Assembly: GCA_000585075.1 (NCBI GenBank)
Contig: JEMY01000008.1
Location: 1-64,000, forward strand
Length of the DNA stretch: 64,000 nucleotides
From: Candidatus Accumulibacter regalis
GTDB lineage: Bacteria > Pseudomonadota > Gammaproteobacteria > Burkholderiales > Rhodocyclaceae
Reading direction: 5' to 3'
Positions 1 to 64,000 of this stretch are shown in pieces. The position numbers and the translations under genes were made by a program. Under the pieces are notes generated by a model that did no database searches, was not told where the DNA came from, and saw nothing but the letters and a program-made list of their open reading frames with translations. Every line of letters begins with the position of its first letter. The first letter of the stretch is position 1.

Positions 1-169
1 GGTCCTGCCTGGGGGAGTTTGGGTGACCATAAGTGGGGGATTTCGAAGTGGCCAACGGGGGTGTCGACGGCCTGGCGGTGGCTGGCGCCGATGCCAGCGG
101 CCTGCCGCGGAGTTGCCGGCGCGGCCCTGGTCGGCGTCTCGGAAAATGCCCGTTTGCCGTTCGGAAGAG

Positions 170-198
170 TTGACGAACCGCATGCGAGTGGCTAGAAT
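170..198 (+). promoter_or_regulatory. Promoter of tRNA-Asn
   Basis: TTGACG at 170-175 and TAGAAT at 193-198 are separated by 17 bases, close to the sigma-70 consensus. The tRNA begins 15 bases after the -10 box, as expected for a stable RNA promoter. Confidence 0.75.
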
Positions 199-212
199 CC
201 GCCCTCTCGTGT

Positions 213-288
213 TCCTCGATAGCTCAGTTGGTAGAGCGTCGGACTGTTAATCCGTAGGTCCCTGGTTCGAGCCCAGGTCGGGGAGCCA
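213..288 (+). tRNA. tRNA-Asn (GTT), with encoded CCA
   Basis: A full cloverleaf can be folded. The acceptor arms TCCTCGA and TCGGGGA pair with one G-T wobble, the anticodon loop CTGTTAA carries GTT at 246-248, the T arm contains GGTTCGAGCC, and CCA is encoded at 286-288. Its last 46 bases (243-288) recur exactly at 17107 and 23120, so this tRNA is the integration target of the islands to its right. The gene stays intact because the element restores the 3' end. Confidence 0.97.
243..288 (+). repeat. attL: 3' part of tRNA-Asn used as attachment site
   Basis: This 46-base stretch starts at ACTGTTAATCCG in the anticodon loop and ends at the CCA. It is identical to 17107-17152 and 23120-23165. 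Integration of tyrosine-recombinase elements into tRNA 3' ends is well known, and an integrase gene sits just left of the second copy. Confidence 0.9.
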
Positions 289-304
289 GAAAAATCAAGC
301 ACTT

Positions 305-330
305 AGCCAATTCTTCGGAGTTGGCTTTTT
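305..330 (+). terminator. Terminator after tRNA-Asn
   Basis: AGCCAA and TTGGCT form a stem around a CTTCGG-type loop, followed by a T run. Hairpins in the same relative place follow the two other att copies (17181 and 23194). Confidence 0.75.
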
Positions 331-345
331 GCTTTCTGGCGTTTG

Positions 346-364
346 TGTAGCCACCATGTAGCCA
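346..364. repeat. Left arm-type integrase site
   Basis: TGTAGCCACCATGTAGCCA occurs here and again at 16969-16987, one copy just inside each end of the island and in the same orientation. Each copy contains TGTAGCCA twice. Repeats flanking the core are typical of integrase arm-binding sites. Confidence 0.6.
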
Positions 365-617
365 GATGCGATCAATCCGCATCAATCCCGCCAAAGAAAA
401 AGCCGCGTCAGGGCCTGATTGGCGCAGGCGTTACGCTGGCGTGGTGCGCCAGCGGGTTGAGGACGCTCACCGCGCTTACAGCTTCCCTATGGACGCGCTG
501 GTGAGCGCTTCAGTCCCACGAGGTCATTCGGTGGGACTACGCTGTCAGCGTGGCAAAGAGACGCAATACGCTAGGCCTCTAACCTACGCTTGCACGTCTG
601 CGGCATCTGGAGACGCA

Positions 618-1307
618 ATGGCACTGACCGAATTTTGGGGCTGGTTGGACTGGGTGGCCCGCGGGGCCGGGGTAGTTGCTGTCCTCTTGGCTTTGGTCGG
701 GTTCATGTTCCGCGAGAAATGGAAGCAGGTATTGCAGAAGTCACTGGCATCCGATCTAGAGCGCCTCAAGGCTGAGCTTGCTCGCGACAACGCCGAGCAC
801 GCAGCCAAACTGCTTCCTCAGTTCGAGCAAGTTAAACACGATTTCCATCAGAAATTGGAGGCATACAAGGTCGGGTTGATCGCGCAGGCGGAGGCTGCGA
901 AGGCGCAAAGCGAAGTGAAGAAGACGATAGCCCTCCGGTATTCCGAAATCGAGTTTGAGCGTCTGGTTGCACTTGATCTGCTATTGACCCAGATCAGCAG
1001 CCGTGTAATGGCCTTCGGCATGGTGTCGGTACAACACAAGCAGGAAGAACACTCCTCAAGGGTATTTGATGAATTGCGCGCCTTCGACGTTGCCCATTCG
1101 CATGCAGAGATGTTTCTGTCGACCGTTGACCACAGTGAACTGTTGTCGTTTTCCAAGAAGCTCAACGATTTCGTTGGTGAACACGTAGGTTCTGGAATGC
1201 CTTCCCCTCCTATAGATGCTCCACTTTTACAGGAGATCCGCACGCTCCGTATATCAGCGCACGACAAATTGATTGCGCGAATCCAAGGCTTGGGCAGGCT
1301 CTCCTAA
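618..1307 (+). CDS. Membrane-anchored coiled-coil protein, unknown function
   Basis: The 229-residue product has one hydrophobic segment near residues 15-32 (GAGVVAVLLALVGF) at the N-terminus, followed by a long charged helical region rich in Lys, Glu and Ala that should form a coiled coil. I do not recognise a family. The start at 618 was chosen because GGAGA lies just upstream and because the earlier in-frame residues (from 366) are low in plausibility. It is the first gene inside the island beside the tRNA, on the strand opposite the integrase, a usual place for cargo genes. Confidence 0.65.
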   Translation: MALTEFWGWLDWVARGAGVVAVLLALVGFMFREKWKQVLQKSLASDLERLKAELARDNAEHAAKLLPQFEQVKHDFHQKLEAYKVGLIAQAEAAKAQSEVKKTIALRYSEIEFERLVALDLLLTQISSRVMAFGMVSVQHKQEEHSSRVFDELRAFDVAHSHAEMFLSTVDHSELLSFSKKLNDFVGEHVGSGMPSPPIDAPLLQEIRTLRISAHDKLIARIQGLGRLS

Positions 1308-1362
1308 TCCATGATATGAACCTCTGGTCGGGCAAGTCTGGCCACGCTTCTTTGTCCCCTTT

Positions 1363-1665
1363 CTATGAATGCTCGGGCACTTGAACGGCAAGAGCCAGAA
1401 AAACCACTTCAGATCGGACGGCTTGCGAGATTTCTGGCGTCGCGTTCCGGTTGCACTCGACGTTGGCGGCAGTTGCAACGGAGCGCGGGAAAAGTTGTAG
1501 CAGCTCTGCGGCTTGCGTTTGGCTTACATTCCGCAAATTTGCGCAAGGTTCAATGTCGGTCCTGGCCCCTTGTTTCATGGTTGCGAGTTTTTGCGCCATC
1601 ACCGCCAGCTGGCTGACCGCGCCTTTGCTGTCAATTTCTTTGGCAAACTCTCTCTTGCCGAGCAT
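1363..1665 (-). pseudogene. Decayed DNA-binding protein remnant (phage or plasmid type)
   Basis: The minus-strand frame contains NVSQTQAAELLQLFPRSVAT followed by AANVE, which resembles the helix-turn-helix stretch of phage and plasmid adenine-methylase-associated or ParB-like proteins (usually QAAELLNVSxRSVxxAxKV). The sequence after it loses the family pattern, and no complete domain surrounds it. I read it as a fragment. Confidence 0.35.
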
Positions 1666-2193
1666 CTGGTCTGCCGCCTGCCCCGGTGAGGGGTAGCCCG
1701 CGTCACCTGTTTTCTATCTGCTAGCAGGTACTGCGGAAGACTGACCTTCGCCGCTGTTTTCGCGCTGCTAGCAGAGGCGGCGTCTGTTAGTGGCGTATTT
1801 GCCCTACGGCCTGCTTGATAACACTCTGTTCTCAGCGGTGAATATCTCGCTTCGAGGACTGACCCCGTTTCCGGCAGGGGTCCGCCGAAATATCACAAAT
1901 GTGGGGTGAGCGGATCGCGTGGCTGATACCATTGCCATTCTCGCGAACGCGCCTCGGAAGCGGTAGCTCGGCGCCGTGAATCCCGCGGCAATGGCTGAGC
2001 CAGCCCCATCGAGAAGATGAGCGTTTCTTGCGCGGTTGGACGGTGAAACACGTGGACTGCCAAGACGGATGAACGAATCGACTGACGGCCAACACGGATC
2101 ATAGCGACGTCGATTTTTGGAGCGGGCGCTGTATCTTACGCTGTATCTTATTCAGGAAAACCGCTCAGGATTACAAACTAGGGGAACATACTT
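1666..2193. other. Intergenic, no supported gene
   Basis: Only short overlapping open frames without recognisable protein character are present. The last 90 bases before 2194 should hold the promoter of the XRE gene; TATCTTACGCTGTATCTTATTC near 2131-2152 is AT-rich, but I cannot place -35 and -10 boxes with confidence. Confidence 0.4.
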
Positions 2194-2613
2194 ATGGCCT
2201 TGCCTAGCGCCAAGAGTATCGAGATGGGGCAGCGCATCCGCGCGCGGCGTAAAGCTCTTGGCTTCACCCTCGATCAGGTCGCAGCTTGTGTTGGCGTTAC
2301 AAAAGCAGCAGTGAGCCTATGGGAGACTGGCCAAGCACCAAACATCAGCGCCGAAAATTTTCTCAAGGCATCTCTTGTGCTTGGATGCAACCCATATGAG
2401 CTTTTAGGGATAGACAGCTCGGCCGTCGCCGTTTCAAGCGTCAATGTCTCTCGCCTGGCGCAGGCCATAGAATTCATCGACACTATGGTCTCAAGGCATA
2501 AGATTAAGCTCTCTCCTATGTCAAAGGCAAAATTTCTTCTTTATCTGTCTGATGTGGATCGCGGATTTCCCTCAGACATGGAAGCTCTGCGCTTGATTGA
2601 GTTAATCAAATGA
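2194..2613 (+). CDS. XRE-family transcriptional regulator
   Basis: The 139-residue protein has an N-terminal Cro/CI-type helix-turn-helix at about residues 14-70 (GQRIRARRKALGFTLDQVAA, then KAAVSLWETG), followed by a helical C-terminal region. Such proteins act as repressors or activators in temperate elements. It lies between a decayed region and a strong hairpin at 2639, is transcribed rightward, and faces the two leftward HTH genes at 2814 and 3837, so it may belong to the island's control circuit. Its target is unknown. Confidence 0.85.
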   Translation: MALPSAKSIEMGQRIRARRKALGFTLDQVAACVGVTKAAVSLWETGQAPNISAENFLKASLVLGCNPYELLGIDSSAVAVSSVNVSRLAQAIEFIDTMVSRHKIKLSPMSKAKFLLYLSDVDRGFPSDMEALRLIELIK

Positions 2614-2638
2614 GCTACAAATTTGCTATATCGTCCAA

Positions 2639-2683
2639 CGAACTGCTCAGATCGTAGCTTCGCACGATCTGAGCAGTTCGTTT
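2639..2683 (+). terminator. Strong hairpin terminator after XRE gene
   Basis: CGAACTGCTCAGATCGT (2639-2655) and its exact complement (2664-2680) form a 17-bp perfect stem around an 8-base loop, followed by TTT. It begins 25 bases after the stop codon of the XRE gene. Confidence 0.85.
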
Positions 2684-2813
2684 AAAAAGCCTCCTTTCGG
2701 AAAGCTGGATTCCTGCCCTCGCGGACTTCCCTCGTGGAGCGGATGGGGAAAAGCCGTTTCAATCTTCGCTTCCGATTAGTAACTTGCTTTGGTAGACCGT
2801 CCGAGGGGTAGGA

Positions 2814-3473
2814 TTAGGGGTTCTTCTTGGCGCGTTTCGCATAGCTGCTGAGAGCCGCGCGGGCGATGCTCATCATGGCTTCTCGCATTCCAGCGTTAGC
2901 TACCCGGTAGCCTTCCCGCAGTTGCTGTTCACTTGCATCCGAAATGGGCTCTGGTTCTGGACCGAGAACAGGCGACTCCGCGGCTATCGGTTGGGTAGGA
3001 GTGGCTACATCTAAGGTGCCGCGCGATAGCCCCAATCCCTGCTCGATCTTGTCAGCGGACTTGTTGCCAATTGGCCGGTTACCACTCTTCAACTGCGAAA
3101 AGTGCGCAGGGGAGAACCCGAGCGCTTCCGCCATTGTCCGCGCATTGGCAAATCTCTCGGGCACACATATAGTTATCAGATCGAGTAGCGCGAGGCGCCT
3201 TGTTTCCATTCGGTCTGATGCCTGCGACGCGCAGTCGCGCGCAGCGACTTCGCTGACGACGGTCGGTGGTGCTCCGTGAGGGAGTCCCGCGAGCCATGTT
3301 GCATCGACCCCCAGAAGCACAGCAGCTTTGATGATTCCCTGCTTTGATACCCCGCGAGACTTCCAGTTTGTCATCGTTTGATCGGTGGCGTCGATGGCGC
3401 GCGCAATTTCGGCAAAGTCTCGGTAGCCCTTTTTTTGCCCGGCTTCCAGCAGTCGTTTGGCGGTTTCATCCAT
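2814..3473 (-). CDS. Phage-type repressor with two HTH regions
   Basis: The product has about 219 residues. The N-terminal half resembles a CI-type bacteriophage repressor helix-turn-helix (KKGYRDFAEIARAIDATDQT, then NWKSRGVSK, about residues 12-60). A second HTH-like stretch follows near 105-145 (ANARTMAEALGFSPAHFSQL then KSGNRPIG). I see no peptidase or LexA-like domain. The ATG at 3473 is preferred over a GTG at 3509. It is a likely maintenance repressor of the island. A TACAC-N5-GTGTA palindrome lies 58 bases upstream. Confidence 0.75.
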   Translation of the reverse strand: MDETAKRLLEAGQKKGYRDFAEIARAIDATDQTMTNWKSRGVSKQGIIKAAVLLGVDATWLAGLPHGAPPTVVSEVAARDCASQASDRMETRRLALLDLITICVPERFANARTMAEALGFSPAHFSQLKSGNRPIGNKSADKIEQGLGLSRGTLDVATPTQPIAAESPVLGPEPEPISDASEQQLREGYRVANAGMREAMMSIARAALSSYAKRAKKNP

Positions 3474-3836
3474 AATGACAAAGTAGTGTGTTGGTGGGGT
3501 GTGGCTCACCCCGACGAGAAGGAGTAAATATACACGTTATGTGTAACGACGCCATGCTGCCCTTCATGGCTGAGGTTCCGAATGCTATCCAGAAAGACAA
3601 ATCGTTTCCAAGCGAATTCTTCGACACGGTCCTCGATTCTTGCATTCTTCACGGCACGATCTTTCCAAAACTTATTTCTACCGGGCGCGATCGCGGTCTG
3701 GCCTGAAAGGGGTGCCATCTCGTTTCGTCTGGAACTGCACGCTGCCCACGCGTTCGCGCTGTGGTGCTCGGAGCTTCCGAGCGCAGATGCTATGTGCGTA
3801 GTCAATCAGATGGGCTCCGCAAGGGGTGCGGACGCC
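3474..3836. other. Intergenic with candidate operator palindrome
   Basis: TACACGTTATGTGTA at 3531-3545 is an inverted repeat with 5-bp arms upstream of the repressor-like gene. Several overlapping open frames exist on both strands, but none shows family character. A 55-codon rightward frame from 3539 has no well-spaced ribosome site. Confidence 0.35.
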
Positions 3837-4160
3837 TCAACGCCCCGTCAATGCTTTTATCATGGCGATCAGGGAGGCTACAGCGTGCGGGCTTAGCGCA
3901 GTTGTTGCGTCTAACAGCTCTTGTTGCTCCTTAGTCACTGCTCCGCGGTTGTCCTCTCCGTCGACAATCCAGCCGACAGTCTTGTCGAGCACGGCGGCCA
4001 GCTTTATCGCTTTCTCCAAGCTTGGTAGATTGCTTCCGCCGCTTTCCAGGCTGGCTAGAGCGGACGGGCTCATTCCAGTCAAACGAGCACATTCTCTTAG
4101 CCCGTATCCTTTCGCTAGGCGAGCAGCGTGAATTCGCTTTCCTGGTTTGGTGGCATTCAT
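3837..4160 (-). CDS. XRE-family HTH regulator (small)
   Basis: The 107-residue protein starts MNATKPGKRIHAARLAKGYG and continues with a classical Cro/CI helix-turn-helix at about residues 8-62 (LRECARLTGMSPSALASLES), followed by a short C-terminal helix. The ATG at 4160 was chosen because the domain begins directly after it; the longer frame upstream adds unrelated hydrophobic residues. It is the third HTH gene in this end of the island. Confidence 0.8.
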   Translation of the reverse strand: MNATKPGKRIHAARLAKGYGLRECARLTGMSPSALASLESGGSNLPSLEKAIKLAAVLDKTVGWIVDGEDNRGAVTKEQQELLDATTALSPHAVASLIAMIKALTGR

Positions 4161-4405
4161 GTCATGTTCCTTGCTCCAATGGGGTGCCGAACTGGCGACA
4201 ATGATAGCCATGGATAGCGGCCGGTAAACAACATTTCCGTGTTTTGGGATGTTGCCTGTAGCGCCCCCCCTATTCGTGACGACTTGTCGGCTCGGCTCGT
4301 TTGGGCTTTCAAGCCAGAGGCATGTTACGCTGACGACGATCATCAGCGAAACTAAGCATTTTTCAGCCACTACCACTCCGGTTTCCTCGGCCTACTGGCA
4401 TGTTG

Positions 4406-5065
4406 CTATAGCCAGTGGCTTTCCAGCTGCTCATTGACGACGGTGTCGACAGGCGCCTTCGCCATTTCCCGAAGGTGTACCGCGGCCCACCGGCCGTCAT
4501 CGTCCAGCGCTTCCGGGTCGTTACCCACGCTGACGGCCCTGGGCAGGAACATCGAGGCCCCCCTCAAAAGTGTGTTCTCGGCCGTGATGTCGTCGCTAAC
4601 GACGAAGAGCAGCGCAGGGTTGCCGGCGGCGGTGAAGTAGGGTGCTGGCTGTGAGTCGCCATGAGCATTGGTGTCCGTTTTCGCTGAAGCGCTGGCAGCA
4701 AGTCGAGCCGGCGCCTGATCCCGCTGGCCAGTTCGCTGCGCGCCTACCGGCATTTCTTCTGAAGCTGCTCGTTGTCTCTCTTCCGCCATCGAGAGGAACC
4801 CGGCCAGGGCGGCCGGCAGCTTGCTCGCGTCGCCGTGCAGCACGTCCTGAACGTTGTACAGGTCGTCGAGCTTGCGCCGATACGCCACGGCCACGTCATG
4901 CGATAGCCGGGCCTCGTTGACGGCAAGGTGCGCCCTGTTGAGCGCGTCAAGCAGCATCAGCCCGACGGTAGCCAGAGCGTTGATTCCGTCAGGGGAGAAG
5001 CGATCGAGGTTTGGAAACGTGCGGGATGGGGGTGCGTCGGCGCTGGGGATGGTCGGCTCGCTCAT
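4406..5065 (-). CDS. Hypothetical protein of the island, possibly DUF3077-like
   Basis: The 219-residue product has a helical segment near residues 28-85 (INALATVGLMLLDALNRAHL and onward), a Pro/Ala-rich linker, and a C-terminal part with LHGD-type and SxxLLRGA-type motifs. I cannot name the family securely. Its ATG overlaps the stop of the upstream 86-residue gene by four bases (ATGA, 5062-5065), so the two are translationally coupled. Confidence 0.6.
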   Translation of the reverse strand: MSEPTIPSADAPPSRTFPNLDRFSPDGINALATVGLMLLDALNRAHLAVNEARLSHDVAVAYRRKLDDLYNVQDVLHGDASKLPAALAGFLSMAEERQRAASEEMPVGAQRTGQRDQAPARLAASASAKTDTNAHGDSQPAPYFTAAGNPALLFVVSDDITAENTLLRGASMFLPRAVSVGNDPEALDDDGRWAAVHLREMAKAPVDTVVNEQLESHWL

Positions 5066-5322
5066 GCCATCTCGCCCTTGCCAATCATGTCGCCAAGCAC
5101 GTAGTGCATCCCGGCAACCTTGCCGGTGAGCATGGCGACTTCCATTTCCATTTCGTGCAAGGAGCTGGCAAAGCGCTCACGGCGAGCGACGTTCTCGCGC
5201 GCTTGGCGCAGGCTGATGACACCACGAGGGTAGCGGCCACGGCGCGGGGCCTGGACGACTGGCGGATTTGAGGCGGAAGGAAGCAAGACAAGGTGCGCGG
5301 ATGCGCCGGGGATATTGGGCAT
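5062..5322 (-). CDS. Small hypothetical protein, coupled to downstream gene
   Basis: The 86-residue protein has a Pro/Arg-rich N-terminal half and a helical C-terminal half (LHEMEMEVAMLTGKVAGMHY). No family was recognised. The overlapping stop and start with the next gene argue that it is real and cotranscribed with it. A small hairpin (CCCG, CGGG) lies about 40 bases upstream. Confidence 0.55.
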   Translation of the reverse strand: MPNIPGASAHLVLLPSASNPPVVQAPRRGRYPRGVISLRQARENVARRERFASSLHEMEMEVAMLTGKVAGMHYVLGDMIGKGEMA

Positions 5323-5671
5323 GGCAAGACTCCAACTAAGCGGTTATCAAACGGCCTTCCCGCTTCCAAACGGGAGGGCGATCGCGCAGGTTGGAAGACC
5401 GGTAGTTGGCACCGGCGAGCCCGAAGGCTTCCCGCACGACCGCCCAAAACTTGGACGCCATGCGACAGAAAAGAAACGCCGCTCAGGGCGGCTCGTCCGC
5501 CAACTTTCTCCGGGCTTCCAAACCCGCATCGCTGATGTGCAGCGACGACGTCAGTCGTCGCCACACGCCAGCAGTGCGTCAAGGGCTCTTGCGCGCTGCG
5601 CTTGTCGGCATCGTCCTCAGTCGAGGCCGCGAATAAAGCAGTAAGATTAGCGGACAGGGGGGTGCGGCGAA
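5323..5671. other. Intergenic with small inverted repeats
   Basis: No gene is supported between the divergent genes at 5322 and 5672. GCGACGAC at 5542-5549 and GTCGTCGC at 5554-5561 form a perfect 8-bp stem with a four-base loop. A second small hairpin lies near 5357-5378. Either could be an operator or part of a transcript leader. Confidence 0.4.
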
Positions 5672-6637
5672 ATGCAAAGCGACGACGATACCAAGCTCTA
5701 TGCGGTTGTTGCCAAGGAACTATCCATCAGCCGTCGGGATGAAGGCCTCTGGACGATGGCGTTCGCTCTTGAAAACGGTGACGAGCGAGCCACCAAAGCT
5801 CGGTATATTCGGGAGCGTGTGGCATTTCTCAAGCGCAACAGGAACGGCGGCGGGCGCCGAGACGAATCATCGGCTTCGCCTGCTGCGGCTGATGTCGCCC
5901 CCGAAGTCAATATCCAAAAGAAAGTTGCGCCGCCTGCCCGCCAGATTGGCCAGGTTTCGCCGTGGGCCAGGTTTTTTGCCAGGACCATCGATCTCGGCGT
6001 TGTCACGGCATTGGTGTTTTCTGCAGGGGTGGCGATGGAACTATCGCTACCAAGTTGGACGCTTGGAGCTTGGACGGCTGCGCTGCTGGGGTTTCTGGTC
6101 TTTGGGATTGCTTTACTCGCATACGAGGCAATTTCCGTTTCCGAATTTGGAACCACGATAGGCAAGGCCGTATTCGGACTTCGCATCAAACCCGAACAAG
6201 GCGGTATCTTGGATGCCAAGAGCGCTTTCCGTCGGGCGTTTTGGGTGTGGGCCAGTGGCAACGGGTGCTACCTTCTCTTCCCCGGAGCGTCAATCCTCTT
6301 CTGGTGGAGGGGCCATAGAATCCTGAAGACAACTGGCAGCACGCCTTGGGATAAGAGAGTTGAAACGACGGTTGAGCAGGGCGGGATCGGCTCGTTTAGG
6401 TTCTTGCTTGGGGCTTCGCTGAGCATCGTTATGCTGGTTGGCATTTTGACCATTGCCGCCTTTAACAAGCGGGCTTTCAAGAAGGAGCAGAGGATGTTTT
6501 CGTATGAGGAGGCACTCGGAACATCTGCCCCTCGCCGGAGCCTTTCGGATGAAGAGGCGTTTGGAACAGCCGTGCCTCGCCGGAGCCTTTCGGATGAAGA
6601 GGCGTTTGGAACAGCCGTGCCTCGAAGAGGCCAGTAG
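5672..6637 (+). CDS. RDD-family membrane protein
   Basis: The 321-residue protein has a soluble N-terminal part (1-100) and an RDD domain from about 105 to 235: WARFFARTIDLGVVTALVF carries the Arg and Asp of the name, and TTIGKAVFGLRIK is the second family signature. Four hydrophobic segments are visible, the last near 245-262. The C-terminus consists of three 15-residue repeats ending in PRR. RDD proteins are inner-membrane proteins, some of which transport ions or compatible solutes; the role here is unknown. It is transcribed opposite to the neighbouring island genes, as cargo often is. Confidence 0.8.
   Translation: MQSDDDTKLYAVVAKELSISRRDEGLWTMAFALENGDERATKARYIRERVAFLKRNRNGGGRRDESSASPAAADVAPEVNIQKKVAPPARQIGQVSPWARFFARTIDLGVVTALVFSAGVAMELSLPSWTLGAWTAALLGFLVFGIALLAYEAISVSEFGTTIGKAVFGLRIKPEQGGILDAKSAFRRAFWVWASGNGCYLLFPGASILFWWRGHRILKTTGSTPWDKRVETTVEQGGIGSFRFLLGASLSIVMLVGILTIAAFNKRAFKKEQRMFSYEEALGTSAPRRSLSDEEAFGTAVPRRSLSDEEAFGTAVPRRGQ
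6494..6628 (+). repeat. Three 45-bp in-frame tandem repeats
   Basis: The units start at 6494, 6539 and 6584. They encode MFSYEEALGTSAPRR, then SLSDEEAFGTAVPRR twice. The second and third units differ only in the last few bases, so their duplication is recent. They form the C-terminal tail of the RDD protein. Confidence 0.85.
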
Positions 6638-6813
6638 GCCTTTCTGAGCCTTGCTTGTTTTGGTCCTGCTCAGATCCGGCGGAGTTGTCCCGCAGAGCGC
6701 GCCGCTGGAAAATGGCCTGACAAGAGTAAAGGGTCGCCTGAAGTCGGCAGCCAATGGGATGAAGAAGCTCTCGGTGTGTCGGTGAAGCCGGAGCGCAAGG
6801 GGGGTAGTAGGCC

Positions 6814-7278
6814 CTACGCAAGCGCCTTCAAGAGCTTCTCGATCGGCGACAACGACACGAGCTGGTCATCGCGATTGATTTCCAACAGGACATCGTTGTA
6901 GGCCACATTGCGCAAAGGCTCGACATCTGGCGCATCGCCGTGGTGCGCTTCCTCGATGGCGGTGATGAGTTGCTCGACTGTCATCGCGTGTGACTTGGTC
7001 ATTAGCGCTTGGTAGCGCCGGATGTCGCTTTCGTTCTGCGCGGCTTTGTCCGCGGGTCGAATGGCGATAAGCGCCGCGCCGGCAAGCGTCAGCAATACGC
7101 TGCCGGACACAGTCACCCATCCTGGCAAATCACCCAGAGCGCCGCTCATGGTGGCGCTGCCGCCAGTAATAGCGACAAACGTTCCAGCTGTGCCAATTCG
7201 GCGATAGAGCCGCGCCGTGCGCTCACAGAGGCGAATTGCGTAGCGAATGGTGCCCTGCAGCTGTTCTCTCGTTTGCAT
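6814..7278 (-). CDS. Two-TM membrane protein, possibly SLATT-like
   Basis: The 154-residue protein begins after an AAGGAG ribosome site. It has an N-terminal helix (RYAIRLCERTARLYRRIG), two hydrophobic segments (about 30-48 and 53-72, the second being SGSVLLTLAGAALIAI), then a soluble helical region with a YQALMTKSHA stretch. This order resembles SLATT-type two-TM effectors linked to nucleotide-signalling defence systems, but the similarity is by layout only. It follows the DUF6932-like pair on the same strand. Confidence 0.6.
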   Translation of the reverse strand: MQTREQLQGTIRYAIRLCERTARLYRRIGTAGTFVAITGGSATMSGALGDLPGWVTVSGSVLLTLAGAALIAIRPADKAAQNESDIRRYQALMTKSHAMTVEQLITAIEEAHHGDAPDVEPLRNVAYNDVLLEINRDDQLVSLSPIEKLLKALA

Positions 7279-7374
7279 GTGCCGCTCCTTAACTCGTGGG
7301 CGGCGCCGCGGGCGGTGCGGGCAGAGGAATCGGCCTCGGTGGCACGTGGGATTTCTGTTCAATTTGTTGCATGC

Positions 7375-8463
7375 TCAGTCTCGCGGTTTGGATGTTCCCT
7401 TGGTTCTCATAGCTTGATCCTTCAGCCGCACGGCTTTGCTCAATGCGGTGTTGGCCGCATTGACCGCTGCTTCCTCGGCGAGGTTTCGCGCGGCTTGTTC
7501 GGCGGGCAGCAGTGTGCCCTGCTCTATCGGGGTGACGTCTTCTACAAACAAGAGCCGCGGCCGGCCGTCTAACCCTACTTGATACCGGCCTTTGGCGCGC
7601 ACCATGCCGCCGAACATCCGGCGGGCGTGCTCTTTCGTGAGGGTTGGCATCACGCAGCGCAACGTTCCAACGCCATCAACGCCGCGCAGATGCATCCTGG
7701 ACTTGTCCAAGTCTGCTTCTTGCATCCGGCCGATGAACGCTCCCTCGTGGCTGCCTTTGGTGGTTGGCTTGGCAATTACCTCTTTCAACACCACGCGCTC
7801 GCGCTGCGACAGCGATGCCGATCCAGATCCGGTAGAAGAGATTTCCAAGGTATGAATGCCCATCCGCCCGGTCGGTGCAAACCGATAAAGCGTCGCGAGC
7901 TGTACGTCGCGCAGCGCCGGGTCAGGCACGGCCTCTTCGTAGCCAGGGCGCAGGCCCTCGTCGTCGATAAAGCGGATGATCTCCGGCAGGCGGCCGATGT
8001 TGTCGGCCAGCGTGCGCATGAGCGGTTCGTCGGCGGGCAGCATGTCGGCGGCTACCGGGAGCAGTTTCACGCCCATCCACAGGCTGCCAGGCGCCAGCCC
8101 TGATAGCCGTATGTCGAGATGCTTGGCCAGAGACGCGCCCTCCGACCCGAGAATGTCGAACAGGGCCGCCGATAGCTTGCGCAGGTTTCCGTCAGCTGTG
8201 CGGCCCAGCCAGTTGAGGGCCGACAACCAAGGCATGCCGCTGGCGGCGCCCGGGCCTTCGGCGTGAAAAACGATGTCCGATTGGCTCATGACCTGGTGGA
8301 GAGGGTAGCTCTCGCGGGCGATCTTGTCGATCTGCCCGATCGTCGCAGCGACAATCTGCTGTGGCGTGACGTTCAACCCGGATTCGCGAGCCAAAAGCCC
8401 TTCAGCGACCATGTTTTCGAGAAAGACGCGCATCGTATCTGTCGGCGTTCCGTCCCATATCAT
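7375..8463 (-). CDS. Unknown protein coupled to a DUF6932-like gene
   Basis: The 362-residue protein begins MIWDGTPTDTMRVFLENMVA. I do not recognise a domain. The middle part looks alpha/beta (RDVQLATLYRFAPTGRMGIH), and the C-terminal 40 residues are an Ala-rich charged helix. The ATG at 8463 overlaps the end of the upstream gene by four bases (8460-8463), so the two proteins are probably made together and may act as a pair. Both lie in the cargo part of the island between the small terminase gene and the RDD gene. Confidence 0.7.
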   Translation of the reverse strand: MIWDGTPTDTMRVFLENMVAEGLLARESGLNVTPQQIVAATIGQIDKIARESYPLHQVMSQSDIVFHAEGPGAASGMPWLSALNWLGRTADGNLRKLSAALFDILGSEGASLAKHLDIRLSGLAPGSLWMGVKLLPVAADMLPADEPLMRTLADNIGRLPEIIRFIDDEGLRPGYEEAVPDPALRDVQLATLYRFAPTGRMGIHTLEISSTGSGSASLSQRERVVLKEVIAKPTTKGSHEGAFIGRMQEADLDKSRMHLRGVDGVGTLRCVMPTLTKEHARRMFGGMVRAKGRYQVGLDGRPRLLFVEDVTPIEQGTLLPAEQAARNLAEEAAVNAANTALSKAVRLKDQAMRTKGTSKPRD

Positions 8464-8912
8464 GGCTGAATTCTCAGAATTCCCTTGAGGTGTTTGCAGT
8501 CGATGCACAACTCGGCCGCCGCTTTGTCGCCCAGGTACTGGAAGAACTGCACCAGATCGTTTGGTATCAAAGGGTGTCTTGTCCATACGTCCACATTGTA
8601 GGTCAGTTTAATTTCGTCGTGACGAAAGCGCAGGGAGAGCGCCAAGCTGATCGCCTGCGCAGGGGCTTCTGCGCTCAAATCTAGTACCACGTCGACATCA
8701 GCCGGCAAGGACTTGTCCCTGACGAAGCTTCCGTCAACCAGAAGCGGCGCGGCAATTCCGAGCGGCGCCCATTCGTGCACGATGAACGCGCACAGCCCGT
8801 CAAAAATCTCCTGGCGCCGGGGGTTCCAGCACAGGCGCCCGCGGATTTCGGTCAGCGTGCAGTCGTGGATGCCGGGCGGCAGCAAGCCGTACCCGTCAAA
8901 CTCTGGAATCAT
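8460..8912 (-). CDS. DUF6932-like protein with nucleotidyltransferase-type motif
   Basis: The 150-residue protein starts MIPEFDGYGLLPPGIHDCTL, the usual opening of DUF6932 proteins (PF-x5-GLLPPGIH). At about residues 58-80 it has DGSFVRDKSLPADVDVVLDL, which fits the GS-x(9-12)-DxD pattern of minimal nucleotidyltransferases. Such proteins occur as parts of toxin-antitoxin-like or defence modules; activity here is inference. It is coupled to the 362-residue gene downstream. Confidence 0.7.
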   Translation of the reverse strand: MIPEFDGYGLLPPGIHDCTLTEIRGRLCWNPRRQEIFDGLCAFIVHEWAPLGIAAPLLVDGSFVRDKSLPADVDVVLDLSAEAPAQAISLALSLRFRHDEIKLTYNVDVWTRHPLIPNDLVQFFQYLGDKAAAELCIDCKHLKGILRIQP

Positions 8913-9211
8913 GGCTGTGGCGGCCCCCCATCCGCCTTCCGTCGTGACGCAATTCCTCGCGCGCCCTCGCCGTTACCTCCGAATTCAGCAGAATGTACTC
9001 CTTGGTATCCGCTGGCGCCAGTGCGCCGCTGCCTTCGACTTCAGTTCTTCAATCGCCGCTTTCTCCGTGCTGGTTTTCGCCAGTTCCATCATAGTTCACG
9101 CGGCCGGCTGTTGGCTGTTCGAGGGTGCAACGCAACCTCGTCCACGTTTCGATGCGGACCTCCAAACCTCCCCTAAACCTTACTCAGCGCGGCCCGCTGC
9201 CGTGGTAGAAA
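8913..9211. other. Gap with possible short remnant
   Basis: On the minus strand, a 33-codon frame starting MELAKTSTEKAAIEELKSKA runs from 9090 to 8992 and stops; it could be the N-terminus of a broken small phage gene. Nothing else is supported between the DUF6932-like gene and the small terminase. Confidence 0.3.
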
Positions 9212-9763
9212 CTACCGTTCTCCGGCTCTCCGCGGCTTCCCGCTCGATACCCCGATCACCGCGCCGCCGAGCGAATCCAGCAGTTCGCGCAATGGGTCGG
9301 CCTTCTGCCGGTTGTCCTGCTCATACAGGCCAATGTGCTTCATCGCCTTCTCAAGCGCATCGAGCTTGCTCCAAAAGCGGTACTTGATCACCCCGTCCTT
9401 GTCGATGTCGAAATAGGCCACCGCTCGGCGAAGCTCTTTGGGTAGCTCGTGCAGGCGCCTGAATGATCCGTCCTCGTTCATGATCCCTCCTACGTCTGCC
9501 AGGGCCAGTGCTTTGACCTCCCGAAGAATGTCCCCGGCCTTCAGCGTTGCAATCTCGGCGGCTGCCGCCTGCATCATACGTAACCTTGCAGCTACCTTGC
9601 TGTCAGCAGCGACCCGGCTTGCAGCCTCGTGGATGGTCTTCGCCGTCATGCGGCCAGTCTTGTACGACGCGCGATAGGCGTCGGAAAGCGTTTCTCCGCT
9701 CACCACCTTCTGTGCAAAGTTCTCCTGCTGCGGGGTCAGCCCGTACTCGTTGATCATGCTCAT
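9212..9763 (-). CDS. Phage terminase small subunit
   Basis: The 183-residue protein opens with MSMINEYGLTPQQENFAQKV and continues with SDAYRASYKTGRMTAKTIHE, a pattern typical of Terminase_2 family small subunits: a helix-turn-helix that binds pac or cos DNA, then an oligomerisation region (about 60-140). The C-terminal tail would contact the large subunit. No large terminase gene is present in the window. In phage satellites a lone small subunit redirects the helper's packaging motor to satellite DNA. It lies downstream of the primase in the same direction. Confidence 0.85.
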   Translation of the reverse strand: MSMINEYGLTPQQENFAQKVVSGETLSDAYRASYKTGRMTAKTIHEAASRVAADSKVAARLRMMQAAAAEIATLKAGDILREVKALALADVGGIMNEDGSFRRLHELPKELRRAVAYFDIDKDGVIKYRFWSKLDALEKAMKHIGLYEQDNRQKADPLRELLDSLGGAVIGVSSGKPRRAGER

Positions 9764-10037
9764 CTTGTTGCCTCTTGCCTTTCGCGCAGTTGCTGCGCCT
9801 GTTTGTCAAATCGTTGGAAGTTGGTTCATTGCGCCCCGGCATTCATCGCACCACGGGGGCAGAAAATCACGCCAGCAGCCCGCGGCGGGAGGCTTGCCGT
9901 AAGCATTGTGCACTGCGCGAATAGCAAATTTCGAGCCAAAAGCACTTCATACTCACCACATACCATACACAGAAAGGCGGGGCACACTTCATGCTTGCTG
10001 TTGCCATCGGCATTGTGCGCTGCGGTTTTTTCTGTTC

Positions 10038-11105
10038 TCAGCATGGCACATCGACCGACTTTCCGGCGCCTGTTTTTGCGTCATCACCCGCGGTGGCCGG
10101 CACGTCGCGGCATGGCGTCGAGTACCCGCCGATAGTTGGCAGCTCCCGTGGCACGTCCCGGCAATTTCCTGCGCCTCGTGGCCCAGCCCCCGCGCAGAGC
10201 TGGTCAAGCCAATCACCGGCCCTCGACGGAATCTTTACCGTCACGGCCAAGCCTCTCCGCTTCAGCCGATGTGCTGCCGCGTACGCTGCCGCCTGCCCGA
10301 CGAAGTTGGCATCGTTATCGCCGAAGACGATCAGTTCACGCACGCCAGCGGGAGGCTCGAAGCTCTGGATGCCTGCCGCGCTGATACAGGACCAGACCGG
10401 AACGCCGAAGAGCTGCGAGGCCGCCAGCGCCGTTTCTATTCCCTCGGCTATACCCAGACATTCCGCCGCCGGGAAAAGGCGCACAGCGGCCCCTGCAACA
10501 GCCTTGCCGGCCATCAATTTCTTTGGCGAACTGACCGGCGCCTTGTGCCCGCCCTGCAGGTACGTCCGATGCAGCGTCGCGCCCCGGCCGTCAGCTGCCA
10601 CGACGCGCGCCAGCATTGCCGGGAACTTGCCCGCGAGCACGCGATTGTCGTAGTAGGGCAGCGCCGGGTGTAGGCGCAGGCAGTCGGGCGCCGTCTCGAT
10701 GTCCAACCCTCTCCCAGCCAAGTAGGTCATGGCCTCGTCGCCGCGCGTCAGCTTGTCGCCTTCCGCCCAGGTCTGAAGCAACTTGTGGACCTTCGCCGCT
10801 TCATCCTGCTCCGGCTGCCTCACGCGCGGCTGAACGACGCCGGCAGCACGCTCGATCTCCAGAGCGGCGGCCCGGAAATCCTGGCCCGTCACCAGCATCG
10901 CCAGCTTGACGCCATCGCCGGCACCGCACTGCGAGCAGAACCAGGTGCCGCGGCCTTCCTTGTCGTCAAAGCGGAATCGGTCTCTTCCCCCGCAGATCGG
11001 ACACGGCCCGTGCTTCCCTGACAGCGCACGATCACTCAGGCCCATTCCGGCGAGGATGCCCGGCCACTTGCCGGCGGCCGCCTCCCGCACGCTATGCCGC
11101 TGCAT
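10038..11105 (-). CDS. DNA primase with zinc finger and Toprim domain
   Basis: The product has about 355 residues. A zinc-finger region near residues 30-63 has the CPICGG and CSQCG pairs and the RFRFDD strand seen in phage P4-type and DnaG-type primases. The Toprim domain follows (AEGIETALAASQLFGVPVW near 240, then IVFGDND near 275). The ATG at 11105 overlaps the end of the helicase gene by 14 bases. Primase and helicase together would replicate the excised island. Confidence 0.88.
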   Translation of the reverse strand: MQRHSVREAAAGKWPGILAGMGLSDRALSGKHGPCPICGGRDRFRFDDKEGRGTWFCSQCGAGDGVKLAMLVTGQDFRAAALEIERAAGVVQPRVRQPEQDEAAKVHKLLQTWAEGDKLTRGDEAMTYLAGRGLDIETAPDCLRLHPALPYYDNRVLAGKFPAMLARVVAADGRGATLHRTYLQGGHKAPVSSPKKLMAGKAVAGAAVRLFPAAECLGIAEGIETALAASQLFGVPVWSCISAAGIQSFEPPAGVRELIVFGDNDANFVGQAAAYAAAHRLKRRGLAVTVKIPSRAGDWLDQLCAGAGPRGAGNCRDVPRELPTIGGYSTPCRDVPATAGDDAKTGAGKSVDVPC

Positions 11106-12600
11106 GGCCGGCCTCCTTGCGCTTGGCGAAGGCGATCGCATTCGCTTGAACCTTGTTGATGACCTCCTGCGTCGGCGTTGCCGCGACTTCTGCCAACCCC
11201 TTCGGCCAGACATCGAACATGGTCCGGTACTGGTTCGCGGCCCACCCGCGACGATAGGAACGCTTCTGCTGAAGAAACAGAAGCTGCGAATAGACGTGTT
11301 GCTTGACGGCCTTCGTCGCCGGCTTCTTGCGCGACTGCTTGACCAGCGTGCCGTCGATCGTTTCGACTTTGTTCTGCCGCTCGGGAGCGAATCCGCAAGC
11401 CGGGCACTTGTGGATTTTCGCCGGCTTCATGAGGCTGCACTTCGCGCATTTTGTCGGCAGTGATTCCCGGCGCTCGGTGCTCTTGCTGCCGGATGTTCTC
11501 GGCTTCCCGTCGTCGAGCGCCAGCGGCAAGTCATCGCACGGATGCCCAAGACGGGCAGTGCTGCCGCTGTGGTCGAGCAGCAATGCACGCTCTTTGCCGG
11601 GCGCCGGCCTGAGCACTCGCCCCACCATCTGGATGTAGCGAATCAAGGAACGTGTCGGGCGCGCCAGGAGCATCACCTCGGCAGTCGGGCAGTCCCAGCC
11701 TTCTGAGAGCAGGGCGCAGTTGCTGAGCACCGTTGTGGCGCCGCTGGCGAAGCTCTTCAGAATGGCCGCGCGTTCCTCGTCGTCCATGCGGTAGTCGATG
11801 TGCTCGGCGGCGACGCCAGCAGCTTGAAACGTCTCGACGATGTGCCTGCTGTGCGGGATGTCGGTGGCGAAGACGACCGTTTGCTTGCCCCTGGCCAGCC
11901 GGAACCAGTGGTCTCGAATGTCGCCGATCAGGCTCGGCTTATCGACTGCTCTGGCCAGATCGCTCTGGCGGAAGTCTGTTTCGCCGTCGATGGCTTTCGA
12001 GCTGCGCACGCCTTTCAGGTCGGGTTCGCTCGGCGCGTAGATGTCGCAATCGACGAGGTGGCCGTCAGCGATCAGATCGGCCACCGTCGCGCCGATCACC
12101 AAATCCTCGAACAGCGCGCCGCCAAGCTCCTTGTAGGGCTTGGCCATGCCGGCGGCGAACGGGGTCGCTGTCAGGCCGATCACCGGCACCAGGTTGCGCG
12201 AGAACATGATCTGCTTGAGCTTCAAGCTCCCAGCGACGGAATGACACTCGTCGATGATGATCAGGCCGATGTCGTCGGGCAGACCACGCAGGTGCACCGT
12301 GTCGATCGACGCCACCAGCACGCGAGCGTCCAGGTTGCGCGTGTTGTCCGCCTGCAGGATGCCATGCTCGATGCCCAGGCCATGAAGCACCCCGGACGTT
12401 TGCAGAATAAGCTGCTTGCGGTTGGCGACGAACACGACCTTGCGGCCCTTGGCCAGCGCCATGCAGATGATCGCGGCGGCGGTGCGCGTCTTGCCCGCGC
12501 CCGTGGGCAGATAGAGGACCACGCGGCGATTTCCCCCAGCCAAGGAAAGGCGGGTGTTGTCGACCAGGGAGGATTGGTAGGGGCGCAGGTCAATAGACAT
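11092..12600 (-). CDS. DEAD/DEAH-box helicase (SF2, phage type)
   Basis: The 502-residue protein starts MSIDLRPYQSSLVDNTRLSL. Walker A LPTGAGKT is near residue 31, the DECH box (IIDECHS) near 135, and motif VI (QMVGRVLRP) near 320. A cysteine cluster (CAKCSLMKPAKIHKCPACGF, about 395-415) could bind zinc. GGGAGGG precedes the start. It is the second gene of the replication block, overlapping DUF1376 upstream by 11 bases and the primase downstream by 14. Confidence 0.88.
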   Translation of the reverse strand: MSIDLRPYQSSLVDNTRLSLAGGNRRVVLYLPTGAGKTRTAAAIICMALAKGRKVVFVANRKQLILQTSGVLHGLGIEHGILQADNTRNLDARVLVASIDTVHLRGLPDDIGLIIIDECHSVAGSLKLKQIMFSRNLVPVIGLTATPFAAGMAKPYKELGGALFEDLVIGATVADLIADGHLVDCDIYAPSEPDLKGVRSSKAIDGETDFRQSDLARAVDKPSLIGDIRDHWFRLARGKQTVVFATDIPHSRHIVETFQAAGVAAEHIDYRMDDEERAAILKSFASGATTVLSNCALLSEGWDCPTAEVMLLARPTRSLIRYIQMVGRVLRPAPGKERALLLDHSGSTARLGHPCDDLPLALDDGKPRTSGSKSTERRESLPTKCAKCSLMKPAKIHKCPACGFAPERQNKVETIDGTLVKQSRKKPATKAVKQHVYSQLLFLQQKRSYRRGWAANQYRTMFDVWPKGLAEVAATPTQEVINKVQANAIAFAKRKEAGHAAA

Positions 12601-13150
12601 GGCAACCCTCCCACCCCGGCAAGGAATCGCCGGCCGAATGATCCCCGTCTGAGTCAGTAGCAACGGGCGCAGAAACAGGCTCTCGCTTGGCTAGGGGCCT
12701 TTGGGGTGCGCCCTTAAAGTCTTGGTGAACGTCGACGTTATCGTCAAGGACATCGTTACGGACATCGTTACGTTCTCCGTTACGGATACCGTTACGCTGA
12801 CCCTTCGACCGTCTGGCCTTTGTCGCGGCAGCCGTGCGTGCTCGGTTCTTCTGCCTCGCCGCGTACATGATTTCCATGTCTGCGTCGATCTGCGGATTCA
12901 CCCACTGTCCGCCAGCGACGACAAACAGGGGTTCGATTGCCGGCCGAATCCTGCGCCACTCGGCAATCGACAGGCCAGTGATACGGGCGAGCAGATTGTT
13001 ATCGTCGTCGGGTGGCCCGGCCATCCAGTAGGCACGCTCCAGAAGCATGTAAGCGCCGAATTCGAGAGTCGAAAGCCTGGCCGTCTTGCGCGAATTTTCG
13101 TCCAGCCAGACTTTCATCCATTGCAAGGGCTGCGTCGATTTAGTGGCCAT
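12590..13150 (-). CDS. DUF1376 family protein
   Basis: The 186-residue protein carries the DUF1376 pattern: LQWMKVWLDENSRKTARLST, then FGAYMLLERAYWMAGPPDDD, seen in many prophage and satellite replication modules. The C-terminal part contains degenerate RNG/RND repeats encoded by repeated GTTACG units (12741-12800) and is probably disordered. It overlaps the helicase start, so this is one operon. The exact role is unknown; the family is usually next to helicase or primase genes. Confidence 0.8.
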   Translation of the reverse strand: MATKSTQPLQWMKVWLDENSRKTARLSTLEFGAYMLLERAYWMAGPPDDDNNLLARITGLSIAEWRRIRPAIEPLFVVAGGQWVNPQIDADMEIMYAARQKNRARTAAATKARRSKGQRNGIRNGERNDVRNDVLDDNVDVHQDFKGAPQRPLAKREPVSAPVATDSDGDHSAGDSLPGWEGCHVY

Positions 13151-13524
13151 CAGAAAAGCCCCCTTTGGCGCTCCGATGCCGGTGCTGCAAGAAAGCCCGG
13201 CGCCGGCCATTCCGGCACGCCCATCGAGTAGGTCGCCGCATTCCGCCTGATGCTGCCGCGAAACTCGATCGCTGAATGAATCTGCGTGACGATGTTGAAG
13301 CCCTTGGCCCGAAGGTTGTGGACTCGGGCGGCCGCCTCGGGAATTGCGCAGTCGGCCGTCATGACGAAGCTTAGAACCGGGCCTTGCTCGCGGATGATTC
13401 CGAGCACTTGTGCGCATTGACCGGTAACGATTGGCCGCGAAGTGCCAGGGGCTGCGCTGCTTGGGTTATGATCGCACTTGTCGACGGCGCTCTCGGATGC
13501 GGTTTGGTTCGGGAGCGTCTTCAT
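13150..13524 (-). CDS. HTH protein of phage replication operon
   Basis: The 124-residue protein has a winged-helix-like central region (CAQVLGIIREQGPVLSFVMT and onward to RVHNLRAKGFNI, about 37-80), as in small prophage DNA-binding proteins that start replication operons. Its stop overlaps the start of the DUF1376 gene. The function is inferred from position. Confidence 0.65.
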   Translation of the reverse strand: MKTLPNQTASESAVDKCDHNPSSAAPGTSRPIVTGQCAQVLGIIREQGPVLSFVMTADCAIPEAAARVHNLRAKGFNIVTQIHSAIEFRGSIRRNAATYSMGVPEWPAPGFLAAPASERQRGLF

Positions 13525-13893
13525 TTACGCCACCTCGCCGGTGGTCAGTTCCTCGACTCCGGCGGCGGCCATGCGCTTGGCCTTGGCAGCGGCCTTGCGC
13601 GCGATGTGAGCGGGGAGCTTCGCGGGACTGGACGCTTTCCGTGCTTGGTGCGCGGCGATGTCGGCAGGGTCGGGCGCCTTGGCGGCCTCTCCAGCGATGA
13701 GGCGGTCGACTTCGGCGGCGTCCCAGGCCAAGCGCCTGCTTGCCAATTTGGTCGGGCGCAAGCCGTGGAAATGGCCAAGGGTGCAAAAACTACGGCGGAC
13801 GGTTTGCGGAAGAACGAGAAGCGCGGCGGCTACTTCTTCCGTTGAGAGCTTCGAAGCCGGGCGGGTGCTCGGTGCGAGGGGTATTTGCTGCAT
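13525..13893 (-). CDS. AlpA/excisionase-like HTH regulator
   Basis: The 122-residue protein has a short MerR/AlpA-type helix-turn-helix near residues 18-65 (STEEVAAALLVLPQTVRRSF and LASRRLAWDAAEVDRLIAGE), where a Trp-Asp after the basic stretch is typical. The rest is Ala/Lys-rich. In Gram-negative satellites AlpA-like proteins activate the integrase and replication operon. It is directly adjacent to the next gene (stop ends where the next ATG begins) and heads the leftward operon. Confidence 0.65.
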   Translation of the reverse strand: MQQIPLAPSTRPASKLSTEEVAAALLVLPQTVRRSFCTLGHFHGLRPTKLASRRLAWDAAEVDRLIAGEAAKAPDPADIAAHQARKASSPAKLPAHIARKAAAKAKRMAAAGVEELTTGEVA

Positions 13894-13957
13894 GGCTATG
13901 TCCTTAAGAGAGAGCAACATAACCATTCGATATCAATACATCAGCGTGATTTTCCCG

Positions 13958-13998
13958 TACGTGAAACGTGAACACGTGCGTGAAGACGTGCGTGAAAT
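13958..13998. promoter_or_regulatory. Iteron-like array of ACGTG(CGTG)AA repeats
   Basis: Four imperfect direct repeats, TACGTGAA, ACGTGAAC, ACGTGCGTGAAG and ACGTGCGTGAAA, lie in tandem 65-105 bases upstream of the AlpA-like gene. The array could be the binding site of the island's regulator or replication initiator, or its replication origin. Confidence 0.5.
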
Positions 13999-14009
13999 CT
14001 TCCTTCTTC

Positions 14010-14927
14010 TTACGTGGGAACAATCCCGTCTTTTCGCCACTCCGAAAGGGTGTTGCCTATCCGCCTGGTCGTGACACTTTTCATGTTTCCGCTGTTGTCT
14101 ATCCATTGCAGCGATCTAAAGTTAGGCTGTTCTTTGGGGATCGTATCCCGTGGCCCGAATTTTTCTAGCCAGTTCATAACGTTTTTTGCTGCCGGTCGTT
14201 TCCCATGGGCCTCTTCGATCTTGCTCCAGTTATTGAGTGTCACTGCCTGCCATGCAACCATTCCGGTTGTATCTGGAGCAACCTTCTCTAGCGTGCCAGA
14301 TGGAGTATCATCAAGTTGCTTTTGTTGGTCGGCCGTCTGTTGTGCGGGCTCTGCCAACGCTCGTGCTAGAAGGTTGGCCGCACGGTCCGGTGAGCCAATC
14401 GTGACATCAAAGCCTTGGTCGTCGCGCAACCAGCCGGCCAAGTCGGATAGACAGACATACCTCCTGCGGTTGAAGTTGTTCAGTTGTATTGCTTTGTCTA
14501 GGTCACGTTGTTCGCGTTCCCATTCAACGAGAAGTTGTTTTTCCCTGGTAAGATCGACTATTTTTTTGTCATACTCTGGAATGCGAATTCCATGTGCTAT
14601 TGACAGCACGGGGCCTTCGGACGCAAGGTATCGTCGCTTCTCATCGCGCAAATCCGCCAGCCTAAAATCCAGGAGACACGCTTTCCTCGCTCTTGATTCG
14701 GCTTTTTGTTTCGCGACCAGACGCGCTTTCCGCTTGGTATCCCTCAGGGCATCCGAGGAAACTTTTAGCCCAGCCTTGTTGCGCAGCGGAATCTCTCCGT
14801 CGCGCACCGCGGCAAGGACGGAGAAGACAAGGTTTCTGCGAAGTAGATCATTCGTTTCCGCAAGAAATTCGCCAATCTCAGCAATCTTCAGCAGTGCGGG
14901 GCTGTCGGCCTTGAACGCCACTTTCAT
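14010..14927 (-). CDS. Unknown island protein with coiled-coil middle
   Basis: The 305-residue protein starts after AAGGAG. The middle (about 55-150) is highly charged and helical (RKARLVAKQKAESRARKACL), the C-terminal third is a separate small domain (KNVMNWLEKFGPRDTIPKEQ) ending in a basic tail. No family was recognised. Its lower GC and many AT-rich codons differ from the replication genes, suggesting separate acquisition. Confidence 0.65.
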   Translation of the reverse strand: MKVAFKADSPALLKIAEIGEFLAETNDLLRRNLVFSVLAAVRDGEIPLRNKAGLKVSSDALRDTKRKARLVAKQKAESRARKACLLDFRLADLRDEKRRYLASEGPVLSIAHGIRIPEYDKKIVDLTREKQLLVEWEREQRDLDKAIQLNNFNRRRYVCLSDLAGWLRDDQGFDVTIGSPDRAANLLARALAEPAQQTADQQKQLDDTPSGTLEKVAPDTTGMVAWQAVTLNNWSKIEEAHGKRPAAKNVMNWLEKFGPRDTIPKEQPNFRSLQWIDNSGNMKSVTTRRIGNTLSEWRKDGIVPT

Positions 14928-15026
14928 AGTTAACGCTCCTTCTCTGCGCTCCTTCGGGGTGGTGCCGCGCCAGCCGGGGAAGGTGCCCGGTTTTCTCCCC
15001 GTCGGGATAGGCGCGGCAAAACTCGG

Positions 15027-15311
15027 TCAGGCGGCGAGTCGTGCCACCGGGGCGCGTTCCTTGGCACGCTCACCTGCGGTCCACAAGTCGCGTTGAGCTT
15101 GCAGCCGTAGCCAGTAGCCGGGTGACGTTCCCAAGGCTTCGTGCAAGCGCAGGTCCATGTCGGCCGTGATGGCGGCGTGCCCGTGCAGGATGCGAGACAG
15201 CATGACGCGGCTGATGCCCACGTGTGCCGCGAACGCGGTCACGCTCATGTCAAGGTCTTCCAGCCAGCCGGCAAGCAGCTCTCCGGGTGGCGCGGGGTTG
15301 TGCATGTCCAT
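15027..15311 (-). CDS. higA: HigA-type antitoxin
   Basis: The 94-residue protein shows the HigA pattern: HNPAPPGELLAGWLEDLDMS at the start, helix-turn-helix (VTAFAAHVGISRVMLSRILH), then ITADMDLRLHEALGTSPGYW and a LQAQRDLW tail. It would neutralise the HigB toxin encoded 11 bases upstream and repress the operon. The toxin-first order is typical of higBA. Confidence 0.92.
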   Translation of the reverse strand: MDMHNPAPPGELLAGWLEDLDMSVTAFAAHVGISRVMLSRILHGHAAITADMDLRLHEALGTSPGYWLRLQAQRDLWTAGERAKERAPVARLAA

Positions 15312-15321
15312 GTGTCGGGCC

Positions 15322-15600
15322 TCAGTGATAGTCGATGTAGTCGAGTAGCTCCACGTTCGTTCCGTCGAACCGGAAAACCAGCCGCCAATTCGCCTGAACC
15401 GTCATCGCATTGAAGCCGGCGAGTTTCCCGGACAGGCCATGCAGGCGCCAGGAAGGGCGGGCCAAGTCTTCAGGCGCGGCGGCGGCGTGCAGGGCGGCCA
15501 GCATTTCCCGTAGGCGCTTGGCGTGAATCGGCTGAATGCCGGCTTGCGTGCCAGCGCGGAAGAACGCTTCCAGCCCTTTGTGGCGGAACGAAGTAATCAT
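15322..15600 (-). CDS. higB: HigB-type RelE-fold toxin
   Basis: The 92-residue protein begins MITSFRHKGLEAFFRAGTQA and has LRPPSWRLHGLSG-like and WRLVFRFDG motifs of HigB mRNA interferases. It lies 11 bases before higA on the same strand and next to the integrase, where it would help maintain the island. Confidence 0.92.
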   Translation of the reverse strand: MITSFRHKGLEAFFRAGTQAGIQPIHAKRLREMLAALHAAAAPEDLARPSWRLHGLSGKLAGFNAMTVQANWRLVFRFDGTNVELLDYIDYH

Positions 15601-15618
15601 AGTCTGTATATCGCCGCT

Positions 15619-16932
15619 TTACAAGCTGTTCCGCACGACACGCAATCCCACGTCGGATTCGCCGGACTGCTCGATACCCGCTTCGGTCAGAATCCAGGCC
15701 TCTATCGTCGTGTGCCACTTGCGCAGCAGGTCGAGCGGGCGAACGCGGTAATGCTTCTCGGCGGTCGCGCTCGGCGCGTGTCCCATGATTTGCGCAGAGA
15801 CTCCGGCGGGGCATTCCACCCATTCCGCCAGCGTGCCGAATGAACGGCGCAGGCCGTGGATGGTGACGTTTGGCAGGCCGGCGGCTGTCAGTGCCTTGTT
15901 GTGCTGAATGCGCGGCTCTTGCAGTCTGCCAGACGCGGCGGCAGGGCTTGAGAATACCCACTCATTCCGACGGGGCAGGGCGGCCAGCAGCGAAGCGACA
16001 AAGGGCGTCAGCGGAATTGTGCGATTGCCTTGCACCTTGTCGCCGATGGTCAGGGATTTCCACTGGAAGTCGACATCCTTCCACCGGATGCCCGCCACTT
16101 CTTCCCGGCGCGCTCCCGTCAGCAACGCCGTTTGCAGATAGGCGGCAATGACAGGGTTCTGTATCTGGCGCACAGTGGCGAACCACGACGGCAACTGCTC
16201 GCGCTGCAAGCAATCATCCTTGGCAATCTTCTTCGGCAGCTCGTTCTTCGCCATGCGACTGCCGCAGGCGTCGACGTGCGCCTGATCGCGGTACTCGGGG
16301 CGATCGCTGCACCAGTTCAGGAAGGCTCGCAGCAGGCGGAAAGCAAGGGCTGCTTGTGTCGGTCGTTTTGTGGCCTCGTCTTTCAGCCAGGCGCGCACGC
16401 AGTCGGCGGTTATCCGTTCCAGCGGGCGATTCAGCAGGGTCAGCAGCGCGCCGGGCATCGTCGTGTCGCCCTCGCCAGGCCGGCGGCCTCGCGTCTTGGG
16501 CTTCCCGCCAGGATCGACAAGCCGCTGATGGTCAAGCAGGCTTCTTGCACTCCACTTCGGCGCACGGGCCACGAGGTACGCTTGCCAGGCGTCAAGGGCC
16601 GGCGCCTCGATGCGTTTCGCTTCTTCCCGCTTGGCGTCGGCGGCTGCTACTTGGTCGCGTTTTTGCTCGCGTGGGTCAATCCCCTGGTCAACGACGGTCT
16701 GGAGTCGTCGCGCCTCGTTGCGGGCGTCGTCGAGATTCCACGCGAGCACGTCGCCTATCGTCGTGCGGACGGTTCGCCGGTTCAGCTTGGCTTCAAAGAT
16801 GAAGGCCTTGCTGCCGGCAGTAACGCGAACGGCCAAGCGCGGCGCGTCGGTGTCCCAGAGAAATGCTTGTGCGGCTTTGGCGGGCAGCTTCAGGCGGCGG
16901 ATACGGTCGGGCGTCAGGCGTTCGCGGTTCAT
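15619..16932 (-). CDS. Tyrosine site-specific integrase
   Basis: The product has about 437 residues. An N-terminal DUF4102-type arm-binding domain (about 1-90; FLWDTDAPRLAVRVTAGSKA) is followed by a core-binding domain and a catalytic domain with Arg in TGARREE (about 275), HGLRRSF (about 359), His in GHAPSATAEKHY (about 385) and the Tyr at about 395. The ATG at 16932 starts the family pattern directly. The gene lies beside the att copy at 17107 and reads into the island; arm-type repeats lie just upstream of its start. Confidence 0.95.
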   Translation of the reverse strand: MNRERLTPDRIRRLKLPAKAAQAFLWDTDAPRLAVRVTAGSKAFIFEAKLNRRTVRTTIGDVLAWNLDDARNEARRLQTVVDQGIDPREQKRDQVAAADAKREEAKRIEAPALDAWQAYLVARAPKWSARSLLDHQRLVDPGGKPKTRGRRPGEGDTTMPGALLTLLNRPLERITADCVRAWLKDEATKRPTQAALAFRLLRAFLNWCSDRPEYRDQAHVDACGSRMAKNELPKKIAKDDCLQREQLPSWFATVRQIQNPVIAAYLQTALLTGARREEVAGIRWKDVDFQWKSLTIGDKVQGNRTIPLTPFVASLLAALPRRNEWVFSSPAAASGRLQEPRIQHNKALTAAGLPNVTIHGLRRSFGTLAEWVECPAGVSAQIMGHAPSATAEKHYRVRPLDLLRKWHTTIEAWILTEAGIEQSGESDVGLRVVRNSL

Positions 16933-16968
16933 GCTGTTGGCTCCTGTCTTGGCTACACGGGAAATCCA

Positions 16969-16987
16969 TGTAGCCACCATGTAGCCA
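16969..16987. repeat. Right arm-type integrase site
   Basis: This is the second copy of TGTAGCCACCATGTAGCCA (see 346-364). An inverted TGGCTACA at 16950-16957 adds a further half-site. It overlaps the promoter region of the integrase, so integrase could regulate itself. Confidence 0.6.
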
Positions 16988-17106
16988 AATTATAGCAATG
17001 CTGTTCAACGTGAAGCAATCTCTATTTCTTACTACTACTTTAAATACAGCGCTGTAGCTGCATTCGGTGCATATCGATCAACGCGGAAATATGCCATTAT
17101 TTGCGA

Positions 17107-17152
17107 ACTGTTAATCCGTAGGTCCCTGGTTCGAGCCCAGGTCGGGGAGCCA
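17107..17152. repeat. att copy 2 (right end of satellite island)
   Basis: This stretch is identical over 46 bases to the 3' part of the tRNA-Asn gene. The upstream tRNA half is missing, so this is an attR scar and not a tRNA gene. Confidence 0.92.
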
Positions 17153-17310
17153 CAGAAAATTCCTAGTAGTACAAGCGCTTAGCCTGCTCTTCGGAGTGGG
17201 CTTTTTTGCGTTCTGGGAGGGCGTCCGGGCCTATACCGACCTAGGGGTGGGTCTGCGGTGTGGGGCAGGGGGCTTGCGCAAGGGAAGGGCTCGGTGGCGG
17301 TACGTTTTGG
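17153..17310 (+). repeat. Flank repeated after att copies 2 and 3
   Basis: About 150 bases after this att copy match those after the third copy (23166-23315): both contain ACAGAAAATTCCTAGTAGTA, a hairpin, GCGTTCTGGG, GGGCCTATACCGACCT and GTGCAAGGGAAGGG-like stretches, with scattered differences. The first att copy lacks this flank. It suggests duplication of the junction or insertion of two related elements. Confidence 0.7.
17181..17207 (+). terminator. Hairpin after att copy 2
   Basis: AGCC-tg-CTC TTCG GAG-tg-GGCT is followed by six T, equivalent to the terminator downstream of the tRNA. Confidence 0.65.
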
Positions 17311-17407
17311 CACAGGAGCGCTCGTGGACGTATCCGCGGCATTCCGGCAGAATATCTCCCACAATAGGCCACCCGGCCAAGTAGCGGCCCATAACGGGAG
17401 GGGCATC

Positions 17408-18622
17408 ATGGCGATCAGGTTCCGCCGACGCATCAAGCTTGCGCCGGGTCTGCATCTCAACGTCAGTGGCAGCGGGCTGAGTCTTTCCGCTGGTCCCAGG
17501 GGCGCCTCGATGACATTTGGCGGGCGGCGCGGCGCCTACATGATCACCGGTATACCGGGAACAGGCCTCTACGCTCGCCAACGCGTCGGCGCCACCGCCC
17601 AACCCCTCAGCCCCGCTACTTCCCCAGCGACCAACAGCTCCGGTACCGGCACCGTTTCCATCACTATCACGGTCGAGAATGACGGAACCGTGGTGTTCCG
17701 GGATGAGGAAGGCAGCGTCCTCGACGACCGGCTCACACGGCGGGCCAAGCAGCAGGCCAAGGACGCCATACAGGAGCTCATGCAGCGCGCCTGCGATGAG
17801 ATCAACAGCCAGGTAGAGACTCTCGAACAGATTCACCATGCCACGCCATCGCCGGACTGGCGTGCCGCCTACGAGCCCCAACCGTATGGCGAACCGAAGC
17901 CTGCGAGGCCGCCACCGCGCAAGTACGGCCTGCTCGACAGGCTGCTCAGCTCCAGACGCGCCGGGGTCGACAAGGAGAACGTTGAGGCGGAGGCAGCCTA
18001 TAACGCCAGCCTTCTGATCTGGAACCGACACCGGCAAGAGCACGAGGCACGTGAGGTTGCTCGCAAGGCCATCATCGAAGAGAGGGTGCTCACTGAACTG
18101 CCGGCTATGGAGATCGTCCTAGAGGAGAGCCTGATGGACATCGTCTGGCCTCGTGAAACAGCCCTGTCCTCAGATATTCGGGACCATGGTCGGGTAGTGA
18201 TGATTGATGTCGATCTGCCGGAGATCGAGGACCTACCAAGGAAGACAGCAGCTGTGCCGGCCAGGGGCTACAAGTTATCCATCAAGGAACTTCCCGGCAC
18301 TCGGCACCAGCAACTCTACATGCGGCACGTCCATGGCATCGGCTTCCGAATCATCGGCGAGGTATTCTTCGTGCTGCCCAAGGCGGAGGAGGTCGTCCTA
18401 TCCGGCTGCACTCAGCGCCCTGACAAGGCCACCGGTGAAGTTCAGGATCAATACGTGTATTCGGTTCGGGTCAATCGGCGCGACTTCGCTGACATCAACT
18501 TCGCCAACCTCAAGGCCATCGATCCCGTGGAGGCTCTCGGTCGATTCGACATCCGTCGGGAAATTGCAAGGGGTGGGCTACTCAGAACGATTGTGCCTTT
18601 TGAAGACCCTGCCGCAGTATGA
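17408..18622 (+). CDS. DUF4236 domain protein
   Basis: The 404-residue protein begins MAIRFRRRIKLAPGLHLNVS, the DUF4236 signature (residues 1-55, ending GIPGTGLYA). The middle is charged and helical (about 85-150), and the C-terminal half is alpha/beta with no family I recognise. GGGAGGGG precedes the ATG. It is the first gene of the second att interval, and its function is unknown. Confidence 0.8.
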   Translation: MAIRFRRRIKLAPGLHLNVSGSGLSLSAGPRGASMTFGGRRGAYMITGIPGTGLYARQRVGATAQPLSPATSPATNSSGTGTVSITITVENDGTVVFRDEEGSVLDDRLTRRAKQQAKDAIQELMQRACDEINSQVETLEQIHHATPSPDWRAAYEPQPYGEPKPARPPPRKYGLLDRLLSSRRAGVDKENVEAEAAYNASLLIWNRHRQEHEAREVARKAIIEERVLTELPAMEIVLEESLMDIVWPRETALSSDIRDHGRVVMIDVDLPEIEDLPRKTAAVPARGYKLSIKELPGTRHQQLYMRHVHGIGFRIIGEVFFVLPKAEEVVLSGCTQRPDKATGEVQDQYVYSVRVNRRDFADINFANLKAIDPVEALGRFDIRREIARGGLLRTIVPFEDPAAV

Positions 18623-18711
18623 GCGAGGGCACTGAGAGCGCCGTGGGGCGATACGGCCAAGCCAAGGTTCGTGTTCAAGAGGTTCTGACCGGTGTCGGGG
18701 GGCTGTCATGG

Positions 18712-20622
18712 GTAGAGTAGAGAACAGGTTTTCGCCTGCCCTCCCTCATCAAACCGTGCATGCGGTTTTCCCGCACACGGCTTTCCGATGTTCTTCACGC
18801 CAAGGCATGCGCCGGGTTCCAGCCCGCCCTGGTAGGGATTTTGTACAGCCCGTGGCGCCGGTAGAGATGAGCACTTGGAAACAGGCGGAAGCCAGTTCCT
18901 CGGTCCTTCACCTTGTGACGCTTCATCAAATGGATCCGCAACCGGTCTTCCGCGTGGTATCTCACTTTGTTCATCGCCTGGCTTGAGTTCCGGTAGTGGA
19001 AGTAGTTTGCCCAGCCTCGCAGGCTGCGGTTCACGGTTCCCGCGACGCCACTCAAAGGGATGGGGGTCAGATTCCTTCCTGTCAGCTCCGTCAGCCTCGC
19101 CTTGATCTTCGTCAGCGATTTATCGGCTGGCCGGACGTTCGGGTACGGTTTTCCAGTCTTGGCCCCTCGACTCATCTGAATCGCGAAACCCAGGAAGTTG
19201 AAGCTTGCTTGGGTGGCGTCCACGATGTGAGTCTTCGCCTCGTTGAGACTGAGGTCCAGACGTTCCAGTACGTAGCGCACCACTTTCAGCGGTTTCTCTA
19301 CATCTTTTCGGCACATGACGACAAAGTCATCCGCGTAACGCACGAGATGTGCGGACAACTTGCCCTTCAGGTGCCGCCGTTGCCATAGTCGGTCGAGAAT
19401 ATGCAGGTAGCAGTTGGCCAGCAGCGGGGAAATCACACCACCTTGCGGCGTCCCCTGACGATTGGCTTTCCCAGCGCCCACGGTCTTCTTCACTCCGTTG
19501 TCGTCCTCGCCGATGACCGGGGCTTTGAGCCATTGCTTGATGAGGTGCAAAATCCCCCCATCGACGATGCGCTCGGCCACCACGGCCAGTAGCTTGGCGT
19601 GCGGAATGCTATCAAAATACTTCGACAGATCGGCGTCTATGACTTGGGTGTAGCCGGCCCAGAGCGCATTGGCAATGTCATCCACCGCATCGTGGGCCGA
19701 TTTCTTCGGCCGGAATCCGTACGAATGCTCGCAGAAATCGGCTTCAAAGATCGGTTCGATGACGAGTTTCACCGCCATTTGCGCAACTCGGTCACGGAGC
19801 GTCGGAATCCCGAGCGGGCGCTGACTGCCATCCGCTTTGGGGATCATGACGCGCCGCACCGGTTGGGCTCGGTAGGTCTTGTCTTTCGGATCACGGGCCA
19901 GGTCCTGCAGGAACGTTTCTACCCCAATGCCGGTTTCTATGGCCTCGAAGCTGACCCCATCAATACCAGGACTGCCTCGGTTGGACCGGACAAGCCGCCA
20001 AGCATGACTGAGGATGTCTTCCCGGCTGATCTTGTCGTAGAGCGCGTAAAAGCGGTAGGCCGGTTCTTGCTTGGCCTTGGCGTAAAGCTTCCTCTGTAGC
20101 GTCCTGATCGTATCTGGGGTGGTTAGCGACATGGCAATCCCTCGATCCTCCGCTCTTCGGTTGCGCAAACAAAGTAGGGTCCCTTCCCTCGACCGGGGTT
20201 ATGTTGTCCCGCGATCTCGATCGGTACTATGAACCCCTCCGACTCCCGCCCGCAGCCGCTGCGCTTTCGTTGCCTTATACGCAGCGGTCGGTGGTCTCCC
20301 CACCCCCACAGACAGGTCTCCAGCACTGGGCAATAAGTCTTCGAGAACATGCCATCCCTGCTACCCCGGGAGTCGATTGACGCCACTTCCGTTATTCCAG
20401 CGTCCATCCAACGGCCTTCCCCTTCTGGCCACAGGGTCGGCTTCTCCGCATAATTTACGAGGCTACTCATAGGTTCACTTGCGTTACGGCCTGCTCCCTT
20501 GCTGCTTGAAAACTCACGACCCCGCGTCACCACGACGCCGCTTCCTCATGCTACCGCGGGGCGTACGGACAACTCCCCGGACGGGACTTCAACCCGCTAG
20601 ACTTACTGCTGTTACTGCGAAC
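18712..20622 (-). mobile_element. Group II intron, apparently complete
   Basis: On the minus strand, the region upstream of the reverse transcriptase has domain I features (AGCGGGTTGAAGTCCCG near 20595 and ACGCAAGTGAACC near 20477). Downstream, AGCCGTGTGCGGG, a GAAA-type loop and CGCATGCACGGTTTG form domain V (18751-18787), followed by the domain VI stem and an end near CTCTAC at 18712. The 5' boundary (about 20622) is estimated; it abuts AAGACCTGACC. Length is about 1.9 kb. Confidence 0.8.
18795..20132 (-). CDS. ltrA: Group II intron reverse transcriptase/maturase
   Basis: The 445-residue protein has RT blocks including RGSPGIDGVSFEAIE, FCEHSYGFRPKKSAHDAV, GTPQGGVISPLLANCYLH and the catalytic RYADDFVV, followed by a maturase X domain (SLRGWANYFHYRNSS). 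No HNH endonuclease domain follows, as is common in bacterial group II introns. It promotes splicing and retrohoming of the surrounding intron. A near-identical but truncated copy is at 22291. Confidence 0.95.
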   Translation of the reverse strand: MSLTTPDTIRTLQRKLYAKAKQEPAYRFYALYDKISREDILSHAWRLVRSNRGSPGIDGVSFEAIETGIGVETFLQDLARDPKDKTYRAQPVRRVMIPKADGSQRPLGIPTLRDRVAQMAVKLVIEPIFEADFCEHSYGFRPKKSAHDAVDDIANALWAGYTQVIDADLSKYFDSIPHAKLLAVVAERIVDGGILHLIKQWLKAPVIGEDDNGVKKTVGAGKANRQGTPQGGVISPLLANCYLHILDRLWQRRHLKGKLSAHLVRYADDFVVMCRKDVEKPLKVVRYVLERLDLSLNEAKTHIVDATQASFNFLGFAIQMSRGAKTGKPYPNVRPADKSLTKIKARLTELTGRNLTPIPLSGVAGTVNRSLRGWANYFHYRNSSQAMNKVRYHAEDRLRIHLMKRHKVKDRGTGFRLFPSAHLYRRHGLYKIPTRAGWNPAHALA

Positions 20623-20624
20623 GG

Positions 20625-20802
20625 TCAGGTCTTTCCTTTTTCCTCCGCGGGCGCTTGCCTTCGTAGTCGGACGATCTTGCTTACCCGCGAGTAGTTGTAA
20701 GCGGAAATAGTCGCCGATTTCGTTGAGGGTGTAGCGACCGCTTGCGAAGGCGGCGGAGATCGCCTCTTCGCGATCCGGATGCACGCGAGCACAGTGAGCC
20801 AA
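20625..20802 (-). pseudogene. Remnant of REP-associated tyrosine transposase (C-terminus)
   Basis: The minus strand encodes HPDREEAISAAFASGRYTLN then EIGDYF in one frame and SRVSKIVR...EEKGKT with a stop in the next frame. This is the usual C-terminal end of RAYT/Y1-type transposases (YTLxEIGxYFGLHYSRVSRIV, ending KGKT). A frameshift separates the parts and the N-terminal catalytic region is absent. The intron begins right after its stop codon. Confidence 0.55.
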
Positions 20803-21199
20803 CGCTTGACAAACTTCAGACCGAGAAATTGATCAGCACCCAGCGGGGGAAATCCAGTTTCACGCCGGCTGATGGCGAGCCGTTGCAGCTTGACCGCGAC
20901 AAAACGACCTTTCGTCCTTTTCCGCGTGCTCTGTGCTAGCCGCCGGCGCCATCCGGCTGAGACCTCTCGCCGGGCCGAAGCCAAGCCAACGCGGCTGGAT
21001 AAGCTGTCGAAAAAACTTACACAGCGTCGCGAAGCGAGATCTTCTTGCGATTGCAAATCACATTACGTCAATGAGTTGCATTTTATGGTGTGAAATTTGC
21101 TTCCATTGTGGCGTGGGCGATATTTGCGGTGCTTGCCCTTATATCCCTGACGCCCGTGGGCCGGCCAGCCGGCGTCTTACGACTCTTGAAGGAAATTCG
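20803..21199. other. Intergenic, upstream region of PEP-CTERM gene
   Basis: No gene is supported. The AT-richer stretch 21050-21150 probably holds the promoter of the PEP-CTERM gene. Confidence 0.4.
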
Positions 21200-22153
21200 A
21201 TGAACGCGATGCTTAGAAAACTTGGGGTGGCGATCGCCGTTGCCGGGTCATGTGCGGCCAGCACGGCTTTTGCCAATGGAGTCGTCGATCTGTGGGCGAT
21301 GTCCAATAGTGGCGATGGAAACTTGTGGACCATTGATGTCGGTGCCAACACCACCACGCTGATCGGTGCACTCAAGGACCCGGTGCTCGGCGACGTGGGC
21401 ACTGGCTGGTCCACGGTTGCCGAGACACCTGACAAGACGCTGTATTTCATGCGGCGATTTCAGTCGGATGTTCACATCTTCAGCCTCGACTCGACCAACA
21501 TCCAGGTCAGCGCCGGCATTATCACCAACGTCGTCAGCCTGGGTTCGACCGGGTTGGGCGGCAACCTCGACGGCTTGACCGCCGGACCCGACGGCAAACT
21601 TTACTTCACGGCTTACGATAACGACCATAGCGCTTTCGCGCGCAACGGACTGTTTCGCTTCGATCCGGGCACCGCGATGACCGACTTCGTCGGGACATTC
21701 GCCGGCAACGGTGGTCCCAGCGGCGTCAATTCCTTCTACACCGATCTGGCCTTCGATCCGCTTACCGGTGATCTCATTGGCACGGGTACCAACGGCAGCG
21801 GTGCTTTCATTCCCTACCGGCTAAGCGGCGCCTCGGTACTTACCGGCAACAACCACGTGTATTCCTACGTCGACGCGTTCGCGTCGTGGAATGCGGCACT
21901 CTTCGATGGCCTGGCCTACAATCGGCTGACCGGCGACCTCTACGCATCAGGCGATAGCGGCGGTGTGTACCAGATCGATCGCACGACCGGGGCAATCATC
22001 CAGAATGTCGGAAACAACGCTGGTTCTGGCGTTGGCACTGACCTCGCGGTCCAGGCCGACACCATTCCGACCGTGCCAGAGCCGGCGACCCTGGTGTTGC
22101 TAGGGCTGGGGTTGGTGGGTATAGGCTTTGGTCGTCGCCAGAAAAAAAGGTAG
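21200..22153 (+). CDS. PEP-CTERM sorting-domain protein, propeller-like
   Basis: The 317-residue protein has a signal peptide (LRKLGVAIAVAGSCAASTAFA, cleaved near residue 25). The mature part has repeated blade-like motifs (LDGLTAGPDGKLYFTAYDND and LAFDPLTGDLIGTGTNG), suggesting a beta-propeller. The C-terminus is a classical PEP-CTERM tail: VPEPATLVLLGLGLVGIGFG followed by RRQKKR. Such proteins are processed by exosortase and sent to the cell surface or matrix. GAAGGAAA precedes the ATG. No exosortase gene is in the window. Confidence 0.9.
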   Translation: MNAMLRKLGVAIAVAGSCAASTAFANGVVDLWAMSNSGDGNLWTIDVGANTTTLIGALKDPVLGDVGTGWSTVAETPDKTLYFMRRFQSDVHIFSLDSTNIQVSAGIITNVVSLGSTGLGGNLDGLTAGPDGKLYFTAYDNDHSAFARNGLFRFDPGTAMTDFVGTFAGNGGPSGVNSFYTDLAFDPLTGDLIGTGTNGSGAFIPYRLSGASVLTGNNHVYSYVDAFASWNAALFDGLAYNRLTGDLYASGDSGGVYQIDRTTGAIIQNVGNNAGSGVGTDLAVQADTIPTVPEPATLVLLGLGLVGIGFGRRQKKR

Positions 22154-22207
22154 GCCCGGGTTGCGGAAGCACCAAACGGGGTCAGGTCTTTCCCGGGGCA
22201 AACACGG

Positions 22208-23092
22208 GTAGAGTAGAGAACAGGTTTTCGCCTGCCCTCCCTCATCAAACCGTGCATGCAGTTTTCCCGCACACGGCTTTCCGATGTTCTTCACGCCAAG
22301 GCATGCGCCGAGTTCCAGCCCGCCCTGGTAGGGACTTTGTACAGCCCGTGACGCCGGTAGAGATGAGCACATGGAAACAGGCGGAAGCCAGTTCCTCGGT
22401 CCTTCACCTTGTGACGCGTCATCAAATGGATCCGCAACCGGTCTTCCGCGTGGTATCTCACTTTGTTCATCGCCTGGCTTGAGTTCCGGTAGTGGAAGTA
22501 GTTTGCCCAGCCTCGCAGGCTGCGGTTCACGGTTCCCGCGACGCCACTCAAAGGGATGGGGGTCAGATTCCGGCCCGTCAGTTCCGTCAGCCTCGCCTTG
22601 ATCTTCGTCAGCGATTTATCGGCTGGCCGGACGTTCGGGTACGGGTTTCCAGTCTTGGCCCCTCGACTCATCTGAATCGTGAAACCCAGGAAATTGAAGC
22701 TTGCTTGCGTGGCGTCCACGATGCGGGTCTTCGCCTCGTTGAGACTGAGGTCCAGACGTTCCAGTACGTAGCGCACCACTTTCAGCGGTTTCTCTACATC
22801 TTTTCGGCACATGACGACAAAGTCATCCGCGTAACGCACGAGATGTGCGGACAACTTGCCCTTCAGGTGCCGCCGTTGCCATAGTCGGTCGAGAATATGC
22901 AGGTAGCAGTTGGCCAGCAGCGGGGAAATCACACCACCTTGCGGCGTCCCCTGACGATTGGCTTTCCCACCGCCCACGGTCTTCTTCACTCCGTTGTCGT
23001 CTTCGCCGATGACCGGGGCTTTGAGCCATTGCTTGATGAGGTGCAGAATCCCCCCATCGACGATGCGCTCGGCCACCACGGCCAGTAGCTTG
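22208..23092 (-). mobile_element. Truncated second group II intron copy
   Basis: The 3' part of the same intron (domains IV to VI and most of the maturase) is repeated here with few differences from 18712-19600. Homology stops at about 23092, 27 bases before the third att copy. The 5' half, including domain I and the N-terminal reverse transcriptase, is missing. Confidence 0.88.
22291..23092 (-). pseudogene. Truncated group II intron maturase
   Basis: About 267 C-terminal residues remain, from KLLAVVAERIVDGGILHLIK to the end, including YADD and the X domain. The open frame runs back into the att sequence, giving a spurious N-terminus APRPGLEPGTYGLTVE that is tRNA-derived, not protein-coding. 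Not expected to be functional. Confidence 0.9.
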
Positions 23093-23119
23093 GCCGCCAT
23101 AGAAATCGCCGTGAGTTCG

Positions 23120-23165
23120 ACTGTTAATCCGTAGGTCCCTGGTTCGAGCCCAGGTCGGGGAGCCA
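23120..23165. repeat. att copy 3 (right end of second island)
   Basis: This is a third exact 46-base copy of the tRNA-Asn 3' end. It is joined on the left to the broken intron and on the right to the flank also found after copy 2. Confidence 0.92.
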
Positions 23166-23193
23166 CAGAAAATTCCTAGTAGTACAAGCGCTT

Positions 23194-23220
23194 AGCTCAG
23201 CCCACAAGGCTGGGCTTTTT
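23194..23220 (+). terminator. Hairpin after att copy 3
   Basis: AGCTCAGCC and GGCTGGGCT form a stem with a CACAA loop, followed by a T run. Confidence 0.65.
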
Positions 23221-23725
23221 GCGTTCTGGGCGGGCTTCCGGGCCTATACCGACCTGGGGGTGGGTCTGTCGGTGCGGGGCAGGGGGTTTGTGCAAGGGAA
23301 GGGCGACGGCGCGGTGGAGGCATGTGAGTGTGCGGCCGGGTGGGTCCGTGGTGGCGCCTCTCGGCTGGTCGGCGTTCTGGCGGCACCGTTGCCGGTCGGC
23401 GACCATCGATCTGCTGCCGGCCTCATGCCAAGCGATTTACTTCCGGCCGGCCGGCCCTACAGTCGGCATGGTGACCGTCATTGTGACGATTCATTCCAAC
23501 AACGTTTATCTGCCACGAGTCGTTAGCGTTTCGACCGGGGCCACTGCGGCGGCTGATAAACACGATTCTTTAGCACCCGAGGCCCCCGATGGATGAACCG
23601 TTCGAGATCGAAGCACGCGGCGTTTCAAGGGCCACTGCCCGCAACCTCCCAAGCTGCCCATCGCCGCCTGGATCAACCCACCCAAGCAGGAGAACGCGCC
23701 GACGAAAATAGACGATCATTGCTCA
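23221..23725. other. Intergenic, no supported gene
   Basis: The first 95 bases repeat the flank of att copy 2. The rest has only short frames on both strands without family character. Confidence 0.4.
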
Positions 23726-24139
23726 CTAAATTAATGTGCATCGGTGTCTCAAAGTCATTGACACGCTCCGCTCATCCACCGGCGTCGTCTTTGCCTTTGG
23801 CGGCGCAACGATACCGGGAGCACGAAGGACCATCAGAAGATGGCCGAGTGCGGCGCTCAGGTTGCGACGATCACGATGGGTTGGGCCGGTGCAGCGGCAT
23901 CGCGGAAGATGGCTATCAAGGAATTCGTAAACAACGGATTCGTCGATGCGTCGCAAGCATCGACGCCGACGGTGCATCCATTGCGCGAAATGGGCAATGC
24001 CGCGTAGGCAGTTTTTGAACGTGGAGGCAGCGTAGCCGCGGTCAGTCAGGTACTGCTTGTAGGCATCAACGTAGGGCGCCAACGGCCCCTTGGCGAGCCA
24101 GTCGATTCGGTCGGGTCGAGATGTTCGTTCGTTTGCCAT
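23726..24139 (-). pseudogene. Truncated tyrosine recombinase (N-terminal part)
   Basis: The frame starts MANERTSRPDRIDWLAKGPL after AAGGAG and shows the SAM-like core-binding domain of transposon-borne tyrosine recombinases (PYVDAYKQYLTDRGYAASTF then HFAQWMHRR). The catalytic domain is missing; homology ends near 23770. A relic of a multi-recombinase type element is likely. Confidence 0.7.
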
Positions 24140-24403
24140 GATGGTCTCCTTGTGTGGGACCATCACTGCACCTTGCAGCGAAAACTATGTCGAGACCTAC
24201 ATCACCCCGCGTCGCCAAATCCACTGCCGCTACGGCGCCTCAGTGATTCTCGTCGCACCAACTGCACATAGTTTCAAACTGTGCATAGGGGGGATAGGCG
24301 ACCGGCCGCAATTGGCCGTCAGCTGCCCACCGCAATAAAATGACAAATGCCTGTTCCATCGGTTGATCGGTTGTTGTGTCTATCGCTACAGCAAGAAACT
24401 TGT

Positions 24404-24703
24404 TCAGACCAGCACTTCCAGCCCCTTGCGCTCAATCACAGAAAGCAATCGTGCCGCAGCACCACTGGGCTTCTTATCGCCGTTTTCCCACTTCTGAACG
24501 GTAGAAATGCTGGCGTTGAGGTAGGCGGCGAATACAGCCTGGCTGATGTGCAGGTTCTCTCGCAAGCGCCGGATCATTTCCGCCGTGTAGGCCGGAGGTG
24601 GCAGGCATTGCGTTTCAAAGTCACGCAATGTTTGCTTGTTCACAGCGCCAACGTCATGCAAACCACGCATCGTTTCCAGTGCTTCGTTAATCATTCGGCT
24701 CAT
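24404..24703 (-). CDS. HTH antitoxin (HigA/NadS-like)
   Basis: The 99-residue protein has an XRE helix-turn-helix in its C-terminal half (LRENLHISQAVFAAYLNAS then ISTVQKWENGDKKPSG). It overlaps the end of the upstream toxin gene by 17 bases. Together they form a toxin-first type II module beside a Tn3 resolvase. It should both neutralise the toxin and repress the pair. Confidence 0.85.
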   Translation of the reverse strand: MSRMINEALETMRGLHDVGAVNKQTLRDFETQCLPPPAYTAEMIRRLRENLHISQAVFAAYLNASISTVQKWENGDKKPSGAAARLLSVIERKGLEVLV

Positions 24704-25067
24704 GTTGCACCTCCATCAATTCGTTAGCTTTCAACGCAGCTTCAATCTGCTCGTTACTGAGCATGACTAAATTGCTCGCGAGGCTCTGGTAAATCCCCAG
24801 CTCGCGCTGGGTAATGTTGTCGCGGTCCTTCTTCTCAAACCCAAAAAGAAAGTACAGCGTGCCAGCGAACCGGGTGGCCAGCAGAGTGCGTGTGCTACCG
24901 CTTTTGCCTCGCCCAGGGAGCCCTACTCTCTGCTTGAACAGGTTGCTCCCCAGATCCGCATCGATCAGCCCACGTTCCATATCGGCGATGGCCTTAAACA
25001 AGGCGGTGTTGGTGACGCCAGCTTTCCCAGCCCAACGATCAAATACCCGTGTCTTGAAAACTCTCAT
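24687..25067 (-). CDS. RelE-type toxin (COG4737/PF06296-like)
   Basis: The 126-residue protein begins MRVFKTRVFDRWAGKAGVTN and includes LGSNLFKQRVGLPGRGKSGS and LYFLFGFEKKDRDNI, the pattern of the RelE family of phage and transposon toxins. A ribosome-dependent mRNA interferase activity is inferred from the family. It is transcribed away from the Tn3 resolvase gene. Confidence 0.85.
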   Translation of the reverse strand: MRVFKTRVFDRWAGKAGVTNTALFKAIADMERGLIDADLGSNLFKQRVGLPGRGKSGSTRTLLATRFAGTLYFLFGFEKKDRDNITQRELGIYQSLASNLVMLSNEQIEAALKANELMEVQHEPND

Positions 25068-25238
25068 GGCTCATTGTATCACTTAGTGCAACACGGTCAA
25101 TGACCGGCGCAACTCCGGGGCGAATCTGGCCAACTTGAATAGCCAAATGGTTAGTGGACAATTTACATCGTGTTTCGCTTTATTGGCCATATCATCTATA
25201 GTTGGCCAAGTTCCGTATACCCATCTTGGCCAGGCTCC
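25068..25238. promoter_or_regulatory. Probable Tn3 res site and divergent promoters
   Basis: This stretch lies between divergent toxin and resolvase genes. TTGGCCA-type half-sites recur in both orientations (CTGGCCAACTTG at 25127, ATTGGCCATAT at 25182, AGTTGGCCAAG at 25200, CTTGGCCAGG at 25224), as expected for resolvase subsites. Confidence 0.6.
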
Positions 25239-25856
25239 ATGAAAGTCGCCCGCATCTATCTCCGCGTCAGCACCGATGAACAGGACCTCACCCGCCAAGC
25301 CGAGATCGAGCACAGTACCCGGGCGGCCGATTACTACGTCGCCGGTGTCTACCGTGAGAAAGCATCCGGTGCCCGCGCCGACCGGCCTGAACTACTGCGG
25401 ATGATCGCCGATCTGCAACCGGGCGAAGTGGTGGTCGCCGAGAAGATCGACCGCATCAGCCGACTCCCATTGGCCGAGGCCGAGCAACTGGTTGGCTCGA
25501 TCCGGGCCAAAGGGGCGCGGCTGGCCGTACCGGGTTTGGTCGATCTCTCCGACTTGGCGGCTGACGCCGACGGCGTCGCCAAGATCGTGCTGGAGTCGGT
25601 GCAGGAACTTCTGCTCAGGCTGGCCCTGCAAATGGCTCGCGACGACTACGAGACACGCCGCGAGCGGCAGCGCCAAGGTGTGCAACTGGCCAAGGCGTCC
25701 GGCAAATACACCGGTCGGAAGCCGGATGCCACCACACACCAGCGCATTGTTGCCCTGCGCCAGGCGGGCCATACGATCCAGAAAACCGCCAAGCTGGCCG
25801 GGTGTAGCGAAAGCCAGGTCAAACGAATTTGGGCCATGCACCAAGGCAAGCCGTAA
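25239..25856 (+). CDS. tnpR: Tn3-family resolvase (serine recombinase)
   Basis: The 205-residue protein starts MKVARIYLRVSTDEQDLTRQ with the catalytic Ser in RVST. VVAEKIDRISR corresponds to the second family motif, and a C-terminal helix-turn-helix (HTIQKTAKLAGCSESQVKRI) binds res. It resolves cointegrates of the transposon. tnpA follows 30 bases downstream on the same strand. Confidence 0.93.
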   Translation: MKVARIYLRVSTDEQDLTRQAEIEHSTRAADYYVAGVYREKASGARADRPELLRMIADLQPGEVVVAEKIDRISRLPLAEAEQLVGSIRAKGARLAVPGLVDLSDLAADADGVAKIVLESVQELLLRLALQMARDDYETRRERQRQGVQLAKASGKYTGRKPDATTHQRIVALRQAGHTIQKTAKLAGCSESQVKRIWAMHQGKP

Positions 25857-25886
25857 GGGTGTAGCCGCCGTTCTACGGAAGCACGC

Positions 25887-28879
25887 ATGCCGGTCAGCTT
25901 TCTGTCCAACAAACAGTGCGAGAACTATGGTCACTACACAGGGGCACCGTCACCCCACGACCTCGCCCGTTACTTCCATCTCGACGATCCCGACCACGCG
26001 CTGATCGCGCAGAAGCGCGGCAAGCACAACCGGCTCGGTTTCGCCGTTCAGCTCGGTACGGTGCGTTATCTCGGCACGTTCCTTGAAGACCCTCTGGCTG
26101 TGCCGGTGCCGGTGCTGCAGTCGCTGGCCAGGCAATTGCGCATCGAGGTGGGCAGCCGTGTGTTGGCTTATCGTGCGGGCGAGCAGCGTTGGCAGCACAG
26201 GACGGAAATCCGCCGCTCCTATGGCTATGTCGAGATCACCGAGCGCCAGGTCGGCTTTCGCCTGACCCGCTGGCTATACGCGCTGTGCTGGACCGGAACC
26301 GATCGCCCAAGTGTCCTGTTCGAGCGAGCCGTCACCTGGCTGGTGACGCACAAGGTGTTGCTGCCCGGCTGCAGCACCCTCGAACGCTATATCGCCCGCC
26401 TGCGCAGTCGGGTCGAGGAGCGGCTGTGGCGCTCTCTCGGCCGCGGTATCAGCGGCGAACAGCAGAAAAAGCTGGAAAACCTGCTGCTCGTCCCAACCGG
26501 CAGCCGAACCTCACCACTGGATCGCCTGCGCGCCGGACCGGTGATGGTCAACAGCCGATCACTGGTCTTGGCCCTGGTGCGGCTGAGCTCGGTACGCGAA
26601 CTGGGCATCAGGCTGCCAGCCGCGGCTCGCATCCCGGCCACCCGTGTGGCGGCCTTGGCGCGGTATGCGGGCACTGCCAAGGTCGGTGCCATCCTGCGCT
26701 TGCCGCATCCGCGCCGCTTGGCGACGCTGGTCGCCTTCGCGCATTGCCTGGAAGCTAGCGCGCAGCATGACGTACTGAAAGTGCTGGAGACGATCCTGCG
26801 CGAATTATTCGGCGACGCCATCAAGGCCGACAGGAAAGCGCGCCTGCGCTCGCTGAGGGATCTGGATCAAGCGGCCGCGACCCTGGCCGGCGCCTGCCAG
26901 ATACTGCTGGATACCGGTTTGCCAGATGGCGAGCTGCGCACCAGATTGTTGGAGAAGATTCCACGCACCACGCTCACGCAGGCGCTGGAAGGCGTCCAAT
27001 CCCTGATCCGACCCGCCGACAACGTGTACTACCGGGAGTTGGATGCCAAGTATCGAACGGTGCGTTGCTTTCTGCCGGCTCTGGTCGAGAACATTCGCTT
27101 CGGCGCGAACGCCGCCGGCGAGCCGGTCGTCGCTGCCTTCGATTGGCTGCGGGCCAACATGAGGCGGAAGAGGCCAGGCAACGATGCACCGCGCGAAGTA
27201 GTCGGCAAATCCTGGCAGCGGCATGTTCTGCGAGGTGATGACAGCGTCGATTTCCACGCCTATATCTTTTGCGTGCTGGATGAATTGCACACGGCCCTGC
27301 GCCGACGTGACGTGTTTGTGGCGCCAAGCTGGCGTTATGCCGATCCGCGCACCGGCCTACTCGATGGCGCCGAGTGGGAAGCCACCCGGCCGATCATCTG
27401 CCGGACCTTGGGACTATCGGCCGATCCCGAGCCGACGCTGACCGCCTTGGCTAGCGAGCTGGATCGCACCTATCGTGCGGTGGTCGACCGGTTGCCCGAC
27501 AACCCGGCGGTGCGATTCGAAACGACTGGCGACAAGCACGACCTGGTGCTCAGTCCCTTCGACAAGCTGGATGAGCCAGCCTCGTTGGTCGCGTTGCGCG
27601 AAAAGGTCGCCGGGTTGCTGCCTCGTGTCGACCTGCCCGAACTGATTCTGGAAATTGCCGCACGGACGGGTTTCACCGACGCCTTCACCCATATCTCGGA
27701 GCGAACGGCCCGCGCCGCCGATCTCCCGATCAGCCTGTGCGCGGTACTTATGGCCGAAGCGTGCAATACCGGACCGGAGCCGTTGATTCGCGGCGACGTC
27801 CCGGCACTCAAGCGCGAGCGCTTATCCTGGGTAGACCAGAGTTATGTCGGCGACGACACGCTGACAGCGGCCAACGCGATGCTGGTCAATGCGCAATCGT
27901 GTCTGGTTCTGGCAACCTTTTGGGGTGGCGGCGAGGTCGCATCGGCCGACGGCATACGTTTCGTGGTGCCGGTGCGCACGGTGCATGCCGGCCCCAATCC
28001 CAAATATTTCGGGGTTGGTCGCGGTGTCACCTGGTACAAGCTGATCTCTGACCAGTTCTCGGGCTTGAACGACATCACCGTGCCCGGTACCTTGCGTGAC
28101 AGCCTGATCCTCCTGGCCGTGGTGCTCGAACAACAGACCGACCTTCAGCCGACGCAGATCATGACCGACACCGGCGCTTATAGCGACGTGGTGTTCGGTC
28201 TTTTCTGGCTGCTTGGCTATCGCTTCAGCCCGCGATTGGCGGATGTCGGCGGCACACGCTTCTGGCGAATCGACCCGCAGGCTGACTACGGCCTGCTCAA
28301 CACCGTTTCGGCCCACCATCTCAGTCTGCAGAAGATCGTACCGTATTGGGACGACACGTTGCGCCTGGCCGGTTCACTCAAACTCGGTCGCGTGCCGGCC
28401 GCCGGAATCATGCGCACACTCCAGGTTGGCGACCGGCCAGCAAGGCTGGCACTGGCTATCGCTGAATTCGGCCGGATCGACAAGGCCATCCACACGCTGA
28501 CCTACATCGATGACGAAGCCAAGCGGCGCGCTACGTTGACGCAGCTCAACAGAGGCGAGGGCCGACACAGCGTTGCTCGAGCCGTGTTCCATGGCAAGCG
28601 CGGCGAGCTGCACCAACGTTACGCGAAGGACAGGAAGACCAGTTGGGCGCGCTCGGCTTGGTGCTGAACATGATCGTGTTGTGGAACACCATCTACATCG
28701 CGGCAACCGTGAAGCAACTGCGCTCGGAGGGCTACCCGGTGGCAGACGAAGACGTGGTGCGCCTGTCTCCGCTGCTGTACGAACACATCAACATGCTGGG
28801 GCGCTATTCGTTCTCGGTTCCGGAAGCTGTGACCAAAGGCGAATTGCGACCTTTGCGCAATCCCGCAGACGACGAATAG
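25887..28879 (+). pseudogene. tnpA: Tn3-family transposase, frameshifted near the C-terminus
   Basis: Codons 1-912 match Tn3-type transposases from MPVSFLSNKQCENYGHYTGA onward. The DDE residues lie in ASADGIRF, MTDTGAYSDVVFGLF and QLNRGEGRH (the Glu near 890). At 28622 the expected RYREGQEDQ reads RYAKDRKTS because one base is missing; the normal frame resumes to 28879 (GALGLVLNMIVLWNTIYIAA). The first frame stops at 28667. All catalytic residues stay in the first frame, but the C-terminal 85 residues are lost. Confidence 0.88.
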
Positions 28880-29046
28880 GCGGCGCGCTTGCCCGGAACT
28901 GGGACCACGGATACCTTGGGGAAGAAGTAGCGGAAGCGTGCGGCTGCTGTAGCCATGGCTGGTCTGACGATGACAAACACCTAACTCGGTTTTCCGTTCC
29001 ACTGCACCTCAAACCCCGGGATGACGGAATTTTCGGCGGTTCCGGC

Positions 29047-29253
29047 TTACAACCCCTGGAAGGTACCCAGAAAGCGCGCCGTCGCCAGTTGAAGCGCGTA
29101 ACCCAGGCGACTCCTGTCGCGCCGCTTGCGGGCGATCCCCGCCCGGTCATCGTCGTCCAGGTAGAAGTAGCGCGCCAGTTGCTCGGCGGAGGGGGTTGCT
29201 GGATACCGGCCGTAGCGTTCCCGTTGTGTGGCGGACAGGAAGCTGACCGGCAT
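29047..29253 (-). pseudogene. N-terminal fragment of a second Tn3-family transposase
   Basis: The frame starts at 29253 with [20 protein letters not shown] and continues to [10 protein letters not shown], clearly related to, but distinct from, the first transposase. It ends after about 68 codons, so the element was truncated, probably where it meets the downstream end of the first transposon. Confidence 0.85.
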
Positions 29254-29257
29254 TGCA

Positions 29258-29653
29258 TCAAAGTGTTTCGGCGCAGAAGACGGTGGGGGTGACGATGCGC
29301 GCGCGACCAAGGTTGCCCAGTTGCAGCAGCCCGGCGCGGCGATCGCCGGTCAAAGCCATCGCGAGCAGGAACGCGTCATTCGGATCGCTCACATCGACAC
29401 CCTCCGGGAGAGGTGGCAGGACTCCCAGCACGACCGCGCGCTGCATGTTGTTCACCATTGTGCCGATGCGGTGGGCAGGCAGTATGGTCTTGAGTTTTGG
29501 GTAACGGCTTACGCGTCGCAGTTCGTCAAGCTGCGCCGTCGATGTCACCAGATCGAACCTGGCCGCGCGCCAGGCGCGATAGATCGTGTCAGGCGGGCCG
29601 TGCGGCGAAATCAGTGCACCGAGTAGGACATTGGTGTCCAGGATGACGCGCAT
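29258..29653 (-). CDS. PIN-domain toxin
   Basis: The 131-residue protein starts [20 protein letters not shown]. The acidic residues of the PIN nuclease site are visible in ILDTNV, LDELRRV and DPNDAFLL. It overlaps its antitoxin by one base at 29653. VapC-like RNase activity is inferred from the family. It sits between transposase and resolvase remnants of the same Tn3 relic. Confidence 0.9.
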
Positions 29654-29892
29654 CAGTGCTCACGCGCCCATTGCACCGCCTCATCGACGAGGTCGGCCAA
29701 CTCAGCTTCGCTCATCTTGCCGGTCGCTGTCTTGGCTTGTTCGACGGCCCTCTCCAGGAGGTAGGCACGCACGGCTTCCTCGATGAAGCGCGACAGGTCT
29801 CCCTTGCGGCCACCGCCTTGTGCCGCGATGAACATACGCACGGACTGATCCGTGTCCGGCGACACGGCGATGTTCCAGCGGACTGAATTCAT
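29653..29892 (-). CDS. Ribbon-helix-helix antitoxin
   Basis: The 79-residue protein starts MNSVRWNIAVSPDTDQSVRM after a GGAG ribosome site and has an RHH-type N-terminal half (KGDLSRFIEEAVRAYLLE). The C-terminal half would wrap the PIN toxin. Start 29892 is preferred to 29946. Confidence 0.88.
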   Translation of the reverse strand: MNSVRWNIAVSPDTDQSVRMFIAAQGGGRKGDLSRFIEEAVRAYLLERAVEQAKTATGKMSEAELADLVDEAVQWAREH

Positions 29893-29961
29893 GATGCTCT
29901 CCGGTGTTTGTGTGTATAGATGTTTGTACGCTTGTCGATAGGCCATGCAAGTCGGTGCAGT

Positions 29962-29975
29962 AAAACGATCGTTTT
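29962..29975. promoter_or_regulatory. Perfect palindrome in TA/resolvase divergent region
   Basis: AAAACGATCGTTTT is a perfect 14-bp palindrome between the antitoxin and the tnpR remnant. It could be the antitoxin's operator or part of res. Confidence 0.45.
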
Positions 29976-30096
29976 TCAGCGCTTTAATGGATCTTCCATG
30001 GCACGCCAGGAATGGACGGATAAGCGGTCCGAACTAGCGGTACGTTTTATCAAAGTGAAATAGTAGGCAACACAAGGAGTTAAACGGAACATTCCC

Positions 30097-30355
30097 ATGA
30101 TAATTGGCTATGCGCGGGTGAGCACGCGCGACCAGCACCTGGACTTGCAGGCGGATTCACTCAAGCACGCCGCGTGCAAACGCATCTACCAGGATGTGGC
30201 GAGTGGCGCGAAGACCGTACGCCCGGCGCTCGACAAATTGTTGGATCAGCTACGAGCCGGCGACGTGCTGGTGATCTGGAAACTCGATCGTATGGGCCGC
30301 TCGCTCAAGCATCTGGTCGAACTGCTCGGCAACCTGATGGCGCGCAAGGTCGGGC
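30097..30355 (+). pseudogene. Truncated Tn3-type resolvase
   Basis: The frame has MIIGYARVSTRDQHLDLQAD, including the catalytic Ser, and LVIWKLDRMGRSLKHLVELL. Family similarity ends after about 86 residues at ARKVG; the frame then runs into unrelated sequence. The DNA-binding domain is lost. Confidence 0.88.
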
Positions 30356-30504
30356 TGCTCGGTCTGTTCCGGCTACTTGTGGATATTCAAGGTCGCAATG
30401 ATTACCCATACCGCGCGAGACGCGGGTCAGCCACGTCCAGTTCGCCAGGATCAGCCGTGCGGCGATCCGCTCAGCCAACGGCAATCGCCGTTACTGCGCC
30501 GGAA

Positions 30505-31284
30505 TTACTTCATGCTTTCGAGCACGTCGACCAGCACCTGGTCGAAGGTGTCGACGCGGATGAGTCCCAGGCGTGGGTACTCGATGTCGATGACGACGTG
30601 CACCGCCAGGGCCATGCTCGCGGCAAAGCCGATCATGTGGAGCCAGCTGCGCGCCTTGGCGGCGGACATGCCGTAGCCGGCGAGCAGTGCGGCAATCAGC
30701 GCCAGTCCGTAGAGCAGCACGAAGATGACCACGGGGGGGTGCATCGCCGTCGCTGTGGTACGGGTGGTGGTGATGTCGATCATCTGGTTCAGCGCCGGCA
30801 AAAGCAGCATCGTGGCGGCGGGTGGCGCGTCGTTCATCTGGCTGGCGGCAAGCGCCTGGTTCCAGATTTCTCCCTGCAGCTTGATTGAATGCGCCAGTTC
30901 GGCCTTGGCCGCTGCGATGTCGGGCAGTTTCCGATAGGCCTCCAACCGGGAACCGACGTAGCGCCGGAAGAGATCGCGCAACGCCGGTTGCGCGCCGGGA
31001 GGCAGAAGGTCGAGCCGCAGGTAGGCGGTGCCAATGTCGTTGGCCTCCTGGACGACCAGGTTCCGACGCTCGTCAAAGCGCGTCGCCGCGCCCGAGAAAG
31101 TGAAGGCGATGAGCAAGCCGAGGAGGGCGAACACCGCGCCATCGACCGCGCCGGTACCGGCTTGTGCGCCGTCCGGATCGATGGAGCGGCGGCGAACGCC
31201 AATCCGTCGACCAATTTCGAGCAGCGCGACCATGCCGAAGAACAGGACAAGGCTGATCAGCGAAGCGAAGGCGGTGTAGCTCAT
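30505..31284 (-). CDS. Bestrophin-like/DUF4239-type membrane protein
   Basis: The 259-residue protein has four hydrophobic segments: 8-24, 48-66 (AVFALLGLLIAFTFSGAA), about 185-205 and 215-235. Between them is a helical soluble loop with RRNLVVQEANDIGTAYLRLD, the signature of the DUF4239 family, and LRDLFRRYVGSRLEAYR. The family is predicted to be membrane channels or relatives; the role is not established. It stands alone to the right of the transposon debris. Confidence 0.75.
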   Translation of the reverse strand: MSYTAFASLISLVLFFGMVALLEIGRRIGVRRRSIDPDGAQAGTGAVDGAVFALLGLLIAFTFSGAATRFDERRNLVVQEANDIGTAYLRLDLLPPGAQPALRDLFRRYVGSRLEAYRKLPDIAAAKAELAHSIKLQGEIWNQALAASQMNDAPPAATMLLLPALNQMIDITTTRTTATAMHPPVVIFVLLYGLALIAALLAGYGMSAAKARSWLHMIGFAASMALAVHVVIDIEYPRLGLIRVDTFDQVLVDVLESMK

Positions 31285-31929
31285 GGAGTTCTCCTTCTGG
31301 CCGGCGATTTCTCGCCATTGTCGTCGACAATCGGCAACCCCTTATAGCGCAATCGGTGGCTGCTGTGGCGACAACTTCTTCGTCGAAGGACTGGGGAGAG
31401 GCGTCGGTCACGAATTGGTGTGTTCCAAGGCAGCGACAGCGTCGCCGCAGCAAGCACCCGCCTGCGCTCAGTTCGTGGCGTACGAGCCCAGCGGGCGCCA
31501 TCCGTTCTGGAGAAAAATCCCGCAAAATCAGCAGCGCACGAGAAATCGGTCAGCCGAGCGTAAGCTGCAGGGCGCCACTGGGCAAGCCGGGTGTGCGGTC
31601 CAAACCAACGCGATCATCCCTTCGGTATCGTGGTGTCGGAATATCTTACACGGCGCTGAACTCGGTCCGGCGCGCGTCAACGTGACGCGCGTCATGCTTC
31701 TGTTTCAATTGAATACTTTGACTCCTCCAGCGACATGGCCCAAGTTTTGCTTATTGCTCGCCAGACGGAAGAAGGCGCCGTCCATGCGAATGCGCCTTGC
31801 GATTGACAAGTGGCCACCGCTGCGAGGGTCAAAGCCGCGTCCTTTCCGCAAGACCTGGCCCGGATTTGATGGGCCGAATCTCTCCAGTCTGGAGTCATTT
31901 CTTCATTTCGAACTCGCAGGAGAAGCACC
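31285..31929. other. Intergenic, no supported gene
   Basis: Open frames cover this stretch on both strands but lack family character and ribosome sites. The end of it should contain the leader of the exported protein at 31930, which has AGGAGAAG ten bases before its start. Confidence 0.4.
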
Positions 31930-32637
31930 TTGAAATCCATCGTCGATCGGGCAAGTCGCCGGCTCATGCTGGCCTGCGGTCTGCTGGTTCTAGCGCTGCC
32001 GGTGGTTCACGCGGACGTTATTCCCTCGGGCACTACCTACTTGACCGGGTTCGGCAGTGGTACCGCCACCTTCGTCACGGATGGTACTTCCAACACCATC
32101 CGCTTTGGCGAACAGACGCGCGTCGCCACCTGCCTGGACGGCGTCATCGGCAGGGATGCGCCGCTCGGCTCGATTGTCGACGGCAGCAGCAACACGATCA
32201 TCTTTGGACCTTCGATGTTCCTGAGCCTGCAGGTCGGGCAGTCGCTCGCCTATCAGCCGATCGGCAACATCCAGGACGGCACGTCGAACACGATCTTCAT
32301 CGGCGAGAACGAGCCTGGCAGGAGATGTTTTTCGGGCGAAACCGCGATCATCGACGTCGGTAACGCCGTCGTCGACGGGACCAGCAACACGATCGAATTC
32401 GGCGAGAACTCGCGCTTCGATGTCTGTTTCCGCCAGGTCAGCGTCGGACGCATCGTCGACGGCACCAGCAATACGCTTGAGTTTGGCGAAGTGACGAGCA
32501 GCCCGGTCTGTTTTGCGGACGTGCGAGTCGGCACGCCGGCAGTCGCGACGGTCGCCGAAGGCAGCACCCTGGGCTTGCTTGCCATCGGCCTGGCCGCTCT
32601 CGCGAGGCGTCGCCGCGTCCGCTCCGGACCACTCTAG
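31930..32637 (+). CDS. Exported protein with five DGTSNTI repeats and degenerate PEP-CTERM tail
   Basis: The 235-residue protein has a signal peptide (LMLACGLLVLALPVVHA, residues 12-28). The mature part contains five repeats of the form (I/V)xDG(T/S)SNTIxFGE at about residues 51, 78, 115, 142 and 177. The C-terminus, VAEGSTLGLLAIGLAALARR plus RR, has the hydrophobic helix and Arg cluster of PEP-CTERM signals, but AEG replaces the PEP motif. DGTSNTI is otherwise known as a C-terminal motif of planctomycete DUF1559 proteins. The function is unknown; a repetitive surface protein is likely. Confidence 0.8.
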   Translation: MKSIVDRASRRLMLACGLLVLALPVVHADVIPSGTTYLTGFGSGTATFVTDGTSNTIRFGEQTRVATCLDGVIGRDAPLGSIVDGSSNTIIFGPSMFLSLQVGQSLAYQPIGNIQDGTSNTIFIGENEPGRRCFSGETAIIDVGNAVVDGTSNTIEFGENSRFDVCFRQVSVGRIVDGTSNTLEFGEVTSSPVCFADVRVGTPAVATVAEGSTLGLLAIGLAALARRRRVRSGPL

Positions 32638-32688
32638 ATCAGGGAACTCGACAGGGCTGCTCCGCACAAGGGCGCGTGCGGCAATCCT

Positions 32689-33021
32689 TCACGCAGTCTC
32701 GGAAAACCGGGCGAGCGCGTGTTCGATCTCGCCGACGTCGGCAGGCCGGACGAGACGCGCGACTTCCCTGCCACGGTGCAGGAAGACAAGAGTAGGCCAG
32801 AGCTTGACGCGGAACGAACGTCCCAGGGGAAGGCCGGGGCCGTCTTCGATCCTGATGTGGCCGAGCTGTGGATGACCGGCCAGGACCTGGGCGATCAGGG
32901 GCTGGGCGGCACGGCAGTAGCCGCACCACGCGGCGCCGAACTCGATGATCGTGGGTTCTTCGAGGGCGTCGATCTCGATGCGTGAGGGTTCGCCCCCCGA
33001 CGGGAATGCTGAAGCGTTCAT
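32689..33021 (-). CDS. Thioredoxin-like protein
   Basis: The 110-residue protein has the thioredoxin fold with active site AAWCGYCRAA (CxxC about residues 33-36) and the cis-Pro loop LWPTLVFLHRG. Start 33021 gives the normal length of the family. It has no signal peptide, so it acts in the cytoplasm. The linker Gly-Tyr differs from Gly-Pro of housekeeping thioredoxin. Confidence 0.88.
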   Translation of the reverse strand: MNASAFPSGGEPSRIEIDALEEPTIIEFGAAWCGYCRAAQPLIAQVLAGHPQLGHIRIEDGPGLPLGRSFRVKLWPTLVFLHRGREVARLVRPADVGEIEHALARFSETA

Positions 33022-33231
33022 GGACTCTCCTGGGCCAGCGGTTGCAAATCTGCCCGCAAGCTTAGCATTGCCGGGCGCCCTGGTCGCGGCAAGACGCTGG
33101 CGGTGGCGGTCGCAGGTGGTGTAGTGTTGCACGTCGCAGGGAACCGAAGAATTCCACCGACGACGTGGTTTCAAGCGGCTGTCCGGTTTGCTGAAAATCG
33201 CGCTGGAAACGCGGCGCCGCAGCAGCCCGCA

Positions 33232-33256
33232 CGTCGTTGCGAGGAGGCGTCGCCGG
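33232..33256. repeat. Half copy of the 127-bp inverted-repeat element
   Basis: CGTCGTTGCGAGGAGGCGTC followed by GCCGG matches the terminal part of the elements at 36228 and 57659. No second end is seen nearby. Confidence 0.5.
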
Positions 33257-33287
33257 AAGTCTTATCAGGAAGGCAGCTCGACAAGAG

Positions 33288-34564
33288 ATGACTCTGAGAA
33301 TCGACCTAAGAAGCGCGATTCTGGCGCTCTCCGACGCCCTCGATCTGGTCGGCGTCAACGACTTCCAGCACGGGAAACGGGTGGCGATGATCGCTCGCGA
33401 GACGGCGCTGCTGCTCGGCCTTCCGGAACGACGCCTGGACCGGCTGGTCTGTGCCTGCCTGCTGCACGATATCGGCGTCTCGTCGACCGCCGAACACCGG
33501 CGCCTGCTGCGTGAAGCCGACTGGGACCACCGGCATGCGCACTGCGAAACCGGCTATCGCCTGTTGCAGCCGTTTGCGCATCTGGCGCAGCTGGCGCCAG
33601 CCATCCGCTACCACCATACGCGCTGGGTCGATCTGCCCGGCGACCTCGACGAGGCCGACGCGCTGGACGCCAATCTGATCCTGCTCGCCGATCGGGTCGA
33701 CGCGATGGTCCTCAGCCGCGGGCTGGACAATCCGCTCTTCAGGCGTGCGGGGATCAGCGAGGAAATTGCCGCGCTCGCCGGCCGCGAACTGTCGCCGGCG
33801 GTGGTCGAGGCGTTTCTCGCCGCGGCTGGCCGCGAGGCGTTCTGGATCGCGCTGGTGCCGCGTCATGTGCAGCGTTATCTGCTCGATGTGCCGCTGAGCG
33901 ACTGGCGGCTGACCATCGACTTCCCCCAGTTTGGTCACGTGGCGCGCCTGATTTCGAGCATTGTTGACGCCAAGAGCCACTTTACGGCGGCGCATTCGCT
34001 GGGCGTTGCCCAGCTTGCCCGCTATCTCGGCGATCGCGTCGGCCTGGCGGGCGATTCCCTGGCCGAGGTCGAGGTGGCCGGGCTGATGCACGACGTCGGC
34101 AAGCTCTGCGTTCCCGACGAGATCGTCGAAAAGCCCGCCCAGCTGACGCCGCTGGAGTTTTCCGTGATGGAGCGGCACAGCTTCGAAACCTACCAGATCC
34201 TGCGCCACATTCCCGGCCTCGAAGAGGTCGCCGAGTGGGCGGCTTTTCATCACGAGGCGCTTAACGGTCAGGGTTATCCGTTCCGCCGCGGCGCTGACCA
34301 GTTATCGATCGAGGCGCGTATCGTGGCCGTCGCCGATGTCTTTCAGGCGCTCGCGCAGGAGCGTCCTTACCGCGGCGCCCAACCAGCCGCCGAGATTTCG
34401 CGCTTGCTGGGCGATTTCGTCGCCAAAGGGGTGCTCGATGGCGACCTCGTGGCGCTGGCCTGCGACGATCTGGACAGCAGCTGGCGGGCGGCGACGCCGT
34501 CGCCAATGGCGAGTCCCTGTGCAGCCCCCGATGGCGGCGAAGGGCTTGCCGCGCTGCAGCGCTC

Positions 34565-34586
<22 letters not shown>
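33288..34586 (+). CDS. HD-GYP protein with duplicated HD domain
   Basis: The 432-residue protein has a first, reduced HD domain (LLHDIG near 60, YHHTRW near 105) and a second with [20 protein letters not shown] near 265 and [14 protein letters not shown] near 325, the HD-GYP signature. HD-GYP domains degrade cyclic di-GMP; the first domain may be regulatory. The start at 33288 was chosen because it follows directly on a purine-rich stretch and begins the conserved region. Its end overlaps the convergent glpK by 22 bases. Confidence 0.88.
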
Positions 34587-36076
<1,490 letters not shown>

Positions 36077-36227
36077 CGGGTAATCCCTCGTCGATCAGGG
36101 CGGCGGAGTCAAGCCGGAGTCGCTTCAGAAGACGGACAATAAAACACGTTAATCCGTTTGCATAGGCCGTAGGGGCCTGAACGTGCCTCCGCCGATCTTG
36201 GCACCGCTGCGCCACAACAAGCTGCAC

Positions 36228-36354
36228 GTCATTGCGAAGAGGCGTAGCCGACGTGGCGATCCAGAGGTTTGGTTTTTCGCTTCGCTGATCGAGCGCACCA
36301 GCAGTCAGACAATGGAACTGGATTGCCGCGTCGGCTACGCCTTCTCGCAATGAC
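36228..36354. repeat. 127-bp MITE-like inverted-repeat element, copy 1
   Basis: The left end GTCATTGCGAAGAGGCGTAG continues to GCGATCCAG; the right end is its near-complement (CTGGATTGCC to CGCAATGAC). The inverted repeats are about 37 bp with a 53-bp middle lacking genes. Copies of equal or similar length are at 50624 and 57659. Confidence 0.85.
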
Positions 36355-36562
36355 GGTGGCTGGGAAACGGTTGCCCGGACTGGGCGACCACGGTAGCGGT
36401 CTGCAGCAGCTCTATCCTGACGCATTTCAGGCGCTGGCTTTGACGACCAGTGAGGGTATGGCCCAAGGTGATACCTTGCTTGAGTGACTTGTTGTAAATA
36501 ACTATGATTACATTTCAATCACAAGTAGATCGAGCTGTCCGGCAAACGAAGGAGATTTCGCA

Positions 36563-36832
36563 ATGGCACAGACCGAAACCAAAGTGCTGACCGCACACGT
36601 TCCCATCCCCTTGGCCGAGAAGGTCGATCAGATGGCCGCTCGGCTTGAAAGGTCGCGCGGCTGGATCATCAAACAAGCGCTGTCGGCCTGGATCGACCAG
36701 GAGGAAGAGCGCAGTCGACTGACCCGCGAGGCACTGGCCGATGTGGATGCCGGCCGGGTCATCGACCACCAAGCCGTGCAGGCATGGGCGGATAGCCTCA
36801 GCTCCGACACGCCATCGCCGGTGCCGCGCTGA
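36563..36832 (+). CDS. CopG/RHH antitoxin
   Basis: The 89-residue protein begins after AAGGAG. Its N-terminal half is a ribbon-helix-helix (VLTAHVPIPLAEKVDQMAAR then SRGWIIKQALSAWI). The stop overlaps the toxin start (TGATG), so the pair is coupled. Similar to antitoxins of ParDE/RelBE type. Confidence 0.9.
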   Translation: MAQTETKVLTAHVPIPLAEKVDQMAARLERSRGWIIKQALSAWIDQEEERSRLTREALADVDAGRVIDHQAVQAWADSLSSDTPSPVPR

Positions 36833-37107
36833 TGGACCTGAAATGGACCAGCAAGGCGCTCTCCGACCTGGCTCGTCTACACGACTTCATGGCCCCGGTA
36901 AACCAGCCGGCGGCTGCGCGCACCGTACAGGCGCTAGCGGCCGCGCCGTCTGCCTTGCTGGCCAACCCACGCATCGGCGAACGGATTGATGAGTTCGAGC
37001 CGCGCGAGGTGCGCCGGATTCTCGTGGGGCATTACGAGATGCGCTATGAACTTACGGAAACCACCATCTACGTGCTGCGGCTGTGGCACACCCGAGAGGG
37101 TCGCTGA
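36832..37107 (+). CDS. RelE/ParE-family toxin
   Basis: The 91-residue protein begins MDLKWTSKALSDLARLHDFM, contains PRIGERIDEFEPREVRRILV and ends YVLRLWHTREGR, the pattern of ParE-type toxins (final RxWHxRE). It is paired with the RHH antitoxin. ParE members poison gyrase, RelE members cleave mRNA; the sequence does not decide between them. Confidence 0.92.
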   Translation: MDLKWTSKALSDLARLHDFMAPVNQPAAARTVQALAAAPSALLANPRIGERIDEFEPREVRRILVGHYEMRYELTETTIYVLRLWHTREGR

Positions 37108-37269
37108 CAGGCCCCCCTGCCGCCAACTCTGAAACAATCCTGCAGGGCGACTCTGAGGACGGCCAGAAGCACTGAGCCTTGCTGGCGTGCTTTGTTCTTC
37201 ATTCTCAGAGACGACCCCAAGCTGCGCAAGAACGCCGAAGGTCCTGGCAGTGCTTGCTGCTGCGCCTGC

Positions 37270-37845
37270 CTACTCCTTGACGATCAGTTCGGCGATCCAG
37301 CGCTTGAGCTCGCCGATCGCCGGGTCGTAGCGCTCGCAGGCCATCAGGCTCTGCCCGAAGACGTAGGCGTAGAGCAGCAGGCTGCGGCTCTTTGCCTCTT
37401 CGTCGGAGACGCCGCGGCGGACAAACAACTGGCGGGTGCATTGCAGTCGCCAGCTGTCGACTTCCTCGACGATGGCGGCCGCCTGGGCGTCGCGTCGGGC
37501 CCATTCGCGAACCGCCAGCTCGATCGAGATTCCCTTGCGGTTGCGCGTCGCGCCATAGACGTCGATCAGGTGCAGCAGCTGTTCGCGTTCGCGGCCGGGG
37601 CTGGCTCCGGTCTGCTTGTCGATGTCGCGGATGCGCCCGTCGCGCCAGGTTTGGAGGACACCGTCGACCAGATCCTGGCGGTCCTTGAAGTGCCAGTAGA
37701 AACTGCCTTTGGTGACCCCGAAGTTCTTGGCCAGGACTTCGATGCGCATACCCTGCACGCCCTGTTCGGCGAGAACGTCAATGGCCGCTTCGATCCATTC
37801 GTTGCGGTCGAGGGTGACGCGGGCGCTGCTCTTGTCGGCTTTCAT
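37270..37845 (-). CDS. TetR-family repressor
   Basis: The 191-residue protein has an N-terminal TetR helix-turn-helix (EAAIDVLAEQGVQGMRIEVL, then KNFGVTKGSFYWHFKDRQDL) and a ligand-binding C-terminal domain. It is divergent from etfBA. Two CCATAC-N6-GTATGG palindromes lie in the interval (37952 and 38150). A fatty acid or acyl-CoA ligand is plausible from the neighbours, but is inference. Confidence 0.9.
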   Translation of the reverse strand: MKADKSSARVTLDRNEWIEAAIDVLAEQGVQGMRIEVLAKNFGVTKGSFYWHFKDRQDLVDGVLQTWRDGRIRDIDKQTGASPGREREQLLHLIDVYGATRNRKGISIELAVREWARRDAQAAAIVEEVDSWRLQCTRQLFVRRGVSDEEAKSRSLLLYAYVFGQSLMACERYDPAIGELKRWIAELIVKE

Positions 37846-37951
37846 CGCTGTCTGCTTCCTTCTCTGGTCTCGCGCGGCGCGCCAGCGCGACGGGTCAACT
37901 TCCCCTGCCCGGGCCGCTGGCCGCGGTCCGGCACAGCCTGGCGCACGTCAT

Positions 37952-37969
37952 CCATACGACAAGGTATGG
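37952..37969. promoter_or_regulatory. Candidate TetR operator 1
   Basis: CCATAC GACAAG GTATGG is a perfect 6+6 palindrome 107 bases upstream of the tetR start. It lies in a 55-base stretch repeated at 38147. Confidence 0.65.
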
Positions 37970-38113
37970 CGTATTGTCCGGTCAGCGTTCGGCAATGTCA
38001 AACGCTGACGGCGCGATCGACCCGCCGTGACCATACTGCAAAGCGGGGCTTTTCTGAATGGCTCAAGTGAGGCAATATTGCTGGCTAGCGTTGCTCTGGC
38101 GTCGCCGCCGCTA

Positions 38114-38142
38114 TTGACAGCCGTTTTGCCATACGGTACCGT
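38114..38142 (+). promoter_or_regulatory. Candidate etfBA promoter overlapping a palindrome
   Basis: TTGACA at 38114-38119 is followed after 17 bases by TACCGT, which lies within the palindrome ACGGTACCGT (38133-38142). The -10 match is weak, which would fit a regulated promoter. Confidence 0.45.
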
Positions 38143-38149
38143 ACGCCAT

Positions 38150-38167
38150 CCATACGACAGAGTATGG
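38150..38167. promoter_or_regulatory. Candidate TetR operator 2
   Basis: CCATAC GACAGA GTATGG is the second copy of the palindrome, 96 bases before the etfB start. The sequence around it (38147-38203) repeats 37949-38005 with a few changes. Confidence 0.65.
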
Positions 38168-38262
38168 CCTGTTGTCCGGTCAACGGTCGGCACTGTCATC
38201 CGCGGGCTGGTCCCTCGGCTGCGTTTGCTGTCGATTACCTTGAAGTGATAAAGGAGAAGGTT

Positions 38263-39012
38263 TTGAAGATTCTCGTTCCAGTCAAACGAGTGGTGGATTA
38301 CAACGTCAAAGTGCGCGTCAAGGCCGACGGCAGCAACGTTGATCTGGCCAACGTCAAGATGTCGATGAACCCCTTCGACGAGATTGCCATTGAAGAGGCC
38401 GTGCGTCTCAAGGAAGCCGGGATCGCCAGCGAAGTGGTCGCCGTTTCGGCCGGCGTGACCAACTGCCAGGAAACCCTGCGTACGGCGATGGCCATTGGCG
38501 CCGACCGCGGCATCCTGATCCAGACCGATGTCGAGCTGCAGCCGCTCGCCGTCGCCAAGCTGCTCAAGGCGCTGTGCGAGAAGGAGCAGCCGCAGATCGT
38601 TCTCTGCGGCAAGCAGGCGATCGACGACGACGCCAACCAGACCGGACAGATGCTGGCCGGCATGATGAACTGGCCGCAGGCGACGTTCGCCTCCAAGATC
38701 GTCGTTGCCGGTGAGCAGGCGACGGTCACCCGCGAAATCGACGGCGGTCTGGAAACCATCGAAGTCGCCCTGCCGGCGGTGTTGACCTCCGACCTGCGCC
38801 TGAACGAGCCGCGCTACGCGACGCTGCCGAACATCATGAAGGCCAAGCGCAAGCCGCTCGAAACGACCAATCCGGAAGCGCTGGGCGTCGACGTCACGCC
38901 GCGTCTGAAAACCCTCAAGGTCGCCGAACCGCCGAAGCGCAGCGCGGGCATCAAGGTGGCTGACGCCGCTGACCTGGTGATGAAACTCAAGACTGAAGCG
39001 AAGGTGATCTGA
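38263..39012 (+). CDS. etfB: Electron transfer flavoprotein beta subunit
   Basis: The 249-residue protein starts at TTG (38263), six bases after AAGGAGA, giving [20 protein letters not shown], the usual ETF-beta N-terminus. [15 protein letters not shown] and [20 protein letters not shown] are family motifs. With EtfA it carries electrons from acyl-CoA dehydrogenases to ETF-quinone oxidoreductase. etfA follows after two bases. Confidence 0.95.
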
Positions 39013-39014
39013 TC

Positions 39015-39947
39015 ATGGCCATACTCGTCATTGCTGAACACGACAATTCCTCGATCAAGCCGGCGACGCTCAACGCGGTAACCGCGGCGAGCAAGATCGG
39101 TGCTGAGGTGCATCTGCTGGTGGCCGGCAGCGCCTGCGCGCCGGCGGCCGACGCAGCGGCAAAGATCGCCGGTGTGGGCAAGGTCCTGCTTGCCGACGCT
39201 GCGCAGTTCGCCGACCAGTCGCCCGAGAATCTTGCCGCACTGGTGGTCGCCAACGCGGCGGCCTATGGTCACATCGTCGCTGCCGCAACGACGGTCGGCA
39301 AGAACTTCATGCCCCGCGTTGCCGCGTTGCTCGACGTGGCGCAAATCTCCGAGATTGTCGCCGTCGAAACGCCGGATACCTTCGTCCGCCCGATCTACGC
39401 CGGCAACGTCCTGGCTACCGTGCAGTCGAGCGACGCCATCAAGGTGATCACCGTGCGTGCGACCGCCTTCGAAGCAGCGGGCGAGGGGGGCAGCGCGGCC
39501 GTGGAAAACCTGGCGGCTGCTGCCGATCTCGGAAAGAGCAAGTTGGTCAATCGCGAGTTGACCAAGTCCGAGCGGCCCGAACTCACCGCCGCCAAGATCA
39601 TCGTCTCGGGCGGCCGTGGCATGGGCAACGGCGACAATTTCCATCGGCTGCTCGAGCCGCTGGCCGACAGGCTGGGCGCTGCGCTGGGGGCGTCGCGCGC
39701 GGCGGTCGATGCCGGCTACGTTCCCAACGACTACCAGGTCGGCCAGACCGGCAAGATCGTCGCGCCACAGCTCTATATCGCCGTCGGCATCTCGGGTGCG
39801 ATTCAGCATCTGGCCGGGATGAAGGACAGCAAGGTGATCGTGGCCATCAACAAGGACGCCGAGGCGCCGATCTTCCAGGTCGCCGATTACGGTCTGGTCG
39901 GCGACCTCTTCGAGGTCCTGCCGGCGTTGCTCGCCGAACTCGGCTGA
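39015..39947 (+). CDS. etfA: Electron transfer flavoprotein alpha subunit
   Basis: The 310-residue protein has the N-terminal ETF domain ([20 protein letters not shown]) and the C-terminal FAD domain with [12 protein letters not shown] near 199 and [20 protein letters not shown] near 245. Length is normal. It is cotranscribed with etfB, and an acyl-CoA dehydrogenase lies three genes downstream. Confidence 0.97.
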
Positions 39948-39969
39948 GCAAAGGCGGGCGGCGGGCAGC

Positions 39970-40635
39970 GTGAACCTGCCGGACGGCCTGCTGGGCGGAG
40001 GCTGGATTCTGCTCTCCTGGCTCCTTTTCGTCGGGGTCGCGCTGGTTGCCGTGCGGCGGGCGCCATGGCGGGTTCTGGCCGACAGCGCACGCCTGAACGC
40101 CTTCCTGGCGACGATCGTTGCCCTTATCGTCCTCTGGCACCTGCAGGCCGGGGTCAGGCCTGGTCTCTCGCTGCACCTGCTCGGAGCAACGGTGTTCACC
40201 CTGTGCTTCGGCTGGGCGCTGGCCTTCATCGGTCTCTGCCTGGTGCTGGTCGGGGTCGGGCTGAACGGTTTTTCCGGCTGGCAGTCGTTTGCCGTCAACG
40301 CCCTCCTGATGGCTGGCGTCGGTGTCGCGGTGAGTCATGTGCTGCATCGTCTCGTCGATCGGCTGCTGCCGCGCCATATTTTTGTCTACATCTTCTGCAA
40401 GGGCTTCTTTGCCTCGGCGCTGGCGCTGATCGCGGTCGGTCTGAGCGCGTGCGCGCTGCTGGTGCTCAGCGGGACTTACTCGGCCGATTACCTGGCTGGC
40501 GAGTATCTGCCGTATTTTCTGCTGCTCGGTTTTTCCGAGGCCTGGCTGTCGGGAATGATGGCCACGCTGTTTGCCGTTTTCAGACCGGAACTTCTCGCCG
40601 ATTTCGACGATGCGCAGTTCCTCGGACGAAAATGA
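39970..40635 (+). CDS. CbiM-like energy-coupling-factor membrane protein
   Basis: The 221-residue protein has six or seven hydrophobic segments and a polar N-terminus MNLPDGLLGGGWILLSWLLF. It resembles the COG3235/CbiM-like membrane family (conserved Asn in the GVGLNGFSGWQSFAVNALL loop, and RHIFVYIFCKGFF). A metal or vitamin uptake role is known for related CbiM proteins, but no ECF ATPase is nearby. The gene starts 23 bases after etfA. Confidence 0.7.
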   Translation: MNLPDGLLGGGWILLSWLLFVGVALVAVRRAPWRVLADSARLNAFLATIVALIVLWHLQAGVRPGLSLHLLGATVFTLCFGWALAFIGLCLVLVGVGLNGFSGWQSFAVNALLMAGVGVAVSHVLHRLVDRLLPRHIFVYIFCKGFFASALALIAVGLSACALLVLSGTYSADYLAGEYLPYFLLLGFSEAWLSGMMATLFAVFRPELLADFDDAQFLGRK

Positions 40636-40687
40636 ATTGCCGTCTGACACGCCTTTCCGATCGCACCGCATACGCTACGGCTGCGCC

Positions 40688-41383
40688 ATGCTGAGCGCCG
40701 GCAGAAAGCGCTGCCCCTGGGACTGCCGCGGCCTGAACGCCGCAGCGGTGGCGGCACTGATCCTGCTGGCTGCCGGTGCCGATGGCAGTGAAGTGCCGGA
40801 ACAGAGCCCGGCGCTGGGGCGAAAGGCGCCGGCTGACGCAGGCCTGACTTTGCGCCTGAGCAGGGAATTGTCCCTGCCGGCGGGACGCGCTTCGACCAGC
40901 GAGCTCGGTCGCGACCTGCTGCGACTGCAACGGAGGACGCTGCAGATGCTCGGCGACCGGGATCACGCGCCACAGGCGCTGACCGAAAAGCTGGTCTGGC
41001 TGGAGGCGGATCTTGCCGAGCTGAAGAGGGTGGAGGCCCGCCTCGCCGCTGAAGCGGGTGCTTCGCCGGCAACGCGTCCCGCGGCGAAGTCTGCGCCGCC
41101 CGCCGCAGCGCCGGCGACGCCCGCCGCAGCGCCGGCGACGGCTGGCCAGCGGCCAGCGGAAGCGGCAGTGGGCGTCGAGGCTTGGGCCTTGTACGCTGCC
41201 CTGGCTGTACTCGGCTTGTTGGCCAGCGGGTGGTTCTTCCGCCGTCGGCGTGCCGCCCGGCAAAGACGCGCTTCGTCGCGCCAGGCGGCAAGCGAGCACG
41301 GCGGGAAGCGGGCCACGCCGTCGCGGACGGCCAGGGAGGCCGCAGCGTCGGCGAGCATGGCGCCGTGGGGGACGCGCGAGTGA
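40688..41383 (+). CDS. Membrane protein with coiled coil and Ala/Pro-rich linker
   Basis: The product has about 231 residues. A hydrophobic N-terminal segment (LNAAAVAALILLAAGADG) could be a signal or anchor. A coiled-coil region (about 60-120) and an Ala/Pro-rich linker follow, then one TM helix (LYAALAVLGLLASGWFFRRR) and a basic tail. An upstream ATG at 40610 is possible and would overlap the previous gene. No family recognised. Confidence 0.6.
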   Translation: MLSAGRKRCPWDCRGLNAAAVAALILLAAGADGSEVPEQSPALGRKAPADAGLTLRLSRELSLPAGRASTSELGRDLLRLQRRTLQMLGDRDHAPQALTEKLVWLEADLAELKRVEARLAAEAGASPATRPAAKSAPPAAAPATPAAAPATAGQRPAEAAVGVEAWALYAALAVLGLLASGWFFRRRRAARQRRASSRQAASEHGGKRATPSRTAREAAASASMAPWGTRE

Positions 41384-41544
41384 GTCGAAGTGCGGCCAAG
41401 CGGCGGCCTGCCGGTGGGCGAAGAGAACGGTTTTTTTGATTGAGATCAGGGCAGTGCGCGCAAGCCCCTGCCCGCTTGAATAGCACCCCCCAAGACGGTC
41501 ATGACGCTGATGATCGTTGTCCTCGCAAGTCAAAGGAGAATGAA

Positions 41545-43347
41545 ATGAGTGAATACATTGCCCCCATCCGCGATATGCAGTTCGTGCTCAAGGAGCTCGC
41601 CGGGCTCGACCAGGTGGCCCAGCTGCCGGGCTGCGAAGAAGCAACGCCTGATCTCGTCGACGCCGTTCTCGAGGAGGCTGCCCGGTTTGCCGAGGAAGTG
41701 CTGTCACCACTCAATATCCCGGGTGACCTGGAAGGGGCCAGGTGGCACAACAAGGCGGTGACCATGCCGGCCGGTTTCAAGCAGGCGTACAAGCTCTTTG
41801 CCGACAGCGGCTGGACGGCGCTGGCTTGCGAGCCGGAGTGGGGTGGCCAGGGCCTGCCCAAGGTGGTGGCGGCGGCGGTCGCCGAGATGTGGAAGTCGGC
41901 CAATCACTCGTTTTCCCTTTGCCCGCTGCTCACCAACGGGGCCATCGAGGCGCTGGTGCTCACCGGCTCCGAGAAGCTGAAGAAGGACTATCTGGAGAAG
42001 ATGGTCAGCGGCGAGTGGACCGGGACGATGAATCTCACCGAGCCCAACGCCGGCTCCGACCTGGCCGCCGTGCGCACCCGCGCCGAGCCGCAGGTCGACG
42101 GCAGCTACAAGGTCTTCGGGCAGAAGATCTTCATCACCTACGGCGACCACGACATGGCCGAGAACATCGTCCATCTGGTGCTGGCACGGACGCCGACTGC
42201 GCCCGAAGGCGTCAAGGGCATTTCGCTCTTCGTCGTGCCGAAGTTCATGGTCAACGACGACGGCAGCCTCGGCGAACGCAACGACGCCTATTGCGTATCG
42301 ATCGAACACAAGCTCGGCATTCACGCCAGCCCGACGGCGATCATGGCTTTCGGCGACCATAGTGGCGCCGTCGGCTACCTGGTCGGCGAGGAGAATCGCG
42401 GTCTCGAGTACATGTTCATCATGATGAACGCCGCGCGCTTCGGCGTCGGCCTGGAAGGCGTTGCCGCTTGCGAGCGCTCGTATCAGCGCGCGCGCGACTA
42501 CGCCCGCGACCGTATCCAGTGCACCGATGTCGGCGTACGCGGCGGCCCGAAGGTGCCGATCATCGTCCATCCGGATGTGCGCCGCATGTTGATGACCATG
42601 CGCGCGCACGCCGAAGCGACACGGGCCCTGGCCTACGTCGTCGCCGCGGCACACGACGCCGCCGTCCACCATCCCGACGCCAACGAGCGCAAGCGCAACC
42701 AGGCTTTCGTCGACCTGATGATCGGGGTGGTCAAGGGCTGGAGCACCGAGAGCGGGGTGACCATGGCCTCGATGGGCATCCAGGTCCATGGCGGCATGGG
42801 TTACGTCGAGGAAACCGGCGCCGCGCAGCACCTGCGCGACGCGCAGATCTCGACGATCTACGAAGGCACCACCGCCATTCAGGCCAACGACGTGATCGGG
42901 CGCAAGATCGGGCGCGAGGGGGGGGCGACGCTGCAGGCGCTGATTGCCACCATGCGTGCGCTTGACGCCGAACTGGCCGAAACCGCCGGCCAGCCAGGAA
43001 GTCATCTTGTCGCCATCCGCAAGCGCCTGGCGGCGGGTATCGACGCGCTGGCCGAAGCCGGCGACTGGATCGTCGCCACCTATCGTGACGACGTTCGCGC
43101 CGCCTCTGCCGGTTCCGTCCCGTTCCTGACCCTGCTCGGCATCGTCGCCGGTGGTTGGCAGATGGCACGCGCGGCCCTGATCGCCCAGCGCAGGATAGAC
43201 GGCGGCGACGCTGATCCCTTCTACGCGGCGAAGGTGGTCACCGCGCGTTTCTACGCCGACCACATCCTGTCGCGCGCCGGCGGCCTGGCGAGCAGCATCA
43301 CCGACGGCGCCGTCGGCGTGATGGCGTTGCCGGAAGACATGTTCTGA
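41545..43347 (+). CDS. Acyl-CoA dehydrogenase (long form, DmdC-like family)
   Basis: The 600-residue protein has N-terminal and middle acyl-CoA dehydrogenase domains (GTMNLTEPNAGSDLAAVRTR near 160), the C-terminal FAD domain with YEGTTAIQANDVIGRKI (the Glu of YEG is the catalytic base), and the extra C-terminal helix domain seen in the about 600-residue class related to DmdC. AAGGAG precedes the ATG. It would oxidise acyl-CoA and pass electrons to EtfAB. The chain-length preference cannot be read. Confidence 0.92.
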   Translation: MSEYIAPIRDMQFVLKELAGLDQVAQLPGCEEATPDLVDAVLEEAARFAEEVLSPLNIPGDLEGARWHNKAVTMPAGFKQAYKLFADSGWTALACEPEWGGQGLPKVVAAAVAEMWKSANHSFSLCPLLTNGAIEALVLTGSEKLKKDYLEKMVSGEWTGTMNLTEPNAGSDLAAVRTRAEPQVDGSYKVFGQKIFITYGDHDMAENIVHLVLARTPTAPEGVKGISLFVVPKFMVNDDGSLGERNDAYCVSIEHKLGIHASPTAIMAFGDHSGAVGYLVGEENRGLEYMFIMMNAARFGVGLEGVAACERSYQRARDYARDRIQCTDVGVRGGPKVPIIVHPDVRRMLMTMRAHAEATRALAYVVAAAHDAAVHHPDANERKRNQAFVDLMIGVVKGWSTESGVTMASMGIQVHGGMGYVEETGAAQHLRDAQISTIYEGTTAIQANDVIGRKIGREGGATLQALIATMRALDAELAETAGQPGSHLVAIRKRLAAGIDALAEAGDWIVATYRDDVRAASAGSVPFLTLLGIVAGGWQMARAALIAQRRIDGGDADPFYAAKVVTARFYADHILSRAGGLASSITDGAVGVMALPEDMF

Positions 43348-43466
43348 GCAGCTTCAGCGAGCCAGCCGGCCGGCTGGCTGACCGCCTTGCGCAGGCGCCG
43401 GCGATCGTCGATCGTCGGCGCGCCCGATCATCAGCCGCCGGGGTTCGACCGACCACAGGAAACGCA

Positions 43467-43874
43467 ATGCCAACAAGCCAACGCAAGCTCGTCCAGACCA
43501 GCCTGATGTCCATTCGCTGGGGCGACATGGACGCCTACGGACACGTCAACAACACCGTCTATTTCCGCTACATGGAGCAGTGCCGCGTCGAGTATCTCGA
43601 AACGTTGGGCTTCAAGGTGCTGCCGCGGGGCACGGCGCCGGTGATCATCAACGCCGCGTGCACCTTCCTGGTACCGCTGAACTACCCCGGAATGCTCGAA
43701 GTACGCATGTTCTGTGGTCATCCCGGGCGCAGCAGCGTGCAGACGCATTACGAGATTCGCCTGCAAGACAATGAAACACTCTACGCCACAGGCGACGCAA
43801 AAATCGTCTGGATGGACGTGGCCAGCGGCAAGTCGGCGCCGATTCCGGACGAGTGGCGGGCGCAGCTGTCGTAA
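43467..43874 (+). CDS. Hotdog-fold acyl-CoA thioesterase
   Basis: The 135-residue protein has the 4HBT signature ([20 protein letters not shown] then MEQCRVEYL); the Asp of [12 protein letters not shown] is the catalytic position. It probably hydrolyses short or branched acyl-CoA. It lies between an acyl-CoA dehydrogenase and acetoacetyl-CoA synthetase on the same strand. Confidence 0.9.
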
Positions 43875-43908
43875 ACGCATTTTCCAGTCGCAGCAAGGAG
43901 GAGGGGTG

Positions 43909-45885
<1,977 letters not shown>

Positions 45886-46299
45886 GTCGTCTCCATTCAG
45901 CGCTGCTGAAAAACGCTTGAGGGCCCCCGAGGGGGCATGGCTGGTAGCCCGGCGTGCCGCCTCGCGACCTGGCCGAAAGCCTTGGCCGTCGGTGCCGACA
46001 CGCCATCAATGGATTCCGGCCTCAACGCTGATGCAGGGGGGATGAGCGCAGAATCAGCCCCGCCGGAGCGGGGTCGGTGTGAGTGCTGATCCAGCGTCTT
46101 GGCCGTTACCCACGGGGAATTGACCGTTCATTCCCTTTTGAACGGCCATTCGTCCGACCCCTCTCAGCTGCGTGCGAAGGCGACCTACGTGTCTTGGCGC
46201 ACAGAACGCCAGCGCAAGAAAGCCAATACTGCGAGGTTCCGGGGAAGACGGAGCGGTGAAAAACTTTGCCGTCCAACGCTATCGGAAGAAGGTATTCCA
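45886..46299. other. Intergenic with hairpins
   Basis: GCCCCC GA GGGGGC at 45923-45936 is a probable terminator-like hairpin after aacS, though no T run follows. CCCCGCCGGAGCGGGG near 46058 forms another stem. No gene is supported; the following gene's frame stays open upstream, but the better start is 46300. Confidence 0.45.
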
Positions 46300-47760
46300 A
46301 TGAGCTCGCATGCGGAACAGGTGACGCCGAGAACCGATGTTTCAGATGGCCTGAGCGGCGTCATGGAACCGTGGCACCAGGAGGCACTGCTCAAGGCCGG
46401 CGCCCTGCAGAACGCAATTTTCAACAGCGCAAATTTCTCGATTATTGCAACGGACGCGAAAGGCGTCATTCAAATCTTCAACGTCGGCGCCGAACGCATG
46501 CTGGGCTACGCAGCAGCTGACGTGGTGAACAACATCACGCCAGCCGACATTTCCGATCCGCAGGAAGTCATCGCGCGCGCAGAAGCGTTGAGCCTTGAAC
46601 TCGATACGCCGATTACGCCGGGCTTCGAGGCCCTGGTGTTCAAAGCCTCGCGTGGCATCGAGGACATCTATGAACTGACCTACATCCGCAAGGACGGCAG
46701 CCGTTTCGCGGCGGTCGTTTCGGTAACAGCCCTTCGCGATGATCAAAACGAGATCATCGGCTACCTTCTGGTCGGCACTGACAATACCGCCCGAAAGGAG
46801 ATCGAGGCCGAACAACAACTGCTCGGTCAACGTCTGCGTGACCATCAGTTCTACACGCGCTCCCTGTTCGAGTCCAATATCGACGCGCTGATGATCACCG
46901 ATCCGTCAGGGGTCATCACCGACGTCAACAAGCAGATGGAGGCGCTCACCGGTTGCACCCGCGACGAGTTGATCGGGGCGCCGTTCAAAAGCCATTTCAC
47001 TGATCCGAAGCGGGCCGAGGCGGGCATCAAGCTGGTGCTGCTCAAAAAGAAGGTCACCAATTATGAGCTCACCGCACGCGACAGGGGCGGGAAGGAAACA
47101 GTGGTGTCCTACAACGCGGCCACCCTTTACGACCGGGACAGGAGGCTCCAGGGGGTATTCGCGGCAGCGCGCGATATTACGGAACACAAACAGGTACAGG
47201 CGGAAATTCTCAATCTGGCCCTGTATGACTCATTAACGCGGCTGCCCAATCGCCGCCTGTTAAACGACCGAATGGGTCAGACGATGGCCGCAAGCCAGCG
47301 TAGTGGTCGTTACTCCGCGCTGATGTTCATCGACCTGGATAACTTCAAGTCGCTCAATGACACGCGTGGGCATGACGTTGGCGATTTGCTGCTGATTGAG
47401 GCGGCGGATCGGCTGAAACATTGTGTACGCGAGATTGACACCGTGGCCCGCTTCGGCGGCGATGAGTTCGTGGTGATGCTCAGCGAGCTGAGTGTGGAAA
47501 ATTCAGAATCCACTGCCCAAGCCGGCGTGATTGCGGAAAAAATCCGTGCTGCGCTGGACAGGCCTTTCGTGCTTCAAGGGCGGCAAAAGGGAACAGCGGA
47601 AAATACCGTCGAGCATCAATGCACCGCGAGCATCGGCGTGGCGTTGTTCAGCAAGCGTGACGCCAGCCGGGACGACATCCTCAAGTGGGCGGACAAGGCG
47701 ATGTATCAAGCCAAGGAGGCAGGTCGCAATTTGATTCGGTTCTATGAGCCGACCGCTTGA
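46300..47760 (+). CDS. PAS-PAS diguanylate cyclase
   Basis: The 486-residue protein has two PAS domains (about 35-165 and 180-300; FNSANFSIIATDAKGVIQIF and SLFESNIDALMITDPSGVI) and a GGDEF domain (about 310-480) with intact RFGGDEF. REID five residues before GGDEF is a product-inhibition I-site (RxxD). No TM segment. It should make cyclic di-GMP in response to a signal bound by PAS. Confidence 0.93.
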   Translation: MSSHAEQVTPRTDVSDGLSGVMEPWHQEALLKAGALQNAIFNSANFSIIATDAKGVIQIFNVGAERMLGYAAADVVNNITPADISDPQEVIARAEALSLELDTPITPGFEALVFKASRGIEDIYELTYIRKDGSRFAAVVSVTALRDDQNEIIGYLLVGTDNTARKEIEAEQQLLGQRLRDHQFYTRSLFESNIDALMITDPSGVITDVNKQMEALTGCTRDELIGAPFKSHFTDPKRAEAGIKLVLLKKKVTNYELTARDRGGKETVVSYNAATLYDRDRRLQGVFAAARDITEHKQVQAEILNLALYDSLTRLPNRRLLNDRMGQTMAASQRSGRYSALMFIDLDNFKSLNDTRGHDVGDLLLIEAADRLKHCVREIDTVARFGGDEFVVMLSELSVENSESTAQAGVIAEKIRAALDRPFVLQGRQKGTAENTVEHQCTASIGVALFSKRDASRDDILKWADKAMYQAKEAGRNLIRFYEPTA

Positions 47761-48001
47761 GCGACCGCCTCTGGAAGGGCAGCGGTCGCTCGATCCACGT
47801 GCCGCCGAGTGTTTCTTGTGGGTCGTCAAGAGGTGACGCTCCGGCGCAGATCACGAGCAGTAATCGCTGCCGCAGCGCGCAATAGAGACGCTTTCGACGA
47901 GCTTGGCCAATTGCAGACGTCGCAAAGTAGGCGCGTCGCGTTCGGTATATTCACGTTTCGTGAGCTGACCCCATCAAGGATGCAGCACCACACCGGGGTC
48001 G

Positions 48002-48856
48002 CTATGTGGTCGCGCTGGCGACAGCCTCGCCAAGCGTCTGCAGCGCCGCCATCGGCGGCGCTTCGGCAAGGTAGATCATGCCGGTGGGCACCTGGCTGAT
48101 TTCTTCGGGCAGCGTCTGCACGACCAGATCGGCGGTATGCGCCGATTGCTCGACGACCCGCCGCGGCATCAGGGTCCATCCCAGGCCGACGGAAACACAA
48201 CCGAGAATCCCGTCCAGCGTTCCGAACTCCATGGCCTCGGCGACGGCGTGGCCGCTGGCGCGCTGCCAGGCGAGGGCGCGTGTGCGATAGGCGCAGCCTT
48301 CGCGGAAGAGGATCAGCGGCTGCAACCGCGGATCGGTGTCGGCAGCATGAACGAGCACCAGTTCCTCGATGACCAGTTCATCGAAGCGCAGATCCGGGTG
48401 TTCGATCGGACCGGCGACGATGGCGCAATCGAGCTTGTGGGTCAGCACCTTGTTGACCAGCGTTGCGCTGGTGTCGGTCTCGATGCGCAGTTCGAGGCGG
48501 GGATGCCTGGCGCGGACCGCCTTCAGGGCCAGTGGCAAATGCAGCGCGGCAAAGGTCTCCATGCTGCCAATGCGCAGTTCGCCGACACCGTCGCCGACCA
48601 GACGAACGGCGGCGCCACTCTCGCGTTCGAGGTGCAGCATGCGGCGCGCGTAATCGAGCAGCACCCGGCCGGCGGGAGCCAGCGCCACGCCACGCCCGCT
48701 GCGGAAGAAGAGCGCCGCGCCCAGTTCTTCCTCGAGCCTGCGGATGCGGCTGGTGACGTTGGACTGGACGGTGTTCAGCTTGCGTGAGGCGGCCAGAACG
48801 CCGCCTTCATCGACGACGGCGGTGAAGGTGCGCAGTGCGATCAGCTCCATCGACAT
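48002..48856 (-). CDS. LysR-family regulator
   Basis: The 284-residue protein has an N-terminal winged helix (MELIALRTFTAVVDEGGVLA then LNTVQSNVTSRIRRLEEELG) and a LysR substrate-binding domain. It is divergent from the MFS gene at 48953 and probably controls it. The 96-base interval contains AT-rich inverted sequence typical of LysR sites. Confidence 0.92.
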   Translation of the reverse strand: MSMELIALRTFTAVVDEGGVLAASRKLNTVQSNVTSRIRRLEEELGAALFFRSGRGVALAPAGRVLLDYARRMLHLERESGAAVRLVGDGVGELRIGSMETFAALHLPLALKAVRARHPRLELRIETDTSATLVNKVLTHKLDCAIVAGPIEHPDLRFDELVIEELVLVHAADTDPRLQPLILFREGCAYRTRALAWQRASGHAVAEAMEFGTLDGILGCVSVGLGWTLMPRRVVEQSAHTADLVVQTLPEEISQVPTGMIYLAEAPPMAALQTLGEAVASATT

Positions 48857-48952
48857 ATCTCCATTACAGAATTGACTAATCTAGACTATTCATTTGTGGA
48901 GATAGTTTATAGCAGTTATCGTTTGGCCATCAACTCAAAAGGACGTCTGGAC

Positions 48953-50173
48953 ATGAACGAGCAGAAAGAACGCCTGGAACGTTTTCATGTGCTGGGCGCC
49001 GGTATCTGCAGCCTGATGCTGGTCCTCGGCGTCGCCCGCTTCGCCTATACGCCACTGCTGCCGCTGATGCAGCAACAGGCGGGACTGGGCGTCGGGGCGG
49101 CCGCCTGGCTGGCGGCGATCAACTATGCCGGTTACCTGAGCGGCGCCGTGGTGGCTTCACTGATCAGCGACCTGGTGCTCAAGGATCGCCTCTACCGGAT
49201 CGGCCTGGTCGTCGCCGTGCTCAGCACCGCGCTCATGGGCCTGACCACCGACGTGGCCATCTGGGCGCTGTCGCGTTTCGTCGCCGGCCTGAGCAGCGCC
49301 GCCGGCATGCTGCTGGGCACGGGGCTGATCCTCAACTGGCTGATTCGGCACAATCATCGCAGCGAACTCGGTATTCACTTTTCGGGGATCGGCCTGGGAA
49401 TTGCCGGCTGTGCGGCGGCGGTGGCGCTGATGAGTCATTGGCTGGACTGGCGCGAACAGTGGTTTGCATTTACGCTGATCGGCAGTCTGCTGCTCATCCC
49501 GGCGCTGCGCTGGCTGCCGGCACCCGACCGCAGCACGTTTACCAAGGGCGGGCAGCAGATGCTCGACAATCCTCCGAGCGCGGCTTTCATGCGCCTGCTG
49601 ATGGCGGCCTATTTCTGCGCCGGCTTCGGCTACGTGGTCAGCGCGACCTTCATCGTCGCCATCATCGACCACCTGCCCGGTCTGGCGGGACGCGGCACGC
49701 TGGTCTTCCTGGCGCTCGGTGCGGCGGCTGCGCCGGCGTGCATCGTCTGGGACCTGATCGCCCGACGGACCGGCGAGTTGAACGCCCTGATCCTCGCCGC
49801 CGTGTTGCAGATCGTCGGCATTCTCCTGCCGGTGATGGGCGACGGCCTGGTGGCGGCGCTGGCCGGGGCCTTGCTCTTTGGCGGCACCTTCATCGGCATG
49901 GTGAGCCTGGTGTTGACCATGGCCGGGCGCTACTATCCGACGCGCCCGGCTAAGATGATGGGCAAGATGACGCTTTCCTACGGGGCCGCGCAGATCATCG
50001 CACCGGCGGTCACCGGCTGGCTCGCCGGCAGCCTCGGTAGCTACGCCGCTGGTCTGCACCTGGCGGCCGCAGTGATGGCCGTTGGTACGTTATTGTTGCT
50101 GCTGCTCAAGTTTGTCGAGCGCCGCGACCTGTCGCTGAGCGCTGCTGTCACCGGAACCTGTCCGCAGAGCTGA
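48953..50173 (+). CDS. MFS transporter, YbfB/YjiJ type
   Basis: The 406-residue protein has about 12 TM segments; LVLGVARFAYTPLLPLMQQQ and INYAGYLSGAVVASLI are signatures of the YbfB/YjiJ family. AAGGA precedes the ATG. The substrate is unknown. The LysR gene next to it is the likely regulator. Confidence 0.9.
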   Translation: MNEQKERLERFHVLGAGICSLMLVLGVARFAYTPLLPLMQQQAGLGVGAAAWLAAINYAGYLSGAVVASLISDLVLKDRLYRIGLVVAVLSTALMGLTTDVAIWALSRFVAGLSSAAGMLLGTGLILNWLIRHNHRSELGIHFSGIGLGIAGCAAAVALMSHWLDWREQWFAFTLIGSLLLIPALRWLPAPDRSTFTKGGQQMLDNPPSAAFMRLLMAAYFCAGFGYVVSATFIVAIIDHLPGLAGRGTLVFLALGAAAAPACIVWDLIARRTGELNALILAAVLQIVGILLPVMGDGLVAALAGALLFGGTFIGMVSLVLTMAGRYYPTRPAKMMGKMTLSYGAAQIIAPAVTGWLAGSLGSYAAGLHLAAAVMAVGTLLLLLLKFVERRDLSLSAAVTGTCPQS

Positions 50174-50329
50174 GCAAGCGTTCGCTAGGGCTGGCTGACG
50201 GGTTGCGCCCGCTGGCCCTGGCGCGACGAATCGCGTTAGCAGCTTTCCACTCTCCGGTTTCCGGATCACGCTGGAGACCTCGATGCCGTCATGCGGATAG
50301 CTCAGCGAGGTCGGCCCTGGTAGCGACGT

Positions 50330-50530
50330 CTATTTCTTGGCGTCCTTGGCGGCGTCCTGGACGCTCTCACCTGCTTTTTCGATCTGCTGGCCGACCTTCT
50401 CGACCGCTTTGTCCATTTCCTTGCCAGCCTTCTCTGCCGGGCCTTCCTGTTTCTGGCAGGCAGGCAAGGTCAGCAGCAGGGCACTGACGCCGATGAGCAA
50501 GGCCGTGCTGACAGTTTTTCCGAGTTTCAT
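50330..50530 (-). CDS. Small entericidin-like lipoprotein
   Basis: The 66-residue protein has a lipoprotein signal with lipobox LTLPAC at about residue 23, then a short charged helix (KAGKEMDKAVEKVGQQIEKA). It resembles the paralogue at 54331, which has the helical unit twice. A periplasmic membrane-anchored stress protein is likely. The MITE-like element at 50624 sits in its upstream region. Confidence 0.8.
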   Translation of the reverse strand: MKLGKTVSTALLIGVSALLLTLPACQKQEGPAEKAGKEMDKAVEKVGQQIEKAGESVQDAAKDAKK

Positions 50531-50623
50531 TGCTGCGCTCTCCTGGTGGACCATCTAGTTGTAGTGCTGCATCCTTGATGAGACTTTCGGCAACCACCCA
50601 ACACCCAACACCCAACACCCGCC

Positions 50624-50754
50624 ATCATGGCGACAAGGCGAAGCCCATGCGGCAATCCAGAGGTGTGGCTTTTCGCGTTATCAATGAAGGCGGCGGGGAA
50701 ATAGTGAGAGGATGGAACTGGATTGCCACGTCGGCTGCGCCTCCTCGCAATGAC
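50624..50754. repeat. MITE-like inverted-repeat element, copy 2
   Basis: The right end (CTGGATTGCCACGTCGGCTG to CGCAATGAC) is well kept; the left end (ATCATGGCGACAAGGCGAAG to GGCAATCCAG) has decayed. The 131-bp length is close to the 127 bp of the other copies. Confidence 0.75.
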
Positions 50755-50977
50755 GTGTGGGCTGGGGGGTGGCGCCGCATTCCCGACGCGGCTTTCAGCA
50801 AGCCTGACAGCGGCGCGAAACCCTCGGGGTAGGCGGAGGCTATTTGTTCCATACAGCGTGGCAACACTGCAGTTGCTGTCACGGGTGTGACCCACGGCGC
50901 AAGGTCGTGGCGGGCCGACGACAATGAGCCAGTGATGTGCGCCGGCCCGGCAGGGACGGCGTATGGCAGGTCGATCG

Positions 50978-51193
50978 TCATTTGCTGACTTCGTGGCCGA
51001 CGACGCCGCCAACGGCTGCGCCGCCGACTGTTCCGAGCACACTGCCGCCCGTAAGGACGGCACCGCCAACGGCACCGACGCCAGCGCCAACGGCGGTGTT
51101 CTTGCCCTGCGTCGACATGCCCGAACAACCACCGAGGGCGAACAGTATGGCTATGGCAACTGCACCGAAGGTGATTCTTTGCGTCTTTTCCAT
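50978..51193 (-). CDS. Glycine-zipper lipoprotein (OsmB-like)
   Basis: The 71-residue protein has a lipobox (LGGCS, Cys about residue 23) and a glycine-zipper segment (AVGAGVGAVGGAVLTGGSVL then GTVGGAAVGGVVGHEV). OsmB-like proteins are osmotic or stationary-phase-induced outer-membrane lipoproteins. An oriented palindrome of the regulon type is 174 bases upstream. Confidence 0.85.
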   Translation of the reverse strand: MEKTQRITFGAVAIAILFALGGCSGMSTQGKNTAVGAGVGAVGGAVLTGGSVLGTVGGAAVGGVVGHEVSK

Positions 51194-51366
51194 GGTATTA
51201 CCTCTTTCCTGAACGTGCTGTTACCGGTTCTTCGCGCCCGCTCGAGTACGATTCATGACTCGGCTTCCCCGGGCGCGATTGCGGGCGGTCCGGACCGCCA
51301 TCCTGCGGACATCGCCGGCCGGCTGACTCGGATGGCTTATCGTACTTCCAGGTTCTTTCGCTGTCT

Positions 51367-51380
51367 GTCTGCTGGGGCAC
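51367..51380 (-). promoter_or_regulatory. Regulon palindrome, weak copy (site C)
   Basis: On the minus strand GTGCCCCAGCAGAC is followed by AGACAG and preceded by CTAT. It is a degenerate match to GTRCGCYRSCGYAC-AGA, oriented toward the OsmB-like gene. Confidence 0.4.
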
Positions 51381-51468
51381 ATAGCCGGCAGTCCCGCGGC
51401 GAGTTGCCGCTTGCCTCGCCAGGTCGATTCCGTGCGCGACCGCGTGCAGCCCGGGGTCAGGATGCCGG

Positions 51469-52185
51469 CTAAGCCATCCCTCGCGCGTAGGTGGCGTTGT
51501 CGGCCTCGTAGCAGCCGCAGGAAGCGGCTTCCAGGCCGCCGCGGTCGAGGATCCTGATGTTCCCGCGGCTGTAGCCGATCAGGTTGCGTTTTTGCAGTGC
51601 GGTCGCGGCCTTCGTCACACCGACCCGACGCACTCCCAGCATCGAGGCCAGAAATTCGTGCGTGCCATGAAAGGCATTCGACTGCGCCCGGTCCTGCGTC
51701 ATCAGGAGGCAACGGGCGAGACGCGCTTCAACGACATGAAAGCGGGCGCAGGCGGCGGATTGCGCGAGTTGGCCCATCACCACATGCAGGTAGCGCTTGA
51801 GTAGCCCCTGCAGCGCCGGACTGAAAGCGAGTTCGCGACGAAACGGTGCGGCGTCCATGCGCAGCGCAAGGCCTGCGCCCTGTACCAGCGCGCTGAGCGG
51901 CGAAATATCCACGCCGAGGATGAGCGAGATGCCGAGCATGCCTTCGTCGCCGACCAGACCCACCTCCAGGCTGGCGCAGCCGTCGATCGGCGTGATCAGC
52001 GAAATGTAGCTCGTCGTGGGAAAGAAGACGTGGCGAATGCGTTCACCGGGTTCGGCGAGAACGTCGGCAAAGGTCAGTTCGACCAGCTCAAAGCCGGCCA
52101 GGAGACGCCGCCGGTCTTTGTGCGGCAGGGCCTCGATGAGTCGATTGGCGGCGGCAGGGACCGGTGTTGGCACGTCGCTCCTCAC
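51469..52185 (-). CDS. Crp/Fnr-family regulator, copy 1
   Basis: The 238-residue protein has a cyclic-nucleotide-like sensor fold (VLAEPGERIRHVFFPTTSYI then SLEVGLVGDEGMLG) and a winged helix with LASMLGVRRVGVTKAATALQ. After the wing comes a conserved Cys-rich end (LEAASCGCYE). No Fnr-type N-terminal Cys cluster. About 40 percent similar in layout to its neighbour at 52364; the two are likely tandem paralogues and candidates to bind the palindromes of this region. Confidence 0.88.
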   Translation of the reverse strand: MRSDVPTPVPAAANRLIEALPHKDRRRLLAGFELVELTFADVLAEPGERIRHVFFPTTSYISLITPIDGCASLEVGLVGDEGMLGISLILGVDISPLSALVQGAGLALRMDAAPFRRELAFSPALQGLLKRYLHVVMGQLAQSAACARFHVVEARLARCLLMTQDRAQSNAFHGTHEFLASMLGVRRVGVTKAATALQKRNLIGYSRGNIRILDRGGLEAASCGCYEADNATYARGMA

Positions 52186-52363
52186 GATGCAAAGAAGTAA
52201 CCGGCAACCGGAGAGGTGCTGCTATGCCGGTGTCGGATGCGAACCAGGAGCGAACAATTTCGCCCGAGTGAGAACTTCATTGCGCAGAGTGTGCAGCGAA
52301 ACTCGACGACCGTCCGGGCGGTAGCGCACACAGCAGCGCGGCCACGTGCTGTTGTAAGGAACA

Positions 52364-53101
52364 CTAGCGTGCAGTCACCTCGGGGAGCAGGCGCTCGAAC
52401 TCCTTCCTGACCACCGCGTAGCACTCGCAGCAGCGCGCCTCCAGAGCCGCCCGGTCGAGTATGGTGATGCGCCCGCGCTGATACACGATCATGCCCGCCC
52501 GCTGCAGATTGCCGGCGGCTTCGGTAACGCCTTCGCGGCGCACGCCGAGCATGTTGGCGATCAGTTCCTGCGTCATGACCAGTTCGTTCGAGGGCAGGCG
52601 GTCGAGGGAGAGCAGCAGCCAGCGGCACAATTGCTCGTCGAGCGAATGATGGCGGTTGCACACCGCCGTCTGCGCCATCTGCGTCAGAAGCGCCTGCGTG
52701 TAGCGCAGCAACAGGCGCTGCATGGGGCCGGCGCGATAGAACTCATCCTTCAGCAGTTGGCCCTGCAAGCGGTAGGCGTGGCCGGCGCTCTGCACCACGG
52801 CCCGGCTCGACGTGCTTTCGCCGCCCATGAACAGCGACACGCCGACGATCCCCTCGTTGCCGACGACGGCGATTTCAGCCGATGAGCCATCCTCCATGAC
52901 GTAGAGCAGGGAGACGATCGCGGTGGTGGGAAAATAGACATGGCGCATCTGGATGCCGGACTCGTAGAGCGCCTCGGCGAGCGGCATCGGGACTAGTTCC
53001 AGACGGGGAAACAGGCGTGCGTACTCGTCCGCCGGCAAGGCGGCGAGCAGGTGGTTCTGGCGCGGGTCATGCGTGGCAGAGATCAGGGGAGGCAAGGGCA
53101 T
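52364..53101 (-). CDS. Crp/Fnr-family regulator, copy 2
   Basis: The product has about 245 residues from the ATG at 53101. Sensor domain (EALYESGIQMRHVYFPTTAI then SSAEIAVVGNEGIVG), long dimer helix, and winged helix LIANMLGVRREGVTEAAGNL. The C-terminus has LEARCCECYAVV, matching the Cys pattern of copy 1. A regulon palindrome (53202) lies about 100 bases upstream but is oriented toward the divergent gene at 53332. Confidence 0.88.
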   Translation of the reverse strand: MPLPPLISATHDPRQNHLLAALPADEYARLFPRLELVPMPLAEALYESGIQMRHVYFPTTAIVSLLYVMEDGSSAEIAVVGNEGIVGVSLFMGGESTSSRAVVQSAGHAYRLQGQLLKDEFYRAGPMQRLLLRYTQALLTQMAQTAVCNRHHSLDEQLCRWLLLSLDRLPSNELVMTQELIANMLGVRREGVTEAAGNLQRAGMIVYQRGRITILDRAALEARCCECYAVVRKEFERLLPEVTAR

Positions 53102-53201
53102 GGCGCTTGATTCCGTCACCAGCAGCGATCGGACGAGCTTGCCGACGCACGCGAATTGAAGCTTCGAGGTGTGTTGACTATACACGCTGCGTATTGGCTA
53201 T

Positions 53202-53215
53202 GTGCAGCAGCGCAC
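53202..53215 (+). promoter_or_regulatory. Regulon palindrome (site A)
   Basis: GTGCAGCAGCGCAC is followed by AGACG and preceded by CTAT. It is oriented toward the gene at 53332, 117 bases away, and lies in the divergent interval with the second Crp/Fnr gene. Confidence 0.65.
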
Positions 53216-53331
53216 AGACGCACCCGGGCGTTCGGCGCAGCCGGTGCAGGCTCATGGCGAGAAGCGGTGGTTCGGCCTCACGCGTCCCACAGCCGCCTGT
53301 TTTCAATGCTCAATCAGTCACTGGAACCCGC

Positions 53332-53622
53332 ATGGACAAGGATCAATTCACGACCGAAGTGGCTCTCGAGTTTCATCGGCGCGTGGCGGCGATTATCGCG
53401 GCCGTCCAGGCCGGAATGTGGAAGCACGGGGTGCACGACCTGCTCGGCTACGCCACCGACTTTGCCGTCGGCGAGGCCCGCGGACGGCAGACCCTGGTGC
53501 TCAAGAGCCGCAGCCGTTCGAGCTATGTGCGCCTTCAGTGGGAGACCATCCTCGGCGACGGCCCCGCTGCCCGGCAACTCGTGGACGACGCCATCCAGAG
53601 CGCGATCAACGAACTCGCCTGA
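53332..53622 (+). CDS. Small hypothetical protein
   Basis: The 96-residue protein starts MDKDQFTTEVALEFHRRVAA and is alpha/beta, ending LVDDAIQSAINELA. No family recognised. The longer open frame from 53017 overlaps the regulator gene on the other strand, so 53332 is preferred. A regulon palindrome lies upstream. Confidence 0.6.
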   Translation: MDKDQFTTEVALEFHRRVAAIIAAVQAGMWKHGVHDLLGYATDFAVGEARGRQTLVLKSRSRSSYVRLQWETILGDGPAARQLVDDAIQSAINELA

Positions 53623-53650
53623 TCGCCTGTAGCCACTGAGCAACCGCCAT

Positions 53651-53664
53651 GGGCGCCGGCGTAC
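53651..53664 (+). promoter_or_regulatory. Regulon palindrome, half-degenerate (site B)
   Basis: GGGCGCCGGCGTAC followed by AGAGA keeps the right half-site. It is 309 bases before the glycine-zipper gene at 53973, farther than the other sites, so this call is weak. Confidence 0.35.
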
Positions 53665-53972
53665 AGAGAACGTTCTGCGTTCGCTGGCTGATGGGTGGGC
53701 TGGCCGGTCGCCCGGAACCCTGGGCGGCGTCGCACAAGCCGGCACCCGCCTCGCTTGCGCCTATGTTCGCTGGCAGACAGACAGCAAAAGCGCGTCTGCT
53801 TAGCCTGCAGTGATCGGGGCCGGCCAGAGTGCAGCGACTGCGCCCTGGCGGCGCGCGACACTTGCAGGCAGCGTACCGGTGGCCGAACGAACTGCCTGTT
53901 GCGCATGTCGCAGCCCTGGTGGGCCCGTAAAAAACGTGCCAAAAAAACCTTGTTTGAGGAAGAGGAAAGCCC

Positions 53973-54191
53973 ATGAAAACGATTCGTAGAGTCACGTTCA
54001 GCGCCCTCGCTGCGGCTGTTCTGTTCGGCCTTGGTGCCTGCGCGGACATGGTTGCGCAGGACAAGGCGACCAGCATCGACGCCGGTGCCGGCGCCCTCGG
54101 AGTAGAAACTCTTCCGGACGGCAGCAGCGTCGGAACCGTCGGCGGCGCCCCGGTCGGAGGCGTGATCGGCCACGACGTCGGCAAGAAGTGA
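53973..54191 (+). CDS. Glycine-zipper lipoprotein paralogue
   Basis: The 72-residue protein resembles the gene at 50978 (MKTIRRVTFSALAAAVLFGL, lipobox LGACA, ending GGVIGHDVGKK). The zipper is partly broken: VETLPDGSSVGTVGGAPVGG replaces several glycine steps. GAGGAAAG precedes the start. It probably behaves as an outer-membrane lipoprotein. Confidence 0.8.
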   Translation: MKTIRRVTFSALAAAVLFGLGACADMVAQDKATSIDAGAGALGVETLPDGSSVGTVGGAPVGGVIGHDVGKK

Positions 54192-54330
54192 TGCGCTGCG
54201 CGAGGTAGCTTGCCTCCCCGGCAGATAGCTCGCGCCCGCTCGTTACCCTGATCCCGCGGGCGACGCGACCCTCATGGTCGCTCCCGTTGCGGGCCAATCG
54301 ATTGAGCAGAATTACCAGGAGATATCAGAG

Positions 54331-54585
54331 ATGAAAGCAGGTGGATCAATCCGCGCGACTTTGCTCGTGAGCGCACTGCTCTTGGCACTGTCCGCTTGCC
54401 AGAAGCACGAAAGCGAAGGCCCGGCAGAGCACGCAGGAAAGGAAATCGACAAGGTGGTAGCGAAGGCTGGACAACAGGTCGAGAAGGCTGGCGAGGAAAT
54501 CAACAAGGTGGTGGAGAAGGCTGGACAGCAGGTCGAGAAGGCCGGCGAGGCCATCCAGGACGCTGCCAAGGGCGACAAGAAGTAG
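54331..54585 (+). CDS. Entericidin-like lipoprotein with duplicated helix unit
   Basis: The 84-residue protein has lipobox LSAC at about residue 23 and two 18-residue tandem units (DKVVAKAGQQVEKAGEEI, NKVVEKAGQQVEKAGEAI), where the paralogue at 50330 has one. A heptad pattern suggests a coiled coil in the periplasm. CAGGAGAT precedes the ATG. Confidence 0.8.
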   Translation: MKAGGSIRATLLVSALLLALSACQKHESEGPAEHAGKEIDKVVAKAGQQVEKAGEEINKVVEKAGQQVEKAGEAIQDAAKGDKK

Positions 54586-54653
54586 GATGTCGCAAACGCG
54601 CGCGTCCCGTCACGTGCCCGGATTGTCCAAGCTCGGGCGAACTCCTTGACCCT

Positions 54654-54728
54654 TTATCGAAGCCCGAGAAACGACAGGACGAAGAGGACGATGACGACTA
54701 GGCCGACGAGGTAAATGATGCTGTTCAT
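54654..54728 (-). CDS. 24-residue membrane peptide
   Basis: The minus-strand frame starts MNSIIYLVGLVVIVL and ends LSFLGLR with a stop at 54654-54656. AAAGGAAAG lies six bases upstream of the ATG. The product is one hydrophobic helix with a polar start and Arg end. A well-kept regulon palindrome is 98 bases upstream in the right orientation, supporting that it is expressed. Confidence 0.65.
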   Translation of the reverse strand: MNSIIYLVGLVVIVLFVLSFLGLR

Positions 54729-54825
54729 GTACTTTCCTTTGGAAGGGGTGAGGTGACCGAATGGCACAGACAGGTCGACTCGAGGTCACCGCTTTCCACG
54801 CTACTCTTTTCGGGCCACGCGCTCT

Positions 54826-54839
54826 GTACGTTGGCGTAC
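54826..54839 (-). promoter_or_regulatory. Regulon palindrome (site D)
   Basis: On the minus strand GTACGCCAACGTAC is followed by AGAGC. Oriented toward the 24-residue peptide gene. Confidence 0.75.
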
Positions 54840-55231
54840 ACAGCAATGCGTCGTGCGCGCCACGCTGCCGCCATTTCCCGCTCTTTCCCGCTCGGGCCAG
54901 CCATCGTGACCCGCAAGGCGCCTTTGGTGCTCATCACCAGCAACGCCCCCGCCCGCGGAACGCTTAGCGCCACGGCGGTACCCGCGCGGCCTCCGGCCTT
55001 GGGCTGTCGCGGCCAAGCTGAAGCTGGTCGCCGCCACGCGGCGTGACAGTCGATCTTCCTGCGTTGGAGCTTCCTCGGTTTTCCGTGTGCTAGCGAACAG
55101 ACGACAGGGGTTTCTTCCCCATAGGATGGCACTCAATCGGATTCGGCCAGGCCGACTGTCAGCGGCAACGCTGCGCAGGCTTCCTCCTGGGCTGCACATC
55201 AGGGCCTCGGCCCGCAAATAGGAGTTCCATC
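54840..55231. other. Intergenic, no supported gene
   Basis: High-GC frames run on both strands with no family character. The right end carries AATAGGAG before the gene at 55232. Confidence 0.4.
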
Positions 55232-55654
55232 ATGAAGAACAACTTTCTCGTCCCCGGCCTGCTGATCGCTGCGATGACCTTTGCGTCATTCGTGACCGAT
55301 GTCGGAGCCGATGACGGACCCATTGTCCACCAGGCGGGTGGTTTGTCCTATGTGTCGGGCGGTGTCGGCGACGAGTCGCTCCAGAGTCTCAGGGAACGCG
55401 TCAGTGAATTCAACCTGAAGCTGGTATTCGCCATGACCTCCGGGGCATATCTGAGCAATGTGCGGGTGACCGTCGCTGACGCGAGGGGCAAGACGCTTGT
55501 GGAGGCCATCTCCGACGGACCGTGGTTCCTGGCGAAACTGCCGGCAGGCGAATATCGGGTGGTCGCCAGTTACGCCGGCAAGGCGATCGAGCGCTCCGTT
55601 GCCGTCGACGCGACAGCGCTCAAAACGGTAGATTTCCGTTGGGCCGAGGAATAA
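55232..55654 (+). CDS. Exported protein with carboxypeptidase-regulatory-like fold
   Basis: The 140-residue protein has a signal peptide (VPGLLIAAMTFASFVTDVGA). After it, LVFAMTSGAYLSNVRVTVAD and LPAGEYRVVASYAGKAIERS show the Ig-like beta-sandwich pattern of carboxypeptidase regulatory domains. Probably periplasmic; ligand unknown. AGGAG precedes the ATG. Confidence 0.75.
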   Translation: MKNNFLVPGLLIAAMTFASFVTDVGADDGPIVHQAGGLSYVSGGVGDESLQSLRERVSEFNLKLVFAMTSGAYLSNVRVTVADARGKTLVEAISDGPWFLAKLPAGEYRVVASYAGKAIERSVAVDATALKTVDFRWAEE

Positions 55655-55795
55655 TGGTGCCAGCGCGGTCGCCGCAAGGCCGCATGATCTAGTCACCTGA
55701 CAGGCGACGCGCTGGCCCGTGGCGGGCCACGCCGGGTTCCTGCCCCCCACAAGCGGAACATGGCGGTCGTCGACGATAGCCGAGTTCGGCTCAGG

Positions 55796-55809
55796 GTACG
55801 CCAGCGTAC
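55796..55809 (+). promoter_or_regulatory. Regulon palindrome (site E)
   Basis: GTACGCCAGCGTAC followed by AGACTGCGCCGGGCC. It is 203 bases before the csbD gene at 56012. The flanking sequence matches that of site F. Confidence 0.8.
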
Positions 55810-56011
55810 AGACTGCGCCGGGCCATGCGCCCAGACTTGCCGTCTTGGCTGGCGTTGCCAGGAAATCCGTCCACCGGTGCGTGCGCTCGGCACTCTGTGT
55901 CCCTTCCCACTGGTCGCGCTGTGCGGGGCCCCGGGGGCGAAAAACCGGCGGCGACGCAGTTTGCCCGATCGGCCGTTTGCCTGTTCGGGTCACGGACACA
56001 AGGAGTTTGAT

Positions 56012-56215
56012 GTGAACTGGAATATCGTCGAAGGGAACTGGAAGCAGTACAAGGGCAAGGTAAAAGCGCAGTGGCGCAGCCTTACCGAAGAGCAGCTGGA
56101 ATTGATTGCCGGCAAGCGCATCGAGCTCGCGGGCAGGATTCAGGAGACCTACGGCACAACCAAAGACGAGGCCGAGGCGCAGATCAAGCGCTTTGAAGAG
56201 CGCAACAAGGATTAG
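56012..56215 (+). CDS. CsbD family protein, copy 1
   Basis: The 67-residue protein starts at GTG after AAGGAG and reads NWNIVEGNWKQYKGKVKAQW, then LTEEQLELIAGKRIELAGRI and IKRFEERNKD, the CsbD (UPF0337) pattern. CsbD proteins are small hydrophilic general-stress proteins of unknown mechanism. The preceding in-frame codons to 55760 are not needed. A YmgE-like gene follows, as at the duplicated locus 62826/63728. Confidence 0.9.
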   Translation: MNWNIVEGNWKQYKGKVKAQWRSLTEEQLELIAGKRIELAGRIQETYGTTKDEAEAQIKRFEERNKD

Positions 56216-56363
56216 CGACCGTAGACCGCTCGCCTGATCCGATAGGGGCGCGTGCCGCTGACAGGCGTGCGAACCGGTGTGGTGATGCTTCAGCGACTGT
56301 TGGGCCGCGTCGCTGGACTCCGGAAATGGTGAGGCCCGACAGCTGCAGATACAGGAGGCAATC

Positions 56364-56654
56364 ATGTCGTTACTACTATGGGCCGGACTTGGACTCATCG
56401 CCGCGCTCGTCGCCAACAGGATAGTTGGCGGAAGCGGGCGGGGCGCCGTCATGGACATCGTTCTCGGTGTTGTCGGCGCAGTCGTTGGCGGCTGGCTCTT
56501 CAATAGCTTCGGGATGGCCAGCGGTGGGGGATTAAAGCTCTACAGCCTGCTCCTGGCCGTCGTCGGCGCAAGCACGCTGCTGCTGGTGTACCACGCCAGC
56601 CTGTGCGGCGTACGGGAAGCCCTGTTCAACCTCGATCTGGAGAAGAAATCGTGA
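56364..56654 (+). CDS. GlsB/YeaQ/YmgE-family membrane protein, copy 1
   Basis: The 96-residue protein has three hydrophobic segments with GSGRGAVMDIVLGVVGAVVG and WLFNSFGM, the transglycosylase-associated protein signature. Compared with the copy at 63728 it has an extra C-terminal tail (CGVREALFNLDLEKKS) after the last TM. The leader AGATACAGGAGGCAATC before the ATG is identical in both copies. Confidence 0.9.
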   Translation: MSLLLWAGLGLIAALVANRIVGGSGRGAVMDIVLGVVGAVVGGWLFNSFGMASGGGLKLYSLLLAVVGASTLLLVYHASLCGVREALFNLDLEKKS

Positions 56655-56839
56655 AACAGCTAACACGCGCCGTCGGCGGCGCAAGCTCCGTCGAGAACGA
56701 CATGCGGATCAAGTGACGGATGCCAATGATGGCCAGTCACTCCCACCGCCGGGAACGAAAAACCTGCCGTGGCCTACTTTGCGATCCGTTTTCTGGGGCG
56801 ACCCGGGTCAGGATCAGACGCCACGCCTCGCCCCGGTCT

Positions 56840-56853
56840 GTACGCCAGCGCAC
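56840..56853 (+). promoter_or_regulatory. Regulon palindrome (site G)
   Basis: GTACGCCAGCGCAC preceded by CT and followed by AGAGT, 139 bases before the coiled-coil gene at 56992. Confidence 0.75.
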
Positions 56854-56991
56854 AGAGTCCCTGTTCCTTTCCGGTTAGGCTGACCATGGTGCTCAAGTGC
56901 GTCAGCACGCACGAATCGGGGCCATTCACAGCTTGCCTGACCGCCTTCACGCCAAATCCTTTCACGCTTTTCAACCACGGGAATTATTGCC

Positions 56992-57276
56992 ATGTCAAAG
57001 AGAGACGACTACATCGAGAAGATGAAACTTCAACTCGATGAAGCGAATACGAAAATGAGCGAGCTGGAAGCCAAAGCGAAGGAAGCGAAGGCCGAGGCGC
57101 GCGAGAAGTACGCGGAGGAAATGGGCAAGCTGCGCCACCAGTCCCAGCTGGCCCTCAGCAAGCTCGAAGAACTGAAGGCTGCCGGCGAAGACTCCTGGGA
57201 CGGCATGGTTGCGGAAATGGAGAAGATTCGCGACGCCTTCGTTCATTCATTCAAGTACTTCAAGTCGCAGCTCTAG
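56992..57276 (+). CDS. Small coiled-coil protein
   Basis: The 94-residue protein starts MSKRDDYIEKMKLQLDEANT and is almost entirely charged helix with heptads to about residue 62, then WDGMVAEMEKIRDAFVHSFK. No signal peptide. Similar small cytoplasmic coiled-coil proteins accompany stress genes in betaproteobacteria; function unknown. Confidence 0.8.
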   Translation: MSKRDDYIEKMKLQLDEANTKMSELEAKAKEAKAEAREKYAEEMGKLRHQSQLALSKLEELKAAGEDSWDGMVAEMEKIRDAFVHSFKYFKSQL

Positions 57277-57314
57277 CAGCCGGCCGGACTGAACGTCGGC
57301 AAAGCTGGCGTGTT

Positions 57315-57539
57315 TCACCCTGTGGGGAAAAGCCGGTTTTGCCTGATTCTCCGGCTTTTCCGAGGGTCCCCCTTATCCACCCGGCTGTGGGCCAATACGG
57401 CCAGGCGCTTGAAATTTCTCGCCATGAAAACCAGCGTCCACTCGCCGCTGACCCTCTTCAACCGGCGCAAATAGAAGCGACGAAAGCCCGTCACCGCGTC
57501 GATGTTTCCGAACACCGGCTCGTCCGCCTGCTTGTGTAG
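57315..57539 (-). pseudogene. C-terminal remnant of an IS transposase
   Basis: The minus frame reads DEPVFGNIDAVTGFRRFYLR then GEWTLVFMARNFKRLAVL, the usual C-terminal end of IS1182/IS5-type transposases (EPVFGNIR..FxLRG..KVxxEWxLxCxxxNxxRL). No upstream catalytic part remains. Confidence 0.65.
57326..57361 (+). terminator. Hairpin after coiled-coil gene
   Basis: GGAAAAGCCGG and CCGGCTTTTCC form an 11-bp stem with a 14-base loop 50 bases after the stop codon. Confidence 0.6.
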
Positions 57540-57658
57540 GGCGTCGCGCGCCCGTCCTGCCTGCCTGGGTCTTCAGCCGATGGAACATTGCCTGAACGAG
57601 CGTGTGGCATCGTCGGGTTAGGGCGCCGGCTAACTGCGGCGCTCCCGCCAGCCCGCAC

Positions 57659-57785
57659 GTCATTGCGAGGAGGCGTAGCCGACGTGGCAATCCAGAAATT
57701 CTGTTTTTCGCCTGGCTGGTGTGGCGGACAAGGAGTCAGAGAATGGCACTGGATTGCCGCGTCGGCTACGCCTCCTCGCAATGAC
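57659..57785. repeat. 127-bp MITE-like inverted-repeat element, copy 3
   Basis: GTCATTGCGAGGAGGCGTAG to GGCAATCCAG at the left and its near-perfect complement at the right (CTGGATTGCC to CGCAATGAC). Same length and terminal repeats as copy 1. Confidence 0.88.
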
Positions 57786-57908
57786 GGTGGCTGGTGAAAT
57801 TAGATTACGTCAAGCCGGTGTCAGCCCGAACCGCAGCACCTTCTGTCACCCCAACTCCAGTCCGGCGACGAGCGCATTCAGGTCGATCACTTGGTCATAT
57901 CTGTGTGA

Positions 57909-58196
57909 TCAGTGCCAGTGTCTTGGCGTTGCCGCCTGCCTCGAACTTCGTCGACAGCCGCGAAAGGATGGCTGAGTTGTACTAGATGATTGCGTTCGCG
58001 ACCAGGCGCGCACATGAAACGCCAAGGATGCGAGCAGGTGATCAACGGCCACCTTCCAGTATTCGGAGGATTCGCGTACGGAGCACCGGTCGCTGGCATC
58101 GCGCAGGGCCTCCATCCACAAGATCTCCGCCTTGGCGCCACGAACCCCCGCCTTGCTGGCAACCCATGGCAGGATCTTTGGGTAGTTCTCCGTCAC
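57909..58196 (-). CDS. Small protein, probably truncated at its C-terminus
   Basis: The frame starts at GTG 58196 after AAGGAG and reads TENYPKILPWVASKAGVRGA, then ILWMEALRDAS and SSEYWKVAVDHLLASLAFHV. The W-x2-AL and EYWxxAVDxLL pattern resembles a small betaproteobacterial family of unknown function. After about residue 65 the sequence is low-complexity Ser/Arg, so the true end is probably lost. A regulon palindrome is 118 bases upstream. Confidence 0.5.
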   Translation of the reverse strand: MTENYPKILPWVASKAGVRGAKAEILWMEALRDASDRCSVRESSEYWKVAVDHLLASLAFHVRAWSRTQSSSTTQPSFRGCRRSSRQAATPRHWH

Positions 58197-58313
58197 TTCA
58201 CTCTCCTTGGTGCGCCGTCATCAAGCGTGTTCAAACGCCTGGCTTTCGCCGGTATTGTCGGTTCGCGGGATAGCTGGCTACTTGCAGCATGGGCTGGCAA
58301 GCGAACCAGGTCT

Positions 58314-58327
58314 GTGCGCCAGCGCAC
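58314..58327 (-). promoter_or_regulatory. Regulon palindrome (site H)
   Basis: On the minus strand GTGCGCTGGCGCAC is followed by AGACC. It points to the gene at 58196. Confidence 0.7.
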
Positions 58328-58384
58328 CCGAGAGGTTTCGGCACAAGCATCCCGGAGGCAGGCGCCCCACGAACGGCTTTGGCC

Positions 58385-58410
58385 AAAAAAAACCCCGGCA
58401 TGGCGGGGTT
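58385..58410 (-). terminator. Terminator of the phasin gene
   Basis: On the minus strand AACCCCG, a six-base loop and CGGGGTT are followed by a run of T. It is about 27 bases beyond the phasin stop codon. Confidence 0.85.
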
Positions 58411-58436
58411 TATCATCAACACCACGGTCTGCGTGC

Positions 58437-58925
58437 TTAGGCGTCTTTCTTTGAAAGCGAGGCCGCCGAGCTTGCGATTCGGGCGCTTGCGTCACGGGCC
58501 ACCTTAGCGTTGGCGGCAGTCATGTCGGTAATCTGCTGCGCAAAGCCCTTGAACTGTTCGAAGCCCTTGAGCCAGCCCGCGCTGGGGTTTCCACCCTCGC
58601 CATGGGGAGAGAAGTAGGAACCGACGAGATTGGTCACCTCTTTCTGCGTTTCGGCGGCTATCGCCTGCACGCCCTTGAGGTATTCGGTGGCGTTGTTGCT
58701 CGCTGTCTCGGCCGCACCGGCCAGTAGCTTCGACGGATTCTTCACGTCTTTGCTCTGGCTCAAGGAGCCGACGGCGACGGTACCGCCCTCCAATGCAGCG
58801 CGAGTCGCATTCAGGTTCAGGGTAGCCAGACGTTCAAGGTTGGAAAATGCCAGCTTCGACAAAGTCATGAAGGCATTGGTGTTGATCTCGGCGGTGGCGG
58901 TCAGGTTCGGGCTGGTAGGTAGCAT
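58437..58925 (-). CDS. phaP: Phasin family protein
   Basis: The 162-residue protein is helical and shows the phasin pattern (NTNAFMTLSKLAFSNLERLA at 16-35, then EYLKGVQAIAAETQKEVTNL near 85 and DMTAANAKVARDA near 135). Phasins coat polyhydroxyalkanoate granules. A regulon palindrome 128 bases upstream suggests it shares control with the nearby stress genes. Confidence 0.88.
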   Translation of the reverse strand: MLPTSPNLTATAEINTNAFMTLSKLAFSNLERLATLNLNATRAALEGGTVAVGSLSQSKDVKNPSKLLAGAAETASNNATEYLKGVQAIAAETQKEVTNLVGSYFSPHGEGGNPSAGWLKGFEQFKGFAQQITDMTAANAKVARDASARIASSAASLSKKDA

Positions 58926-59052
58926 GTGTTACTCCTTTGGGGAATGAAAACAGGGATTCAGCGGTACGGATATGCCAATCCAGAACAGTGATTCAGGCAT
59001 GCACGAACTTCGAATCCAAAGTGCAGCTTGGGCGAAAAATTCCACAAACACT

Positions 59053-59066
59053 GTTCGCTGCCGTAC
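59053..59066 (-). promoter_or_regulatory. Regulon palindrome (site K)
   Basis: On the minus strand GTACGGCAGCGAAC, preceded by GCTAT and followed by AGTG. One half-site is changed. It points to the phasin gene. Confidence 0.5.
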
Positions 59067-59128
59067 ATAGCGCCAGACTTTTCATTCCTTCTTCGCTGCC
59101 CGGGCGATATCGGCAGCGATCGCGTCCA

Positions 59129-60418
59129 TCAGCCCGCTCGCCAGAAGCGGTTCATCAGGGGCTTGACGCTGGCGCCGTGGACGAGGATCGACATCGTGAT
59201 GACGATCAGGGTCATGTGGATGAGCTCCAGCGCCACATCTTCCGGGAGACCGTGTTCAATGGCGTACACGAGATAGTAGAGCGAGCCGATCCCACGCACC
59301 CCGAACCAGCCCACCATGCCGCGAACGCGCGCTGGCGTGCGCGAGCCCAGCAGCCCGATGCCCACGCTGAGCGGGCGTGCGACGAGGAACAGGAAGAGGG
59401 CGAGGCTCACCGCGCGCCAACTCCACGAATCGAGGAACAGCGAGCCCCCGACGAGCAGGATCAGCAGCAGTTCCGAGATCCGCTCAAGATGCTCCTTGAA
59501 GACCAGTGACCCTTGGCTGACCGTCGCCACCGGATCGCCGCCCCCTGACGTAGCGACCGGGTCGTGCCCGGCAAGCCCTTTTTCCAGGTTGTCGGCCCGG
59601 GCGTTGATCAGCCTGACTTCGGTCTGTCGAAGCGAGACGGCCGCGAAGAATACGGCAAGGAAGCCCCAAGCATTGACCAGTTCGCTGACCCCGTAAACGA
59701 CGCCGATCAGTCCCAGGCCCAGGAAATCGTCCATGAGCTCGTGGTCGAAACGTCTGCTGCGCAGAGTCCAGCCGAGCCGGCCGAGAGCGGAACCGAGGAC
59801 AACGCCGATCGCGATCCCGGCTACGGTCGCCCACAAGACATCCACGAGCGCCCAGCGCAGGCCGAATTCGCCAAGGTCGTGCAAACCGAGCAAACCCAGG
59901 CCGAGCATCACGAACGGGAAGGCGCTGCCGTCGTTCATGCCGGCTTCGCAGGTGAGATCGAAGCGCAGGCGGTCGCGGTCGCCGGGATGACGGATCTGGA
60001 CGTCGGTGGCGAGGACCGGATCCGTTGGCGCCACGATGGCGCCGAGAAGAACCGAGGCGCCGAGGGACAGCCCGAGCACGAAGTGGGCAAAGGCGGCAAC
60101 CATGGCCACCGTGAGTGCCATCGATGCCGATGCCAGAAGCAGGGGTGTGCGCCAGCGATCGAGCCGCATCGGGGCAGGCATCTTGACGCCGGCGGCGAAT
60201 AGCGAAATCAGCACCGCCACTTCGGTCAGCACTTCCAGCAGTGCCGATTCTCGGAGCGGGTTGAAGTGAAAGGCGTTGAGCAGCGTCGGCCCGACGACCA
60301 GGCCAATCGACAGATAGATGATCGCCGAGGTGACCGGTAGACGCTTGATGAACGACGGGGTCAGACCCATGACGAGCAACAGCCCGCCCACCAGCAGGAA
60401 CCACAGTGCTCCCGTCAT
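59129..60418 (-). CDS. CPA1-type cation/proton antiporter
   Basis: The 429-residue protein has 12-13 TM segments. VLLGAIVAPTDPVLATDVQI (family motif with Asp), CEAGMNDGSAFPFVMLGLGL (the ND of the ion site) and WFGVRGIGSLYYLVYAI (conserved Arg) identify it as a sodium or potassium/proton exchanger. A soluble loop near 280-305 is specific to this group. ATG 60418 follows GGGGGAAG. It lies downstream of the transglutaminase-like gene on the same strand. Confidence 0.92.
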   Translation of the reverse strand: MTGALWFLLVGGLLLVMGLTPSFIKRLPVTSAIIYLSIGLVVGPTLLNAFHFNPLRESALLEVLTEVAVLISLFAAGVKMPAPMRLDRWRTPLLLASASMALTVAMVAAFAHFVLGLSLGASVLLGAIVAPTDPVLATDVQIRHPGDRDRLRFDLTCEAGMNDGSAFPFVMLGLGLLGLHDLGEFGLRWALVDVLWATVAGIAIGVVLGSALGRLGWTLRSRRFDHELMDDFLGLGLIGVVYGVSELVNAWGFLAVFFAAVSLRQTEVRLINARADNLEKGLAGHDPVATSGGGDPVATVSQGSLVFKEHLERISELLLILLVGGSLFLDSWSWRAVSLALFLFLVARPLSVGIGLLGSRTPARVRGMVGWFGVRGIGSLYYLVYAIEHGLPEDVALELIHMTLIVITMSILVHGASVKPLMNRFWRAG

Positions 60419-60530
60419 TGCCGCTTCCCCCTCTTGAATGTCGCGAATGCAGTGCTGCACCTTCCAGTCCCTGCCGGCGGACGGGGCAGGTCAACGATAC
60501 GATGCCAGACATGGCTGCGCCGTCCTTCCA

Positions 60531-61389
60531 CTAGGCCGTGGACACTTCGTCGGTGCGCACGAGAAAGCTCTTGAGGACGCTCTGGCCGAAGGTCGTGACC
60601 ATCGCGACATCGGCGGCGTCGCGGCCGCGGGCCATGAACGATGCGTCCGATGCGAGGAACGTTGCTGCGCGCGTCGAAGGGGTACCAGCGGCCGCCGAGA
60701 TAGACGTCGAACCAGCCGGAGAAGTCCATCGGACCGGGCCCCGGCGTGATCCCGATGTCGCCCAGATAGCCGGTGCAGTAGCGGGCCGGTATGTTCATGC
60801 AGCGGCAGAAGGTGATGGCCAGATGAGCGTAGTCGCGGCAAACGCCGGCGCGCTCGTTGTAGGTCTCCCAGGCCGTCTTGGTCGGGCGTGCGAACTGGTA
60901 GCCGAAGCGGATGCGCTGGCGGACGAAATCGCAGATCGCCTGCACGCGTGCCGAGCCGGGCGGCGTGTGCGCGAACAGACGCCATGCCTCGGCGGACAGT
61001 CGATCGGTTTCGCAATAGCGGCTGCCGAGCAGAAAGACCAGCGTCTCTTCCGGCAGATCCTGGAGGGCGATCTGTTGCGCCTGCGCAGCGACGTCGTCCA
61101 CCCGGCCCCCATCGTGAACGACGCCGTCGGCAAAGATACGGATGTCGCCGATCGGCGCGACGATTCGGCTACACCAGTTTCCGAAGCCGTCGCGACAGGC
61201 AACCAGTGCTACCCCGGGATCGGTCATCAGGTGGGCAGGCACCACGGCGTCGTTCAGCCGACTGTTCAAGCGAGCCTGCCAGCCGTGAAAGAGGTCGACG
61301 TAGGCGGTGGGGATGCGGTTGCCACCATGCTCGCAGGTCACGACATGGAAGTCGCTCTGGCGCTCCGGAGTGCTGGCTGGTGACCGCAA
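60531..61389 (-). pseudogene. Transglutaminase-like protein, frameshifted, with foreign N-terminus
   Basis: Residues from about 60 match bacterial transglutaminase-like cysteine proteases: FGNWCSRIVAPIGDIRIFAD, LLGSRYCETDRLS, NERAGVCRDYAHLAITFCRC (catalytic Cys), YLGDIGITPGPGPMDFSGWF. Near 60637 an extra T shifts the frame; the expected end VMARGRDAADVAMVTTFGQS up to 60531 is in the next frame. The first 35 residues (VVTCEHGGNRIPTAYVDLFH) resemble N-formylglutamate amidohydrolase, so the gene looks chimeric. The TTG at 61389 is the only visible start. Confidence 0.75.
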
Positions 61390-61659
61390 GAGATCACCAG
61401 ACCCGTTCTGGAAGTACTCGAAACACCCGGCGTGTGCCCTTGCTCCGGCGCTGGTGCCAGGAGGTGAAGTTCAGCAGGGATGCGGAAGACGCGTTGCCCG
61501 TCGCCGGGGAAGTGCCCGCCGACGATGCGCGATGCGTTGAAGCTGATGTCACTCGCTGCGAGGAAGGGAGCATAGCGCCACGCCTATGAGCACAGGAAAC
61601 GAAACAGCCGCCATTGGCGGCCGCTTCGTCAAAGCGATGGGCAGGTATGCCCATTGGGG

Positions 61660-61863
61660 CTACGGTTTCAAGGCGTCCTTGACCGCGTCCCTGGCGTCCT
61701 TGAGGTTCTCTTTCAGGTCGCCGACATGTTCCTGCACTTTGCCTTCAGCCTGGTTTTTCAGTCCCTTTGCCTGTTGCTCAGTGCTGCCTACCAGTTTGCC
61801 GGCCTTTTCCTGAATCTTGCCGCCCAGGTCTTTCGCCGCGCCCTTGACTTGATCTTTGTTCAT
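61660..61863 (-). CDS. CsbD family protein (UPF0337)
   Basis: The 67-residue protein MNKDQVKGAAKDLGGKIQEK and onward (KLVGSTEQQAKGLKNQAEGK) is a typical CsbD stress protein, closer to the canonical family than the other two. It is all hydrophilic helix. A palindrome lies 135 bases upstream. Confidence 0.9.
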   Translation of the reverse strand: MNKDQVKGAAKDLGGKIQEKAGKLVGSTEQQAKGLKNQAEGKVQEHVGDLKENLKDARDAVKDALKP

Positions 61864-61997
61864 CGTGAACTCCTGACTTATGGCTGATACGTCGGATAGT
61901 CGAGCCCGCTACGGTTCGTCCTGCGACTCCTGGTCATCAAACAGGCGATGCCCGGTGTCGATGCAGGGACTCTAATATCGAACGGGGGTCAGGTTCT

Positions 61998-62011
61998 GTG
62001 CGCTAGCCGAC
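61998..62011 (-). promoter_or_regulatory. Regulon palindrome (site J)
   Basis: On the minus strand GTCGGCTAGCGCAC is followed by AGAACC. It points to the CsbD gene at 61863. Confidence 0.6.
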
Positions 62012-62169
62012 ATAGGCGCCTGCGCGGGTGTCGGTGCCCACCTGTGCTGTGCAAGGGACATGGTCATGATCGGCTGCTTTGGAAGTGTATGGTCGGAGCC
62101 TTCTGCCGGTGCCTGCGCTGCTCGCGCGGGCAATGGATCCGGGGAATGTCGTGCTCCCCGGTGCATGAA

Positions 62170-62241
62170 TCAACGCCGGCCCACCATGATGCCGACGGCG
62201 AGCCCCAGCGCCGCGGAAAGCACGACGACTTTCCAGGGGTT
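62170..62241 (-). pseudogene. C-terminal fragment of a DUF883/ElaB-YqjD protein
   Basis: The last 23 codons, NPWKVVVLSAALGLAVGIMV then GRR and stop, are the C-terminal membrane anchor typical of ElaB/YqjD/DUF883 proteins (NPWKxV...GxLLGRR). The preceding codons are unrelated, so the rest of the gene was lost, probably when the IS3-type sequence at 62285 inserted. Confidence 0.65.
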
Positions 62242-62284
62242 CGGACACCTCGATAGGGGGATGATCCACCTTTGGAGGGAATTG

Positions 62285-62415
62285 ATGAGCCAAAAACCCA
62301 AGGCCTTCGACCCGAGCATCAAGCGGCAGGTCGTTCACCTGATCGAAGACCAAGGACTGAGCGTGGCGCAGTTTGCGGCAGAGCAGTCCGGGCAGGCCGA
62401 CATCGACCGACTCAC
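62285..62415 (+). pseudogene. IS3-type transposase OrfA fragment
   Basis: After TTGGAGGGA the frame reads MSQKPKAFDPSIKRQVVHLI then EDQGLSVAQ, the start of IS3-family OrfA (helix-turn-helix). The similarity ends after about 40 residues and no OrfB or further helix is present. Confidence 0.55.
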
Positions 62416-62604
62416 GATGATCGGGGATAAGGGGTGGCAGCGCGGCAAGGGGTTCCGGTCATGGAAGCCAAAACTCCGAATCCAGGGCGCCCGAACCGAA
62501 ACCGGGAGCGAAGGCAGCTTCTGCTGCGCGGGCCGAGCCGGGTTCCCGATAGCCGCGGCCAGCCCATCACGGCCCTCGTCGACCGTGCGCGAGTGCGGCT
62601 CTGC

Positions 62605-62618
62605 GTACGCTAGCGTAC
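62605..62618 (+). promoter_or_regulatory. Regulon palindrome, perfect copy (site F)
   Basis: GTACGCTAGCGTAC is a perfect 14-bp palindrome, followed by AGACTGCGCCGGG. It is 208 bases before the CsbD-like gene at 62826, the same distance as site E to its csbD gene. Confidence 0.85.
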
Positions 62619-62825
62619 AGACTGCGCCGGGTCATGCGCCCAAGCTGCAGTCACATCTGGCGTTTCCTGGTAATCCGTCCACTGGTGAACGTGGTCGGTG
62701 CATCGACTCCTCCACTTCCTCCGTCTGTCGCCATGTGCGGAGCGTTGGTGGCGAAAAACCGGCGGCAACAAAGGATGTCCGATTGGCAATTCCGCCGTTC
62801 GGGTTACGAACACAAGGAGCTTGAA

Positions 62826-63185
62826 ATGAACTGGGATATCGTCGCAGGGAACTGGAAGCAGTTCAAGGGCAAGGTAAAAGCGCAGTGGGGCAAGCTCACC
62901 GACGAGCAACTGACGGTGATTGCCGGCAAGCGGGCCGAACTCTCGGGCAGGATTCAGGAGGTCTACGGCTTCACCAGGGACAAGGCCGATACGCAGATCA
63001 AACGCTTCGAAAAACGCAACAGGGACTACCAACCTGTGATTGCCGGCAAGCGGGCCGAGCTCTCGGACAAGATCCAGGAGATCTACGGCATCACCCAGGA
63101 AAAAGCCGACGCGCAGATCAGACGCTTCGAAAAGCGCAACAAGGACTACCAATTGTCGGATTACCCACTGCCGAACGCCTCCTGA
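62826..63185 (+). CDS. CsbD family protein with internal duplication, copy 2
   Basis: The 119-residue protein starts NWDIVAGNWKQFKGKVKAQW like the copy at 56012. The second half of the CsbD domain occurs twice: VIAGKRAELSGRIQEVYGFT with KADTQIKRFEKRNRDYQ, then VIAGKRAELSDKIQEIYGIT with KADAQIRRFEKRNKDYQ. The tail LSDYPLPNAS is unique. AAGGAG precedes the ATG. Confidence 0.88.
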   Translation: MNWDIVAGNWKQFKGKVKAQWGKLTDEQLTVIAGKRAELSGRIQEVYGFTRDKADTQIKRFEKRNRDYQPVIAGKRAELSDKIQEIYGITQEKADAQIRRFEKRNKDYQLSDYPLPNAS

Positions 63186-63267
63186 TCAGATTGCCGCAAT
63201 GCGCAGCTCGGCGCCGCGCACTGCGTCAGGATCGCCGAGGCGGGGGCTTTCGTAAAGGACCCACATC

Positions 63268-63438
63268 ATGACCAGCTATAGACGCTTCATCGGTGTCATG
63301 CCGCCGCCTCCGCTCAAGGGCGCTGCGACGCCTCCTGCGGGCTTCGCCCCGCTTATCGTCGACGCGCCGCGCAGAGAAGCGAAAAGGCGGCACGAGGCAG
63401 CTGCCGTCGACTGCACTGCGGAAGGCGGCCGGGCGTGA
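63268..63438 (+). CDS. Possible 56-residue protein
   Basis: MTSYRRFIGVMPPPPLKGAA starts after AAAGGA and runs to a TGA at 63436. It is Pro/Ala-rich with a charged end (APRREAKRRHEAAAVDC). No family recognised; the ribosome site and position between two stress genes are the only support. Confidence 0.35.
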   Translation: MTSYRRFIGVMPPPPLKGAATPPAGFAPLIVDAPRREAKRRHEAAAVDCTAEGGRA

Positions 63439-63482
63439 CATCACCCCGCCGCGCGCAGGGATGGCCTCCCGCACTAACTAAT

Positions 63483-63496
63483 GTGCGCCACCGTAC
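63483..63496 (+). promoter_or_regulatory. Regulon palindrome (site I)
   Basis: GTGCGCCACCGTAC followed by AGACC, 232 bases before the YmgE-like gene at 63728. Confidence 0.65.
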
Positions 63497-63727
63497 AGAC
63501 CGAATTGTGCATTTTGAATACGCTGCTGCTGAGCATTCGACCCAGTGGGTGAGCCGCGCAGCAGCAGGTTCGCGTGTCGGTTGGGGAAACGCCTTCGCGG
63601 CGGGCGTCATACGGTCGCACGGCTGATAAGCGCGCGAGCGGGTGGGGCGATGTGGCAGCGATGGTCGGGCCCTGCCGCGTGATACTGAATAGCCGAGGCC
63701 CGAAAGCTGCAGATACAGGAGGCAATC

Positions 63728-63982
63728 ATGTCCTTAGTCGCATGGATCGTACTTGGGCTCATCGCCGGGTTCATCGCCAGCAAGATGGTGAGTGGCACCG
63801 GGCAGGGTGCCGTCATGGACATCGTGCTCGGTGTTGTCGGCGCAGTCATCGGCGGCTGGCTCTTCAATACCTTCGGGATGGCCGGTGTAAGCGGATTCAA
63901 TCTTTACAGCCTGCTGGTGGCCGTCGTCGGCGCAAGCGTGCTGTTGCTGGTGTACCACGCGCTTTCGCGCGGCCTTCGCTAG
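63728..63982 (+). CDS. GlsB/YeaQ/YmgE-family membrane protein, copy 2
   Basis: The 84-residue protein (MSLVAWIVLGLIAGFIASKM, GTGQGAVMDIVLGVVGAVIG, WLFNTFGM) is the transglycosylase-associated family and closely related to the gene at 56364. Three TM segments. AGATACAGGAGGCAATC precedes the ATG as in the other copy. The family responds to envelope or acid stress in other bacteria. Confidence 0.92.
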   Translation: MSLVAWIVLGLIAGFIASKMVSGTGQGAVMDIVLGVVGAVIGGWLFNTFGMAGVSGFNLYSLLVAVVGASVLLLVYHALSRGLR

Positions 63983-64000
63983 GCCGAAAGTCCGAGCGAA

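Follow-up and report, generated by a model that had tools for sequence, protein, structure and literature searches.

A prepilin-type N-terminal methylation motif is a feature of the DUF1559 family (SBP_bac_10, PF07596). The PEP-CTERM proteins, sorted by an EpsH exosortase, carry at their C-terminus the tripeptide Pro-Glu-Pro (PEP), termed near-invariant, and their promoters follow a recognisable scheme: a 17-nt motif whose last letters are TTTACA is separated by 32-92 nt (mean 62.8) from a sigma-54 site, which itself lies at a mean distance of 71 nt (range 23-221) from the start codon; of 167 proteobacterial PEP-CTERM genes, 99 have this arrangement (PMC1569441). The PEP-CTERM gene pepA of Aquincola takes part in floc formation and is RpoN-dependent (PMC9850573), and a floc- and granule-related role is described for PEP-CTERM proteins (PMC9850573, PMC12019908) other than the one analysed here. 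The literature searched contained neither the letters DGTSNTI nor a paper treating DUF1559 and PEP-CTERM together, and a limited search returned no test of which PEP residues exosortase needs.

The window analysed here is a stretch of 64,000 nucleotides from Candidatus Accumulibacter regalis. In it, a gene standing singly behind a 645-nt upstream region encodes a protein built around an array of DGTSNTI motifs (Table 1). Its reading frame is uninterrupted by any stop or frameshift and its GC content is 63%, versus 62% for the window.

Table 1. Features of the DGTSNTI-array gene, its upstream region and the neighbouring mobile genes (window coordinates).
Feature	Position	Strand	Remarks
Tn3-type transposase	25887-28667		
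Second transposase fragment	29050-29310	minus	
RHH/PIN toxin-antitoxin-like pair	29258-29946	minus	
Resolvase N-terminal domain	30097-30888		in a longer frame
Motif 1 of the PEP-CTERM regulon, TGTCGGAATATCTTACA	31634..31650	+	TGTCG-N6-TTTACA, one mismatch
Sigma-54 (-24/-12) promoter-like site, TGGCCCAAGTTTTGCT	31736..31751	+	one mismatch to TGGCACRNRNNTTGCW
Likely ribosome-binding site, AGGAG	31918..31922	+	read from the sequence, 7 nt before the TTG start
DGTSNTI-array gene	31930..32637	+	235 aa, TTG start; ORF analysis
Signal peptide, MKSIVDRASRRLMLACGLLVLALPVVHA	31930..32013	+	residues 1-28; putative cleavage after VHA, by inspection
Repeat copy 1, VTDGTSNTIRFGE	32074..32112	+	residues 49-61
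Repeat copy 2, IVDGSSNTIIFGP	32173..32211	+	residues 82-94
Repeat copy 3, IQDGTSNTIFIGE	32269..32307	+	residues 114-126
Repeat copy 4, VVDGTSNTIEFGE	32368..32406	+	residues 147-159
Repeat copy 5, IVDGTSNTLEFGE	32452..32490	+	residues 175-187
PEP-CTERM-like tail, VAEGSTLGLLAIGLAALARRRR	32551..32616	+	residues 208-229; AEG in place of PEP

The first-pass annotation had described five (I/V)xDGTSNTIxFGE repeats making up the whole mature protein. The five copies were confirmed, DG[TS]SNT being found at residues 51, 84, 116, 149 and 177 with spacings of 33, 32, 33 and 28, but not all of them obey that formula: copy 2 reads DGSSNTIIFGP, copy 3 ends in FIGE and copy 5 reads TLEFGE. Nor do the motifs fill the mature protein, as they occupy about 13 out of every 28-33 residues and the rest is variable linker. 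The conserved unit, [IV]xDG[TS]SNT[IL]x[FIL]GE, is probably strand-forming. When the mature region was shuffled 100,000 times, one DG[TS]SNT copy appeared in 15 shuffles and two copies in none. Over 70 codon pairs, the cores of the copies exhibit 31 synonymous versus 8 non-synonymous differences, with serine encoded by TCC, TCG or AGC, and Tandem Repeats Finder detected no DNA-level array in the gene. Because the codon differences are mostly synonymous, the copies look old and maintained as protein rather than produced by recent DNA duplication. A cysteine follows copies 1, 3, 4 and 5 (residues 68, 133, 166 and 194); disulfides are conceivable.

Relatives were sought by scanning a two-motif DNA pattern over a species collection (84,980 genomes according to the tool description); 12 stretches were retrieved and all their frames were read. 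Because only stretches with GAC in the first copy and Thr in both copies can match this pattern, members of the family have been missed. An alphaproteobacterial MAG (L040) encodes a protein with five copies, 48% identical to the DGTSNTI-array protein and ending in the tail LPEVSALPLLGFGLIGLALARRRR (PEV). Desertibaculum subflavum, also from Alphaproteobacteria (L047), encodes one with four copies, 45% identity and the tail VPVPASLALLLTGLVALRLARR (PVP), and all four cysteines of the DGTSNTI-array protein align with cysteines of these two proteins. In an acidobacterial genome (Bryobacterales, L046), four copies lie within a longer protein with the tail VPEPGT. Aquabacterium terrae (L051, 1600-1767, minus strand) has two copies, 70% identical to those of the DGTSNTI-array protein, in a frame that lacks both signal peptide and tail and reads as the remnant of an array; the gene just upstream is presumably a LuxR-type regulator. 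Differently built arrays were found in two exported-looking Chloroflexi proteins (L043, 4822-5274; L045, 5130-5477), where DGTSNTIIIGEAT-like motifs sit on Pro/Thr-rich linkers, and Leadbetterella encodes a two-copy protein (L050). The stretches L041 and L049 (low-complexity frames) and L042, L044 and L048 (Cys-rich CGDGTTNTTAGEDCDD repeats) were discarded as unrelated.

A repeat-only profile, run on 385 genomes of the class of Desertibaculum (G567) with at most nine candidates scored per genome, matched G567 itself and G760 among the candidates scored. At the G760 locus (L142), copies of DGTSNTIQFAED and DGVSNTIQFGE recur along an Ala-rich frame some 1000 residues long, whose linkers are probably helical. 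A profile including the tail (369 genomes, at most seven candidates scored per genome) picked up PEP-CTERM tails for the most part, and among the 30 loci taken from its 37 rows, the DGTSNTI-array gene alone has DG[ST]SNT with I, L, V, M or A as the next residue. A protein-level scan of genome contigs for close relatives found none, and no relative was detected in viral contigs or in plasmids searched by protein. Within its own genome, the motif pattern matched nine places, five of them inside the gene; DG[ST]SNT is absent from the other four loci, one of which (L039) contains one DGTTNT within a frame of another kind. A protein search of the same genome returned the DGTSNTI-array protein alone, and a second carrier of the repeat was not found there. 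Run over this genome, PF07596 gave no match even in the controls and so carries no information. The repeat part is covered by no NCBIfam model, and sequence searches with the protein gave two PDB matches, both at E 2.2, and one PHROGs match at E 0.4.

Pfam PF07596 matches the protein at 1.5e-12 and also matches the relatives L040, L046 and L047. Such scores speak for a divergent DUF1559 protein of the planctomycete kind, a reading that we nevertheless hold to be highly improbable: in all four proteins the best stretch covers only 18 to 34 of the 268 profile positions, around the motif (positions 160-177, 18 of 268, in the DGTSNTI-array protein), the N-terminus reads as an ordinary signal peptide and the tail is PEP-CTERM-like. 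No prepilin-type start was seen on reading the sequence, and no prepilin family appeared among the profile matches. The link to DUF1559 drawn in the first-pass annotation thus holds for the short motif common to both and fails across the domain; judged from the sequence, the protein is not a DUF1559 member and only the motif matches.

Structural models could not establish the beta-solenoid proposed for the array, both being of low confidence: the model of the DGTSNTI-array protein has a pLDDT of 32 and that of the L040 repeat part a mean pLDDT of 46, the latter from an alignment of 11 rows in which halves of the L040 and DGTSNTI-array repeats were re-entered as rows. In these poor models, NTIxFGE is a predicted strand in 4 of 5 copies and in 5 of 5 copies, respectively. 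With the L040 model, Foldseek returned nothing of weight (best E 4.9), and solenoids headed the rows of a second structural comparison (best Z 7.0 for 3p4g, rmsd 3.8 over 109 residues). Since the models are poor and the linkers flanking the motif in G760 are Ala-rich and probably helical, it would be unsafe to claim a fixed beta-solenoid.

The C-terminal signal was read as initially annotated, with a hydrophobic helix and then a basic cluster, together TLGLLAIGLAALARRRR, at the extreme C-terminus and AEG for PEP; the full-length model, of low confidence, has a helix at 212-231. With TIGR02595 (cut-off 16 bits), the tail scores 14.4 bits by hmmscan and 18.5 bits, over profile positions 3-23, in the genome search, and its status is borderline. 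The same profile gives 27 matches in the genome at E values up to 1, and among the 25 over cut-off, 23 tails read PEP, one reads PVP (L020) and one is the AEG tail; L029, below cut-off, reads SEP. The genome contains one EpsH exosortase match (244.3 bits, cut-off 105.55), so the enzyme whose genes the first-pass annotation had proposed to look for is encoded.

We also examined the tails of the relatives. In the genome search those of L040 and L047 score 16.1 and 18.8 bits, both over cut-off; by hmmscan L047 falls just under it (15.0 bits) and L040 is not listed. The L046 tail, despite its PEP, is not listed for TIGR02595, and with Pfam it reaches 18.7 bits against a cut-off of 20.7. From these low scores, weak tails appear to run through the family. 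Exosortase is present in all four genomes with relatives (L040, L046, L047 and L051), and an EpsH match is absent from both Chloroflexi genomes with differently built arrays. Substituted tripeptides occur elsewhere in the relatives' genomes: seven tails of Desertibaculum (L169-L175) read AEP, VEP or GEP, and the L040 genome has AEP once and PEG once. These come from 16 tails fetched out of 118 matches because they looked odd, and give no estimate of frequency; 26 of 28 further tail loci, mostly the best-scoring ones and two of them coinciding with the 16, read PEP.

It is possible, though we would not favour it, that the repeat protein is real and expressed while its tail is no exosortase substrate, having lost that property or never had it, and acts as a plain C-terminal anchor in the inner membrane with the array facing the periplasm. 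AEG has neither proline of the near-invariant motif, a feature which is therefore lacking here, and only one of the four compared tails (AEG, PEV in L040, PVP in L047, PEP in L046) has the canonical tripeptide. Against this, the remainder of the tail still resembles PEP-CTERM at 18.5 bits, the genomes of the relatives carry exosortase, and substituted tripeptides recur in them.

Upstream of the gene, we compared the promoter sites with those of 25 regions, namely the other 24 over-cut-off PEP-CTERM genes and the sub-cut-off L029. We took TGTCG-N6-TTTACA as the full form of motif 1, and then checked it against the genome; the 16-mer TGGCACRNRNNTTGCW is what we assume to be the sigma-54 consensus. 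The sigma-54 site lies 85 nt after motif 1, a presumed PrsR activator site, and 178 nt before the start codon; spacing and start distance are within the published extremes, 178 nt being at the long end. With at most one mismatch, motif 1 was found in the 5' regions of 13 of the 24 genes (11 exact) and all 13 carriers are among these 24, which include L151 with only 43 nt of flank, and L143 and L145, where the motif precedes the likely start within the stop-to-stop frame. The pair of motif 1 and a sigma-54 site (at most 2 mismatches, spacer 30-100 nt) was found in 7 of the 24, and the sigma-54 site is better than that of the DGTSNTI-array gene in one and equal in two of the 13 motif-1 genes. 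Dinucleotide shuffling of these 645 nt upstream of the gene, repeated 20,000 times, produced motif 1 in 59 cases, the sigma-54 site in 68 and the pair in none.

A second PEP-CTERM gene is located in the window at about 21005-22160, with the tail VPEPATLVLLGLGLVGIGFGRRQKKR and motif 1 at 21005-21021. Motif 1 occurs twice in the 64-kb window, once per PEP-CTERM gene; when the window was shuffled, two motif-1 sites arose in 8 of 100 cases and two sigma-54 sites in 18 of 100. Genome-wide, motif 1 occurs 51 times when one mismatch is allowed, versus 22 for the reversed pattern; 19 of the 51 are exact, and PEP-CTERM genes account for 11 of these. Many of the 32 one-mismatch sites, among which is that of the DGTSNTI-array gene, must be background, and genome-wide mostly so. 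The promoter reading consequently rests on the pairing and place of the sites, not on motif 1 alone. The pair is absent from L040, L046 and L047, none of which has a motif 1 with fewer than 3 mismatches; among these three, L047 alone has a sigma-54-like site, with two mismatches, 168 nt upstream.

In 199 other near genomes the search detected no true relative; among them, 20 congeners are listed without a match. A match in G147 was rejected as a chance hit, lying in what is presumably a nitrate reductase beta chain. Of 28 genomes of the genus, 25 carry a counterpart of the thioredoxin-like gene adjoining the array gene, the window's own genome being one of them, and none of the 24 other loci has the array nearby in the stretch covered (up to about 1.5 kb per side, less in L133, L134 and L140). 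Within the same stretch, the thioredoxin-HD pair of the window recurs only in the congener G008, whose synteny with the window (86% identity, 77% in the thioredoxin-like gene) ends where the thioredoxin-like gene ends. The DGTSNTI-array gene thus has a sporadic distribution, consistent with transfer or with repeated loss.

Mobile genes lie 1-6 kb from the gene (Table 1). As to a Tn3 element as carrier, 14 imperfect inverted pairs of 21-31 nt were obtained and are not convincing as transposon ends. Comparison of the 9-kb stretch with plasmids gave 185 records, the best 10 of which match the Tn3 transposase only. At the transposase fragment, 39 bp (29018-29056) are identical to positions 7040-7078 of L168 in the congener G008; this shared stretch is perhaps a transposon end.

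This setting bears on a further reading, in which the gene was acquired horizontally and is now decaying, the loss of PEP being the first sign. It is absent from all listed congeners, the synteny with G008 breaks off at the adjoining gene, the Tn3-type transposase, transposase fragment, resolvase N-terminus and RHH/PIN pair are close by, and the two-copy remnant of Aquabacterium indicates that decay does occur among relatives. We judge it unlikely all the same: the frame has neither stop nor frameshift, the motifs are kept with mostly synonymous codon differences, the promoter pair of the host regulon stands upstream, and the GC content is that of the surroundings.

The tail had been annotated as either a variant sorting signal or a decayed one, and the variant fits better: the promoter pair, the exosortase, the PEV, PVP and PEP tails of the relatives and the substituted tripeptides of their genomes, including VAEP and VPEG, all argue for a signal in use. 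The evidence supports an exported repeat protein with a PEP-CTERM-type tail as read from its sequence, and we lean, by a little, towards a protein that functions within the PEP-CTERM regulon of this genome and is sorted by EpsH via AEG. Transcription would start at the sigma-54 promoter driven by a PrsR-type activator, and the signal peptide recognised by inspection would direct Sec export. Anchored in the inner membrane by its C-terminal helix and Arg cluster, the protein would expose the AEG segment on the outer face to EpsH, which would recognise and cut it despite the altered tripeptide. By analogy with published PEP-CTERM proteins, the mature repeat protein would join the cell-bound polysaccharide matrix; its likely role is that of an exosortase-sorted matrix protein. 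The motif units may stack, or may serve on their variable linkers as repeated elements for binding or self-association. On the sequences compared, AEG would most simply be a relaxed tripeptide keeping the central Glu. Several observations go against a working regulon member: the near-invariance of PEP, the 23 PEP tails out of 25, the 14.4-bit hmmscan score, the mostly background nature of one-mismatch motif-1 sites across the genome, the frequency with which shuffled windows reach two motif-1 or two sigma-54 sites, the homologues without the promoter pair, the 178-nt start distance, the lack of a relative in 199 near genomes and the poor fold models. Our verdict is an undescribed, sporadic PEP-CTERM family.

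A wider proposal, which we offer as tentative, is that the motif is a free-standing 13-residue module arrayed on unrelated linkers in different bacteria: in proteobacteria the linkers bear Cys and the proteins have exosortase tails, in Chloroflexi the linkers are Pro-rich, and in G760 they are Ala-rich and probably helical. In the proteobacterial form, exosortase would recognise most members by the central Glu and not by the flanking prolines. As far as the literature and sequence searches made here extend, arrays of this motif have not been described as a component of exported proteins. As exosortase substrates are defined by PEP, a natural AEG candidate still behind the regulon promoter would make the residue needs of the enzyme testable.

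Compared with known systems, the protein shares with DUF1559/SBP_bac_10 (PF07596) the DGTSNTI motif at profile positions of about 160-177, but has five copies of it and no further DUF1559 sequence. RTX-type and ice-binding beta-solenoids are the top structural rows for the L040 model (Z 7.0, 3p4g), whereas the pLDDT of 46 and the Foldseek E of 4.9 make this no test of kinship. PepA (NF033554), associated with flocculation, is likewise a PEP-CTERM matrix protein and is weakly matched by L047 (28 of 80 bits, far under cut-off), but the DGTSNTI-array protein is not listed for it up to E 10. With the PEP-CTERM/EpsH system the locus shares a putative signal peptide, recognised by eye, a hydrophobic C-terminal helix with its Arg cluster, an exosortase in the genome and the two promoter motifs of the regulon upstream; it differs by AEG in place of PEP and by a repeat part outside the NCBIfam models.
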